From Hericium rajendrae (Eukaryota > Basidiomycota > Agaricomycetes > Russulales > Hericiaceae), in the NCBI GenBank assembly GCA_033439255.1, contig CM065882.1:2542001-2606000 (forward strand): DNA of 64,000 nucleotides. The letters run 5' to 3'. Shown piece by piece: positions 1-64,000 of this stretch; position 1 is the first letter of the stretch, and every line of letters starts with the position of its first letter. The notes beneath the pieces are model-generated. The model made no database searches. It had not been told where the DNA came from and saw nothing but the letters and a program-made list of their open reading frames with translations. Position numbers and translations under genes: made by a program.

Positions 1-387
1 TCATGGATCATGTTGTCCTGCTGAAGTGAACGTGTGACCTTAACCTTAAATCAAGTCTTGGGACTTCCTTTGCCAACGCTGCGCTGTCCAAAACAGTTAT
101 CTTGGATCGATTCTGACGCGTGTTTTTCTAGTCTGCAATACAGACCGCTGTTCCAGCAGATACTGCGAATGAAGGTCCGCGACTTATCCGCTCATCTTTG
201 CTGATTTCGACTCACCATAACTCCAGCTGCACGAGCCTACCGTCAAGCGATCTATACCCTCAACTCGCTCACGTCTCTTCCCGTTTCATACGCTTCCAGC
301 CCGGCCATTGCATCTTCGTGGTCCTCCTCCAGTCCCCTTCTCTCTTACATCTTCCCCAATTTTCAGGGCCAAGGCCCGGCAGGCTCC

Positions 388-3334
388 TTGCTCCGCATCC
401 TTAACCGCCTCCGTCAGCGCTTCCAGATCGCATCGCGCGCAGGACAGGATGTGGCAGGCGGGAGACGGAGGCGGGACAACGAGTTGCACACCCGCGCAAT
501 CAAAGTCGTTGATCTGTTGCAGCATGCGGCGGAACTTGGGCATATGGACGCGCTCTATGTGCTAGCGAAGATTTCATTAGTATGCACCATTTGTTACTCC
601 ACTGAAACAACTGTTGACGACGTTTCAGCTGCCACCAACGCCGCATTTTCCTGGGGATCCGGCATTGGCCTACCAGTCATTCCAGGCACATGCTGACCAA
701 ACGGGCAATGGCACATCCCAGGCTGCACTCGCGTTCTTCCACGCTACGGGATACCATGACATTGTACCAGTTGGTCAGGCCAAGGCGCAATTGTTTATAC
801 ATTGCTGCACATGGCGGGGATCGCGGCGCCAAATGGCATTGGGATATCGGTACTGGTCAGGCATCGGCGTCGCGGAGGATTGTGGCCGCGCAGTGGAATG
901 GTATGAGCATGCAGCCGGACAAGGTTCGTCTTTGACTAAACTCTTCGCCCACGGAAATTTGACTTGATGTTTGAACACAGCGATGGCGAAGTTCATGTCG
1001 GGACCTCCTGGAGGCAGGACTCTCCCTTTGACACCCAGCCGCATATCTGATCTGGATGGTGGCGTGTTCGGCTTCGGCGCGAGCGTCGCATCGACATCAT
1101 TGAACACCCATCGGCCGGCCATCAAGGCTGCGAGGGCGCGAAGTGCTGGTGAGACATGGGAAGACATCCTCGAATACTATATCGTACGTCCTCTCCTAAT
1201 GACCCACACCAGAGTACTGATTCGCCGTTCACAGTTCAACGCCGACCGTGGCGAGACCGACTTCGCCTTCCGCCTCGGCAAGATTTTCTACCAGGGCAGC
1301 ATCTACAGCGCGCCGGGTGGGACCGCATCGGGCGGCGAGGGCGTCGGGCGGCTGCCGCGTGACTTCGAGCGCGCGCGGTACTACTTCGAGCGCATCGCGC
1401 GCCAGATCTGGCCGCACGACCCCATCGATCCGCTGTCGCACAACTCGCGGCGCGAGGAGGGCAGTGGGCCCGTCGGATATGCGGCCGCGGCGGCGGGCTA
1501 TCTCGGACGGATGCATCTGCGCGGGGAGGGCGTGCGCCCGAATGCGGCGGTTGCGCGGATGTGGTTCGAGCGCGGCGCGGAGTATGGGGACAAGGAGTGC
1601 CACAATGGATTGGGCATTATCTGGCGCGATGGGCTGGTGAATGGGCGGAGGGACCAGAAGCGGGCGGTGCACCACTTTGGGGTTGCGGCGGGGCAGGATC
1701 TGGCGGAGGCGCAGGTAAACCTGGGCAAGTACCATTACGGTGAGTCTTGGGTTTCGATATCTCTGGTCTGTTGGAAGCTCACGTCCTACCAGCTCGCAAG
1801 GAGATGAAGCTCGCGACGACCTATTTCGAGACGGCGACACGTCACGGATCTCCATTCGAGGCATATTATTACCTAGCACAGATTCAGTCCGCGCAGATGA
1901 ACATGATGCCACCGCACATGAAGACTGGCGCGTGTTCCATCGCACTGTCCTTCTACAAGATTGTCGCGGAGCGGGGGTCCTGGGACGACGACTTGCTGCG
2001 CGATGGTGAGTTGGATTGGGAGTCAGGCACCGCGGCAGGCAAAGAGAACGCGATGCTCCGGTGGTGGATTGCCGCAGAGCGAGGCTACGAGATGGCGCAG
2101 AACAATCTGGCGTATGTGCTCGATCAAGGTGCGTTGCTCGCCTCGCTGCAGGTGATGTCCTGCTTACGGCGTGTCCAGACAAGAGCGTCCTCAAAGACCC
2201 GCGATTCACATCCTTCTCGCCATCGAACGATACGGCGCGGCTGGCGCTGACGCAGTGGACACGCTCCGCCGCCAGAACAACGTTGACGCGCTGGTGAAGG
2301 TCGGCGATTATTATTATCACGGGCTGGGCGTCCCGGACGAGCCAGAAAGCGTGCGCTGGGAGAAGGCGGCGGGCTATTACCAGAGCGCGGCGGACACGCA
2401 AGTCAGTGCGCTGGCGATGTGGAACCTGGGATGGATGTACGAGAACGGGTACGGTGTGCCACAAGTACGTCTCAAACCCGGTCTATGCACGAGTCATTGC
2501 TGAGCGTCGTGTTGGGGTAGGACTTCCATTTGGCGAAGCGGCATTATGATGTCGCACTGGAGACGAATAACGAGGCGTATCTCCCGGTCACATTGTCGTT
2601 GATCAAACTGCACGTGCGCAGCTTCTGGCATACCCTGATGGGAGGCAAAGATGGCCTGAGCCTCTGGGAATATGATGAAGACTCTCGTATGTTATGTATT
2701 GAATCTCGGTCATAGAGGGTCTTGATCTGATCATTTGATGCTGTAGATGCGTATGTGAACGAGGATAAGCGGCAACAATTGGAAGACGGCTCGAAGTTAG
2801 ACGCTGCTAATCAAATTCGATCCGATGATGAAGATATCCTTGGGGAAGCCGTGGAAGATGATGCGCCTTGGTATCTGGGACGTGCCGTGAGGAATTCAAC
2901 CGCCGTCGACGGGGACAGGGGCCCGGTGATGATGAAGACCCGGTCGAGGTTGGTTCCATTCCACCTTTGAGATAAGAGTTGCTAATGTTTTCTTCACAGT
3001 GGGCCCGTGAACGCAGGAATGCGGAGAAAACGAGCGCGACAGCGATTCGGGTCCCGAGGACTATTTCGAAGGAGCTCTGCGCGGTGGCGGACATCGTGGT
3101 GAAGAAGATGCCGACGAGTTCACGGAGACGATGGTCCTCGTGGGCTTGTGTCTGGTGGTCACTTTTCTTCTGTATATCCGTGGTAGGATGGTGGAGAGGA
3201 TGAGGAGAGACCAGGGACAGCAGCCGCCGAATGGTGGGGCTGAACAACAACAGCAGCAACAACAACAACAGGATGGCGGTCTTTTCCCGCCGCCCGGAGA
3301 CCCGGCGAGAGACGATTGGGCCATTGCGCGGTGA
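388..3334 (+). CDS. HRD3: HRD3/SEL1L-like ERAD adaptor (5' end not resolved)
   Basis: The spliced product carries Sel1 tetratricopeptide-like repeats (for example ALGYRYWSGIGV near 838-873, GYLGRMHLRGEGV near 1495, VKVGDYYYHGLGV near 2297 and MWNLGWMYENGYGV near 2416). It ends with one transmembrane segment (MVLVGLCLVVTFLLYI, about 3131-3178) and a short cytosolic tail with a glutamine run. This is the HRD3/SEL1L arrangement: a luminal Sel1 array and a C-terminal anchor that partners the Hrd1 ubiquitin ligase in ER-associated degradation. At least eight short introns interrupt it. No convincing ATG with signal peptide was found, so the start given is only the first supported coding position. 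Three frame changes are needed: +1 near 794-796, -1 near 831-833 and -1 near 3027-3030. They restore LLYIAAHGGDRGAKMALGYR and the acidic segment before the membrane span, so I read them as sequence errors. Confidence 0.85.
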
Positions 3335-3949
3335 TCTGTATACTTGATTGTCGATATTGTTTGGGTTGTAGCATTTCTGACATGTTAGCAGGATGATGAT
3401 TTACGCATGGAATGACAAGTGATAAATAAGAACTCCATGGCTCTTCGTCCACTCGAGCGACGCATCCTGAACGAAAGATAACCACAGTCATCGGCACCGA
3501 GCTCGTGATGCTTATCGCCTTGCAGGTCAGTCTTCCTGTCCATGCATGTGAATGAAATGGTGTCGGAGACGACTCATGGAGAACCGGAGTCTGGGAATAT
3601 TCTCAAGCAGACAAGTACCGCCATCACTTCGAAAGCTAACTCCTATGGGAATGCTGTCGGAGTGTGGTCTTCGAAGACATCTTTGTTATCTCTAGTCCAT
3701 CTCAAGAATTTTCTCCACTTTGCTGAGCCGCAGTTCAGCATTATATCATCTGTGAACACCATATTCCGCGCAGTCGGGGAATGTGCATTCAGTAGCTGGT
3801 GAGTGTCAGCTCTCGATCCAAAGGATTTATAACGACAGGTCCGACGCCAAGCGGCAGAGACTTGAGACGGGTTTGCGCCTGGTGGTATCGCTACTTCCTA
3901 CCTTCGAGCCTATCTTTGAGACGCCCTCTCGATCTCCGATGTGCGGCCC
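3335..3949. other. Intergenic, no gene seen
   Basis: This stretch lies between HRD3 and the first dioxygenase. It has only short frames without a recognisable domain, and it ends in the dioxygenase promoter. Confidence 0.5.
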
Positions 3950-3957
3950 ATATAAAT
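3950..3957 (+). promoter_or_regulatory. TATA box of dioxygenase A
   Basis: TATAAATC lies about 46-53 nt upstream of the ATG at 4003. The tandem paralogue has a TATA element at nearly the same distance, which supports both start choices. Confidence 0.5.
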
Positions 3958-4002
3958 CAACCGCGTATCCATTGCTATCCAGAAACACTTACTGAACACA
4001 CC

Positions 4003-5380
4003 ATGCCTGGTCTCACGTTTCCTGCCTTCCCGGACAATGTCCCTACCATCCAGCTCGTCGTCATTGACTTTGCACTACTCCGCGCAGGCGACGCTGCGGA
4101 GATCGAACGCCTGTGGAAAGCTGCTACCGAACTAGGATTTTGGTGGTTCGTATATCTCGCTTTCCGCTAGAGATTCGGCCCAATTCAAACTTTCTTAAGC
4201 CTGAAGAACCATGGTGCCGAAGAACTAGCGGACTCCATGTTCGACGTCGGCGAAAGGACCATGGAACTCCCTCTGGACGAGAAGATGCAGTTTGCACCAA
4301 GCGGCGAGGGGAAGTCGTTTGGGCAAGCAGTCCCTTCCCTCCCGTAGTTTGCCATCATTTGATGAAGGATTCTTGAAGGTACGAGCATGCGGGTGCCAAT
4401 TATGTCGATCCAAGCGGTGCTCCCGAGGTCACCGAGTTCCTCAACATCTCGAAGAATGACGCGCTCGCGTACCCCGCCGTGTTCCATCGCACGTACCCGC
4501 GCACGGTCATGGAGCGCATGGAGACCGTCGTCCGGCCGTTCGTGCTCAAGGGTCTCGAGGTGAACGAGACGATCCTACAGATTCTGAATGACAAGCTCGG
4601 GCTGCCTGAGGGCGCGCTTATGCAGAGACATGAAAGGGAGAAGAGCTCGAACTGCGAGGCGCGGACGTTGCGCGCACCTCCTACTGTGGGGTGGAACGAG
4701 GACAAGGCGACCTTAGGAGCGCATACGGACTTTGGATCACTGGTAATTCGCCATTGAGGATTTTAGAAGATGCTGGTGTCTCACCCCGTTTGCATGGCAG
4801 TCGTTTTTGCATAACCGCCTCGGCGGGCTGCAAGTTCTCCCTCCTGGCGCGGACGGCTGGAAATATGTCAAGGTCGGTGGTTTCAATCATTTGTATTATT
4901 ATCGTTACACGCAGTAGCCCATCCCCGGCTGTGTTATATGCAATGTCGGCGACGCACTCGCTATTCTTAGCGGTGGCATCCTCGTGTCAGGTCTACACCG
5001 TGTTGTGTGAGTTCGCCATCATTCTATTTTTGTCATTGTATCAGCTGAAATAACGAGTGCCAAAGGCCGCCTCCAAAGCCGCAGAACACCCAAACTCGCT
5101 ATTCTCAAGTATATTTCACGCGGCCTAGCAACGATACAGTCCTTGTGCCCCTCTCGGACGAAAGCGCTATGATAAAGAACGCAGCCGAGAAGATGAAGTA
5201 TGAGACGGGGATGACGGCGGAGGAATGGTTCCGGCGGCGGGTCAGCGGGAGGCGCGCAAAGAATTATACGGTGAGCGAGCTGACTTCTCTGGAGTGTGCA
5301 GTCCTTAACTCATTATATGAGTGCAGGGCCCAGAGGCGTGGAAGGCCAGTAAAGGAACTGAGCACTATCTTGATGCATGA
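4003..5380 (+). CDS. 2-oxoglutarate/Fe(II)-dependent dioxygenase (isopenicillin N synthase-like), copy A
   Basis: Seven exons (4003-4145, 4200-4322, 4379-4742, 4801-4872, 4918-5006, 5066-5270, 5327-5380) join in frame to a 349-residue protein with no frame break. The N-terminal part (DNVPTIQLVVIDFALL) is the DIOX_N type. The C-terminal 2OG-FeII_Oxy domain has the metal motif AHTDFGSL, then RLGGLQVLPPG, and the distal histidine in GLHRVV; a product C-terminus of WKASKGTEHYLDA follows. Such enzymes hydroxylate, desaturate or cyclise small molecules using 2-oxoglutarate; the substrate here is unknown. Copy B follows directly downstream with the same exon pattern. The second intron (4323-4378) starts with GC rather than GT, where copy B has GT. 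Confidence 0.85.
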
Positions 5381-5574
5381 GGGGTACGAATATGTTATGC
5401 TTTGTCGATCCTAGTTTCAGTGCGCTGGTCATGTAGGTCTGAATATCCCGAGTTTGGATGTAAGATAGCGGATGTGCTCGTGAGCTATGGAGTCTCCAGC
5501 GTTCCCATCTATTTTTGCATCCAGGTAAATCTCCCGAAGTCGTGAGTTATCCCCACTGTCCACAGTCGGAACCT

Positions 5575-5583
5575 GTATATATA
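5575..5583 (+). promoter_or_regulatory. TATA box of dioxygenase B
   Basis: TATATATAC lies about 47-55 nt upstream of the ATG at 5630, the same spacing as in copy A. Confidence 0.5.
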
Positions 5584-5629
5584 CGCCGCGTTCTCCCACT
5601 GCAGCTTGGGAGACCACGCTGAACACAGC

Positions 5630-7051
5630 ATGCCAGGCATTGTGAACCCTCCTTTCCCAGACAACGTCCCCACCGTCCCCCTCGTCGTAATCGACTATGC
5701 CCTTCTGTGCACCGGCGACTCGCAGGAGATAGACCGGCTCTGGAAAGCCGCAACCGCGCTGGGGTTCTGGTAGTGCGTATCTCCCACGGCTTTCTGAAAA
5801 CAGCGTGATTTTGATGCAAGCACAATACAGCCTAAAGAACCATGGCGCCGACAAGCTCGCAGATGCCATGTTCGAGATGGGCGAGGCGACGATGGCACTT
5901 CCTCTGGAAGAGAAGATGCAATTCGGGCCGGACGACACTGGAGCATCCTTCGGGTGCGAGACCCATGCACGATTTGAATCACCGTATCCCAAGGATAACC
6001 GAGCCTTGCTTTAGATACAAGCAAGCCGGCGCCAACGCCGTCGATGCGAACGGCACGCCCGACGTGACCGAATTTCTCAACATCTCCAAGGACGACGCGC
6101 TCGCCTACTCCGCGATCGCGCACCGCACGTACCCAGACACCGTCGCTACGCGGATGGACACGGTTGTCCGGCCGTTCGTCCTCAAGTCCCTCGAGGTCAA
6201 CGAGACGATCCTCGGGATACTGAATAGCCGACTCGGGCTGCCGGAGGGTGCGTTAGCGTCGAGGCATCGACGCGAGCTGCACTCCTGCGACGAGGCACGG
6301 ACGATCCGGGCACCGCCAGTCCCGGCATGGAGGAGGAGAAGGCGATGCTGGGAGCGCATACGGATTTCGGGTCGTTGGTATGCCTCGGCCCGGTGCTTCT
6401 TCGTAACACTGCATGTCTGACTTGTTCATTTCGCCAGTCGTTCTTGCACAACCGGCTCGGCGGTCTTCAGGTGCTTCCGCCTGGCGCCGATGGCTGGAAA
6501 TACGTTAAAGCAAGTAACATGCACGTCCTCCGCGCCTTATCGGTTAACACGCAGCAGCCCATATCCGGCCATGCGATCTGCAACGTGGGCGACGCGCTGA
6601 CCATTCTCAGCGGTGGAATCCTCAGGTCGAATCTGCACCGCGTCGTGTGAGCCAACAATTACGTTCCCGTGTGTCAAATGTGAATGTATTGACCGCCATG
6701 TACGCACGGCGTCCAGGCCGCCTCCAAAGCCCCAAAACACGCACACGCGATGGTCGCAGGTATACTTCATGCGCCCGAGCAATGACGTGCTTCTCGAGCC
6801 GCTTGTCGACGAGAGCGATATCATCAAGACGGCCGTGCGCGACGCGCCTGAGGGGAAGTATGCGACGGGCGTGACGGCGGCGGAATGGTACCGGAGGCGG
6901 GTAAGCGGGCGGCGAACGAAAAATTATGCGGTGAGTTGCTCACGAGCTATTGTCATTGCGATGCAAGCTGTTCGATTCACATCCTTGAACGCAGGGACCA
7001 GATGCGTGGAAAGCCAGCAGAGGAACTGAAGACCAAAGTGTGTATGCCTGA
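5630..7051 (+). CDS. 2-oxoglutarate/Fe(II)-dependent dioxygenase, copy B
   Basis: This is a tandem paralogue of the preceding gene, with the same exon order and splice phases. It begins MPGIVNPPFPDNVPT and shares NHGADKLADAMFE, VVRPFVLKSLEVNETIL, GAHTDFGSL, RLGGLQVLPPGADGWKYVK and HRVV, and it ends shortly after GPDAWKAS. The HxD and distal His metal ligands are present. Exon 3 loses frame near 6324-6325 (between RAPPVP and MEEEKAMLGAHTD); copy A is continuous at the same place, so one base appears to be missing there. The pair arose by local tandem duplication of an intron-bearing gene. A role in a shared secondary-metabolite or catabolic step is possible, but no pathway partner is visible nearby. 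Confidence 0.82.
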
Positions 7052-10000
7052 TTCCTGAGCGAGAGCGGAGGTGCTGTGATGTGCATATGGATATCCATGC
7101 TGTCTTGAATTCTGCATAAGACATCAGTCAATGTATATGTAGGCCAAAGAACCGCGATCTTGGTGTTCGTCGAGATGGGAGGATTCTGCCGACCCGATCT
7201 ATGGAGTGATTCCCACGACCGCGACGCGTTTGTGGGCGCTTGTAGACAACTATGGATGGTCACCATAAGACTGCAGGCCGACAGATTCAAAGGGCTGGAG
7301 CATTTCCTAGCACTGCAACATGGACCAAACGCGGAACAAATTATTGTTATGTCTTGAAATGCCCGGATGGGTCCTCCAACGTAAAACCACATAACCTGAG
7401 CAAGAGCGACGATCAGCTCGACGGCGGAAATACATCCGTCGACCCCCACATCCAAATCCACCAACTCCCAACCCACGACAAAACCTGACTCCTCTCCAAG
7501 CCCTCCCTCGTGCGTCCCATCCCCAGCCTTCGTCGGCGAAACCTGACATCGGATAATACGAAGCGCAGCCCAGCCGACCCCGGATGTGGGGAAACCCAAA
7601 CGCAACGCCTCCTATCCCCGCAGCTCCACAGCGCGAGTGCGGGGAGAGAGACATCCTCGGCGATATTGATCGAAGCGCATCTGATGGCCCGGACGACGTC
7701 CGTGCGCGCGCGAGGATACGCCGCGCTGCCTGGGTGGGCGTGTTCTGCCCACGCGGATACTCCGAGGTCCCTTGCGCGCGGGCTCGAGAAATTTTCGAAT
7801 TCGGGATCGATGGCAATGAGTCTGCGCAAGACGAATGGAGTGGGAGGTGAAGCTCGTAGTTTGCAGCGCAACGCGAATTCGAACCAACAACGAGGATACA
7901 AAGCTCGCGCAACAGCCCCCGTCGCGCACCCCGGTCCCTGGATCAGCATGGCTTCCCGCCCTGGCAGCTCCACAGCCTCGAGCGAAACCTAGATGGCGAT
8001 CGTCCTGATTCGCCCGCAGCGGACGAACGCATCCGTGCGCGGGGCAGGCGCCCGCATTAGGCAGGTCAGTAAGAACATCCGGATGCCGTGGGCCGCCGCC
8101 GAGTGGTCCGCACCGCGCTTGCTATCCCCGTGCGCATCTCGGAAGCATGTGCGCGCGCCATGTGTTCGCGCGCGGGTCCTGTATGGATGCCTGCGGTACG
8201 AGGTATGTCGGGCGCTGTTGGGGGCGACAGGCATCGGCTCGGCTGCAGAGTGCTATATCGGACGCGTTGGTGAAATCTGTGTGCGAGAGGCGATTAATGT
8301 AGATAGAGATGAGCGTCAAGTGGCGTCGACAGTGTGGTCGGTCAGGAGGGCGATGAGCAATACCACCTGGCCATGAAATGAACGTCTGGACATGGCAAGG
8401 CAGACGTTGCAGGCAGCTCGCTCCTCCAGGTTAACGGAGACGTGTTTCAGGCTGCGTCCTCTGGTCAGTCATGAGGATGCTGGGCGGCATCGCACAATGT
8501 TGCGCGTCTGCCTTGGCGAACCTGACATTGGAGGTCGCTTCTCCAGGAGTTCCGCCTCGCACGGAGTTTCATCTGCTAAAGTCGTCCGGCGCACTGTCCG
8601 CCCAGGTACACCACCGCCCATAGCTCGCGAGTCTGCCGTACTTATCCCTATCACTTCAAAAGCAGGCTCTGAGCAGCCCCGAAATCCGAACGCGCGCCGC
8701 CATTCATCCACAGAACGCGGAGGCAAACCGTCGCCCGACGGCAGTGCACAGGATTGTCCGATGGGCCGATCGCCCCCGCGTGCCTGGGGCCGGCAGACGG
8801 GTTGAGTTGCGGGGGTGGTCTGGAACGGATGTGTGCGCTCCGTTTACCTTAAATGAAGAAGAGGTTCGATGACTGAATGCGATGACGCCGGGGCTGGCCA
8901 TGTGGCGCGCGCTTCGTCCGTTTTGTCCGCTGCGAGCGCCGTGTCCTGCGTGTAGGCATTCGACGGTCTTTCTCGCTGCAGACGAGAAATGTGATTGTCC
9001 AGCTGCGCGCGGCGCAGTGCTTGGCGCAGGGCTAGGCCTGAGAAATATCGCGGTGCCGCCATGTACAAAGTTCGCACTGGTTCGCGCTGCGCTGATACGG
9101 ATAGAGCGTAGCGCAGTAGTAGCACGCGGCGACGGCGGGGGTTCGAGAATTCGACGACAGGTTGGCTTGCGCGAAGCCTGCATCTGCACATGGGCCGGCC
9201 GGGCCCCCCGGCTGGATGCTATTATTGAATGCGCATTCCGCATGCCAGGCAAGCGCGACGGACAAAAGGAGATGGAGAGGCTGCGAGGCTTGAGGAGAGC
9301 GTGGGCGACACTGTCGCTGCATCAATGGGGAACTCGGCGAAAGCACATGTTGCGAATGCACCACGGCCTGATATCAAGGCGATAAACTCGTAGCAGCGAA
9401 CAGTACGAAGAAATGGAGGTAATGCACGGATGCAGCGAAGGCCTTCTGACAATGGACTGTTGTGAAAGCCTGTGCTCATTGGCAGGGATCAACGCAGCAC
9501 GAGCTCAGAAGAGATTTTGAAATTAGGTGTGATAACAAAGTCCGGGTAGAAATATGGAAAGCGCAAGGCACTCGGACTGGACGTAAGCCTAACGTCGAGT
9601 TTTTAGATGCCTTGCATCCGGTGACACCTGGACGCATGCGCTCCTGGGCTCGAAGCGGGCATGGTTTGCGTCCACGAGTCTCTTGGTCCTGAAATTATGG
9701 AACGTTCTGGTGATGGAAGAGAGGAGGGGGACAAAAGCAGAGAGTTGTCGGATGGTGCTCCGAGGTTTGTCCCGGATGGACGAGGAGGAGAACGACGTCA
9801 GGCGCAGAGGACGAGCTGAAAAAGGAAATTGCGGAGGCAATTGGGTCGCTGTATGTGCCGGTGCGGCAAAGCGCAGTGGCTGGGCGATGAGAGCGTACGG
9901 CCGCAAATGGGGCGGTTTGGACATTGTCGGCTTCTCGGGAGCTCCTCGGATGAGGCGAGAGCGACGAAAGGAGGCAGAGATAGATGGGGGCGAGGCAAGT

Positions 10001-10287
10001 ATCAGGAAATGATGAAGAAATGATGAAGAAAAAACGAGGGAGGCGTCGGTGATGGGGACGGCGGGGGTGGGCACGGCTGTGTCGCGCAGTGCCGCAGCGT
10101 GTTGAATTGCGTTGCGGGGACGGAAGGGTGGGACTGAATGGGCAGGGGAATCAAAGGCTCTTGATCCTGTCGGTAGCGATATAAGTCCGAATCTGGCAAC
10201 CGCCTTTTTCTGTCTCGAACCATCACCAGACCAACTGCACCATCTGCTCCTTCTGCTTCCTCTTTCTTTCTTTCCATATTCTCCGAG
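7052..10287. other. 3.2-kb stretch without recognisable gene
   Basis: The stretch is GC-rich, so long frames overlap in several phases on both strands (7413-7973 minus, 7510-7992 plus, 8704-9252 minus, 8882-9385 plus, 9589-10074 minus). None shows a domain, a consistent splice pattern or a signal I recognise. The last 100 nt form a pyrimidine-rich leader and TATA-like sequence for the bZIP gene. A short tandem repeat (atgatgaaga twice) lies near 10010-10030. Confidence 0.4.
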
Positions 10288-10295
10288 CTATAAAT
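10288..10295 (+). promoter_or_regulatory. TATA-like element upstream of the bZIP gene
   Basis: A CTATAAAT sequence sits about 20 nt upstream of the ATG at 10312, just after a long pyrimidine tract. A second candidate (GATATAAG) lies near 10177-10184 and is at a more usual distance for a TATA box. Confidence 0.25.
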
Positions 10296-10311
10296 CTCCG
10301 TACTACAAGCC

Positions 10312-12031
10312 ATGGCCAGCCCGACGAGACACCCTCTCATCCTTTCCATGTCCCAACTGATCGCGAGCGACGCGCCTCTCTCCTCGCCCATCTCCGACTC
10401 TGGCTCTTCCTGGGACCAGCAGCCTCTATACTCTCCGCAGTCTACCACTATTGATACCTTCGCTCTCAACTACCCCCACTACGCGCATCCGCCCTCACCT
10501 CCATATTCGAACGAGTCGGGCACCAATTCTCCCAACCCGCTCAAGATGCGCATGAGCCCCGACTACATCTCGGACCAGGACCACCAGCTCTGTGTGTCCA
10601 CATCTCAGGTATTCGAGCTGCCCGCCACTCCGTCTTCGCCGCCCACGCCTCCGTCGCCCTCTGTTCATGCGGCCGAGTCCGAGCTGCCGAACCTGTCCAT
10701 TGGCGCAGCCGCATCGGCCATAAAACGTCCATCCTCTCCCACCCTGTCCGGCATCAGCAAAAAGCCGCGCGGGTCAGGCGAGCGTGTTAGCACCAAGGAC
10801 TTCGTGCCGCCGGACGTAACAGGTCTCAGCAAACGCGAGGCGCGGCTTGTCAAGAACAGGGCCGCTGCATTCCTTAGCCGGCAGCGCAAGCGGGAGGAAT
10901 TTGAGAACATGGAGGTGTAAGTCGCGGCCTCCGTGCTTCTCGCTTAGAATGTGTCCGGCTTACGACCGCGCTTTTTTCGCTCTCCAGGCGCGTAGCGGAG
11001 CTCGAGCAGGAGAACGCCCGCCTGCAGACGCTCGCACAGAGTGGAGCCGCGTGCATCCAGGACAACTCGCATGAGTTGATATCAGAAATCGACCAGCTGC
11101 GCGCACGGTTGCTCGCGGCCGAGCAGCGCGAGCATGAACTCAGCACACAACTCTCACGGCGTCCGTCGCCAGTCAAAGTAGAAACGTCCGAGCCGAGGCT
11201 GCCGCCGACTTCACCCGCGCGGTCCACCTTTTCCCAATCACCGCACAAGAGCGAGAAGACGAGCGCGAGCTTGAGCTTATTGGTACGTTCCTTTTGCTCG
11301 CACGAAAACTGCGCATTCGCTTATCACGGGATAAGCAGGTCCTCCTTTGCGCATTGCCTTCCATCTTTTCCATGACAGCCCAGTCGCACCCGGCTCTTCC
11401 GGTTTCAGGCACCTTCCCGTTCTCCGGTCTGCCGACACAGATGTCGGCTGCGAACAAGTTCGACTTTGCATACATCCCGGGCGAGTACGACTGGCGCGGG
11501 GTCCCCTCGAATGCAATGGATATGGACATGATCCACGACCGGCACGCAGCGTCATCCTCGCGCAAGCTGGAGTTCGTAGACGCGGACGCAGACGCCCTGG
11601 GCTTAGGCGGGCTTGACATCACGTTTGACGCAGAACCTGCCCAAAACGGCAAGATTCGTGTGCGGATCCACCCCTCGTCCTCGTCTGCGCCCTCGTCCTC
11701 CTCAGCCACCCCGTCCACCCCGGCCTTCCCGCAGCACGACGACCACTATACCATGTTCTCGCCCTGGCAGCCACACGCGTCCGTGCCGTCGCTCGATAGC
11801 TTCAGCTCGCACTTCGCGCAGATGCCACAGAACGCGGCGCAGATGGACCCGGACCCATTCTTCGGTGTCGGCAACCCGTCGTCGGAATTCGGCTTCGGCG
11901 TGGACCCGTCATTCCTCATGGCGCCGGCGCCGATCGAAGCGAGCTCCAGCAAGCGCCGCGTGCGCATCGCGCTGAAGAGCATGCCCACGGCGGGCGGCAA
12001 CGCCGGCGAGTGGGAGGTCGAGTTGTGCTAA
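10312..12031 (+). CDS. bZIP transcription factor, HAC1/XBP1/ATF6-like
   Basis: Three exons (10312-10916, 10988-11282, 11384-12031) join to 515 residues without any frame problem. The basic region (KREARLVKNRAAAFLSRQRK, about residues 174-193) carries the NxxAAxxSRxRK signature. It runs straight into a leucine zipper (VAELEQENARLQTLAQ, then LISEIDQLRARLLAAE). The N-terminal third is rich in Ser and Pro; the C-terminal half is acidic, as in activation domains. The basic region resembles regulators of the unfolded protein response such as HacA and plant bZIP17/28, but I cannot separate HAC1, ATF6-like and unrelated bZIPs by eye. If intron 2 is kept, translation stops at 11375 and the acidic half is lost, giving a short form. 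Confidence 0.8.
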
Positions 12032-12491
12032 CTTAAAACGGCGGAACGCAATGTCTCTCAAGCTCTCTTCTCTTCTTTCTATCTATGTCTCAACTCATGC
12101 GCACGTCTCGTCTCGTCTGGCTGGTTATCATTGGATACGGAATTTATCTATGCTCACGGCTTGTCCACTTTTTATTGCCTATGCTCACCTATGGTCTAGT
12201 CTTGGCTGCTGCAGCCGTCCACTCGTTATACCCCGCTCGCTTAGTCCCAAATCCGCTCTGCTTCTGCATACCTCTACCTACACACCCGCCCTGCATGCAG
12301 GCTAAAACCCATACCACTCACGAACCCAGCTCGAGCACCACCTTCACGCTTCCTTTCTTCCTCCAAGTGGCGCTAATTGTATTCTTCATTGTGTATATTC
12401 GTTCCCACCTGCTATCAACCTGCTTTCGCCCCTTCGAGAAAATACCGTACCAGCTAGACTTCCCACTGGCGCCGGTTGTACTCCGTTTTTG

Positions 12492-12518
12492 GAGCCGCGC
12501 GCCCTTGGTGCGCGGCTC
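12492..12518 (+). other. GC-rich hairpin downstream of the bZIP stop codon
   Basis: A perfect 9-bp stem (GAGCCGCGC pairing with GCGCGGCTC) with a 9-nt loop lies about 460 nt after the stop codon. It could be part of the bZIP 3' UTR; in yeast HAC1 a 3' UTR stem-loop helps bring the mRNA to Ire1. That parallel is inference. Confidence 0.4.
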
Positions 12519-12555
12519 TGTATTTGCTACGATCGCTACATAGTTACTTATCCCT

Positions 12556-12569
12556 GCCCGCGTGCGGGC
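12556..12569 (+). other. Second GC hairpin downstream of the bZIP gene
   Basis: GCCCGC and GCGGGC are separated by only two bases, giving a tight 6-bp inverted repeat 38 nt after the larger hairpin. Its function is unknown. Confidence 0.3.
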
Positions 12570-15500
12570 GGGCAAAATAGACTACATAATATACCGGCCA
12601 ACCCCCCTCTCATGTCCTCGCTCCCTTTGTGTGCACTTTCCTGCGCGCCTGTTTCAGTTGCCGATCGAGCCTGGATGCTGTTCCGCGCTGTGATAGCGAT
12701 TGCGCCCCGCGCCCATTCGTATGCCTGCAGACGCTGTAGGTTTCTGTAATTGGAACATACGGTGTGATCACGGTGCGTGTGCCCGACGGGAATACGTCCG
12801 TTTCCATGGGCGAATACGACAGACATAAAGCACGAATATCAATCTGGAGTTTCCGATTGTGTAGGTGCGCAGCGTTATCAGGACTCAGACGCTTGATGCA
12901 GACGCGGGGGATCAGGACCTCTAGTCCGGAAGTATCTATTTCGAGGTCGGCCCTGCGTGCTGCGGGCTTTCGTTTCCTGAGTTTGGACAATCGGTGATGC
13001 CGTCGGTCTCTGAGCTCTGACGTACTGATCATTGTTGTGCGATTGGGGCGGCGGGAGATGGCACTGATCTGTTTTGCTGAAGGGCAGAATGAATTGAGTT
13101 GTATCATAGGACTCTCCGGTGATATCATAGAATGAAGTACTAGCGTCGAAGCAAGGGACGTTCGCATCTCGACCTCGACCCTGTGGATCAGATGAGTGAT
13201 AGTACTTATTTTATTTGAGTAGACGAGGTGAACTCCGACAGGTCGCTGTTGCGACTCGGACAACGGGGGGATCGTGAAAGTATTTTGATTTTGGAGAATA
13301 TGGCAGCCCGAGCTGCACCATCAACCATTCTGTTGCCTGACTTGGGTGTTAGCAGCGTAGCACCGGATGGCGCACTTGTATTGAACAGTTCATCTCGACC
13401 TGTCTTCATGAATCGCGAACTCAGACATTGAATCAGGACCTATGCACTTGTACTGAGATATGAGATAGACGCCTACGTCTGCGAAATGAGCGAAAATATC
13501 ATTTGAGATGGTTTACATGGTTGTGGAATTTCTCTTGGACGATGAAGCATTTATCATTCCCTGGATTGCACGCGTTCTGGAGCAAGAGAAGTCCACCGTT
13601 CATCGGCAGCACGGATCGCGAACCTAGCCCTACAGACGAGATAGAGGATGATATGGTCTTTACTTCATGTGAAATGAACTGTGTGAAAATCAGCTGGAAT
13701 ATCTTTAGAGAGCTCAGATAACCGTCGAGTCTCTGCTGGTGTCTATGCCGTCGACGAATGAGGGCGCAGCAGGCTCACTGGCACAGTATCCTGCGTACGT
13801 ACCGCGCGCCACACTCCAAATCCAGAATCCGCTTCCGGCTCGGACGCCTTGAACGCTCTTCCATTTGAAGGTGCTTAAACCACACGATAAACACGGACTT
13901 TCGAGTGCTAAATATTGCATGGAGCTAGAAAGGTGTTCTGTCACTGTCAAGGCGTAGAAAGAGGGTTTTAGAAGTGACACTATTAGCCACGGGGCCCCAG
14001 TGTCGTAAGCCCGCGATGCGAGCCCTCAGATCTCAGAATAGACGTACCACGAGGAAAGATCCTGAGAATCATCGTGAAGAAGATGCGGTCCCGAGCCCCA
14101 AGCCCAATGGCTCCTGTGTGCTGATAGCAGGGCCACGGCGAAGATGCCGAGCCCGTAGCCCTGCGATCTATCTGGCAATGGATTGAGGTTGAGGGCTTTG
14201 ATCACGCCGCCTGACCACGACCACGACCACGATTGGTATATTCTAGCTGATAAGACCAGCTCCGCTCCATTTCCACCGTGAAGTGAAGAAATTTCATGGA
14301 GTGGCGTTAGGGGACTGGGCGCAGGGAGTGAGACGGCCCTGTCGGATGTTTTAGCTCGAGCCGAGGAAATATGGACTTGCGAATCTCCAATATAGGGTTA
14401 GCAACGTATGTACATGCATCATATATCCAAGCTAGAAAAATGGACCTCTCTTCTAGTGCATGGGACGCAGAAACGGCATCTTGCCCCCATTGTGTTGCAC
14501 GAATTGGGGCGGTCCGTTCATTGCGTAGATGGGCCCGCATACCCAAGAAAGTTGGCCCCTAAAATACGATGAGAACGTCCTTGCATCGACACGGGATTGG
14601 ATCGAATTGTCACGAGTGCATCGAGCATATAAGCTGCGGATGGGGTCATGGTACTTCGAGTCGCAGCGGGACTCCGTTTACATTGCACGATGGCTTGAAA
14701 GGGCAAGGGTGAACTCGGAGGCCTTCAGCAACTTGGAAGGCCACAATAGCACCTGATCCGAAGGATGCAGGCGATAAGAATGGTTTTCGAAGGGGCTAAT
14801 GCGGACAGTTGAACGATTCCGAGGCCGATTGAATCCACAGGCCGTCCAGATAACTGCTCGATTCTGAGACATCGATGAATGATTGCAAGCTCTGCTGCCG
14901 TCTGCGCTGTGGAGATAACGTAGCACAACTACTAAAGGACACATAAGGACTTACATCGAAAGAGACCTAGGACATATGCGTTCATTTGCACATGCTTCTC
15001 GACGAAGCAGGCAAATGGCTGTGAAGGGTCAAGGGCCGATACGGTCACTTGCGGCTTGCATGAGCATCTGACGTCAGGCGGGGCAGATGATCATCTTGCG
15101 CATTTGCGTCTCTTTCCTGGTGCACTTCATTGAATAGGTGTCTTCTTACCAGATGAGGTGTGCCTGTGATGGCGGCCCGCTGCAGTTGAGGGGCGTTGGT
15201 GCCCACTGCCACGGGAGCGGTATTATTAAATACAGAAAAAAATTATGGAGGGCCGGTTCAAACACTGTAGGTGCTCAATGCGATAGCTTTTGACCGAACG
15301 AGACGGAGGGATGACGAGGTAAACGCTGGAAGGAAAGCAAGGCACCGTGGCAAAGTGAGTCACCCACTGCTCCTTCCGACATGGTCCTGCAGTCCGATCC
15401 CAAGCAGCCGTGGGAACAGATTGCGGTGTACTGTAACAGTAATACGATTTGCGCGGTAACTGGGTTACTTATCCACCTGACTTCGTCTTGCCCTCCTCCC

Positions 15501-15671
15501 AATCTTCAATTTCCCTGGCCTTCAACTTCGTCCAGTCGTGCTGCCATTGCAAGCACACTTTGGCCGAAGCTCCTCCATCGGCTGTGGAGCGCATCCTGGG
15601 GCGGTCAGTGCCGACGCGCCCTCCTGTCTCGATCACCTTCTCCCCGGCATACCCGCGCCCCACAACCCACC

Positions 15672-17010
15672 ATGCCCTCTCAGCCCGACAGCAGCATCGC
15701 AGACGCAGCCTTTACGAACCCGCCAAATTACACCTTCCCGCACCACCGCCTGTCACGCGTTCTGCGCAACCCCGAAAAGACGCCCATCGTCCTGGTCGCC
15801 TGCGGTTCCTTCAGCCCCGTCACATACCTCCACCTGCGGATGTTCGAGATGGCCGTCGATTATACGAGACAGAATACGGACTTCGAGGTGGTTGGCGGGT
15901 ACATGAGCCCGGTCAGCGACCAGTACAAGAAGCCTGGGCTGCTGAGCGCACGACATCGGTGAGCATCGCATGCTCGTATCATATCATCTTTTGGCGTGTT
16001 CCGCCGAGATGTGTCATGGTTCAACGGGAAAACTGCTCCTGCAGTCGGCGATATCTGGGTAGAATATGCTACAGTCGAAGCTATGGAAGGCCACGGCCAT
16101 GTCCTCGGGGTGACGGACCTCTGAGGATCCACTTCCCGCATATGGACATGGTCTTGCCCTGTTTAGAGGGCTGTACTTCAGACGAGTGCACTACCTCTTT
16201 CCCCTCTGTCTTGCCCTTTCATCTGGTATTGTCGCAAAGTCAGGCGACTAGCCTTGGCTTATGCCATAGAAACATTCGGGCGCCATGCGGCTGACAATAC
16301 CCGATCTCGATTTCTAATCATCCGTCCGTATCATTTGCCCATCTCACACATACCCCGCAGAGTCAACATGTGCATGCTCGGCGTCAATGAACAGACCTTC
16401 GGCTGGCTCATGGTCGACCCATGGGAAGCCTTCCAGGACTACCAGCGCACCGCCGTCGTGCTCGACCATTTCGACTACGAAATCAACACCGTCCTCGGCG
16501 GCGTGCACACCGAATCCGGCGAGCACCGCGATGTGCGCATCATGCTGCTCGCCGGCTCGGACCTCATCAGCACCATGTCCGAACCCGGCGTCTGGTCCGA
16601 GGCTGATGTACGCTTTCGCCTGCCTCTCTCCGAGCGTGTCTGACGGTGCCGTCGTAGCTTGATCACATTCTCGGCAAGTACGGCACGTTCATCATCGAGC
16701 GCGCGGGCTCGGACATGGACCAGTGGACCGAGGCGCTCGCGCGCTGGCGGCACAATATCTTTTTCGTGCCGCAGCTGATCCAGAACGACGTGTCGAGCAC
16801 GAAGGTGCGCTATTCCTGCGCCGAGGGCTCAGTATACGATACCTCCTCCCTGCGTCCGTCGTCACGTACATCGAGGAGCACGGACTGTACAAGGACGACG
16901 GCGCGCAGGCACCAGTGCTGTTGCCTACCGCGGACAAGGACGCGGGCGCGGGGAGCGGGAAGGGCAAGGAAGTCACTGCTGGGCGGTCGACGCCGCCCGG
17001 AGCAGCGTAG
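15672..17010 (+). CDS. Nicotinamide mononucleotide adenylyltransferase
   Basis: The enzyme joins NMN (or nicotinate mononucleotide) and ATP to make NAD or its acid form, the last shared step of NAD synthesis. The nucleotidyltransferase motif GSFSPVTYLHLRMFE sits in exon 1 (15672-15958), followed by GGYMSPVSDQYKK and LLSARHR. Exon 2 (16361-16607) gives VNMCMLG, WLMVDPWEAFQ, LLAGSDLI and PGVWSEAD; exon 3 (16658-17010) gives NIFFVPQLIQNDVSSTKVR and the terminal LRRGLSIRYLLP signature. Intron 1 is 402 nt, very long for this genome, yet the protein joins cleanly across it. Exon 3 changes frame near 16810 between STKVR and LFLRRG; one missing base in GCGC(C)TATTC repairs it. The total coding length (887 nt) is one short of a multiple of three, in agreement. 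Confidence 0.92.
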
Positions 17011-17325
17011 AAGTCTAGAGCAAGCAGTCGAAGCATCAAGCATCAGTGTATTCTCAGTTGTATATGTGTGGGTTGGGGAGGTTGGGCACGGGCATGCCAC
17101 GGACGGAAGTTGGATTTATTGCATACAGTATTTGGATATATGATCTCCTGCAACGTTACCAGGTTTTCTTACCGTCTCTGCGGAAGTCCTTTGCAACCCG
17201 ATGTGCTGCATAAACTATCAATGCGTTGTTATGCAGATAAGTGAACAGGTGGGTGAATAGATAATAAAATCCATCAAGTCGGACGTTAGCCAGCGTCATA
17301 ACATCGTTCGTCTATCAAGACAGTT
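17011..17325. other. Convergent intergenic region, nothing seen
   Basis: This is the shared 3' flank of the NMNAT gene (+) and the CREG-like gene (-). No frame or motif is recognised. Confidence 0.4.
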
Positions 17326-18315
17326 CTAATCCTGCTGCACACGCAGGATATCGCGTACGGCGCTCGAGTCGGGAACAGCAGCCTGGTAGACATTCAGCGG
17401 GATGTCGCCGATAAAGTGCTCACTAGAATGGAGCACAATCAGCACCAACGCCCCGGGCATAGATACAGGATGACAGTGAATGACTTACTCGCCGAATCCG
17501 CCGACGAAATACACGCTCTGAAAGCAGCAGCGTAAGCTCACATCCACTAACGCAGAATAACACGCACCTGCGGATCGAATCGCGCCCAATACGCCTATCC
17601 ACGCGCGTCAAACCAGCTGTAACATGATTTCAAGAACAACGTACCACATGCGCGCCCTCTTCGTCCCCGGGCAGCCACCACTTCGCATCTGGGTGCGCGC
17701 GGAGGTAGCACTGCTCCTCTGTCGCCGCGGCGCTGTCCGCGAGGAGTGTGACGTTCCCGAGCAGCGAGACGCGGGCGCGCGAGGCGCGCGGGGGTCGCTC
17801 CAGACGGCAAGGGACGCGGCGTGGGAGGGGTGGTGCAGGATGTTCTGGCTGTGCCGTGAAATGGGGAGGAGGATGAGGGTTAGGGAGCCGTTGGTGTGGC
17901 AGCTGCAAGGTAGTTTAAGTTAGGGCCCGAGACGAGAGGGGGAAGGCGGCGGACCTAGCGTAGTACTCTTGCATCGCGTAGGGCTGGTCTGATGTGCGAT
18001 GCATAAATCCATGCATAGAAGTTGCACAGGGAGAAAGACTTACCGGCGAGGGTGGGGTGGTCCGCAGGGAAGATGGTCGCCATCGTGCCCACGGAGGTCC
18101 CAGCTATCAGCGTCCGCGCGATGTACGCTGCACGCCGACAGCATCAGTCGCGCACGTTGTGAGCACGTAGCATACAGGAATGGAAACTCACCTGCCTCTT
18201 GGACAGTCTCGGACATCGCGGTCTGCGGGGGATCGGCCGCGGCTTGCGCGACCGCGCCGGAGGCTCCGACGAGCAGTGTCGCGGCGAGGAGGAGATGCAT
18301 GAGGAGGAGGGACAT
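17326..18315 (-). CDS. Secreted CREG-like protein (pyridoxamine 5'-phosphate oxidase-like fold)
   Basis: The ATG at 18313-18315 opens a signal peptide (MSLLLMHLLLAATLLVGASG). After splicing the mature chain reads ARTLIAGTSVGTMATIFP, then PYAMQEYY, GSLTLILLPISRHSQNIL, a VSLLGNVTLL strand, CYLRAHPDAKWWLPG, YWARFDPQSVYFVGGFG and finally HFIGDIPLNVYQ. This order matches the CREG family, secreted or endolysosomal glycoproteins with a split-barrel flavin-binding-like fold and usually no known enzyme activity. Length (about 210 residues) fits the family. A frame change is needed near 17790-17794, a run of five G on the + strand where six would keep the frame. The next gene on the same strand, NagA, starts beyond it; no functional link is evident. 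Confidence 0.72.
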
Positions 18316-18425
18316 GGTAGCTTGTTACGGACGGTCAAGCAGTAAGTACTGTAGTTATCAGATAGCGCGGCTCGTTGCTATCGACGTCCGAGAGAAACGT
18401 CGGCCGATGTCGGGAAGGAGGCACT

Positions 18426-18433
18426 CTTATACG
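18426..18433 (-). promoter_or_regulatory. TATA box of the CREG-like gene
   Basis: On the minus strand GTATAAGA lies about 111-118 nt upstream of the start codon. Confidence 0.35.
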
Positions 18434-18593
18434 CTTTCCAAATACAGGGTATTCGCGCGTGCTGCCGTGTCTAGGCTTCGTCGGACCACAGAATCGACTC
18501 GGAGGGCTTCTACATAACCAGGATACACATATTCGTCTATGATACAACATGCCCACAATCCAATTCCATCGAGTTCCGTTCTAGTTCCTTCAT

Positions 18594-20564
18594 CTAGACC
18601 TGCACCTGAGTCGCTTTGGACCACACCTGCTTGCCTTTCACCCACGTGCTGAGCACATTCCCCGCACGGTCTAGCACGACAAGGTCCGCGTCCGCGCCCG
18701 GCCGGAGCGTGCCCTTCCTGTTCTCAATGCCGAGGCACCTGTGCACGCGCGGCATCAGCATCAGCTCAAAGCAGCACAGAAAAGCAGCAAACGTACTTCG
18801 CGGGGTTGAGCGTCGCACACTTGATCGCCTCGCCGAGCGAGCAGCCCGTAAAGCGCGAGAAGTTGCGCACACACGCGTCGAGCGAGATCACGCTGCGCGG
18901 TGCATCAGCAAGGAGGAAAAGGGGAAGGGAAGGGAGGGGGAAGGGCGCACCTGCCGGCGAGGGTGTCGGTGCCCTCGAGGTAGAGCTTGAAGCCCTCCTT
19001 CACGAAGCGCTTGCCGTCGCGCCACTCGTGCACGCCGTCCTTAAGATTCGGGTCCAAAATCTTCATCGCTGTGCACGGCACGCGTCAGTGTCTGCAGCCT
19101 ACGCGGCTTCAGTATGTGCGAGCTTACCATCCGTGATGAGAATGCAGCCCTCAGGATACACGTTGTACGCCAGCTACACTCCGAATAAGTACTGCAAACC
19201 AATAGATAGAGGGCAAGACATACGCGGACGGAATTCGGGTGCGAATGCACGCCGTCGACGATCAGCTCGTAAAACGGCCGCTCGAATGTCATATCCGCAA
19301 CCTGGCCCTTCTCAAGATGTAGCTCCGGCCGGCTGTTCTGGCGCACGGGCGCGCGCGCCGCCTTCACAGCGGGGCTCATTGGCGGCGTCTCCAGATCGTC
19401 GAACGCCTCGCTGCGCACGGGTGCCGTCGGGCTGCCCGCGGTGACTGGGGAAGCGGGCGCGAGCGCGGACACGGTGCCAGCTGCGAAGGGCGACGCGAGG
19501 TGCGGGGACGCGCCAAGGAGACCGATGATGGACGGGTCGCGGTGGTGCAGCTGCGGCATCGCGTTGAAGAGGTGCGTGATGAGGCCCGCGCCGCGACGGA
19601 CCGCCTCCGTCGCGACGTCCGTTCTCGCGATGCTAGGGCTTTATGAGCGGGCACAGTGGGAGTGGAAGTGGAATGGGGCACGTACCTGTGCCCGATGGAG
19701 AAGACAATCCCGCGCTGGGTCAGCTCGTGCACGGTGTCGAGCACGCCCTCGACCTCGGGCGCGGCGGTGATGATGCGCACGCCGGCGGTGCCGCCCATGA
19801 GCCAGTCCTCCGCGTCAGCGAGGTTGTCTGTGCCGTAGACGTCCTCGAAAGTCTTGATGCCGTCCTTGGCGGAGAGCAGGAAGGGCGGGGCGTGTGCGCC
19901 GCGCTTGGCCATCTGCAGGAAGGGGCCCTCGGCGTGCCAGCCGAGGACAGAGGCGGAGGATGGGGGCGCGAGCGGGCGCAGGAGGTGCAGGAGCTTCGGG
20001 TAGAGGGATTTCTCTTGGGTCTGCGGTGGTGGTTACGGTCAACGCACGGCTACAGGGTGAAGTCAACTTACGATTATCGTTGGGATAAATCTGATAGGGC
20101 GGGTGAGTATGGAACTGTCAAAGACTGGGGAGGTACGGACGACGTGACTCCAGTCTCGACGATTTTGGACGCGACGTCCTTCAGTCCATGGAGGTAGGCC
20201 TCGTCGTTACCCTCATAGACGGAGAAGTCAAAGTTGTATGCTCCATTTATCTGGATGTCCAAGAACCCAGGACTATGTCACAATCATACTGTTTCATAAG
20301 GCTGCTCGAATGATGTGAATACAGACAGACCTTATGATGTTGCCTCCGAGGTCTACGACCCTCTCTGGCCTTTCTTTCCTCAGAAAGAAAGTTTGCTGCC
20401 CGACATTAAGCGTGTCTACGTGTCACACTTGCTCGCAAGACTCACCTGCGCGTCAAGAATGACACCTCTCCGCTCATCGATCCACAGATCCCTCTCAATG
20501 AGACTGCCATCCTCGAGGGGATGAGGCAGTTTGTGAAGCAAACGAGGCCGTTCGTGGACGACAT
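18594..20564 (-). CDS. NagA: N-acetylglucosamine-6-phosphate deacetylase
   Basis: This amidohydrolase removes acetate from GlcNAc-6-phosphate in the use of chitin-derived amino sugar. Metal and catalytic motifs occur in the expected order: GFLDIQINGAYNFDFS, HAEGPFL, GHSIART, THLFNAM, DGVHSHP and ITDAM, then GADADLVVLD near the C-terminus. A Ser/Pro/Ala-rich insertion of about 80 residues lies between GLLGAS and RPFYELIVDGVHSHP. The N-terminus is in two small exons: 20446-20564, starting MSSTNGLVCFTNCLIP, and 20331-20395, giving TFFLRKERPERVVDLGG. The first exon needs one more base at the G run 20517-20520 to read LEDGSLIERDLWID. No such change is needed downstream. Confidence 0.93.
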
Positions 20565-21343
20565 GCTCTACACTCGCTGGCTACTGGGGTCAAGAAGGAG
20601 AGAGAAAATGCGTTGGCACCATATGGTGCAAAGGGCTATAAGAGGACTTGTGGACTGCAGCGCCCATGTGGTCACGAACAAGTCGAACGTGTGTCTATCA
20701 GAGACTCGATACTGTTCAGGATGACATTAGACCGCACTGTCAAGTTTGTGCGGAGCACATCCAGGTGCTTCTGCCTTATGTTCCGGACTGTCGATGTCGA
20801 GAACGTCTGAGCGGCGATGTTGGCCAGCTGCGAGAAAGTGAAAGTTGGGGAGCTCTTCGGACCGGACCCGCTCAGTGCGTACCTGAACACGTTGGTGGCG
20901 GTGCAGCCAGGCGCGTCGATGACCAAGTGTTGAAAACATTGGAGCAATACAAATTCAGAATTTCTAGCTTCATCGCGTGCAGAACATACAGTTCAATGGA
21001 ACCCACAGTAAAGTGCCTAATGTAAAGTCGGAATCTACACGGAGAACAGGAGGACAAGTTATATCAGATCATGCTTCATGTCATGACCAACACTGTGTTA
21101 TCTTCGAGATTCTTCGGCACTACTTACATGCTGCGCTGGTGCTCGTGTTGCGGACGATGTCGAAATGAACTCCCTTGGCATCCAATGTTCGATCAGTAGT
21201 CATTCCAGGCAGCTCGAGGCTTGTTCAGCATGGGTAAAGATGGAGAAACCTGACTCAGTGCTCAGTAACAACCCGGGCGGGGTCGGGATTGCGGTGCTCT
21301 GGACGGACCGAACCGGAAAAAAGGCGGAGATGAGCCATCTCGG
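20565..21343. other. Intergenic between divergent NagA and F-box genes
   Basis: Only short frames are present. A 91-codon minus frame at 20672-20947 has no feature I recognise. Confidence 0.4.
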
Positions 21344-21424
21344 CCAATCATAGCGCTATCTCGCCAATTCTTGGCCAATATCCGTTACCGCCAGCAAAAA
21401 ACCGTAGCCTGCCCGGATATATAC
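21344..21424 (+). promoter_or_regulatory. F-box gene promoter: three CCAAT boxes and a TATA box
   Basis: CCAAT occurs at 21344, 21364 and 21375, all in the same orientation. A GGATATATAC TATA element follows at 21415-21424, about 48 nt before the ATG at 21472. CCAAT clusters are typical binding sites of the HAP/NF-Y complex. Confidence 0.5.
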
Positions 21425-21471
21425 CCCTTGCTCTCGCGACTGACTCCGTCACTCTCTCCCATACCACCACC

Positions 21472-22565
21472 ATGTCCCCTACCATGACCATCACTGTGCC
21501 ACGCACCAGAATGCACCGGTCAAAGACTCTTCCCTCGCCGCGCCCCGTGGGCCGTCTTTCACTACGCTCCCCACCGAGCTCATCCTTGACATCCTCGAAC
21601 GCGCTCTGCTCGCATCCCCCAAGGCCGGCCACACCTATGCACGCATCAGCAAGCACATCGCCCACCTCTTCGACCAGATCCTCTACCGCACCATCGTCCT
21701 CGCCTCATCACGCCAGATCGCGCTCTTCGCACGCACCCTCGCCTCCAAGCCAACATCATTCCTCCCCGTCCACGTCAAGCGCCTCGCAATCACCTGGGAC
21801 GCGCCCACCACCCTCCCCATGACGACCCGCGCCCATCTCACCACCATCATCCATGCCTGCGCCGGCACCCGCGCGCTCGCCGTCCCACAAGAGCTGATGA
21901 GCATCTGCCTCGAGGCCTGCCCGCCCACGCATAACCCCGCGGCACACGATCACCCCATCCCGATGCCCGCGGACATTACCATCGGCGCCTTCGCGGACAT
22001 GGCCCCGCTCTTCCCCTTGCGCACCGAGAAACAGTCACTCACCTCCTCCGCGCCCGCGCCGCCGCTCTTCGCGGGCGTCACGCGCCTCCGCATCGCCGAG
22101 CCCGCAGAGACGTGGACGGCGCCGCGCGCGATGCTCGCGCAGCTCGGGCCGCTTGCCCAACTCACGCACCTACACCTCGCGCGCCGTGCAGGCGCGAACG
22201 AGGACAACGACATCACGTTCGCGGCGGACGTCGCCATGTTGCTCCGCGCGCGGCCAAACCTGAAGGTGCTCGCCGTGAGCGTGTTCCCGCCGTACCTGCG
22301 GCCCCTGCCTGGGACCGTGAGCGAGGCGGACATGGACGTGGATGACGAGGACGATACGAGCGACGCGGAGCGCGCGTGCCGCGACTCGCACATCTGGGCG
22401 CTGCTTGCGGAGATCGCGCGGGTCGACCGGCGGCTCGTGCTGCGCTGCGGCGCGCCGGACGCGTGGCGGAAGCAGTGGGCGGGCGTCGAGGTCGTCGCGA
22501 ACGCGTCTGGCCCGGCGGACTTCTGGGGCACGGTGGCGAGAGCGCAGAGAAAGAGCACGCTCTGA
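21472..22565 (+). CDS. F-box-like protein
   Basis: After a short N-terminus the protein reads TTLPTELILDILERALL, the F-box signature that binds Skp1 in SCF ubiquitin ligases, followed by a divergent C-terminal region with THLHLARRAG and MLLRARPNLKVLAVSVF, which recall leucine-rich-repeat-like segments. Basidiomycete genomes hold many such proteins, usually with unknown substrates. The only ATG that fits the promoter (21472) is in another frame from the F-box. A single missing base between about 21484 and 21560 reconciles them; the coding length (1094 nt) is one short of a multiple of three. The gene appears intronless. Confidence 0.65.
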
Positions 22566-23543
22566 TGGGCTGGGGCTGGTATTTATTGGGGGCTGAGATC
22601 CGTGGTCATGTGTGGGCACGAGCTTCTGCTCGCGCTCGGGCATGTCGCCTGCCTTTTCTGGGGCGCTTGTTTCCTCCTTTTCCTTTGCTTCGTGGCTTAT
22701 TATGTGCTAGACTATAGAGTTCGTTTCTTTCGGATCCTCTCCATTGCCTTTCCGCTATCATTATCGTGCATCTTACATTTCTCGATGCTTGTCATCGACG
22801 GCGCCTTTAGATGACGTTTTGTTCATATTACTTCTACTTAGACCCCGCGGGAGGATACGGTACACAACATGTAATGCACTATGATTTCTTCCTATGCCAC
22901 CCTGATATAGACTGCGTTGTGTCACCTGCACCTCCAGCTGCTTGACAGAATACAATGGTGTGAACCGCCGACCGAAGCCGATCAGAAATTGGCGCCTGCA
23001 GTACTCATGGGCGCTTGTATGTACATAGAACCACAATTGGATGTCCTTATGAAGAACAAAAGCCTGCTCGTCTTGTTCTTTCGATGCGGAGCATCATGGT
23101 CTTGCACAACAACAATGATGGTGTATGACGAATGATTACGATGATTATACTATATTTTACACAGGAAGCCAATATCCACGAAATGCTATATAGTTACACG
23201 ACAACGAGACGATATGATATACAGACCAGAGAGCGAAAGCGATAGTAAGACCCAGAATGCAGACGGAACGACAGCAAGAAGAATAAGATAGCAGTGAATG
23301 CGAAGGTGGGCTGCACGGCGCGCCACCAAAGGAGAGTCCAGAAAGACAAATGCCAAGGCAAAGTGGAATATGGACAAGAATGCGAAGCGAGTCCGGAGCC
23401 GGCACGCGCGAAGGAGCGGACGTGTTTTCGTCTGTGGGGAGGAAGACAACGGGAACGGGAGTGAGACAGGATGAGATGAGATGGCGGACGCCGACGAAGA
23501 CGAAAGTAGTCCTCGTGGTTTGGAGGTGCGAAGGTGCGCGGCC
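22566..23543. other. Convergent intergenic region, nothing seen
   Basis: This is the 3' flank of the F-box gene (+) and of the repeat peptide precursor (-). Hydrophobic frames such as 22602-22814 follow from T-rich composition. No domain is seen. Confidence 0.4.
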
Positions 23544-24263
23544 CTATGATGCGGAAGGACTAGCGGCAGGCGCGGCTTTGTTGACTTCGTACGCCTGTAT
23601 CAGCTGCAGCATCGTGTTCACCATGCTGAGCAGCTCCTGCTCGGTCGGTACGGGCGCTAGCACGGTCGGCGACGCCAGCACGGGTGCTGGAGGTGGGACG
23701 GAGTCGGCGTCTGCGGACTCAGGAGAAGGGTCGGATGGCGATGGTGATGGGGGGAGGGGCTCTGCGACGGGTAGTGACGCCGATGGGGGGAGGGGCTCTG
23801 CAACCGGTGATGAGAAGATGCGACAGGCGCTGCTGGTGCGGTCGATGCTGCGGGCTGAAATAGATGGGGTCGGTTATACGCCCTCGAAAAAACGGATTGC
23901 GAAGACACTTACGTCGACTACCGCTTCTCTGCAGTCACCATAGCATATCCGCTTCTCCACGACGCTGCTGCCTTCGGAGACTGGCGCACGCGGTGCAGGC
24001 TGAAATAAACCTGGGTCAGTGAATGTGCAGTCGTAGAAATGGGTCGTGAAGGCGCTTACAACTACCACCGCGTCTTTGCTACAGTCACCATAGCATATCC
24101 GCTCCTCCACGACGCGGCTGCTGGAGATCGGTGCAGCGCGCACCAGCGCAATTTCTATAAAGCACCAATCAGTATTGCTTCAAGGAACGAAATATAAAAC
24201 CGACTTACGAGTAAACATCGCAACGAGAACCACGAAACAAAATCCCAAAACCGCCGACCGCAT
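23544..24263 (-). CDS. Secreted repeat peptide precursor with duplicated ICYGDC motif
   Basis: Exon 1 (24209-24263) encodes a signal peptide, MRSAVLGFCFVVLVAMF. Exon 2 (24060-24154) and exon 3 (23913-23999) each encode one repeat: VVEERICYGDCSKDAVVV and VVEKRICYGDCREAVVD. Exon 4 (from 23854) encodes a Pro/Ala/Ser-rich tail with two copies of PVAEPLPPS and an end of MVNTMLQLIQAYEVNKAA. Introns lie in phase between the repeats, so repeats equal exons. The second copy has a KR pair directly before ICYGDC, a possible Kex2 site; the first has ER. The tail is in frame with the repeats only if one base is missing between about 23815 and 23854; otherwise translation stops at 23657-23659. I recognise no family. 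Precursors of cleaved, cyclised or disulfide-bonded fungal peptides are built this way. Confidence 0.6.
23746..23815 (-). repeat. Short tandem repeat coding for PVAEPLPPS
   Basis: Two nearly identical units (gatggggggaggggctctgc and following bases on the + strand) lie side by side in the last exon of the repeat peptide precursor. Confidence 0.5.
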
Positions 24264-25176
24264 GACAAATCGAAGAGAATGTGGTGTTTCGCTGTGCGAA
24301 GCGGGCAGGCCAAGCAACCAAATGCCTCGGCCTCTGAGCAGTGCAAGTGAATATAGCGACACTGGAACTCGACAGAAGACAATGCCGGCGGGCTGCAATG
24401 CCCACCCGCAGGTCTTATACTCGCCCGCCCCGCCAAACGCACGTCCATATTGGGAACCTTGAAAGGATGCAGAACTTGTTACGGCGAGGCACCGACTGGC
24501 GAGCCCCACGAAGCTGTGGGGCGCTGCCCCTCTGGGACGTCCGTTTGTTTGCGTGTAGCGACGGGGTCGCCGGTGGACGAACTACAAGGCTTTCCTTTTC
24601 GGGCGACCATGTACGCGCGCACAAATTGGGCGGTCGCCTTGTTGCGCGTCGTGTCGCTGCGACGCGAAGGGAAGTCCAGAAGCAAAAAAGTGTGGCCATG
24701 TATCCATGGACCCACAACCCTGAAGCTGGATCATGAAGGGGAGATTCGGGGCGTGTATTGCGCAGATCTATGGAGAACAAAGTCTGTGAACGCCGCACCA
24801 AATACCACAACAAGCAGAAGAAAACAAGGACCGGCGTGCATGCCGTGGGCGGAATAGATGGGGTATATGTAGTACGTGCATGCACGCAGTATGATGAAAG
24901 AAAGCGTGTAGGAGAGTGTCTGAAATGGGCACAAACAAACCGAAAGTAGATTATAGTCGAGGAAACCAATCAGAAAACGGGCAGCAAGATATCACGGCGC
25001 AACGTCCCTGCCAAATAAATCGACCGAATCCAGCTCCCGTCTTCGCCACGAAATACGTTGCAAGGGGTATCAAAGAACTTGGAAGGGTCAGTTCGCGTAT
25101 ACATAGCATGGCACGTCTCCGTCAGTGCGTTCGCTTGATGCATGTTGGGAGGCGGTGCTTTTAGATGTCTAGATCA
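24264..25176. other. Intergenic, no gene seen
   Basis: This is the promoter side of the repeat peptide precursor (minus-strand TATA-like GTATAAGA near 24413-24420). A 184-codon minus frame (24415-24969) shows no domain. Confidence 0.4.
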
Positions 25177-26061
25177 TCAAACCGAGAAGGATGAGCGGAA
25201 GACGCTGATGCTTCCGAGTTTCAAGGCACGGTCGGCCGTGTTGGCCGTGGACGAGTCGGTCGTGGAGGGATGGGCGGAGGTGGAGGTGGAGGTGTGTGAC
25301 GCTGAAGACGAAGTAGATGTCGCGTCATCGGTACCATTGAGGCGGATCGCGTTTCGCTGGAAAACAAAGACAGACCGGATGTCAGTATCAATAATAAAAG
25401 CCGAACCAGAGACTGATCAGAATGCGATCCCTTGCACGAGATATGAACACTCGAGCTCGCCTCGCAAGAGTCAAGGCATTTAGGGACAAGATAGAAAAAT
25501 TACATACCACAAAGCCAGCAAGCGTCGCCGTCGACGACTCGTTATCATTAATCACGCCCACTCCACCCTGCCCACACGTGTTGTAGTCGAAAAACCACAT
25601 CGTCTGGTTCACATTCTGTGCAAGCATCGGCACCGAGAGGATTGTCACGGCCGTCTCGTTCCCCGCGTCGCGGAACATGGAATTGAAGCCGTTGATAGTG
25701 CTGTCTGAATCGTGCGCGGGACGCAAGGCGCTGAGAACGTAGACTGCGTTGCAGTATGGTTGCCGAGAGAGACTGTGATGCGTCGGTGAGTGATTTCCAT
25801 GCCCGAAAAGGAAAATGCACTTACAGTTGAAGAAGACGGTGTCGCCGAGCTCGGCTGTGACGCGCTGGGGTTGGAACACCGCGCTTGCGTTGTCGGTCGT
25901 ATTATGACCGACTTGAACCCAGACGTCGCGTGCACGCACGGTGAGGACGAGGAACGAGGCCTGGAGAAGACACGCGTTGTGATATGGTCAGATTTTTCAA
26001 AATGAATGCGGCATTCTGGTGTTCGAACGAAACTTACAACAATTATGGTCAAGGCAAACAT
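25177..26061 (-). CDS. Secreted cupredoxin-domain protein
   Basis: The start MFALTIIV at 26061 is followed by an intron and a completed signal peptide (ASFLVLTVRA). The mature domain reads DVWVQVGHN, FQPQRVTAELGDTVFFN, GNHTATQSTFSAPC, STINGFNSMF, TILSVPMLAQ and WFFDYNTCGQGGVGVIND. This is the plastocyanin/azurin-like fold of fungal extracellular serine-rich proteins. Possible copper ligands are the His of GNHT and the Cys of YNTCGQ; a bound metal is not certain. After an intron of about 150 nt the C-terminus is a Ser/Thr-rich stretch (TSTSSSASHTSTSTSAHPST). A single missing base at the G run 25719-25721 is needed between APCVP and AHDSDSTING. Such proteins are usually attached to the cell surface, but no clear GPI tail is seen in the given frame. 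Confidence 0.75.
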
Positions 26062-27439
26062 CTCTGAAGTTGAAGAAAAAATATGTAGAACAGTGAACGC
26101 AAATTAGACGCGGCGACGGTGAAGGATGAGAGAAGAGGCCAGCGAGCAAGCAAGACGTTCAATGGCAGGTTGAACTCGTGTATACGGCAGCTGTACAGAT
26201 CCCCCTGCCTCCCCACCATTTTACCACCGACACGTCCGTGCGTATCTGACAGCATCAGGGTGAGGCTAAGCTGGAAGCAGCACACGCTGCACGATAGTAG
26301 GTTTGCGATAGCGAGGATCATACCTTTTCGAGAGTGACACGTGATGGAAGCAGGGCGAGGAAGGCGTGCTGATGGATTCATGGAGCGAGAAGATGCAGTT
26401 ATGAGCAGCTACAGGAAATGCAGATTCGGGGGCATGATGGCATGGTATTGCAAAGGGCCGCTCAATGACAATCCGCAGACCACACAAGGATTTTGTACCG
26501 ACGGAATTTGTAATCGTTCCTGATTGAACCCACTACTTGTCACTAAGCAGGTAGAAACATGTATACTGGAAACAATATGGTCAGGACCAGCACAATGACA
26601 CATCAGATGGGACAAGAGGATAAGAAATCAGAGAGAAGATAACGTCTGCATCTAGAGCAAACGACGTCATGCACGAGCGTCGACGTCACGGAGGACGTCG
26701 ACCTCGTGTCAGAAAGAGATGTTGATACAAAATGCTTCATCACATGGAAACGGATGGTGATCGAAAGCATAGAGGAAAATACTCACGTTCCTAAATCTTC
26801 CACATCGAAATGGCACATCTAGCAACGGAGCAGCTACCGGAGGACCTCTGTCGTCTTTCCAAATCCTCAAGTCAACGATATGACATGGATCGCGGCATAA
26901 AGCACGCGATGCGACTTTACGAGTCGAAGTTGTGTTGAGAGTGATATTCCGCGGTCATGGCAGCGGACAAGAACGAGGAGCTGGGAACAAGCGCTGAACG
27001 CGCGTCTAGGAAGTGTCTAGGAGTGCTGCGTAACGTCACACTGTCACACTGACTTCCAGCCACTGTCGACCCAGTACGAAAAGGGCTCCACGAAACGGCA
27101 GCAAGAGGAATAGCAACGATGGTGGATCCACGTGGATCCTCTGTTTCGCATTTCTCAGCAGAACGGTGAGTCAATTGCCATAGGCAAGTCCATGTCAAGC
27201 CGCCCGACTCGGAGAAGGACCGTGACAGAAGCCTCTGATTCCGGCGCTGTTGGCACATCTGGCGTCGCATTAGGCGCGACGATGATCCCATTTGAGAAAT
27301 CCAAACATCTCCTTGACTTTATGTCTCTTTATATGGCGTTCAGACTATCAGCCGGAGTCCTCTAATAAACCGCCGCTTTCCACGTCTTTTCTGCTAACAT
27401 CTACGACTACGGACGCCCCCGTCCACGAATCGACGCGAC
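26062..27439. other. Intergenic, no gene seen
   Basis: This stretch separates the divergent cupredoxin (-) and membrane-protein (+) genes. Only short frames occur. A TATA-like TTTATATGG lies near 27328-27336, about 105 nt before the ATG at 27440. Confidence 0.4.
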
Positions 27440-28589
27440 ATGGCAGCTCGTATGTGCTTAACGTGCATCGCATTTCCGGCTCACGATCTAAGTTACAAAA
27501 CTAGTGATGAAAAGTGCGCGGCATGCAGAGCCGGAGCACCCAATTATGAGTACGAACGACATAGCACAGTGTCAGTCCTCCCCACAGTTACTTATTCTTG
27601 GGGTGTACGGACTTATCTATACGTTCTCACGCAGTGAGCCCAGAACAACATGCTGCTCTCTCCTCTGCATCTGCTTCCAAATCCGTGATGCAGATTATCC
27701 AGCTCTGGTCTGATCGCCTTCAGCTGGTCAGCGTATTCGTACGTTTCATCCATCAATTCTTGTGGAATCTTACCCAACTCTCAAAATAGGCTACGTTCTT
27801 CACATCGGTTGACGGCCTCTTACTCGGTCTCACAACACCTGTCCGCACGAAAGATGTCACAGGCAAGGTCGCCAATGCAGCCCTCTCAGGCGCGCTTGTC
27901 TTCCATTCCGCTGCCGGTCAGTAACTCTTTATCGCTGCGCATATAGCCACAAAGAACACCACTGACACTCTTTCGAACTACCAGCTATCCTCGCATTTGT
28001 CGGCTGCTTTATACTGATCCGCTATAGATTCAACGACGCAAAGCAAAAAGATCCCCTGCCCCTCAGCCCCACGCACGCCCAGTTCCGCTCCAGGCCCAAT
28101 CCCCACACCGCAAACCATCCCGCCGATGCGTCCGATGCCGAGACCGCGACGATGTTCTCTCGGACGTCCTCCGAAAAGCAAAAGAACCCCGACACCTTCC
28201 GCTCGTTCTCCTTCGCCAGCGCGCCGCTCCCCGCACCGACGCTCCCCCACTCCGTGACGCAGCTCGAGCGCGAGTTCGCGATGCTCCTGCACAGCATGAC
28301 CGACAGCGTCGCCGTCTCGCGCGTTCACCCGCTGCGCTTCCGCTGGTTCAAGGCCAAGGGCGTTAACGCCGAAGCCAATGAGGGAGATACGCTCGCACAC
28401 GCGGAGTCGCTGACGCGATTGCTCACGCGCTGTCATAACACGTGTGCCGCACTCACGAGTCTGGGGTTTATCCTCAATATCTTGGGGTTCGTCGCGTTTG
28501 CCTGGTCAGCGCTCGATCGTGGTGTCAGCATCTTCGTCAGCGCGTGTGTTGCTAGTACTGTCATTGTCGGTCTGATGGCGGTCTACTAG
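27440..28589 (+). CDS. Multi-pass membrane protein, orphan
   Basis: Well-supported exons are 27688-27738, 27790-27916 and 27985-28589; they join in frame. They give hydrophobic segments around LQLVSVFATFFTSVDGLLLG, AILAFVGCFILI, SLGFILNILGFVAFAWSAL and IFVSACVASTVIVGLMAVY, with a soluble loop of about 120 residues after the second. The 5' end is uncertain. An ATG at 27440 with a GT-AG intron (27450-27528) leads into a further hydrophobic stretch, LLILGVYGLIYTF, which reaches the VSPEQHAAL segment only with a one-base change near 27637. An alternative start is the ATG at 27688. Proteins of this layout are common in basidiomycetes and have no assigned role. Confidence 0.55.
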
Positions 28590-29009
28590 GCATGGTGTGG
28601 GCGAGTGCTTAAGTCTCCGATAGCTGTGATTAAATGCTTTGATATCTTGCACTTATGATACCTCGCTTCCTGCATTACTTTATACTGGGATTGCCATGTT
28701 GTACTTGTTACCAGACGATCAATGGCAAGATTGATGAACAGACAGACCACTTTCAAGAGTCTTTGTTTTTGTACTTGATTCAATTCATCAATGCAGTCAC
28801 ACACCGCCAGGCGAGGCGGGCTTACTTCATTTCACACTTTTGAACTGATTGTATCCTTCGCTCCATGGCTTCGTGGAGAATCCCGCTTAAGAACCGCATG
28901 CCCAAAGCTCCTCCCCAGTACAAAAATGGTACATTGTTTGATACAATTTGACCACAGCTCGCAAATAAATTACAATACATACTCAAACGCAAAGGGTGCC
29001 CGCCCCGCC
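28590..29009. other. Convergent intergenic region, nothing seen
   Basis: This AT-richer stretch between two convergent genes has no recognisable feature. Confidence 0.4.
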
Positions 29010-29740
29010 TCAATCCTCCCGCCTCGACGCCCACCACATTCCGCCCGACGACATCCACATCGCGATCTGCCACGCCTCCTGCCGAAACGCAGCAACGGCC
29101 TCCGTGTCCGCATCGCGGTCCGCGCGCCACGCGCGGTGCTCAAGCGCATGCGCGAGCGCCGTGAACGCGGCGGGGCAGCCCGCGTGCATGCCCGGGCACG
29201 CCGCGAACACCTCGCGGTGCACGAGGATCGTGTCGAGGTAGGCCCCGCCCGTCGTCGCGTAGTCGTCCGAGTCCGCGGCCGCGTACGTCTCGTACTGCGC
29301 GGTCAGCGCGGAGAGGAAGGCGCAGCTGGGGGGCGTGGCGGCGGATGAAGGTGAGGAGGCCAAGGTGGCGGGCTGTGCGAGGATTAGAGCGGGTGTTAGA
29401 GCGGGGAGAGGGAGAGCAGGGGGACGGGCGCACCTGAGAGCTCGCTGGCGCGTCGGACATCTGGACATCGTCGGCGGCGGGATTCGGCGCGGGCGCGGAG
29501 GCCGCGCTTTCCCTTTCCTGCCTCCAAGAGAGGATGTCAATGTCGCGTGGATAGAGCAGACAGGACGGGCCTCACCCTAGTCTTCTGATGCAAGCTCAGC
29601 GAATTGAGTAGGTTAGACAGGTCAAAGTCAAGCTGCCAGCCAAATATCAGCAACATGCAAGATACGACTTTAGGATAACGACTTACATCGTTCGAAATGG
29701 GCATGGCCCGAGGTTGGGACATGACAGCAACGGCAGACAT
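29010..29740 (-). CDS. Orphan protein of about 190 residues
   Basis: Four exons can be joined in frame: MSAVAVMSQPRAMPISND, then LDFDLSNLLNSLSLHQKTR, then a Pro/Ala-rich piece with DDVQMSDAPASSQ, then a helical domain with FLSALTAQYETYA, ILVHREVFAACPGMHAGCPA and FRQEAWQIAMWMSSGGMWW. All junctions are GT-AG with consistent phase, which favours a real gene. No signal peptide or known family is visible. A TATA-like element (minus-strand GTATAAGA) lies near 29851-29858, about 111-118 nt upstream. The two cysteines and the tryptophan-rich end are its most recognisable features. Confidence 0.5.
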
Positions 29741-30375
29741 TATGATGAGTGTAGATATAACGGTCGACGTAGACTCGGAGGTCGTTGATGATGATGATGA
29801 GATAGCACAAAAGCCTGGATGATAATTACCAGCCCCATCGTCGACATCGCACCTCTTATACACAATGTTCGAGTCAAGCCCGCGCAGGTATGCCCGCTCT
29901 GAGCCTCATTGCCGTCACGCGACAAGATCGGATGGCTGCCTCGAGGCGGCGGGCTGGTTCTTACCCTACACAATATCCTGCGGGAGCACTGCTCCGGCCG
30001 GCTTATGTTTAGAAGACGCAGACACGTGTGCGGAAAGCCTGCCTTAGGCCTGCCTGAAGGTAGAACGTTGAGGGCAGCAGGCCACAACGTGCCCGAAATG
30101 GAAGGCGAGGGCGAGGTGCTATGCGTGCAAGAAGTGAGATTGTCGAGGGATTGGCGCGGCGATGTGCTTTGAGAAGCTGGAAAGAGGGCATGTTAGGGTT
30201 GCTAGGGGCATGTTTGATGCAGACCGCTGCGGTGCCCTGGAGCACTGCTATATGCACTCGTGCGCGTGGATCAAAGTGAAGGAAATCAAGGTATGAAGCA
30301 GATCCATGATACATATGCACGTGCGAATAACCTGGACTGCTCTTCACGACGCATTTAGATATAATAGGGCCGCCC
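29741..30375. other. Intergenic, no gene seen
   Basis: This stretch holds the promoter of the orphan gene and the 3' flank of the flavocytochrome gene. A (GAT)n tract lies near 29784-29800. Confidence 0.4.
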
Positions 30376-32857
30376 TCACATCTTGGACTTCAGCTCCTTC
30401 AGACGGGCGCCCTGCATTTCGACATCTACGGACTTACATCAGTGAACAGTGGGCACAGATTATTGCGAAGGAACGTACAGTTTGAGTCGTATAACCGATC
30501 GCCAGGAACAGATACGATATGCGAGTGGATGTTCGACGCGTCGACCATATCGCGCACGACGTCATTGATGGTATTCGCACCAAGCAGACGCATGTTCATT
30601 TCGAACTCGTCCTGAATGAAATTAATTTTGAGACCATCGGTGACATCAGTGCATAGTCTTTTTCCTTACGTGAAGGATTTGCAAGGCGTGGTCAACGCCG
30701 TCAACGCCATACGAAGAGAAGGCGTACAGAAAGGGCCGGCCAATCCCGACTGGTGCATGAGTTGGTAAACGAAAGATCTGGTGTTGTATGTGAAAGGAGC
30801 TCACCTGCAGTTGCGCCAAGAGCAACTGCCTTCATCACATCGGTCGCGCGACGCACACCACCATCAACGAATAATTGGAAGCGCTCAATCGGGAAGGTGA
30901 TGCCGCGCTTCTCCTTTGAATTTGTCGACGACTTCGACGAGGACCTCGATGCCAGAGCGGGCGAAGTCGAGTTGACGACCACCGTGGTTAGAAAGAACAA
31001 CACCAGCGAGGCCCTGATCGTACGCCTCAAGCGCATCCTGGATCTAGCGTCAGCTGACAGCTTTCTAACAAGTGACAGATAGTAAACGCACCTCCCAACA
31101 TTGCACGCCCTTCAGGATAATGGGCACTACAGCCACTGTCAGTAAGTTACTGAATGAAAATACGTAGTATATTACTATTTGTGACGCTCTTGAACCATGG
31201 GATATCTGTCCATTTCAAGCCAGGATCAATGAAGCCCTTAACAGCAAGTCAACTTCTCATTCAATCCATGGGATGCAACCACTTACAGTGATAGCTTTCG
31301 CCGCTCCCTGAGACCTATCGACGTTATCACCCGACTTGGCCACTTCGTCGGGGTCCTCAGCCTCGAACTTCATCCGCATGTCCTGGGAGGGAAAGTTCAA
31401 GTCAGGACAGGCGGACAGCATCTAGGACGAATTCACAAGCCTTTTCTCGTCGACCAAGTTGTGGAGCGTCGACAGTGATGAAAAGGCCCTTGATGCCGCG
31501 CTTCTCTGCATGCTGCACGATGCGCCGCGTCAATTCACGGTCCTTGTTGACGTAGCTGAGCAATGAATGAGCTCAAACTGTAAAGGAAACGTGCGAGGCC
31601 AGCCACGTACAGCTGGAGGAATTGTATCTGATGAGGCGCCGCTTCGTTGACAATCTCGTCGAAAGAGCAGGACGCCAATGTGGGGATCTAGTTCAAAGCA
31701 TCAAACAGACCATTTCATGAGTTACAGAACAGGCAGTATACCATCTGGATGATGCCATGCTTAGCGGCAGCCCTGGTGAGGTTAAGTTCACCGTCGGGGT
31801 GACCTAACTTCCCAAGAGCCGTGGCCGTCTGAACAGGATGATCGATGAGCAGATGATAGCATGGGCATTTGATCAGACCCTCACGATGTAAATGGGCATA
31901 CTTGAATGGTTGCCCAGAATCCGAGTAGAAAAATCCACATGCGTCATGTCGCGCAATATTCTAGGCCGGAACCATATCCTAGCCAAACATTCAGGACATC
32001 GACGCGCCGAATGACGAGTAAGGAGTGGACAAACCTGTGATACGCAGCATGGTTCTCACGAGTGGTAATCTCATCGTCGGCTGCTGAGGAATAATACGCC
32101 CAAGCCTTCTCCGGCATGACCTTCTGCGCGATAGCCTGTGAAGCGGGGGTGGATAAATTTTTCTCCAATATAGATAGAGCTACAAATTCCTAACTTCGAA
32201 ATCATGGAGGTTGAGGATCTCCGAGAGCGGAGGGCGGTTCTTCATCCTCTCTTGACGAGCCTTCTCTGCGTCGGTGATCTTGACTTCCACCTTCTCCACG
32301 GTGTCCAAGTCAACAGGACCAAGACTAGGGAAGCGTTAGCACTTCGGAAATTATGTCCTCCTATAAGACGCACTGTTTGCTGACTGGAAGATTATCCGTA
32401 ATGGCGTTTGGAGGGTGAATGGGATCATATTCTTGCCTGTATGGGTTTAATAACGACCCTACTTCTCAGAACACGTCGAACATACGTTGCATCCTTCCCT
32501 GCATACTTCAAGATGATTTTGCTTCCACCTTCGAAAGATGAGTTTATTTGGTATCTCCAACCATGGAAATGGAACGAACCAGGGTGCTCTGTCGATGTGG
32601 CGTAAACACCTCAGTGATAGCTGGGCGGCATGTGGCGTATCACTCACCGTCAAGGAAGTCCGTCACATCATAGACCTTGCCTGTTAGCAGTCCGATCAGT
32701 TCAAACCCGAGGATCAGACAAATGTCCCAGATAGAAAACGGCGACGACGCTCCCACCACTCAGGCCCAGTGGACATACCATGCACGATGATCCAACAGCT
32801 CTCCCGAGTGTTATGTTGTGCGACCACCTTTCCAGAAATAGGTTCGGCGGCGCCCAT
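30376..32857 (-). CDS. Flavocytochrome b2-type FMN dehydrogenase with C-terminal SKM
   Basis: The first 90 residues form a cytochrome b5 domain (GKVVAQHNTRESCWIIVHG, GKVYDVTDFLDEHPGG, ILKYAGKDAT, DPIHPPNAI). A linker leads to an FMN domain with AWAYYSSAADDE, IWFRPRILRDM, TALGKLGHPDGE, PIILKGVQCWEDALEAYD, GVVLSNHGGRQLDF and LFVDGGVRRATDV. The catalytic Lys, His and Arg of the b2 family (LKG, SNHGGR) are present. The family oxidises L-lactate, glycolate or glyoxylate and passes electrons to cytochrome c. There is no mitochondrial presequence; the chain starts MGAAEPISGK and ends KELKSKM, a type 1 peroxisomal signal. About a dozen introns are present. A one-base change at 30913-30914 is needed between VDKFK and EKRGITFP. 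The neighbouring isocitrate-lyase-family gene suggests a link to oxalate metabolism. Confidence 0.9.
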
Positions 32858-33410
32858 GTCGTCAGTTTGTGCGTAGGTCGGAACGTAGCTCGAGGGCGTG
32901 TTGCGCGAGCAGGAGAAGGAGAGAACTAACGCGGGGAGCCGTGCATGAACGAAATGCGGGGTAGGACGTACAAATGCGCAGGTCGTCCATACACGGGACC
33001 CGCGGCCCGATCGCACGGAGCGCACGCGTTCCGTTCACGTGCATTTTTTTTGAGTATCGCGCGCTCTGATTGGCTGGCGCCTACCTGCGGCCCTGGTGGA
33101 GGCCCGTCGAAGGAGACGCGTTGGCGACGGACGCCGTCGCCGCCGATGTTCCTGTCAATGATACATACACGCCAGTGGGGGCAGCGCCACGCAAATTCGG
33201 TAGCGACGAACGAAGGGATGGAAGGAGCCGTAAGGCAACATATTTAGATTGATAAAGAAGCTCTAGAAAAATATATGTGGTATGCCATGATCACAAGTAC
33301 AACAGCGAAGTCGATCTATATACAGCCCACCGCACCAATCGCGGCCTCCCAAATGCTCGTATAACCATAGCCCATAACGTAGCCGAAATAATAGAAGGAA
33401 GAAGAACTGT
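32858..33410. other. Intergenic, no gene seen
   Basis: This is the promoter of the flavocytochrome gene and the 3' flank of the next gene on the same strand. It holds only short frames. Confidence 0.4.
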
Positions 33411-34876
33411 TCAGACGAGCTGGAAGGCGCTTCCACCAGCCTGGGCGTCAAGCTTGACGACATCGTTGAGGCCTGCGTCGCAAGATGATGGTCAGATAAA
33501 CTAGATGAATGATGGCACAATAAATATGTACCCATGACCTCGAAAAATGCCTTGGGATCCATGCCCTGGGCTGAGGTGAAGTCGGTTCCTGTCTTCTTCA
33601 GCGATTGCATGGCGGCTCGGATACCGTGCACGGCCGCGACGCAAGACACGAGGGAGAAAACTGTTGTATAGGCATTAATAGCGGTTCGGAAATTCCAAAA
33701 TCGGGAGATCAGACATACTTATGATTTTCGCGCCCATTTCCTCGGCCTCTTTTGAGGTGAACGAGGGAGTCAACCCGCCAGAAATAACATTGACCAGGAC
33801 CTGCAGAGCATCTCACCATCAGACTCCCGAATGCAGACAGAGAAGCAAGGGTTCACGTACGGGCTTAGGAGCCAAGGCGGCAACAGTAGACTCGAGAAGC
33901 TCCTTGTTTTTGACGCCTTCAATGAAGCACACGTCGGCACCCGCATCGGCCGCGAGCTTCAGTCTGGTCACGGCCTCCTCCATACCAAGCACCTGTGCAG
34001 AGTCGGTGCGCCCAATGATGACGAAGTCTGATCCACCGGGGATCGCGTCGCGGGCGATGACAGCGGCGCGGATGCGCGTGACGAACTCCTCGCGGGAGAC
34101 GACCTGCTTGCCGAGCAGGTGTCCGCAGCGCTTCGTCTGCACTTGGTCCTCAATGTGCATGCCCGCGACACCTGCCCGTGCGTACTGCGTCACAGTCCGC
34201 GCAACCATGGCTGGACCACCGAAACTGTGGAATCGCAGAAGCATAAATAAAGATTCGGCCACAGTAGGGAATGCACTTACCCTGTGTCTGCGTCGGCGAT
34301 GACAGGACACGTTGGGTCAAGGCTGCAGACCATCTGGGCGCTCTGTTACAATCTATGAGAAAGATGTTCAGCCAATTATCTGTTGGTAGCTAACCTGGAC
34401 GAAGTCGTTCAAGGTGGCAATGGCCAGGTCTGGCGCGCCAAGGCGAGAAGCAGTCGTAGCAGCGCCACTACATAATGAATTTAATAACCCGCGCATGATG
34501 GCTGATGGGTAGAGAACAAACCTTTGATACAAGCAAGTGAAGCCGGCTTCAAGCGCGCACCGTGCGCTGATGCCGTCACAAATTCCGGGAGCGATCTACA
34601 TGTCGAAATTCAGATTGCGGTCTGTTTGACAGGGTAAGAGGCACCTACAACGATACCAGGGCGGGCGAGCATCTGGCGAAGCCGGGTGGCCGGGTTCCAG
34701 GACAATGGACCCTCAAGATAGTTTTTGGGGTCCAGACGAGAGTTGCTGTAAACCAGCGAGGGCACGTTGTCGTGCAGCGGCGTAGCGGGGGCAGCACCGT
34801 TGTTGTGGAGAGTAGTAGAAGTCTGCTCCTCGTCGGACGAGGCAGGGGCGGTGAAGAAGTCACGACCGGGAGACAT
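33411..34876 (-). CDS. PEP mutase/isocitrate lyase superfamily enzyme, oxaloacetate acetylhydrolase-like
   Basis: After a 75-residue N-terminal extension the protein shows the superfamily order RLRQMLARPGIVV, APGICDGISARCALE, GAATTASRLGAPDLAIATL, DADTGFGGPAMVARTV, AGVAGMHIEDQ and the catalytic KRCGHL. These are followed by IIGRTDSAQVLG, DAGADVCFIEG and PVLVNVISGGLTPSF. This fits the fungal oxaloacetate acetylhydrolase group, which splits oxaloacetate to oxalate and acetate. The 2,3-dimethylmalate lyase or 2-methylisocitrate lyase group remains possible, because the residue that separates them cannot be fixed by eye. All exons are in frame, so this gene shows no error. The C-terminus (GGSAFQLV) lacks a peroxisomal signal, pointing to the cytosol. 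The flavocytochrome gene lies next downstream on the same strand. Confidence 0.82.
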
Positions 34877-34973
34877 AATGATACAGATCGATGAGAGTGA
34901 TAAAACTGCACAGAATAAACCGGCGTCCAAGTAAGAACTGGGGGCTGTGGTATGGGGATCCTTCCACGAAGCC

Positions 34974-34983
34974 TTTTATAATT
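34974..34983 (-). promoter_or_regulatory. TATA box of the oxaloacetate-hydrolase-like gene
   Basis: On the minus strand TTATAAAAGG lies about 98-107 nt upstream of the ATG at 34876. Confidence 0.5.
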
Positions 34984-36449
34984 TAGCTCGCAGCTCCAGC
35001 CCCCAATTGACCCGAGAAAGGCGACCTTGACAAGAAACAACGCCGATGAATTGAGAACGTCGAGCATGTGCATACGACGTATGCCAAGAGCATGCCTCTG
35101 AAATCAGAGTTAAAGAACAGTCCAGCAGAAAGCTGTTCCAGAAGGGCCGCCGCACGCAAACGGAGAGGTATTTCCCTAAGGCGAGCTATTCTGTCAGGGT
35201 CAGCGATATTGAGAATCTCCACGCCAAGTGCATCCGACCTTCGTGTAGGATTGACAGATGCACGGACATTGCTGCGGATCCGGCTAGGCATTGTGAGAAG
35301 CAACAATGGAGCTTCCATTGAGCATCATGATAGACTTGTGTCACCGAAGTACAGCAACAAGCCAAGCAGCCAAGAACTATTCCGTGAGGATTCCGGTGTG
35401 AGCTTTCGCTCGGTGACTTCCCGTAACTGCCAAGTATGTCCGGATCGTGAGTACTTCGCGGGGGCTAAGACCATCCGAGGAAGATGACCCACATAGCGAG
35501 GAATACGGAAGATGCGGAGATAGAGCGCTGGAAACTTGAGGTGCATCCACGGACGGCATGATGCGCATACATTCAGCTCTCTTCCCAAGTTTCAAGTTCG
35601 TGCGAACCCCAAAGCTACAAAGTGGAGAAAAAAATTAGATCCAAACCTATGCGAAAGGGACCCGTTCGCACGAAAAAATATCCATGAGCCAGGCGTGAAA
35701 TATGATTATAGAGTCGGGGTGTCAGACATGATGAACGCAGGAAGATGGAGGAAGACCTGTCAGCGTCAACAAACAAGCTGACCGGCGATGCGGCATCAAT
35801 CGGCCCGAAGAGGCCGCGGTAGTTCAAACAGGAAGTGACGGTGATTTCCGCTGGCCAACTTCGTTAAACTGGAAGGCGACACGAACAAGCACAAATTCAG
35901 CGAGTCCTTGGTTTTGAAAAAGTCCGATGTCGTACCACTCGAAGCAATCTTATCCCGACTCGTACGAAATCGCAGAATTTTGGCATGCGCGAATAGATGC
36001 GTGGGTCAGTACTTGTGCCGCAAAACGCTACGTATACGAAGTTGGCAAGGATTCTTACGTCGCGATTTCGCAGATGGTGGTGACAGAGTGATACACTTTG
36101 CGCTCTCCAAGACTTTTACTTGAGGCCAGGGGAGTCCTCAGGAGATAACGTTCCTGAAGCGGACCGTTCCGACCCAATCCAGGACTCGCCACCGAGCTAA
36201 CACCGGGCGGCAGAACGAGCGCCTTCCCGCCACCATGTTCAATCCGTAGCAACAGGTTCTTGTCCATTCATCCTTCGACGACTCCCCATCTTTGAGAATG
36301 AGCCGCTGGCGAGTTGAGCTCGGGCGGGCTCCGTCTGCTCCGTCTCTGTCTTCTCAAAAGCATGGCTGCCTTACCTGCCATTTGCTACGTCTCATCTAGC
36401 CCAATTACCTGCTGCCGACTGCCCTGCGTTTCATATCGCCGCAATACGT
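34984..36449. other. 1.5-kb stretch without recognisable gene
   Basis: Frames such as 34983-35318 (minus) and 35068-35487 (plus) overlap each other and have no visible domain. This sequence separates the active oxaloacetate-hydrolase-like gene from the decayed dehydrogenase copy. Confidence 0.4.
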
Positions 36450-38258
36450 CTTCTCTGATATCCGGACAGATAGCGGAAGAATATGTTAGCCGGGACAGCT
36501 GCTCGACCATCGTGCATGGTAAGTAGGCGAGGTCCGAACTGACCTCCTTGGCAATCGTGGTGACATCGGCATTCGGCTTCGACCAGGCAAGGTCTACATG
36601 CCACGGACTTCTTGGGAGGTCAGCTTCTAATGGCTTGGATCAGCTTCGTCATCGCCGACGTGTCGTACAGACAGTCCTGGAGGGACCAAGATTGTCCTGA
36701 AGTATGCTGGCAAGGACGCAACGTGAGCAGACATCTCCAGTGCAGAAAACCTGATCTTTTGGATTCAAATGAGGCATATGAGCCTATTCATCCCCCGGAC
36801 GCCATTACAGCTCATCTTCCTGTCGATAAGCAGGATGTATTCGTGGTCTCGTGATACGAGTGATCGTTAAGTAAAGATTTTTCAAGCCTGGGTGCGGTGG
36901 ATTCAGAAACCGTTGTCAAAGTCATCAAGAAAGTAACAGAAGAAGAGCGGCGGCGGCGAGCACTTATCGTAGCCAGGCCACCGCTCGAAAAGGTCTTGAA
37001 TCTGCACAACTTCGAGGTGAGCATTCCCACCAATCTTCTGGGTGAAGCACTCGGTACGCTTTCCAGGTTGTCGCCAAGGGCATTCTCACTGATAAAACCT
37101 GGGCGTGTGATTCATCAGCATCCGATGACGAGATCACCATCCGAGAAAACCGCCTTGCATATCAGTGGTGGGCACAAGTCACACGACATACGTCTGGTAA
37201 TCCCTTAACGAACAAATGTGCCGGAGTCTGGCCCGCGTTCTGCGTGACGTCTCCAGGGTCGACTGGTCTACAACAATCCTCGGTCAGAAGACATCTCCGC
37301 CTGTGTACATTGTGGGTTGAGCGCCAGGTCTTCATTTTTATTCAATTGTCTAACGTTACACCAGTCCGCTACTGAACTTGGCAATGTCCAACACACCGAG
37401 AAGCCGGGCGTCAAAGCCCTCTTCATCACATTTGACGCAACGCTGCGAGAAAGGCGCGCTGCGAGAAAGACATGCGCCTGAAATTCATCGGCGACGATGC
37501 CGGAGCCGAGGTCCCGCCAGGTCAAACCGTCAAGAAAGACGAAGGTGTGGCACGAGCGACAAGCAGTATTAAATGAGATCATTCTGGAAAGCTTCCATAT
37601 CTAATCGTCCTAGTCATTTATCGACCCGACCCCTTCATGGACAGATATCGGCGGTCGGGCCATAGGTGGACACTGAGCGAGATATATATCCCCTGATTCA
37701 AGAGCATCACAAATAGTAAGCCCATCCTCCCGGCCCCGAAATTTTCCCGCCTCACCATTGCCTCACCACCCGCACACAGTACCCATTATCCTCAAGGCCG
37801 TTGCCACTGCCGAAGACGCCATCCTCGCCTACGAAGCCAGCGTGTGGGGCATCATGCTCTCCAACCACAGCGGGCGCCAGCTCGACGCCGCGCGCCCCGG
37901 CCTCGAGGTGCTCACGGAGGTGACGATCGCGCTGCGCGCAGGCGGCATGTTCCCTCACCCCACTTCGACATATTTATCGATGGTGGCATGCGCCGCGCGA
38001 GCGAGCGACATGTTGAAGGTCATCGCGCTCAGCGCCGAGGCGCTGAGCGTCGGCTGGCCGTTTTTGTACGCTTTCTCGGCGTACGGCAGGAGAAGCCATT
38101 AAATCTTCCGCGTACGTTCTTCAGATAACGTTGTGCAATTGTTGACTGACGGCATTATAGGATGAGCTAGAGATGAACATGCGGTTGCTTGGCGCGCGGA
38201 CGCTGGATGAGATCGTCCTCGAGATGGTTAATGCAAGCGTACTTCGCTTGCACTAGTA
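36450..38258 (+). pseudogene. Decayed copy of the flavocytochrome b2-type dehydrogenase
   Basis: Pieces of the cytochrome b5 and FMN domains follow in order but in changing frames. They are VSRDSCSTIVHG (36490), VLKYAGKDAT (36690), AYEPIHPPDAITAHLPVDKQ (36774), VVAKGILTDKTWA and SSASDDEITIREN (37067-37150), VDWSTTILGQK (37260), EKPGVKALFITFDA (37402), DMRLKFIGDDAG (37470), LSNHSGRQLDAARPGLEVL (37857), LKVIALSAEALSVGWPFLYA (38014) and MRLLGARTLDEIV (38178). Intron-like gaps remain between pieces, so the copy was made from DNA, not from mRNA. About 80 residues of the middle are lost, the b5 heme loop is scrambled and the active-site motif SNHGGR has become SNHSGR. It lies on the opposite strand from the intact gene, with the oxaloacetate-hydrolase-like gene between them. 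The divergence suggests an old duplication. Confidence 0.82.
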
Positions 38259-38675
38259 GGGATGCACTGGATGATAAGCTCTTTAGCGCAGCATGTCGGT
38301 AGCTAGCCGTGATGCTATTCGCAGATCAACCGCTCGTCCTGGCCAAATTCAAGGATGCCAAGCTATGATGACAGCTCGTACTCTTCGACGTTACCGATGT
38401 ATTTTCTGTAGAGCATATTCATTTTATGCTGTGTATTTCTGTACTGGCCAGCCATGAACAAAATCTATTGGGGTTTAATTTACAATCAGTATTTTCGTGG
38501 GTCGCAAATGCAATATGAGGCTGCTAATTATGTACTGAAGATCTATGGAAGTGATGGGAAGTGAATAAGTTAGGTTGTGCGCGTCACACCAAGGTAGTGA
38601 GGGTATAGAGCGAGCCGTCTAGAATAAGATAACGTGATGCAAGATCATGAAGGTCGTCAGAGCCGTGATATGCGG
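38259..38675. other. Intergenic, nothing seen
   Basis: This AT-rich stretch between the decayed copy and the 3' end of the TRK gene has no recognisable feature. Confidence 0.4.
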
Positions 38676-41600
38676 TCATTGCTGGGGCGCACTGGCATCC
38701 CCGTTGCCATTCTGCGTCTCCCGTGTGTGCGTGCGTAATGTCCATCGCGACGGCCGGCGCCGGGCCTCGGGTCTCCCTGGTTCCCCGGGTTTTTCTGACT
38801 GCGAGGGCGAGGGAACGCCAACATTGTGCCCAGTGGATGTGGTGGGCACGCGCAGGAAGGACCTAGATCGGCGGCGGGTGGCTGCCGGGCTGTGGTTATC
38901 CCCTTCTTCTACACCCGGGCGGAATTCGAAGGGAAGCATGACTGCGCGATCGATGGCAACGGGCAGGCCGCGGTGGCGGCCGCGCAGCATGACTATGCAG
39001 ACGATGAGCTTGGAGAGCGGACTGAATGCGCCGGACAGGGAGTAATTTGCCTGCAGACATGGTTAGCTGAGGAGCCGAACGAAAGGTGAAACGTCATACG
39101 TAGGGTACGCCTAAACTCATACCTACGGTGCCGTAGGCGGAAACAAGTTCGAACACTATGTGATGATTAGTTAGTGATGCGAAGTATTAAAGCAAGCCCA
39201 CGAACGGATGTTGAAGATGGTGAACCAACTCTGATTATTCGGATTATTGAGATTGCCGCGCTGCATAGTGATCCATCAGCCAAGGAACAGTGAGATAGCC
39301 GGATACACGATAAGACAAACTTCGACGATGCAAACAAGGAGAAGTGCCAGACAAATCCACCACATATCTTACAGGAAATCGAGCATTAAAAAGACATAAT
39401 TCTCTGTTTATAGACACGGACGTACCGAATGCCAATTGTCTGCGCATATGCATTGAGAGGTAACGACTCCAGACTGTCATGCGCCCTCCCGACGTGGTGA
39501 AGCGATCCTCTTCATCGTCGCCGTCGTGGGTATAGATCCCAAGAGACTTCTCTTCGTAAACATTCGTGGACCGGACGCTGCAAAAGAATGAGCAGGAATA
39601 AGTAACTGTGCAGAAGATCTAGCTTAGGGATGTGGGCCATACCTCATGGCAATCGGATCTATTCCATGATAGGTTCAATTGTCAATATCTTCTGAATACG
39701 GAATACGAGATGAGTATGATTAGAACTCACAAACGCTGATATACATCATGATGACATATAGAACCCTGAAGCCAGCTTCAGCTGGAGTGAAAATATAGGA
39801 TAAGCATGCCGCTTACTTGGTACCAGGCGCAATTGCTGAGAGCGTGACAATCGCAAATCCGGACGACCGCACTGCAGCGGCCTGCAACAAGCCATCAATG
39901 ACCCGCACGCCGCGCGGCAGGGCTTCAACGATGGGAGTGCCGATGTCCAGAACCAGGAAGCCGACCCAATCCGTTCCGCTACGATTACTGGATAAACATG
40001 AGCCTGCGGCAGCAGCAGTGGATACGCACTTCAATATGATGAGGACCGTGAGAAGAAACCACGTTTGATGCGAAGGGAAGAGGTATATGAAACATCGGCG
40101 GGGGTGATCCAGCAGGAAGTGAAATGTCTCGTGTATGCGTGAGCGAGTGGGCACGAATTTTGCGAAGACCCAGCTGAAAATCTTGTCAGTCGGTCGCATC
40201 GAGACAAGGGGCGAGAAGTTACATGAAGAACCGAAGACTATGCACCAGTGAGAATGTATTAATAGATAATAACCCGAGGCAGGAATGTCGCACTCACAAT
40301 ACAGGCTGTAAATGCACATTTTAGCGTCATTTTATGGCAAAAGAAGGATAACACATACAAATCCAGTATTACCAGCCAAAATGAGGAAGATCATAACAAC
40401 GATCATGGGGTACGCCTTCTGAAAGGGTATCATGGACTCGTCGCACAACGATATCCCTGTGTTCGTATATGTCGAAACAACCTGAAAAACAGAAAACCTG
40501 CATCTATCTAAGAAAGAGCGCGACTTCATATGATAGGAAGCCTACCAGCCGGGTGCAACGTCGCGGTGTTGTTGTGGCGGCTTTAAGATATTCTTCCAAT
40601 GCCCATATGAAATGTAAGGCCCAATTATAGTCAAGGCGACCAGTTGTATCAGGATATGGTACTAATTCAAAAGCGTTAGAGCTTTTGGGCAGCTATGAGA
40701 TGATCAAAACCTACACCCGCGACGATCCAGAGAAGGGCAGTCAGCGCCCGGAATTCAACACCGCCGAGTTCTTCGATCTGTTCGCTCGTCAAACGCTGAA
40801 ACACCGAGTTGCGCCCTACGACTGCATCGAAAGAGATGTACGGAACCACTCTGGCGCCAGCACTAGGAGGGCCATATTGCGACGCGATGGTCCTTGTGCG
40901 CGGCATCGTGACCGTACGGGATAAATGCCGCTTGAGACGAGGAAAAAACCGCCCGACGAGGCGCGACAGAACCTCCCACGGCCAAGGGAAGCCACCAAAG
41001 TCGCCTTGGACGATTTGGTGGTGTGACGGAACAGATCGCGTTGACTGGTATGTACCTGACTGTTGCATTGGCACTGCGGGACGTATTGTTCCGGCCCCTG
41101 CCCCTAAAAAAGCTGTCAGAAAAACGCACTGGACAGGCGCAGATACGTACGACTAGCATCAGACTCAATGGTGTCCATTGTTGGGCGACGAGAATTCATA
41201 TCGGGCATTCCCGAAGGCCGGTCCATGCGCCCCCGTTCCGTTGACCGTGATTCACGGTGAGGGGTAGGGGCGAATTCTATGGTCTGATTCCTTGGAAATC
41301 CGGGCGAGCGAGGAGAAGAAGGAGAAGAAGGCTCTCTTGTAGCAAAGGTTGGGAAACGTTGATAATCGCGATCTGTTATGCTTTAGCGTTAACATCATTC
41401 ACAAGAGTTGAACTGTTGCAGACTGACCGATAGGAGATGGACGCCTTGATCGCTCCCCTGGGTCCGAGAGTCGACGACTAAAGCAGATCGTGCTCAATAG
41501 ATGATTACTATGTATATGTTGCTAAAAGACTCACTCAAGTTTGGATGGGCGTTCTCCACCATGATTTGATTCATTAGACGAGTCCGATGGTGCGATACGT

Positions 41601-42512
41601 TCCGAGGCTTCATCCGAAGACGCCAGCTGGCGCTCTGCCTCTTGCGAACTCGGAGATGACGACTTATCCGACTCCTTCGGTTCCACAGTATCGACGTTGA
41701 TAGGATCTGTGCGGCCCTCGCTGATCCACCCGCTTGGATTTACGAGTTTTGGAGCATCATTCATCCTCCGAATCATGTCTGGACGAAGTTTTCGACTCTC
41801 GTTTCCATTCCCTTTGAGCGTATTGCCTCGACTATTGCTCTCGTCCTCGTTTCTCTCTTGAATCGTCGGCAATCCTGGGCCACGGAGCAGCGCTGACTTT
41901 ATGCGCGAGGCCCATGTGGTAGCAGGCTGGACCTCTGTGCTCGGGTGTTCCCGCCCGACCTTGCGAGCAGCAGCTCGCACAATATCCTCGCAACGAAGAG
42001 CGAACATACGCCTGGTATAGAATTATTAAGATGCAGGATTCACAGGATCAGAGGCCTGCTTAGCAGGTTGGGACACACACCGTCTTGCATAGACCACGAC
42101 CCATGATACAATTACCTATTACCCGGCTTTAAGGCACATTTCTTGTAGCAAGTAGAAAGATGACGTACTGGGTTGCCCAAACACATCTGAATAAAGAGAA
42201 TCGTTTGCTGCCACGGCGTGATGCCAGAGAGGTCGACTGTGGCAATCCCGCAGACTGTCATGGCACTAACGCAATTGAAGAGCGCGTCGATATAGGATAT
42301 GTGATTTGACCCATTGCTAGCGTAGAAAATGCCCGAGAATATGAGGGGCGTGAACGTGCTGCATAATAAGGCGGTGAGCAACGTGAAACGAGGCCAAGAA
42401 CAATGACGCACAAGACAATGATATGGACCCGATAAAAGTTGAGACCTTCCTCTAGCCAGTCGAGAAAAGTATGCCAGGGGCTCTCCTTCGTCTCCGAGTC
42501 TGAAGGAGGCAT
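38676..42512 (-). CDS. TRK-family potassium transporter
   Basis: A plasma-membrane K+ uptake protein. The chain opens MPPSDSETKESPWHTF, then a membrane segment (FYRVHIIVFTFTPLIFSGIF) and the first pore motif (YIDALFNCVSAMTVCGIATV). A long hydrophilic loop follows, full of Ser, Glu and Lys (about 41531-42010), as in yeast Trk1/Trk2. Later segments include GVEFRALTALLWIVA, VVSTYTNTGISLCD, PMIVVMIFLILAGNTGFP, LDHPRRCFIYLFPSHQTWF, LLQAAAVRSSGFAIVTLSA, VLYVIMMYISVYPIAMSVR and MLRGRHRGLPVAIDRAVMLP, the last being a family signature near the C-terminus. All checked junctions are GT-AG and in frame, with no base errors seen. The intron between VHIIV and FTFTP is a 53-nt GT-AG intron. The gene stands alone without linked transporters. 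Confidence 0.92.
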
Positions 42513-43198
42513 CCCAGGCCGCTGGGGATGCAGGAAGGGTTAGTAGAACGCGCAGATGGAGGACGTTAGGATGTGAGACAAGAACGTGCGTGAAGTTGCG
42601 CTCCTCATACTCAGGCTCTGCTTGGACCAATTGAAGCCTCGCCCTGTCTGCGAATCACTGCCTTGGTGATCTCATCACATGCTTCGCGTCACCAATCACG
42701 TGCATAATTCCTGCCTTCTCTTTCTCCTCATCTTTCGCAATTTCTGCTCCCATCGACGATTCGGCGCACCGGATGTGCGGACATGACCGTCTGATTTAAA
42801 TAATTAACACCATCTTGGGGATTTCTTGTCATGTGGACGATATACAGCACTGTTCGTATTCGATCTCGGGTTCGCACGACCCCAGGAAAAGCTCAGCCGC
42901 TACATAATTAAAGGCACCTGCGGACACACGAGGAAGATCTCGATATCGCCCGGAAGTCCTAGCATGCAAATTGGTCTGTACTACATCACCAGGTCTACGC
43001 CTACAGCGGAAATTATCGAAACATGCATTGACCTGCATTGATTCGGTCCTTTCTGATCACGTCTGGCACGCTGCATCCACCAGGCCAGGCAGGGTGCAGA
43101 CAAGTCGATGTCCAGTACTTCAGCTTGTCACTCCATGACATGTAGATGGTACATCTGTATTCGTGCATGCGGTCCTGATCATATAATAGTACTTACTC
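42513..43198. other. Intergenic, nothing seen
   Basis: This is the TRK promoter and the 3' flank of the LCMT1 gene. No feature is recognised. Confidence 0.4.
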
Positions 43199-44517
43199 CT
43201 ATTCCTCCTCGGGCGTTTCCCGTGTCTTCGGCGCCAGCACCCACGAAGCCCAGTCTTTCCGGGCTGCGCTAATGCTTTCCGGGACAAGTGCGCCCCAGGT
43301 GATCGCATAGTGACCTAACACAAGGTCGAGTTCCTCGACCTCGTCGAGAAGTTCCAGTGTCGTCAGTCTGTGAAATAGAGTAAGGCGTCTCGATCATGCT
43401 ACGGATATGAAAAGGAAAACGACCTTTCGAGCTCGTCAGCATCAACATGATCCCTTCGAATGTCTTTCAGGGTGAGTGCATGTGCCTCCGTGAAATTCAA
43501 TCGACGAAATCGCTCAGGGAGCGAGGCGAGGTTGGGATAAGGCCCAACGCCGGGCAGGGAAACATTTCGCTCCTGCATTAAACCGTTCACTTGATTGCTC
43601 CTTTCAGACAGAACTACAAGGTCACCTTCAGATTGTTCAGCATAACGCGTCCAAATGAATCGCCCAGGCCAAACATTTCATACACAATCGAGCCGAGCGG
43701 ACTGTTTCCCGACTGTGTGTAATCGGCAAACCATCGAATCAGAGCATCCGATGCTGTAGGTGTCATATAGGCCAGGACACATTCGAACAGCAGTAGAGTA
43801 GGCAGGTTCGGGGAGAGGAGAGCTCCGGATTCTGCTGCCAGTAATGGGGCAATCGACGTCCCTGGCGTCTTTCGCAGATCAACGGGGAGCAGGTTATACA
43901 CGGTAGAGCGCAATGAGGTGCCTCCGTCACCTTCGAAAAGTTGAGCACACCTCCTTAAGGAGAAAAGGATGGTCATTCACCTACGCTGACGCTGTCCGCC
44001 GGCCCCAGCGCCGGGCTGAGCACCTTGCTCTTCCGGACAGCCATCGCCTTGCGCGACGTGACCTCCGGAAAGTCAAGTTCAATGTACTTCTCGATCTTCT
44101 CCGCACGAGGCCCAGCCTTGCTACACACTCATGAGCACGCTTCGTGCCACGATCGCGAGGGCTACACACCGCGAGACGCCAGAACCGCGTGTCGCTCCCC
44201 GCGCCCAAGCTCACGATCTGCACACGACCGTGCACGCCCGCGCGGTCGATCCAGCTGTCCACGAGCTCGTCGATGGCCGTACCACGCAGATACGTTCCGA
44301 CATTGATCAGGGGTGGACGTGGTTTCTGTAAGTGTGCGCGCGGCACGAGTGCAGAGATGTATGGATCCGAGAAATATTTCTTCTGGGCAGCGGAGAGGCG
44401 GGCAAGCGCGGCATCATTATCTGTTGCACGCACAGGTGCGTCTGGATCGGATTGTTCTGACGAAGACGATGTTAATCTACGGGGAAAGAAGGGTGGAGAC
44501 GATCGAGGGGGTAGCAT
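43199..44517 (-). CDS. PPM1: Leucine carboxyl methyltransferase 1 (PP2A methyltransferase)
   Basis: The enzyme methylates the C-terminal leucine of the protein phosphatase 2A catalytic subunit with S-adenosylmethionine, which steers PP2A subunit assembly. Family motifs occur in order: RLSAAQKKYFSDPYIS, INVGTYLRGTAIDELVDSW, the SAM loop VSLGAGSDTRFWRL, IELDFPEVTSRKA, LLPVDLRK, LLLFECVLAYM and IVYEMFGLGDSFG. The C-terminal part is RNVSLPGVGPYPNLASLP and ELLDEVEELDLVLGHYAITW. The intron after NNLK must end at the AG before GAGCGAAATG to keep the frame, and it does so without change. Length (about 370 residues) is normal. No frame errors were needed. Confidence 0.92.
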
Positions 44518-44935
44518 TTCTTGAAGGTTTGGAGGAGATTCGGACTACAGGTGAAGCGCTCAAGCTCTGAAGTCATAGATGCGGCCCGTTCACGGCCCGC
44601 TCCCCGAGCCCCACTCCTCCCATGCTGGGCGGGAAGCAGCAACTTCAAGTCTTTCTACTCATTCGGCACAATCGCAGCCAATCATTTGTAGGGCAGTCAA
44701 GACTCTAGCTTCATAATTAAAAGACACATGCGTGAAAAATACAGAAAAGCAAATATCTTCGAGTCTTGACCTGTTTGCGATCTCGGTACATACAGGAGCC
44801 CATGCAGAAAAAAAGGAAAGCCGATGCGTGGATAATAACAAGAATGCAGAAGCGACAAAGATGAACGAAGGGTCGGGGAATATGTAGATGCATTAACGGC
44901 TATGAAGTATAAACGAACGCAAGTCTATATATCAA
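44518..44935. other. Intergenic, nothing seen
   Basis: This is the LCMT1 promoter and the eIF4G 3' flank. No feature is recognised. Confidence 0.4.
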
Positions 44936-47900
44936 CTATGTCAGCAGAGCCAGCAGCTTGTCGCTGTCCATGGACTTGGCCGCTATTCGTGCGCGGCGCT
45001 CCTCGTCCTCGTGCAGGCCGGCCCCCTTCATCATGATCGCAAAGAAGTCCAGTGCCTTCGGTGCGTCGATCGCGACGTCGTCGATGATCTCAGCTAGCGG
45101 GATAAAGCCCTCCTCAAACGCGGCAGGAGTGGCAAGATTCTTCTCGCGAGCACGGGTGAAGAAGTCGGCAACCAGTTGTGCATCGGCCTCCTTCGACTCA
45201 ACAGCCTGCATCGCAAGCTTGTCGACCAGTCGGAATCGGTGCTCCTGTGGCAGAGTGCTGAAGTAGTTCTCGGCCTCATCGAGCGAACGAATGCTGAAGA
45301 ACTCCTTCGTGTCCTCGTCGATCTTCTTGAGGGCGTCCGCCTCTGACATCACCGGGACCTCTCCTCACCAGCCTCCGATGAGGCAGGCTCAGATCCTACA
45401 GCGCTCTCATCCTTCGACTCCACAGGCTTTGACCGTGGCAGCAATTGCAGCTTCCGGCGTTGTTGAGGAGCTTCCGGAACGCCCGCCTGACCCAAGTCGA
45501 CGCTCGGCTTGCGACTAGGCGGCCGACTCGGCTTGCCCTCGACGGGGGCTTCCGCGTGGCCACTGAGCATCGAGAACATATTCGATGTGGACGCCGTGCG
45601 TGAGATGGGTGTCTCCCGACCACTGGGACCGGCCTTAGCCTCCTTCTTGCCAGCGAAGACACTGCTTGGCCCGAATGTCATGGGTGCAGGCTTGCCGATC
45701 TTGCCGAAGTGCGAGAGGTCACCGGCCTTGGGAGGCGGACGAGGAGCAGTACCCGCAACAGCCCAGCCGTCAGGACCGACCTGCTGCTCTCCGCGATCGG
45801 GACCCCGACGAGAGCCACCTCTTGACATGCTTATCTGTCGCTGATATGATTCCCTTTCGGCCGCGGCTTTCTCTTTGGCAGCCTACAAAACGCATTTCGT
45901 CAGAATTAAATAACGATACCGCAATGACTTAAACTTACCGCCTCGTGAATCTGAGCGATCGTCGCTGGCGCAGCCGCTTGGGTGCGAGGAATCCAATTGC
46001 GAGAACGCAATTCAATAACGTCCTAAATATATGATGAGTAACTGATGAATGAAGAGTGTCAGCGACGACATACCTGCAGCATGAACTGCATACGCGAGTT
46101 GACATTGCCAGACTTGCACAATTCCTTCATCCGCGAGAAGTACACATCCATGTGCGCATGTGCCTTCGGAGTGTCCAGGATCGATCCGACGGTGGTGAGG
46201 AGCTTGCACAAACTCTCAATTTCCTCCTCTTCGGGGTTCTCAACGTTGCCGAGCAGTTTCTTGATGCACTCGTGCATGATACGCTCCGTCAGCATCTGCA
46301 GCTTGAACAGCTCGCCGATGAACCGGATCAGACCCAGCCCACGTCGCTTGGCCTTCTGCGCGGCGTAGTACTCATCCGAGTACAGCTCGCCTTCGCCCTC
46401 CTTTTCTTCCTTGCCAGCTGCCGCGGCCTTCGTCGCCTTGTCTTCGGTAGCCTTGGTCAAAGCGGCAGCAGCAGTCGCCTCCTTCTGCACCCAACCACGC
46501 TCGAAGTCCTCTTGGCAACGATTGAGCAGGTACTTCCTGAACAGAAGACCGCCCGCGATCGGCTTGCCCTCCACATTCCGTATCCCGTCGTCCTGCACCT
46601 TCGGACTGATCATCTCCATCATCTTCCGGCACAGGCGCGCATACATCTCGGAAAACGTAGCCTCGTCCGTGGCCTTTTCGAACACGAGTCGGATGACCTG
46701 AATAAGCGTCCGCCCGTCCTTCTCCTTCTCCGACTTGTTCGCCCATTGGATGATCTGGTCCGAGATCGAGTCGAAGCGTTCCATGGTGAGCTTGTTGAGC
46801 AGCGCCTTGACCTTGCGGTCCACGATCTCGGGTGACTCCTGATCCGCAGGTGCAACGCGTTTCGTGCTGGTCGGGACCCAACGATTCGCAGTTGCTTCCA
46901 GCGGCGCAACAGGCTCCAGAGGGGGACCCATCGCCGCGAATGCCTGACCCATGCCCGACGGGTGGCCCATGCTGATACGAGTCGAGTCGGTCCTCTTCTC
47001 CCCGCGCTTACTCCGAGTGCGATCGCGCTCCTTTCCGGGACCGCCCTGGCTGGACGTCCGCACCATGGCAGGTTGGGACGGCCTGCCACCGAGAGCCAGG
47101 CCGCCCATCGATGCCGAACGACCGCTAGTAGATGCCATGGCGAAGCGCTCCTCGCTCGACAGCTTGCTGACTTGCGCGGTAGAGAAATTGCCCATGCCTG
47201 CGAAGGCACCTCCGCCGGCCTTGCTAAGTGATGCAGGAAGGAATCCAAGACCGATGGATGCTTGGCGAGCAGACGGAGGACCAGATATGGGGGTTGGCTT
47301 GCGTCCAGAGCCGCCGCGAACCATACTGAATTGATCGCTGGGCTCGAGACCGATGGCATCGAGAGGTGGGAGGTTGTCCGGCTTCTCCTTGCAGATGCTC
47401 ATGAACTGCATCAGGAAGTCACGGTCGTATCTGAGATTTGTGCATGAGTATAGCACTAGTTAGAATAGAGATGTTGATACTTACCTGAACTTCCCGGCAG
47501 GCGCGTTCACATTAAGCTCCACCTTAGGGCTCTTAATGCCTTCAGGATATTGCACACGACCAAGGTCTTCGATGATGCGGGCGGTAGCGAGGGCGGAGGG
47601 AGGGGGAGGAGCAACGTTGCCAACGATCGCGGAAGTGAGATCCAGACGACCAGGTCGCTTTTTGCCTTCGGATATAGCTGTGTCGATACGCAGGATCTCT
47701 TTTTCTGAGGGTTTGAGCTTCTCGTGGACAGCTTCCTGGACAGGCGCCTTGCGTTCTTCGACCTCGCCCTCCTCCTTCTCCTTCTCAGCAGCGGCTTGGA
47801 CAACAGCAGCCTTCGCCTCTTCAGCGGCGACGGCTTTCTCTTGTTCCTTCTGTTTGTCCTCTTCTGCCTTCTTGGCCTGCTCCTCAGCCTCAAGTTTGGA

Positions 47901-49675
47901 TTTCGCCGCCTCCTCTTTTCGTATCCGCTCCGCCTCCTCTTTCTGCTTCCTCTCCGCCTCCTCCTTCTCTTTGCGCACCCGGGCCTCCTCATCCCTCTTC
48001 TTTCTCTCCTCCTCCTCCTGTTTCTCCTTCGCGACCTGCTCCTCCTTCTCTTTCTTCTGCCGCTCCTCTTGCTCCTTCTTCTCCTGTACTTTTTTCTCCG
48101 CCTCCTCCTTCACTCGCCGCTCCTGCTCCTCCTTCTCTTTCTCTTTCTGCTCCTTCTCCTTCTCCTGAGCCAGCCGCTTCTGCCTCTGCTCCTCAGTCTC
48201 AATCCTTACCGATGACCGCTTTGGCTCCCGCTTCGTCACGGGCGTCGGCGGCGCCGGACTCTGCTGTCTTGTGGGCACATGCCCAGCGCGCCTCAACGCC
48301 TCCAGCGTCGCCTCCTCGCCGGTCGTCGGGTCCTTAATTGAGATCTTCTTTCCCGGCACGAACGTACTGGCGGCCAGGTTCAACCGCCCGGATGCCGAGT
48401 TCGGCGTTGGCGGTGGTGAAGTCAGGCTCGCGGCATGCGTGTGGCCCGGCGTTGGGAGCGGCGCGTGTGCGGGCGTTGGCGTGCCCGGGCCTTGCACAGG
48501 GAGCTGAGGCGGCGCATTGCGCGGCGACATCGGCATTCCACCACCCGGAGGTGGCGGGCCGGGGGGTCCTGAAGGGCCGTGGTGCGGCGGGGGCGGATGT
48601 GGGTGCCCATGCTGCGGAGGAAGGGGTTGTTGCCACCCATAGGGTGAGTGCATGTATTGCTCTGGAGGGACGGGATATCCGTGGTACTATGGGCAAAAAA
48701 GATTAGTAAGGAAAATCAAGCAGATGATGACAACTCGACGCACATAGTATCCTGACCATACGGGAGGAGTTGGCGGAGGCATGCCGGGTGTTTGGCCGGG
48801 ATGGGGAGTGGGATGAGGACCAAGCCGAGGGCTCGACATCGCAGGTGGGATGTTGCCGGGCACGGCGCTCGGACCACCAGGACCAGCTGCTGGCCGCGCA
48901 CCCATACCTGACCCATTTGTCATAGGCCGTGCATACGACGGTGATCGCGGTGGCGGCCCACTAGCATTGCTCCCATTCTGCCCCTGGCCTCGAGGTGTAA
49001 AGGGCTGCCCAGAATATGCTGCAGGAGGCAGGGATGAAGGTCGGCTGGAGGGCGAGGCACTCGCTTCGGCGGACGGTGGTGTCGGTGTCGTTTTGCTCGG
49101 GCCTTGGAATAGTTTTGATACATCAAAGCTTGGTTTTTTAGGAGTGGATGATGGCGCTGGAGATGTCGATGCGGATGGATTAGACGTTGACGACAGTGAA
49201 GATGGTCGTGTGAAGGCGGCTTTGTTTGAGGCACCATTTTGAACAGCAACAGAGCCAAAGGTCTTGACACCGTCTGCCGTTGACTTAACGGCGGGCGCTG
49301 AAGCTGGAGATGAGGATATGGGGGCCGCCGCATCGTCTATGGATCCGAAAGTGACAGCTGAAGAGGAAAATGAGTTATCTGAGGATCCTTACAAACATAG
49401 AGATACGCACCTGATTTAGAGGCACCTGCCGTGCTGCGGGGCACGGGCACGTTTACACCATCCCTGATGGAAACGCCCGAGCCGAGCGCACTGGGACGAC
49501 GGGAGTGAGAACCATGGGAATTCGAAGATGCGTTTGCAACGGTAGCACTGGAAGGAGCGGGGGATTGGGAGCGGGAAGAAGAGGCAGTCGAAGAGATGGG
49601 AGGGCCCCGAGCCCAAGCAGACTGGGTTGGCAGCTGGGAAGTCTTCGGTGCAGATGCTGTAGACGATTTGCTCAT
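44936..49675 (-). CDS. Translation initiation factor eIF4G, full length (copy 1)
   Basis: Scaffold of the cap-binding complex. The N-terminal 500 residues are low complexity (Ser/Pro/Gly rich, with KKPSFDVSKLFQG) and end in a long Glu/Lys/Arg coiled coil (48000-48215). The eIF4E-binding motif YDRDFLMQF lies at 47403-47429. It is followed by MIF4G (VKALLNKLTMERFDSISDQI, KMMEMISPKVQ, FIGELFKLQMLTERIMHE) and a C-terminal MA3 half (FSIRSLDEAENYFSTLP, RLVDKLAMQAVE) that ends at LLALLT. The ATG at 49673-49675 starts MSKSSTASAPKTSQ. A single missing base near 45358-45364 breaks the frame just before the MA3 part; the + strand paralogue is continuous there. The paralogue carries about 110 further C-terminal residues that this copy lacks. 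Confidence 0.95.
45365..45660 (-). repeat. eIF4G segment nearly identical to the + strand paralogue
   Basis: This exon part (coding for RPPSRKPSVDLGQAGVPEAP and flanks) matches 54785-55083 at about 95-98 percent by direct comparison, in inverted orientation, while the MIF4G region of the two genes is clearly more different. Confidence 0.7.
47403..47429 (-). other. eIF4E-binding motif, copy 1
   Basis: YDRDFLMQF fits the YxxxxL-hydrophobic rule for eIF4E binding and follows the NVNAPAGKFR exon end. An intron separates KFR from YDR. Confidence 0.85.
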
Positions 49676-51380
49676 TCTACGATGGGGTAAAGGTAGTGTT
49701 AGCGTAAGCTGCTTGAAAGGGTTCTGATGCAAGCGAAGAGGTTGCTAGGGGGTATCTGATGTGAAGACAATGTCTGCAAAGAGCTCACTGCTGCCAATCG
49801 GCGCTTGACTAAGACACCCCGCTGAGCCCGAAAGCGGCTCCACACAATCCAAGGTCGCATCCGTGCATAGAACGGCAGACACTGCAAGGCAAGAAAGAAA
49901 AGTACTCACGAACAGTCGATGGCTTGCTGTCAGGATACTGATTTTCGCGGATGTCGATAGTCGTTGGAGCTCGTGCGGCGGTGGTCGGTCTTTTTTAGAA
50001 CGGACCTGCCAGCAGGCTAAAGCTGGTCGACGATGAGAAAGGGAAAGAAAGAAGATGGATGGACAGACAAGTCCAATCCCAGGTCCTGTTCGTGAAGGAC
50101 GGATGAAGCCTCAAATCAACGCGCTCCTCACATTTCCCCTGCCCCACGAGAAGTCCCCCGGACACCTATTATGTCATCACACCCACCGCCGTCCGCGTGC
50201 GCCTCATCTCCGTTCAACGCACGGTCCGACGCCTGATGTCTGGGATCATGGTCGTCTTGGGGGCCGTGCGCTGCTCTATTTTCTGCCACACCCTATATGT
50301 TTGATTTTGATTTGATTTCGCCACGAACAAAAGCCAGGCATCGCAGCTCCGATCTGATGACACACCTGATATCGCGGACCGTGGACGGACCCCGGACACC
50401 AGCCACATACTGACTGTCCAACATCCGAGTCGGACGTTCACATTGCCCATCTCGAAAGTATCCTTGCATGACCTGGTTTCTTGTATCACTGCCGTTCGCA
50501 GGCAGTCTGTATTGCTCATGACAATTTTCGCGGACTCGCATGTCATCGATCCGGCATCGTACTTATCCTGCACTGCGACACATGGGCATGAATTGCGTTC
50601 CGAGCCGAACAGATTCCCACAGTGCTCCTACATTGGCCGCTGGCTATGTGGGTTCGAAACCATCTGCAGATGTGTGGTCTATGCGTAGAAAGATATCTGC
50701 CGTAGCTGTCTGATGACTCTTGGTTCAGTAGGTGAGCAGGACCTCCTTTGCTTCAACTGTTCACGTAGTTGTCAGCATCTCATGGATTCAGGCTCAAATA
50801 GAAGGCAGACTTGCCAGGACGACAGTTCTTGGGATGGTCCGACTATGGACATATGGAACGCCGAGTCCACCGAGCAGTAGTAGCCGCGCAATAGACCAAA
50901 GGCGCTGATTTCAGTTGACTTCAAATTTGTAAACTGACGCTCAGGCCTGCGTTCCTTGCAAGACTCGTCTGTTTACATCCAGATACTCTGAAGTGTTTTG
51001 ACCGACTGAGACCAGCAGTACGTCAGCTTGATCCCATTCCCTTCCTACTTCCTGCCCAAATGACGCGCATAGCCTTCTCCATGTATCACAGATATCTGGT
51101 GTAGGCATTTGGACAGGTATGTCAGGCTTCTATCTGGCTGCGGAACATCGCTGCATATCCACGACGGCACGATACAGCCGGAATAGAAGATGCAATAGAC
51201 GCGACTAGTCCTCATGAGGCTGGTCATCCTACCGTGGCCCCTGCCGTCCGACATCGATCTATCTCCTTCGGCACATAATTCCGGTGCCATCCTTCAAAGC
51301 GGATCTTGATCTTCGTCAGAGCGCTGCTGAACCTACAGTTCAGACCTAGGTGTAATAGCCCTCCTTCGTCCTGCACCCAC
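49676..51380. other. 1.7-kb region between divergent eIF4G copies
   Basis: This holds the promoter and leader of eIF4G copy 1 on the left. I find no further eIF4G pieces or other genes; frames are short. Confidence 0.4.
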
Positions 51381-51452
51381 CTTCTATCTGTCAATCTGAC
51401 CATCACCTCGCAGCGAGGCGGCGCTTAGCTGCGCAAACATATATAGCTGTCC
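51381..51452 (+). promoter_or_regulatory. Promoter block of the eIF4G-derived mini-gene
   Basis: The block contains CTTCTATCT, TCTGACCATC, GCGCTTAGCTGC and a CATATATAG TATA element at 51439-51447. The same elements in the same order and spacing occur before the N-truncated eIF4G gene (52412-52486). Confidence 0.65.
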
Positions 51453-51542
51453 TAGGTTCGAGCTCGAGCTCAGGCGGATTCACCGTCCGGCAACGGCCGT
51501 CTCATAGCTGAACGGATTACGGCCCTTGCAACGACAGTGAGT

Positions 51543-51995
51543 ATGCTCATCGTTGTCGCAGTTGTGGGCTCTACCGGTCGACATTCTAGCACTGATTCCA
51601 TTGATGCCGTCAGCATAGTACTTATGTCGGAATCTATCAGCCACGAGACAGAGACGAACGTCTTCGGGTCCGCCCTGGCCAAAGCACGTCCTATTCACGA
51701 TATGCGAGCCGTGTTATACCCCGAGGGCGTTGAACCTCCCAAAGACCTCGAGGACGCTGCTGTCGGGAAGTTAAAGTACGTGACTCGCGCCATGATATAT
51801 CGCCGTACAGTTGACATGCAGTTCAGGTATGACCGAGGATTCCTCATGCAATTCATGACCGTCTGCAGGGGCAAGCCTGTCAACCTTGCTCCAGTTGAAT
51901 CCCTGGGTTTAGATCCAGCTCATCCACTCCTTCATGTGTCTTCCAAGCCAAAGAAGGAACTTCGGGATCGCAGGGGTCGGATTTTGGCCCATTGA
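51543..51995 (+). CDS. Short eIF4G-derived gene with eIF4E-binding motif
   Basis: Two exons (51543-51775 and 51827-51995, 51-nt GT-AG intron) join to an open frame of 133 codons. The segment ALAKARPIHDMRAVLYPEGV, then VGKLK and YDRGFLMQFMTVCRGKP, corresponds to ALATARIIEDLGRVQYPEGI, GKFR and YDRDFLMQFMSICKEKP of eIF4G. The intron is in the same place and phase. The product keeps the eIF4E-binding motif but ends about 30 residues later, with no MIF4G or MA3 domain. It could therefore compete for eIF4E like a 4E-binding protein. The reading frame is intact and it has its own TATA promoter, which argues against a plain relic, though expression is not shown. An upstream in-frame GTG and AG-GT context leave the exact start uncertain. 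Confidence 0.65.
   Translation: MLIVVAVVGSTGRHSSTDSIDAVSIVLMSESISHETETNVFGSALAKARPIHDMRAVLYPEGVEPPKDLEDAAVGKLKYVTRAMIYRRTVDMQFRYDRGFLMQFMTVCRGKPVNLAPVESLGLDPAHPLLHVSSKPKKELRDRRGRILAH
51828..51854 (+). other. eIF4E-binding motif, copy 3
   Basis: YDRGFLMQF keeps the Tyr, Leu and hydrophobic positions of the motif; Asp-4 of copies 1 and 2 is replaced by Gly. Confidence 0.7.
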
Positions 51996-52411
51996 TTTTT
52001 CTTCCCGTGTGTCTGGAAAGAGGGATATCTCTGGCGCATGCATATGCTGCTCAGATGGGATAGGCGATCGTCAGGGCTGGAGGACTCAAATAGCTGCGGG
52101 ATCTTTCGCGTGGGAGTGGTAACAAACATTCAGTGGATCCCAGTTTACCCGCACTCGCTATGTGTCATTAATCAGGTCGGTCTAGTTACCTTAGGTTGCT
52201 GCTTGCGCTCGATTCTCGTTCTACATATCAAGGTGCTTCTTTACCCGTCAAATTATCAAGCGCTGGATTTTCTACGACTGCATTGCAGATCCTACACGTG
52301 CTGCTTCATGTAACGCAGATGTGTCAGATCGGCGGCGTCTTCAACCTCTTTGAAGCACTATCACTTGTGAAGGAGGAACCGGAGCGCAGAGCATTGCCTG
52401 TTATATTCGCG
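51996..52411. other. Intergenic between two eIF4G-derived genes
   Basis: No frame or further eIF4G similarity is seen. Confidence 0.4.
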
Positions 52412-52486
52412 CTTCTATCTTCTCATTGCGTCTGACCATCGTGCAGCCACGACGCAGCGCTTAGTTGCAGAAGCATATATAGTTGT
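52412..52486 (+). promoter_or_regulatory. Promoter block of the N-truncated eIF4G gene
   Basis: CTTCTATCT, TCTGACCATC, GCGCTTAGTTGC and CATATATAG (TATA at 52474-52482) repeat the block at 51381-51452. The TATA lies about 66-74 nt before the ATG at 52548. Confidence 0.65.
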
Positions 52487-52547
52487 CGTCGTCTTGCATG
52501 TAGCTTTTGATCCGTGCAGCATTCGTGTCCACACCAACCAGAGAACA

Positions 52548-55500
52548 ATGAGCGGTACGAATTCATCGGGTCCCTCCCTCAGGTGATATGCAGCTGATTG
52601 CCATCCTATAATCATTAACGTCTGGTTGATTAGTACAAATGTCAAGGCGATCACGGTCTCATCCGGTGTTGTTACTTGTCCAGGGATGCTAGCATACGAT
52701 TTGCTTAGCCCCTCAGGATATGAGACTTTTAATCATATCGATACAGTCATATCCGACAGCGAGATGGAGAGGGAGGCATCCTCCCAGGATGCTACCCAGG
52801 AGAAGCCCAAACCCTCAAACAAGGAGATCCTTCACATCGACGCAGCTATATCCAAAGATACGAAGCAACCTGAAGGTCTGGATGGTACTTCCGCTCCCGC
52901 TCCCGCTCCCTCCGCCCTCGCTACTGCCCGCGTCATCGAAGATCTCGGTTGTGTACAATATCCTGAAGGCATTAACCGCCCCAGGGCGGAGCTCAATGTG
53001 AATGCCCCCGCCGGGAAGTTCAGGTGAAGATTTTTCTCCATTCCAGCTCGTGCTATGTTCATACATAAATTCCAGATACGATCGCGACTTCTTGATGCAG
53101 TTCATGAGCATCTGCAAGGAGAAGCCTGACAACCTCCCTCCTCTCGACGCCATCGGTCTTGTGCCTGGCAATCAGAACTTCAACATGTCTGGCGGCGGCT
53201 CTGGGCGCAGGCAAACTGCTCGACAGACATCCGTTGGTCTTGGATCCCTTCCTGCGTCCCTCAACAGATTCGGGGGAGGCGCTTTCGCAGCCATGGACAA
53301 TTTCTCTACCGAGGAAGTCTGCAAGCTCTCGAGCGAGAAGCGCTTCCCTATGGCATCTGAAAGTCGTTCAGCGTTGATGGGCAGCCTGGCCGACCAGGGC
53401 GGTCCCGGAAAGGAGCGCAATCGCATTCGGAGCAAGTGCGGGGAGAAGAGGAGCGACTCGAGTTTTGCCAGTATGGGCGACCTATCGGGCATATCGAATC
53501 AGGCCATGTCATCGACGGATCTCCCTCTAGAGCCTGTTACGCCGCTGGAGATGTCTGCGAACAGTTGGGTGGCAACGAGCACAAAACGCGCCACGCCTAT
53601 GGATCAGGAGTCGTGCGAGGTCGTGGGCCGCAAGGTCAAGGCGCTACTCAACAAGCTCACCATGAAGCGCTTCGACTCGATCTCGGACCAGATTATCCAG
53701 TGGGCGAACAAGTCGGAGAAGGACGGGCGGACGCTCCTCCATGTCACGGGGCTCATTCTTAAACACGCGACAGACGGCGAGCTTTTTTGCGAGATGTACG
53801 CGCGCCTGTGTCGGAAGATGATGATAATGATCAGCCAGAAGGTGCAGATCGACGGTATCCGGAACTCACAGGGACAGCCAATCACAGGCGGTCTTCTGTT
53901 CAGGAGTTACCTGCTCAGCCGTTGCCAGAAACTCGAGCGTGGTTGGATTGAGAAGGTGGCCACTGCCGTGGCCGCTTTTATCAAGACTGCCGAAGAGCGG
54001 GCCACAAAGGACATGTCAGCAGGTACGGAAGGCAAGGAAGGCGAGGAAGGCGAAGGCGAGCTGTTTTCAGACAAGTACTACGCCGCGCAGAAGGTCAAGC
54101 GACGTGGACTGGCTCTGATCCGGTTCATTGGCGAGCTGTTCAAATTGCAGACGTTTCCGGAGCGTACCATGCACCAGTATATCAGTGAACTCCTTAGCAA
54201 TGTTGATAAGCCCGAGGAGGAGAAGACTGAGAGCTTGTGCAAGTTCCTTACCAGTGTCGGACAGATACTCGATACGCAGAAGGCACATGCGCAAATGGAT
54301 GTGTACTTCTCGCATGTGAAGGAGCTCTTAAAGTCTGGCAATGTCAACTCGCGTATTCAATTCATGCTGCAGGTATACCCTCGCTCATACTCCGCATTCA
54401 TCAGTCACTTATTATATATTCAGAACGTCATTGAGTTGCGTGCGCGCAATTGGGTTCCTTGCAACCAAGCGGCGTCGCCAACGACGACCGCCCAGATTCA
54501 CAAGGCGGTGAGTTTCAGTGTTGCGATAGTGTTCTTTGATTCTGACTAAGTGTATTCTGCAGGCTGTCAAAGAGAAGGCCGCGGCCAAGAGGGAGTCGTA
54601 CCAACGACATATGAGCGTGTCAAGAGGTGGCTCTCGTCGCGGCAGCAATCCTGAAGAGCAGCTGGTCGGTCCTGTCGATTCGACTGTTGCGGCCAGTATT
54701 ACTCGATCGCCTCCCAAGGCCGGTGATCTGTCAAACTTCGGCAAGATCGGCAAGTCTGCACCCATGACATTCGGGCCCAGCAGTGTCTTCGCTGGGAAGA
54801 AGGAGGCCAAGGCCGGTCCCAGTGGTCGGGAGACACCCATCTCGCGCACAGCGTCAACGTCGAACATGTTCTCGATGCTCAGTGGCCACGCGGAAGCCCC
54901 CACCGAGGGCAAGCCGAGTCGGCCGCCTAGTCGCAAGCCGAGCGTCGACTTGGGTCAGGCGGGCGTTCCGGAGGCTCCTCAACAACGCCGGAAGCTGCAG
55001 TTGCTGCCACGGTCAAAGCCTGTGGAGACGAAGGATGACAGCGCTGTAGGATCTGAGCCTGCCTCATCGGAGGCTGGTGAGGAGGAGGCCCCGGTGATGT
55101 CAGAGGCGGACGCCCTGAAGAAGATCGACGAGGACACGAAGACGTTCTTCAGCCTACGTTCACTCGACGAGGCGGAGAACTACTTCAGCACTCTCCCACA
55201 GGAGCACCGATTCCGACTGGTCGACAAGCTTGCGATGCAGGCTGTTGAGTCGAAGGAGGCCGATGCACAACTGGTTGCCGACTTGTTCACGCGTGCACGC
55301 GAGAAGAACCTTGCTACTCCTGCCGCGTTTGAAGAAGGCCTCATGCCGCTGGCTGAGATCATCGACGACGTCGCGATCGACGCACCGAAGGCATTGGACT
55401 TCTTCGCAATCATGATGAAAGGGGCTGGCCTGCACGAGGACGAAGAGTGCCGCGCACGAATAGCGGCCAAGTCCATGGACAGCAACAAGCTCCTTGCTCT

Positions 55501-55819
55501 GTTGGCTGTTGGAGCGCACGTTGGACACGATGTCCAATTCACTAAACAGATCGGGCGGGATGTCAAAGAGTTCTTTGAGCTACGGCTGGTCAGCGAAGCT
55601 GAGACTTACTTCGTTAACCTCCCTCCAATGCACCGCCCGCACCTTGTACGCAAGCTGACAGAGCGGGCCAGGACGTCGTCGTTGGATGCAAGTCTCGTTT
55701 CTAGTCTGTTTCAATCAGTACAGCAGAAAGGCCTCTGCTCCCAGGCGCTGTTCGAATTTGGTATGGGCTTACTCGAGGAGGCCGACATCGTGAACGATGC
55801 TTTTACGCATTTGCAGTGA
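52548..55819 (+). CDS. N-truncated eIF4G paralogue (copy 2) with extended C-terminus
   Basis: Exon 1 (52548-52582, MSGTNSSGPSL) joins exon 2 at 52634 in frame. The product lacks the 500-residue low-complexity and coiled-coil N-terminus. It begins just before the eIF4E-binding part: PSALATARVIEDLG, NVNAPAGKFR and YDRDFLMQF at 53077-53103. MIF4G (VKALLNKLTMKRFDSISDQI to FIGELFKLQTFPERTMHQ) and MA3 (LRSLDEAENYFSTLPQEHR) follow. After LLALLA it continues for about 110 residues (KEFFELRLVSEAETYFVNLP, LVRKLTERARTSSLDASL), a divergent second copy of the MA3 first half that copy 1 lacks. Introns match copy 1 after GKFR, FMLQ and IHKA, so the duplication was made from DNA. The whole frame is open, which suggests selection. 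It resembles short eIF4G or p97-like factors but keeps eIF4E binding. Confidence 0.88.
53077..53103 (+). other. eIF4E-binding motif, copy 2
   Basis: YDRDFLMQF is identical to copy 1 and follows an intron in the same position. Confidence 0.85.
54785..55083 (+). repeat. eIF4G segment nearly identical to the minus-strand copy
   Basis: This is the partner of 45365-45660, in inverted orientation about 9 kb away. Confidence 0.7.
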
Positions 55820-56536
55820 TCTCCTTAAACGCGGACAGGCGCGGAGCTGCTGGGATGGATTTTACAATTGTTTTCATTTCTCAAACTCACGCAATGTGGG
55901 CTGGATGAACGGTCAGCTTGTATGACTGGTGCTGCTCCACTTAATCGAGCTGTCCCCCGCCGGGTGAGGTTAGTTCGCGAGCTCTAACTCCATCAGTACT
56001 ATAGGAACGAGTACTGAGTTGTCGTCCGTGAACACGGACCTGTCTTCATCGCTGCACTTTACGCCTCGGGATGACGTTTATTCCAAGTTTATTCCCCTTC
56101 CCCATGATTACGCCCCAGACGACTCTGAAAAAGTAGCTCTTCGCGGTTAGATCGGATTGTCTCCACGGCGCAAGGGCAAAATTTGAGATATCTACTATCC
56201 ATTTCAACTTCCCGAGGTACGAGTCGGACGACTGCAAGATGACTCCATTGAAGCTGCACTCCGAGGTCATGCTGAGACAAATACGCTGACTCACGAACGA
56301 AGGTCTTAGACAACAAATACAAACAACCCATTTCCGCTTTGGGTGACGAAAGTCAGCGGGCCGGCGTCTTCAGACTCTACTTGCTGGTCGAGCCCAACGC
56401 TTTGCTGTATTGCAGGCTCGTCTATTAGGAGGGTAAGATATGCTGTCTCCATATTTTTTTTTCCATTCTTTGACAATCTACTTACAGCTCTCGGACAAGG
56501 AGTCACAAAAAGGACTCTTAGGCAGGCAAGAACACG
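55820..56536. other. Intergenic, nothing seen
   Basis: This is the 3' flank of eIF4G copy 2 and the promoter of Tim22. No feature is recognised. Confidence 0.4.
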
Positions 56537-57268
56537 ATGCCGCTACCTCTTGTTGCGCCAGTCTTTGCGGCTGGTAGGGAGCCTCTCCCACCAGGAGTGA
56601 CGGAGGAGGACCGGGAAAACATGCTTCAGGCGAAGAAGTACCAGGACAACATGCAAGCTGGAATGGAGAGCTGCGTGGCAAAAACGGTGATTGCTGGCGG
56701 TGGAGGTGCGTCTACGGATTACTCATAACAGCGCCTGCATTCCTGTACTGACTTGGTTTGCACACGTAGGTTTCGCAATTGGAGCTTTCTTCTCGTTGAT
56801 GTCCGCGTCGTTTGCCTATGAGGACCCGTTACTCCGACAGACTATGAACAACAAGCAAAAAACTGTCGAGATCTTCAAGGACATGGGGAGAGGAATGTGG
56901 AGGAGTGGAAAGGGATTCGGAAAAGTGGGCGCGCTGTTCGCGGGGATCGAGTGTGTTATGGAGTCGGTCAGTCGTCACTCCCACTCACGCACACGACGCT
57001 TGTGTGAACTAATGTTTCATATTTTGCCTCGCGTCGCGCAATGTAGTATCGTGCAAAGAACGATATGGTCAATCCAGTAGCTGCCGGATTCGTCGCCGGT
57101 GGCATTTTAGCACGGAACTCAGGCCCAAAAGCTGTGCTTGGCGGTGGTTTGGCGTTCGCTGCGTTTTCGGCTGCAATAGACTTATTCCTTCGAAGAGAGA
57201 CCCCAGAGTACGTCCGCACAAGAATCTATGTCTTTTATCACGCTGACACAGACTACAGCGACGATTGA
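56537..57268 (+). CDS. TIM22: Mitochondrial inner membrane translocase subunit Tim22
   Basis: Four exons (56537-56705, 56770-56966, 57047-57207, 57259-57268) join to 178 residues without error. Tim22 forms the channel of the carrier translocase that inserts polytopic proteins into the mitochondrial inner membrane. The sequence shows the Tim17/22/23 pattern: [25 protein letters not shown], read here as [20 protein letters not shown], then [39 protein letters not shown] and [20 protein letters not shown]. There are four membrane segments rich in small residues and a short acidic end. The ATG at 56537 gives [13 protein letters not shown], a usual Tim22-like start. The last exon codes for only three residues and the stop. 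Confidence 0.92.
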
Positions 57269-58082
57269 TCTCATACCTGGAGCTTTATGGTACGGAGGCA
57301 TGGCATAATTTATTGACACCCATATAGATCACTGTACTCCATTCCACCATTTACCACCTATAATACTGATTACCCACACTCACGGCTCTCGCCTGTATGC
57401 CCGCTTCCCTCGAGACAACATCTAAGCCAGAAGATTCGCATCATCACCTTCTTCCGGATGTCGTTTCCTCTCCCACGGGATTGGACGACCTATACCGATT
57501 CCACGGTATGCTGCGGTCGCGCCTCGCCATGACAATCTGTTTTCTTGTGTGCACTTTCCAGGACATGTCGCGGGTGCAGACGAATCTGCTAGTTCCCATT
57601 TCTGTGAATTTTCTCGTCCATCTCACCACTTTACCCGTTCCATGGGATACAGACAGCACGTGCATCACTGTCTTCGCCGTGTCCACGGATGGAGAACGGA
57701 AGCATTCCTCGCTTCGCACTCTATCCTGTGAGCTTCCAAGCTGACAATCCTACTGCGGTCCACCGCCTATTTTTGCCTGCAGCTATACGCTATAGCACCG
57801 CCCGGTCTGCCAAGTTGCCAAGTCGTCCAGCACGTCGAGATCGTCCTCTATGAATTTCTGTATTCCCACCTGGTGGTGTCCATGGTAAGATCATTCTGTA
57901 TGGGTTGTGTGATACATCTCTGGCGCATCATATAGCGCACCAGACCGAGCGTCGAGTAGCGTTTCTAGGAAATTCGTTCTCCACGCCAAGTATCGAGCAT
58001 ACCTTGCGTGCTCCGACCGGTCGATTGATGACCTACCCTCCAAAAAACCTGCTCACTTTCCTTCGCGGCAATTTCGAAAACG
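57269..58082. other. Intergenic with one unsupported frame
   Basis: A 115-codon frame from an ATG at 57397 to 57744 is open but has no domain or splice context; I do not call it a gene. Confidence 0.35.
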
Positions 58083-58089
58083 TATAAAT
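58083..58089 (+). promoter_or_regulatory. TATA box of the small secreted protein gene
   Basis: TATAAAT lies about 64-70 nt before the ATG at 58153. Confidence 0.45.
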
Positions 58090-58152
58090 GCAGCCTGATG
58101 CTGCCTCAGACTCCAGCTCAACAGAGTTACACATCCAGCACAACAAGCAGAC

Positions 58153-58395
58153 ATGCAGTTCAACCGCTCTTTCCTTGCCGCCTTCCTCCTCGTCTTCGTC
58201 CTGCTCTCCTCGCCTGTTCTCGCTCGCCACGGCGGCGATGACGACGGCGACAGGGGCCGCGACGGTGACGGCGACCGTGGTGGTGATGGTGACCGTGACC
58301 GCGATGGCGACAGGGTGGGCACTTTCAGTCATGTTCTCTGTTGATGAGCTACCGCTGACCGGCTTCTGTCTCTGCAGCGCGCCCTCTTCAACTGA
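58153..58395 (+). CDS. Small secreted Asp/Gly/Arg repeat protein
   Basis: Exon 1 (58153-58314) and exon 2 (58378-58395) give a 59-residue precursor. Residues 1-24 are a clear signal peptide (MQFNRSFLAAFLLVFVLLSS). The mature part is almost only Asp, Gly and Arg in an alternating pattern (GDDDGDRGRDGDGDRGGDGD and on) and ends in RRALFN. There are no cysteines. The coding repeat is visible in the DNA as degenerate GACGGTGAC and CGTGAC units. The role is unknown; such acidic/basic strands could bind metal or cell wall, but that is a guess. The intron has normal GT-AG ends and an exact phase-0 join, and a TATA box lies upstream, which supports a real gene. Confidence 0.6.
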
Positions 58396-58874
58396 ATATC
58401 GCGCTCTGCGAGCGCTGGACCCTAAGCTGTATGCATCGGTAGGCCTCCATCCTGGTTATTTCCCGTTCCTCTCAGCTAACCGGTTGTTCGTCCCTGCGAT
58501 AGATTAGGGTTGTATGTTTTAAGTGGCGAAGTGTATTATAATCTTCACTGGGCACATGTACACGGCTGGCTGGTCTGTTTGTACAAGCACGATCGTCGGT
58601 CAATGGCACGCAGACGTTTTCTCGGTGACTTGGCGTGAGCCTAATCCTCCAATTCCAGCAGCCATAAATTCATTCACGAAGGTCGACACTCAGAGCATGT
58701 TATATAAACTATATAGCCGTAAGAAAGAGCATAACATAAGGCTACAACGCAGCTACCGCTGCCATACTACAGCGGAGATTAAAGTTCCCAAGGCTTTACA
58801 GTACCATTACATTATAATTCCCTTCTACCCCACAAACCCATTAAACTTAAAAACAGCAAGCCAAATCACATCCG
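58396..58874. other. Convergent intergenic region, nothing seen
   Basis: This AT-rich stretch is the 3' flank of two genes. Confidence 0.4.
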
Positions 58875-61430
58875 CTAGCGCACGGGTGGCGCGCGCACAG
58901 GCGAATGCGACACGGCCTCGTACGGCGGCGGCGCCTCGCCCTCCTCGCTCTGCTGCCCCGTGATGAGGCGCTCGAACACCAAGTTCTGCGTGTACAGCGG
59001 GTTGCTGCTGCCGGCCTCGTGGGTGGAGTGAGTGGAGTCGATGGAGGTCGTGCGCTCGAGCGCGAGCGCGGCGGGCGGGAGCGCGTTGCGCACGGGGGTC
59101 TGCCCGCGGCGCTTGATGGGGCAGGCGCAGGGCGAGAGGGCGGGCGTCGTCTCGTTGGCGGACGAGGCAGAATACCGCGGGAGGTTGAGGTACTGGCTAT
59201 TGCACAGGCACTGTAATGTAACCCTTTGTCAGCGCAACCGCAGAAGGGGGAGAGAAGACACGCACGGAAAGGATGTGCACGGGCGTCTGCACGACGATGT
59301 CGAACAGCTTGCGCTTGCCCGTCTTGGGATCGACATGCACGTCGTCGCCGCGCTCGACGCGCACGACGATCTTGAGCATATGCGTGATCGCGATGCTGCT
59401 CTTCTTGTTCTTGTTCGTGAAATGCACGAGCCCGCACGACTCGGGCAGCTTCAGCGTCGCGTGGAACACCCACGGCCCCGTGCCCATGAAGCCCGCAGCC
59501 ATCTCGGACGCGTCGTCCTCCGGCCCGAGCAGCGCGTGCAGCGGCGACCGCGTGAAGGCGAACGGATCGTCGGAGTCGAGCGGGAGGATCGGAGGCGCGT
59601 TTTTGTCGTTTGTGACGGAGGATTTGAGGACGAGGAGCGGGAAGCGCGAGGTGAAGTCTGAGCGGGTGATCTTCCGATGCTGGATCCAATAGTCGACTTT
59701 CTCTGCATGCAATCGTGAGTATCCCGCAGCTGACACATGCGAGCAACACGCTAACCTTCGAGGATAACCGACACGCGATGGATCTTCATCTTCGCCATCG
59801 GTAGAAAGCTGAAATACACCGGAATCTCGCCGCCAATGGGGAACATCCGCCCGGCGACGGCGAGGCGGTAATGCAACTGGTCATCCCACAGGCGCTCGAC
59901 AACGATGTTCTCCGTGTCTTCCGTATCGTCCTCGCACGGGGCCGAGACAAGAATCACGTCGTGGTCTGCCGTCAACTTGGGCGTAAACGTGCCTGGGCGG
60001 TGCACGTAAGACTTCAGGACGCCATTGTACTGAGCCATAGTCGCAGTCCAACGTCGGCGGCACGTTCGAGGGTATCGCAAACGAGATCGGGAAGGTATAC
60101 GTCCCTAGAAGGGCACCGCTCAACACCCATACTCAAAGCGCAGGACACGGAAATGACGCACCCTTCTTAAACTCTCGCCACCCGTCCCCAAACTCCTTAT
60201 GCTCCTCCTCCATCCCAAGCACCTCCCCCACCCGCTCCAGCGTCGACTTGTCCTTATGAAGCCCCAGCAGATGCGGCGCATGCGCGCTCTCCGGCTCGTC
60301 GGCCTTCTCGCGTGCCCGCCCACGGCTCGGCTCGCGCAAGTCCGCGGCTGGCCGCGAGTTCGAGCGCACGTGCTCCTTGAGCGAGTCGAGCAGCACCGTC
60401 GACACGCTCGCGAGGCTCGAACGCCACCCGCGGCGCCCATGCGGGTCGTCGCTGCTCGGCTCGCGCTCGCGCTCGCGCACGGGCGACGGATACGCGGAGT
60501 GCGGCGTGCGGTCTGCGCTTGGGGGGCGCGAGAGCTCACCGGGCACGCGGACGCTCGACGCGGAAGAGGTACTCTGCATCGCGCGCGAGAGCGACGGCAG
60601 GCCTCTGGTGGTATCCGTATACTGGGTGGTGCCGGTATACTGGGTGGTGTCGGTGTACTGGGACTCGGTAGAGTGGGAGGGAGCGCGCGAGAGGAGCGCC
60701 CGTCATGCGGGACGACTTCGATTTCGTGCGGGTGCATGAGCGTGAGGGGCGATATCTGATTTATGGACGAGCGGGAGCTGGGCGGGGTGTGCACGTCTGT
60801 GGCGATGGGGTGATACAGCGGGGTGAGCGATGGGCGGCGTTCGGGCGAGCCTATCGGCGTCGGTGAACGCGAGTTCTCGCGGTGTTCGATGGGTGCGCGT
60901 TGATACAGTGAGTGGTCCGCGCTGAGCCGACGGCGTGTACGGCCGCGGCCGCGGGGTAGGCTGTGGTCGTCTTCGTCTTCGTGAAAGGCAGGAGGGAGAT
61001 CGGAGCCGTGCTCATCCTGGTAGTACAGGAGGCCAGGGCCGACGGAGAGCGTGCGGCGCGCGTGTGGGGAGGATGGTGTTGTTGCACCTTTGAAGAATGT
61101 CTGCGTTGCGGAGAAGATCTTGTGCTCCTCGAGCACTTCTGTGCGGCGCGCACCTATACCTTGATGAAAGCAGGTCAGTCAAAGTAGGACGATAACAGAG
61201 AAAACCCCACCTTCAGGCCAAGAAACACGCGTCCTTCCGATGAGATCGATCTCGATACTGGATATCCGCGTCGGCTTTACAAGAGTGAGAGTGAGGAGAC
61301 CGCGCAGCATGGATGATTGTGTGTCTTCATCCTGTCGCCGACCCGTAAAGTCTGCAGAGCGCAGGAAAACAACGGATTCGGTCAAGCAGATAGATAGGGT
61401 GTTTTTGTGCGGCAACTTCGAGCCGCTCAT
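58875..61430 (-). CDS. Arrestin-like trafficking adaptor with PPxY motif
   Basis: The ATG at 61428-61430 opens MSGSKLPHKNTLSICL; the arrestin N-lobe includes LLTLTLVKPTRISSIEIDL and RTEVLEEHKIFSATQTFF. A long Ser/Pro/Arg-rich insertion follows (60580-61050) with repeats of QYTDTT. The C-lobe then reads LLGTYTFPISFAIP, TLDCDYGSV, SYVHRPGTFTPKLT, WDDQLHYRLAVAGRMFPIGG and IHRVSVILEGEKVDYWI. The C-terminus has PPPYEAV, a PPxY motif that recruits Rsp5-type ubiquitin ligases to membrane transporters. Two one-base changes are needed: a missing base near 60699-60701, just before SHSTESQYTDTT, and an extra base at 60017-60018, between DYGSVQW and LKSYVHRP. Both lie in short G/C runs. Confidence 0.83.
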
Positions 61431-62206
61431 TACGATATTGGTATCGTTGCGGAAGCAGGGTATCGAGGGCTAAATAGGATTCGCCCACGATTATTAGTTC
61501 TGACCTTATAAAAATGAAACTTCGTGAACAACCGCGTGGTGCGGAGAAGCCTGGCGGGGAACGGAGGGTGGTTGCAGTGCGGCACTCGCGAATCCTCGGA
61601 TATGTACCGCGTCGGTAAGCGCGCCCAGATCAATCTTGATTCTTGAATCTAATCTATCCGGTGCCTCGACCCCTGCTAAGCGCAAGCGCTAAGATCCGGC
61701 ACAGCATGGTACCTTTTCCTCAAATTTATTCTATTCTCTACTACACTCTATTCACGTTGTTGAAATACATTTATATATTGTACCGGAAGACGACGGAATA
61801 AAAAAAAAATCGGGTGACATTAGAGAGCGAAGACAAGATGCGTTGTCGAAGTACTTCAAGTACGAAGGCAAGAACCACTGTGCGAAGCCACCACGACGGT
61901 GCCGACGGGCGTAATGAACCCCAAGCTGCCCCAAGCCAGCAACGTGCGACACCCAGCACCGAGGCTACTGAGGACTGAGTATCATGAGGTCATAGGAACA
62001 TAGGAACGACCATTTTTCCTCCTTACCGAGGTCCGGAACCCTAGGAACGACCGTTTTCTGCGAGAAATCAGCAAAGAAGGCGATCTGGAACCTACTATGG
62101 TCTGAAGAATGACATATCCTTGCTGAAGCACACAGTTCTGCATCGTTACGAAGGACATTCATCTGAACCACAGAAATGGTAAGAATGGAAGCAACATGTG
62201 TCTCGT
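61431..62206. other. Intergenic, nothing seen
   Basis: The right part of the arrestin-like promoter has a minus-strand TATA element near 61504-61513. The rest has no recognised feature. Confidence 0.4.
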
Positions 62207-63117
62207 CACCGAGATACAATAGGTCGATCAAGCAGCTCCTCGTGCACGTTAAAATGCCTACCAAACAACCAGAATCAGTCCCGCTTACAACACAGAAAAT
62301 ATCAGGATAACTCACCTCTGAATCCGCCCAACACCCACGCACTCCCCTTCCCGTCCTCTTCCCACACAACGACCCACCGCCCAAGCACCTTTCCAGCCGC
62401 ATCCGTCGTCTCCGCCACGGTCTCCTCCATTCCGGGACTCACCGCGCCCTTCTCCTCCTCCGGTAGCATGACATGCGCCGCAAGCTGCCAGCGGGCGAAC
62501 GGGCGCGCTGTGTCCTCGAGGAACGCAGGATCGTACACGCGCGTGATGCGTGGCTGCAGCAGGACGTTCAGGCTGTGCAGCTCGAGGCCCGCGTTGTCGT
62601 TGAGCACAGCGCTCGTGGGCGAGGCGGGCGTGGGCGGCAGGCGGCGCAGCGCGGTGACGTACGGCCGGCCACACCACGCGACCAGCGCAGTGGAGATGCC
62701 GCTCGTGGCGAGCGCGATGCTGGCGAGGCCGAGGCGCGCAGTGAGCGGGAGGGAGGACTCGATGATGAAGATGAAGGGCGAGAGGACGAAGGAGAGCCCG
62801 AGCGAGGAGAGGGAAAAGATCTTCAGGCGCTTGAAGGTGGGCGTGAGGGGCCCGATGTAGAGCAGAAGTGGGTCCGTGTCAGACTGCGAACTGAGTGATG
62901 AGGTGGAGGCCGGAAGGGGTTCGGCGGAGGTGGAGAGAAGGCGCGCTGGCTGGTGGCTAGATCGGCGTCGCAAGTTGAGGGCATGCGTAGAGATGACGGC
63001 AATGGGATATGGCATGCCATGGCGCGCCTGGCGCGGTACGATGCGGTGCCATGCTTTCGTCGAAGATGAGTGAAGGAAGGATGGTCGATGTGCGGCAGAG
63101 AGCGGGAGTCGATGCAT
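62207..63117 (-). CDS. Mitochondrial TMEM70/TMEM186/TMEM223-like protein
   Basis: The ATG at 63115-63117 opens an Arg/Ser-rich, presequence-like N-terminus (MHRLPLSAAHRPSFLHSSST). The family core follows: YIGPLTPTFKRLKIFSL, LGLSFVLSPFIFIIESSLPL and LASIALATSGISTALVAWCG, which give two membrane segments, then KPYVT-type RPYVTALRRLP. After the last intron the end reads HFNVHEELLDRP, typical of this family. Joining needs one more base near 62337-62339 to read GRIQR before HFNVHEEL. In animals TMEM70 and TMEM186 help assemble respiratory complexes; the exact branch here is not clear. Length is about 280 residues. Confidence 0.65.
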
Positions 63118-64000
63118 GGTGGAAACCAAGAGCGACCTGTCCCGTCAGTCGATATACGCGTTTAAGAGTAGTTTTAAGCCGTAGCTATCGCGGCACACCG
63201 GCAGTTGACAAGTATGTTGCGATCCTTGTACAGATGACAGGAGGATTGCAAAGCAATCGGCCGGCAGTGACTCTGAGTGGACTCCTGGATCAGGCTGGAG
63301 CTGATATTTAGAAAAAGGACATAAATCAGCATAGATTTACGACCAAACGTCGTCAGACTCACGTCGGCTTTTGAGATGCACTTTGGCGACGTCCTCTCGA
63401 GTCCCGACGCTGTCGAGAATGAAGACTCCGAGGCGGCGACTCGGCCTTGGGCATCGCGACACGCAGGCTCCCGTGGACCGCTCGGGCCGCAACTCTTCAC
63501 GCTTTATTTGGCACCCACAAGCGCCCAGTTCTCAACTTTGACTTTGACCTTTGCGACACTTGCACTCAAACCGGATGCGTTAGCTCATCTGACAGCCCTG
63601 GCTCTTCGAATCCAGATCTAAAAGCGAATACTGACTTTCAGGATTTCCAGATTCATAGCATGCATTGCTTTTCAATCATGACCGACGCGCACGGTTACGT
63701 CGAGCGATCCGCCCAACCATCCTCCAGGGCTCCAGTCTTTAATGGAGCATCAGGCCGGAGATCTCAAGCAAACTCCCGGCCTCCACTTTTCTTGTCCCAT
63801 CGAGTAATTCGCCGACGCTTCCGTCACAGGCGCCGTGAATGATTCCTCGGCATCACCGCACGGGAAGCCCTCATGACATTTGTGGACCGGGACAAGCGCC
63901 TGCCACATCGCCCACCTCTCTATAGTGTCACCAGCGCGAAGGCGGCCTGAAGCAGCGAAGTACGCCTTGGGGCTTGGACGCCCGGCTATTAGGTATCAGG
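63118..64000. other. Right edge, no gene supported
   Basis: This is the promoter side of the TMEM70-like gene and the window end. A 131-codon frame at 63447-63842 starts without ATG and shows no domain. A gene reaching in from beyond 64000 cannot be excluded. Confidence 0.35.

Follow-up and report, generated by a model that had tools for sequence, protein, structure and literature searches.

A Candidate 4E-BP-Like Mini-Gene beside eIF4G in Hericium rajendrae, Possibly an Ancient eIF4G Paralogue Reduced to the eIF4E Clasp

Results and Discussion

eIF4G and a Second Paralogue Flank the Mini-Gene

The window, i.e., the analysed stretch of 64,000 nt from contig CM065882.1 of H. rajendrae, contains three genes with the eIF4E-binding region of eIF4G1 (Pfam family PF12152). 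These are a full-length eIF4G gene, a second eIF4G paralogue termed par2, and a mini-gene. When the genome (46.8 Mb, 19 contigs) was searched in six frames, PF12152 matched four times (all 4 candidates were scored; the counts are lower bounds), and all matches are located in these three genes. Their models were predicted from splice-site consensus and homology, not from transcripts.

The eIF4G gene (44936–49675, minus strand) comprises six exons (49675–49411, 49357–48744, 48686–47485, 47430–46074, 46022–45939, and 45882–44936) and encodes a long N-terminus, PF12152, and MIF4G, with MA3 situated in another frame. A one-base frame break occurs at 45349–45364 (minus strand) between the last linker and the MA3 domain. 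Beyond the break the MA3 frame is open and its protein is 92–94% identical to MA3 of par2; the break may represent a real loss or an assembly error.

par2 (52548–55819, plus strand) was modelled with five exons (52548–52554, 52684–53023, 53076–54372, 54424–54507, and 54563–55819), of which the first (7 nt) was derived from splice sites alone, and encodes a protein of 994 aa with PF12152, MIF4G, and MA3. Its N-terminus is short and replaced; the long N-terminal part seen in eIF4G is missing. Similarity of par2 to eIF4G amounts to 88–98% per block from approximately residue 660 on and to 66–78% in the MIF4G part, and this unevenness suggests gene conversion or uneven constraint. At 55505–55819, par2 continues for 104 residues past the end of the eIF4G homology at MA3. 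This extension is absent from eIF4G and resembles a second half MA3 by eye; no Pfam family was found in it.

Structure of the Mini-Gene

The mini-gene is located on the plus strand and consists of exon 1 (51543–51775), an intron of 51 nt (51776–51826, phase 2, GTACGT...TTCAG, GT-AG), and exon 2 (51827–51995), which carries YDRGFLMQF and the stop codon. Translation of the joined exons (51543–51995) yields 133 codons plus stop and thus reproduces the unbroken two-exon frame with this motif that was proposed by the first-pass annotation; likewise, the intron coincides in place with the eIF4G intron 47484–47431, as had been claimed, and also in phase. Due to the fact that the intron holds no in-frame stop, the unspliced frame is open as well (150 aa), a point absent from the first-pass annotation, and intron retention would add 17 residues immediately N-terminal to the motif. 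Compared to eIF4G, neither a stop nor a frameshift is present in the domain, which is interrupted by two one-codon gaps only.

The start codon is uncertain: the ATG at 51543 falls within GTGAGTATG, a good donor site. In case this donor is used, the in-frame ATG at codon 28 would serve as start of a 106-aa protein in which the domain is complete. Residues 1–27 have an intergenic-like codon score and do not look coding, and residues 28–42 have a coding-like score, these stretches comprising only 27 and 15 codons, respectively. Hidden MIF4G exons 3' of the mini-gene were not detected by tblastn and DNA comparison with par2. By tblastn, two short matches were obtained, with E 0.013 and E 0.046; they lie on the opposite strand and correspond to N-terminal portions of eIF4G. 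The downstream DNA aligned to the par2 MIF4G region no better than shuffled sequence (46/100).

Core-Promoter Block Common to the Mini-Gene and par2

A TATA box (CATATATAG, 51438–51446) precedes the mini-gene, in agreement with the promoter postulated previously. It is embedded in a core-promoter block (51381–51451, plus strand) which has a homologous counterpart upstream of par2 (52412–52487, plus strand). Over approximately 71 bases the local alignment score is 49, compared to a maximum of 27 among shuffles (0/300), with 75% identity over 57 nt. The remaining upstream, leader, and downstream stretches of both genes are as dissimilar as shuffled sequences, and the mini-gene promoter was not found upstream of eIF4G. 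A 121-base query matched only itself in the genome, which would speak against a repeat-type promoter, but this search was insensitive because it also missed the par2 copy.

The eIF4E-Binding Domain and Its Motif

PF12152 covers residues 36–95 of the mini-gene product (51.6 bits, E 1e−13; Pfam cut-off 27 bits) and accounts for the previously noticed match to eIF4G over about 60 residues. It is the sole Pfam family of the product among families reported at E up to 1; the lack of MIF4G and MA3 was therefore seen here as well, and neither an RNA-binding domain nor the metazoan 4E-BP family PF05456 nor the yeast p20 family PF17052 (CAF20) was found in the product by Pfam. For comparison, the score is 64.4 bits for the 994-aa par2 protein, 68.5 bits for the par2 domain region, and 69.3 bits for that of eIF4G.

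Within the 69-residue domain, the mini-gene product is identical to eIF4G at 37 and to par2 at 36 positions. Residues common to all three include Y79, D80, R81, F83, L84, M85, Q86, F87, and the YPEG block. The predicted 4E-binding motif, Y79-DRGF-L84-M85, is of the YxxxxL-hydrophobic type and agrees with YxxxFL-hydrophobic-QF, the pattern seen in the fungal eIF4G peptides of solved structure, 6fbz_B and 1rf8_B. Both PDB chains align at the same residues with E-values that are not significant alone (0.066 and 0.11), whereas eIF4G itself and par2 match 6fbz_B at E 4.7e−6 and 0.00021, respectively. Single-sequence AlphaFold modelling of the product was uninformative, with a mean pLDDT of 40 and no feature beyond a low-confidence helix at residues 81–90.

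Purifying Selection on the Mini-Gene

In 69 aligned codons, the mini-gene differs from eIF4G at 20, 14, and 42 first, second, and third codon positions, respectively, compared to 6, 2, and 18 for par2 and eIF4G. Neutral evolution of the eIF4G codons was simulated 2000 times up to the observed total of 76 differences; at most 35 residues remained identical (observed 37) and at most 36 third-position differences arose (observed 42). As none of the simulations matched the observed counts, the likeness of mini-gene and eIF4G is not a matter of chance.

A three-branch codon model gave an omega of approximately 0.05 for the path of the mini-gene (LRT against omega = 1 of 28.2). Since this path takes in the old eIF4G stem, a clock model was fitted to separate the stem, a separation which depends on the clock assumption. 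The substitution-rate test that the first-pass annotation had asked for, run in this form within one genome, favours a long-constrained protein: omega is estimated at approximately 0.09 for the mini-gene lineage, and a value of 1 is rejected (LRT 20.1). Among 31 completed simulations under the null, none reached an LRT of 20 (maximum 7.8). Neutral evolution as a pseudogene throughout the life of the mini-gene is rejected by these tests together with the 0/2000 simulations. The intron serves as internal control, as it has no similarity above shuffles between conserved flanking exons: 165 of 500 shuffles score as well against the par2 intron and 392 of 500 against the eIF4G intron. The introns of par2 and eIF4G are still alike, with 0/500 shuffles as good. 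Thus, the mini-gene has been under purifying selection for most of its history.

Constraint holds for each exon under the clock model (LRT 8.1 for exon 1 and 11.25 for exon 2). This bears on the possibility that the mini-gene exons represent an alternative 5' end of par2, with exon 1 spliced to the YDRDFLMQF exon at 53076 to give an eIF4G isoform with another N-terminus. Such a splice is permitted by homology and by the phase 2 donor, which is in frame, and the common core-promoter block would be compatible with it. However, an intron of 1.3 kb would be needed, whereas 8 of the 9 modelled introns of eIF4G and par2 measure 51–57 nt and the longest 129 nt, and the constraint on exon 2 with its own stop codon would be left unexplained. 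We regard this arrangement as improbable.

A recently dead gene has to be weighed more seriously, i.e., a decayed stump, with a frame open by chance, of an ancient eIF4G paralogue that was once functional. Synonymous codon usage would fit, since it has equilibrated to the intergenic level: the synonymous score per codon is −0.146 in the mini-gene domain, +0.117 (sd 0.105) in the eIF4G genes, and −0.088 (sd 0.064) in intergenic sequence. Once amino-acid make-up is included, as in the full codon score, the value is intermediate (0.033 compared to 0.400 and −0.258, respectively). A neutral end phase of 0.5, 0.75, 1.0, and 1.5 substitutions per codon costs 1.0, 2.2, 3.8, and 8.1 log units, respectively, computed with the other parameters fixed, so that up to approximately 0.75 substitutions per codon are tolerated; in addition, nothing homologous to the MIF4G region of par2 was detected 3' of the mini-gene. 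On the other hand, the domain is free of stops and frameshifts relative to eIF4G, its GT-AG sites and motif are intact, and the longer the assumed neutral time, the lower the likelihood and the fewer the simulated frames that stay open by chance (26% at 0.2 and 16% at 0.3 substitutions per site, in simulations of substitutions alone). Typical marks of a pseudogene are lacking: the frame is open, the intron is kept, and omega = 1 is rejected for the lineage. Taken together, recent death of the gene appears unlikely, though it deserves to be kept in mind. The intergenic-like synonymous usage and the intermediate full score reveal no eIF4G-like codon bias, and for this reason the mini-gene is hardly a strongly expressed gene; its codon choice fits a weakly expressed or a dying one.

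Age and Origin

All pairs involving the mini-gene have a dS beyond saturation (2.0–2.3 by NG86 and 4.6–5.3 by ML, without a value from LWL85 and YN00), whereas dS of par2 and eIF4G is 0.44–0.57 by four methods. A recent tandem copy of par2 is rejected because synonymous sites and intron are saturated between mini-gene and par2 and not between par2 and eIF4G. Rejected as well is a recent broken copy, given that synonymous sites and intron are saturated and that 37 of 69 domain residues have nevertheless stayed identical to eIF4G. By these distances, the mini-gene is placed as a branch older than the split of par2 and eIF4G (dS ~0.5).

The first-pass annotation had explained the mini-gene by local duplication of eIF4G. 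Homology and local origin stand, but the history reaches further back and is less simple than a lone duplication, as the mini-gene predates the par2/eIF4G split and its core promoter is common to par2. With 25% divergence over 57 bases, the promoter block would more readily be dated to the origin of par2 than to that of the mini-gene. Hence, par2 may have originated when a duplicated eIF4G body came to lie under a duplicate of the mini-gene promoter; alternatively, strong constraint on the promoter accounts for the likeness. For the mini-gene itself, an ancient, inverted, and truncated paralogue of the neighbouring eIF4G that was retained for its eIF4E-binding domain alone is an origin to which we assign an even chance. 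Relatives of the three aligned domains were confirmed neither among 328 pattern matches in genome_contigs, a collection poor in fungi, nor among 124 in viral_contigs, a poor place for fungi.

Proposed Function

Fungal eIF4G wraps eIF4E with its eIF4E-binding domain, and MIF4G forms the side of eIF4G that binds eIF4A and eIF3. Of these parts, the mini-gene product (133 or 106 aa) would carry the whole fungal eIF4E clasp, consisting of an upstream PI.D...YPEGV.PP segment and the YxxxxL-hydrophobic helix, and would sit on the dorsal face of eIF4E. With eIF4E occupied in this way, eIF4G would be excluded and neither eIF4A nor eIF3 brought along, as expected from general knowledge of the pathway; lacking MIF4G and MA3, the product would thus block or divert eIF4F assembly like a 4E-BP. 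Expression, splicing, eIF4E binding, and repression are predicted here from sequence. Of the domains of eIF4G, PF12152 is present and MIF4G and MA3 are missing; of the features of 4E-BPs, the product has the YxxxxL-hydrophobic motif and no eIF4A/eIF3-binding scaffold. The interpretation as an ancient eIF4G paralogue reduced to the eIF4E clasp and acting like a 4E-BP stands, in our estimate, at the balance point between right and wrong, and a role as a brake on translation may reasonably be proposed.

It is tempting to speculate further that the core promoter of an eIF4G-derived 4E-BP repressor was later given to an N-truncated eIF4G, resulting in a co-expressed switch of brake and scaffold beside the main eIF4G, but this scenario is doubtful. 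The common promoter block is compatible with a non-repressing eIF4E-binding protein that, perhaps in concert with par2, protects or accompanies eIF4E or gives preference to certain mRNAs. For yeast p20, mRNA-selective or stabilising uses of a peptide bound to eIF4E have been reported. The sequence offers nothing that separates such a protein from a competitor, and Pfam detects no RNA-binding domain. The review PMC7139794 describes that yeast p20 in complex with eIF4E stimulates translation in vitro. We consider a non-repressing role quite unlikely.

Comparison to Known eIF4E-Binding Proteins

The mini-gene is homologous to eIF4G over the whole eIF4E-binding domain, with the same intron place and phase, and differs in its length of 133 aa and the lack of MIF4G, MA3, and the long N-terminus. 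Metazoan 4E-BP, yeast p20/Caf20, and Eap1 resemble the product in being small and in having a YxxxxL-hydrophobic motif without scaffold domains. Beyond the motif, these proteins are not known to resemble eIF4G, whereas the mini-gene is by descent an eIF4G paralogue in which the larger clasp is preserved. DAP5/p97 and Paip1 are partial eIF4G paralogues that act as regulators. They retain the MIF4G part without an eIF4E site, and the mini-gene thus corresponds to the opposite half of eIF4G. In the review PMC7139794, p20 is described as having no homology to the 4E-BPs of higher organisms apart from the motif, p20 and metazoan 4E-BPs are treated as convergent, and p20 and Eap1 are confined to Saccharomycotina. 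Yeast possesses two eIF4G paralogues with different roles (PMC10484682).

Given the limitation of p20 and Eap1 to Saccharomycotina stated in that review, the mini-gene adjoining eIF4G is one candidate for the restraint of eIF4E in other fungi. If the proposed function holds true, the brake descended from eIF4G itself by a direct route on which the grip was kept and the scaffold dropped. An eIF4G-derived 4E-BP in fungi was not described in the titles and abstract openings among the matches listed from the open literature, outside of which most subscription papers lie, and no open-literature paper was found on eIF4G and eIF4E binding in Basidiomycota.

eIF4E Partners and Other Searches of the Genome

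In the genome, searches with PF05456 and PF17052 (CAF20) gave one match to the former, on a different contig and below threshold (14.7 bits; the cut-off is 24), and no match to the latter. As the control genomes, 14 in case of PF05456, were equally silent, these searches do not prove absence of the two families from the genome.

Three eIF4E-family genes are present, represented by five match rows of which three are exons of one gene. The expected tryptophan of the dorsal pocket, which we take to play the role of human W73, is kept in 2 of the 3 genes (VEEFW on C1 and VESFW on C4); in the third gene (C9:378562–378981), the tryptophan of VExFW is replaced by cysteine (VESFC). W73 is among the conserved tryptophans in a fungal eIF4E survey, and basidiomycete species have 1–5 eIF4E paralogues each (PMC11791286).

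Apart from these, fungal-type peroxidases (PF11895) occur in the genome with eight match rows, two neighbouring ones of which look like one gene. Together with the short introns and the fungal eIF4G1 domains, they point to a probable wood-decay agaricomycete. The best match of a 77-aa exon of one peroxidase gene among solved structures is to versatile peroxidases.
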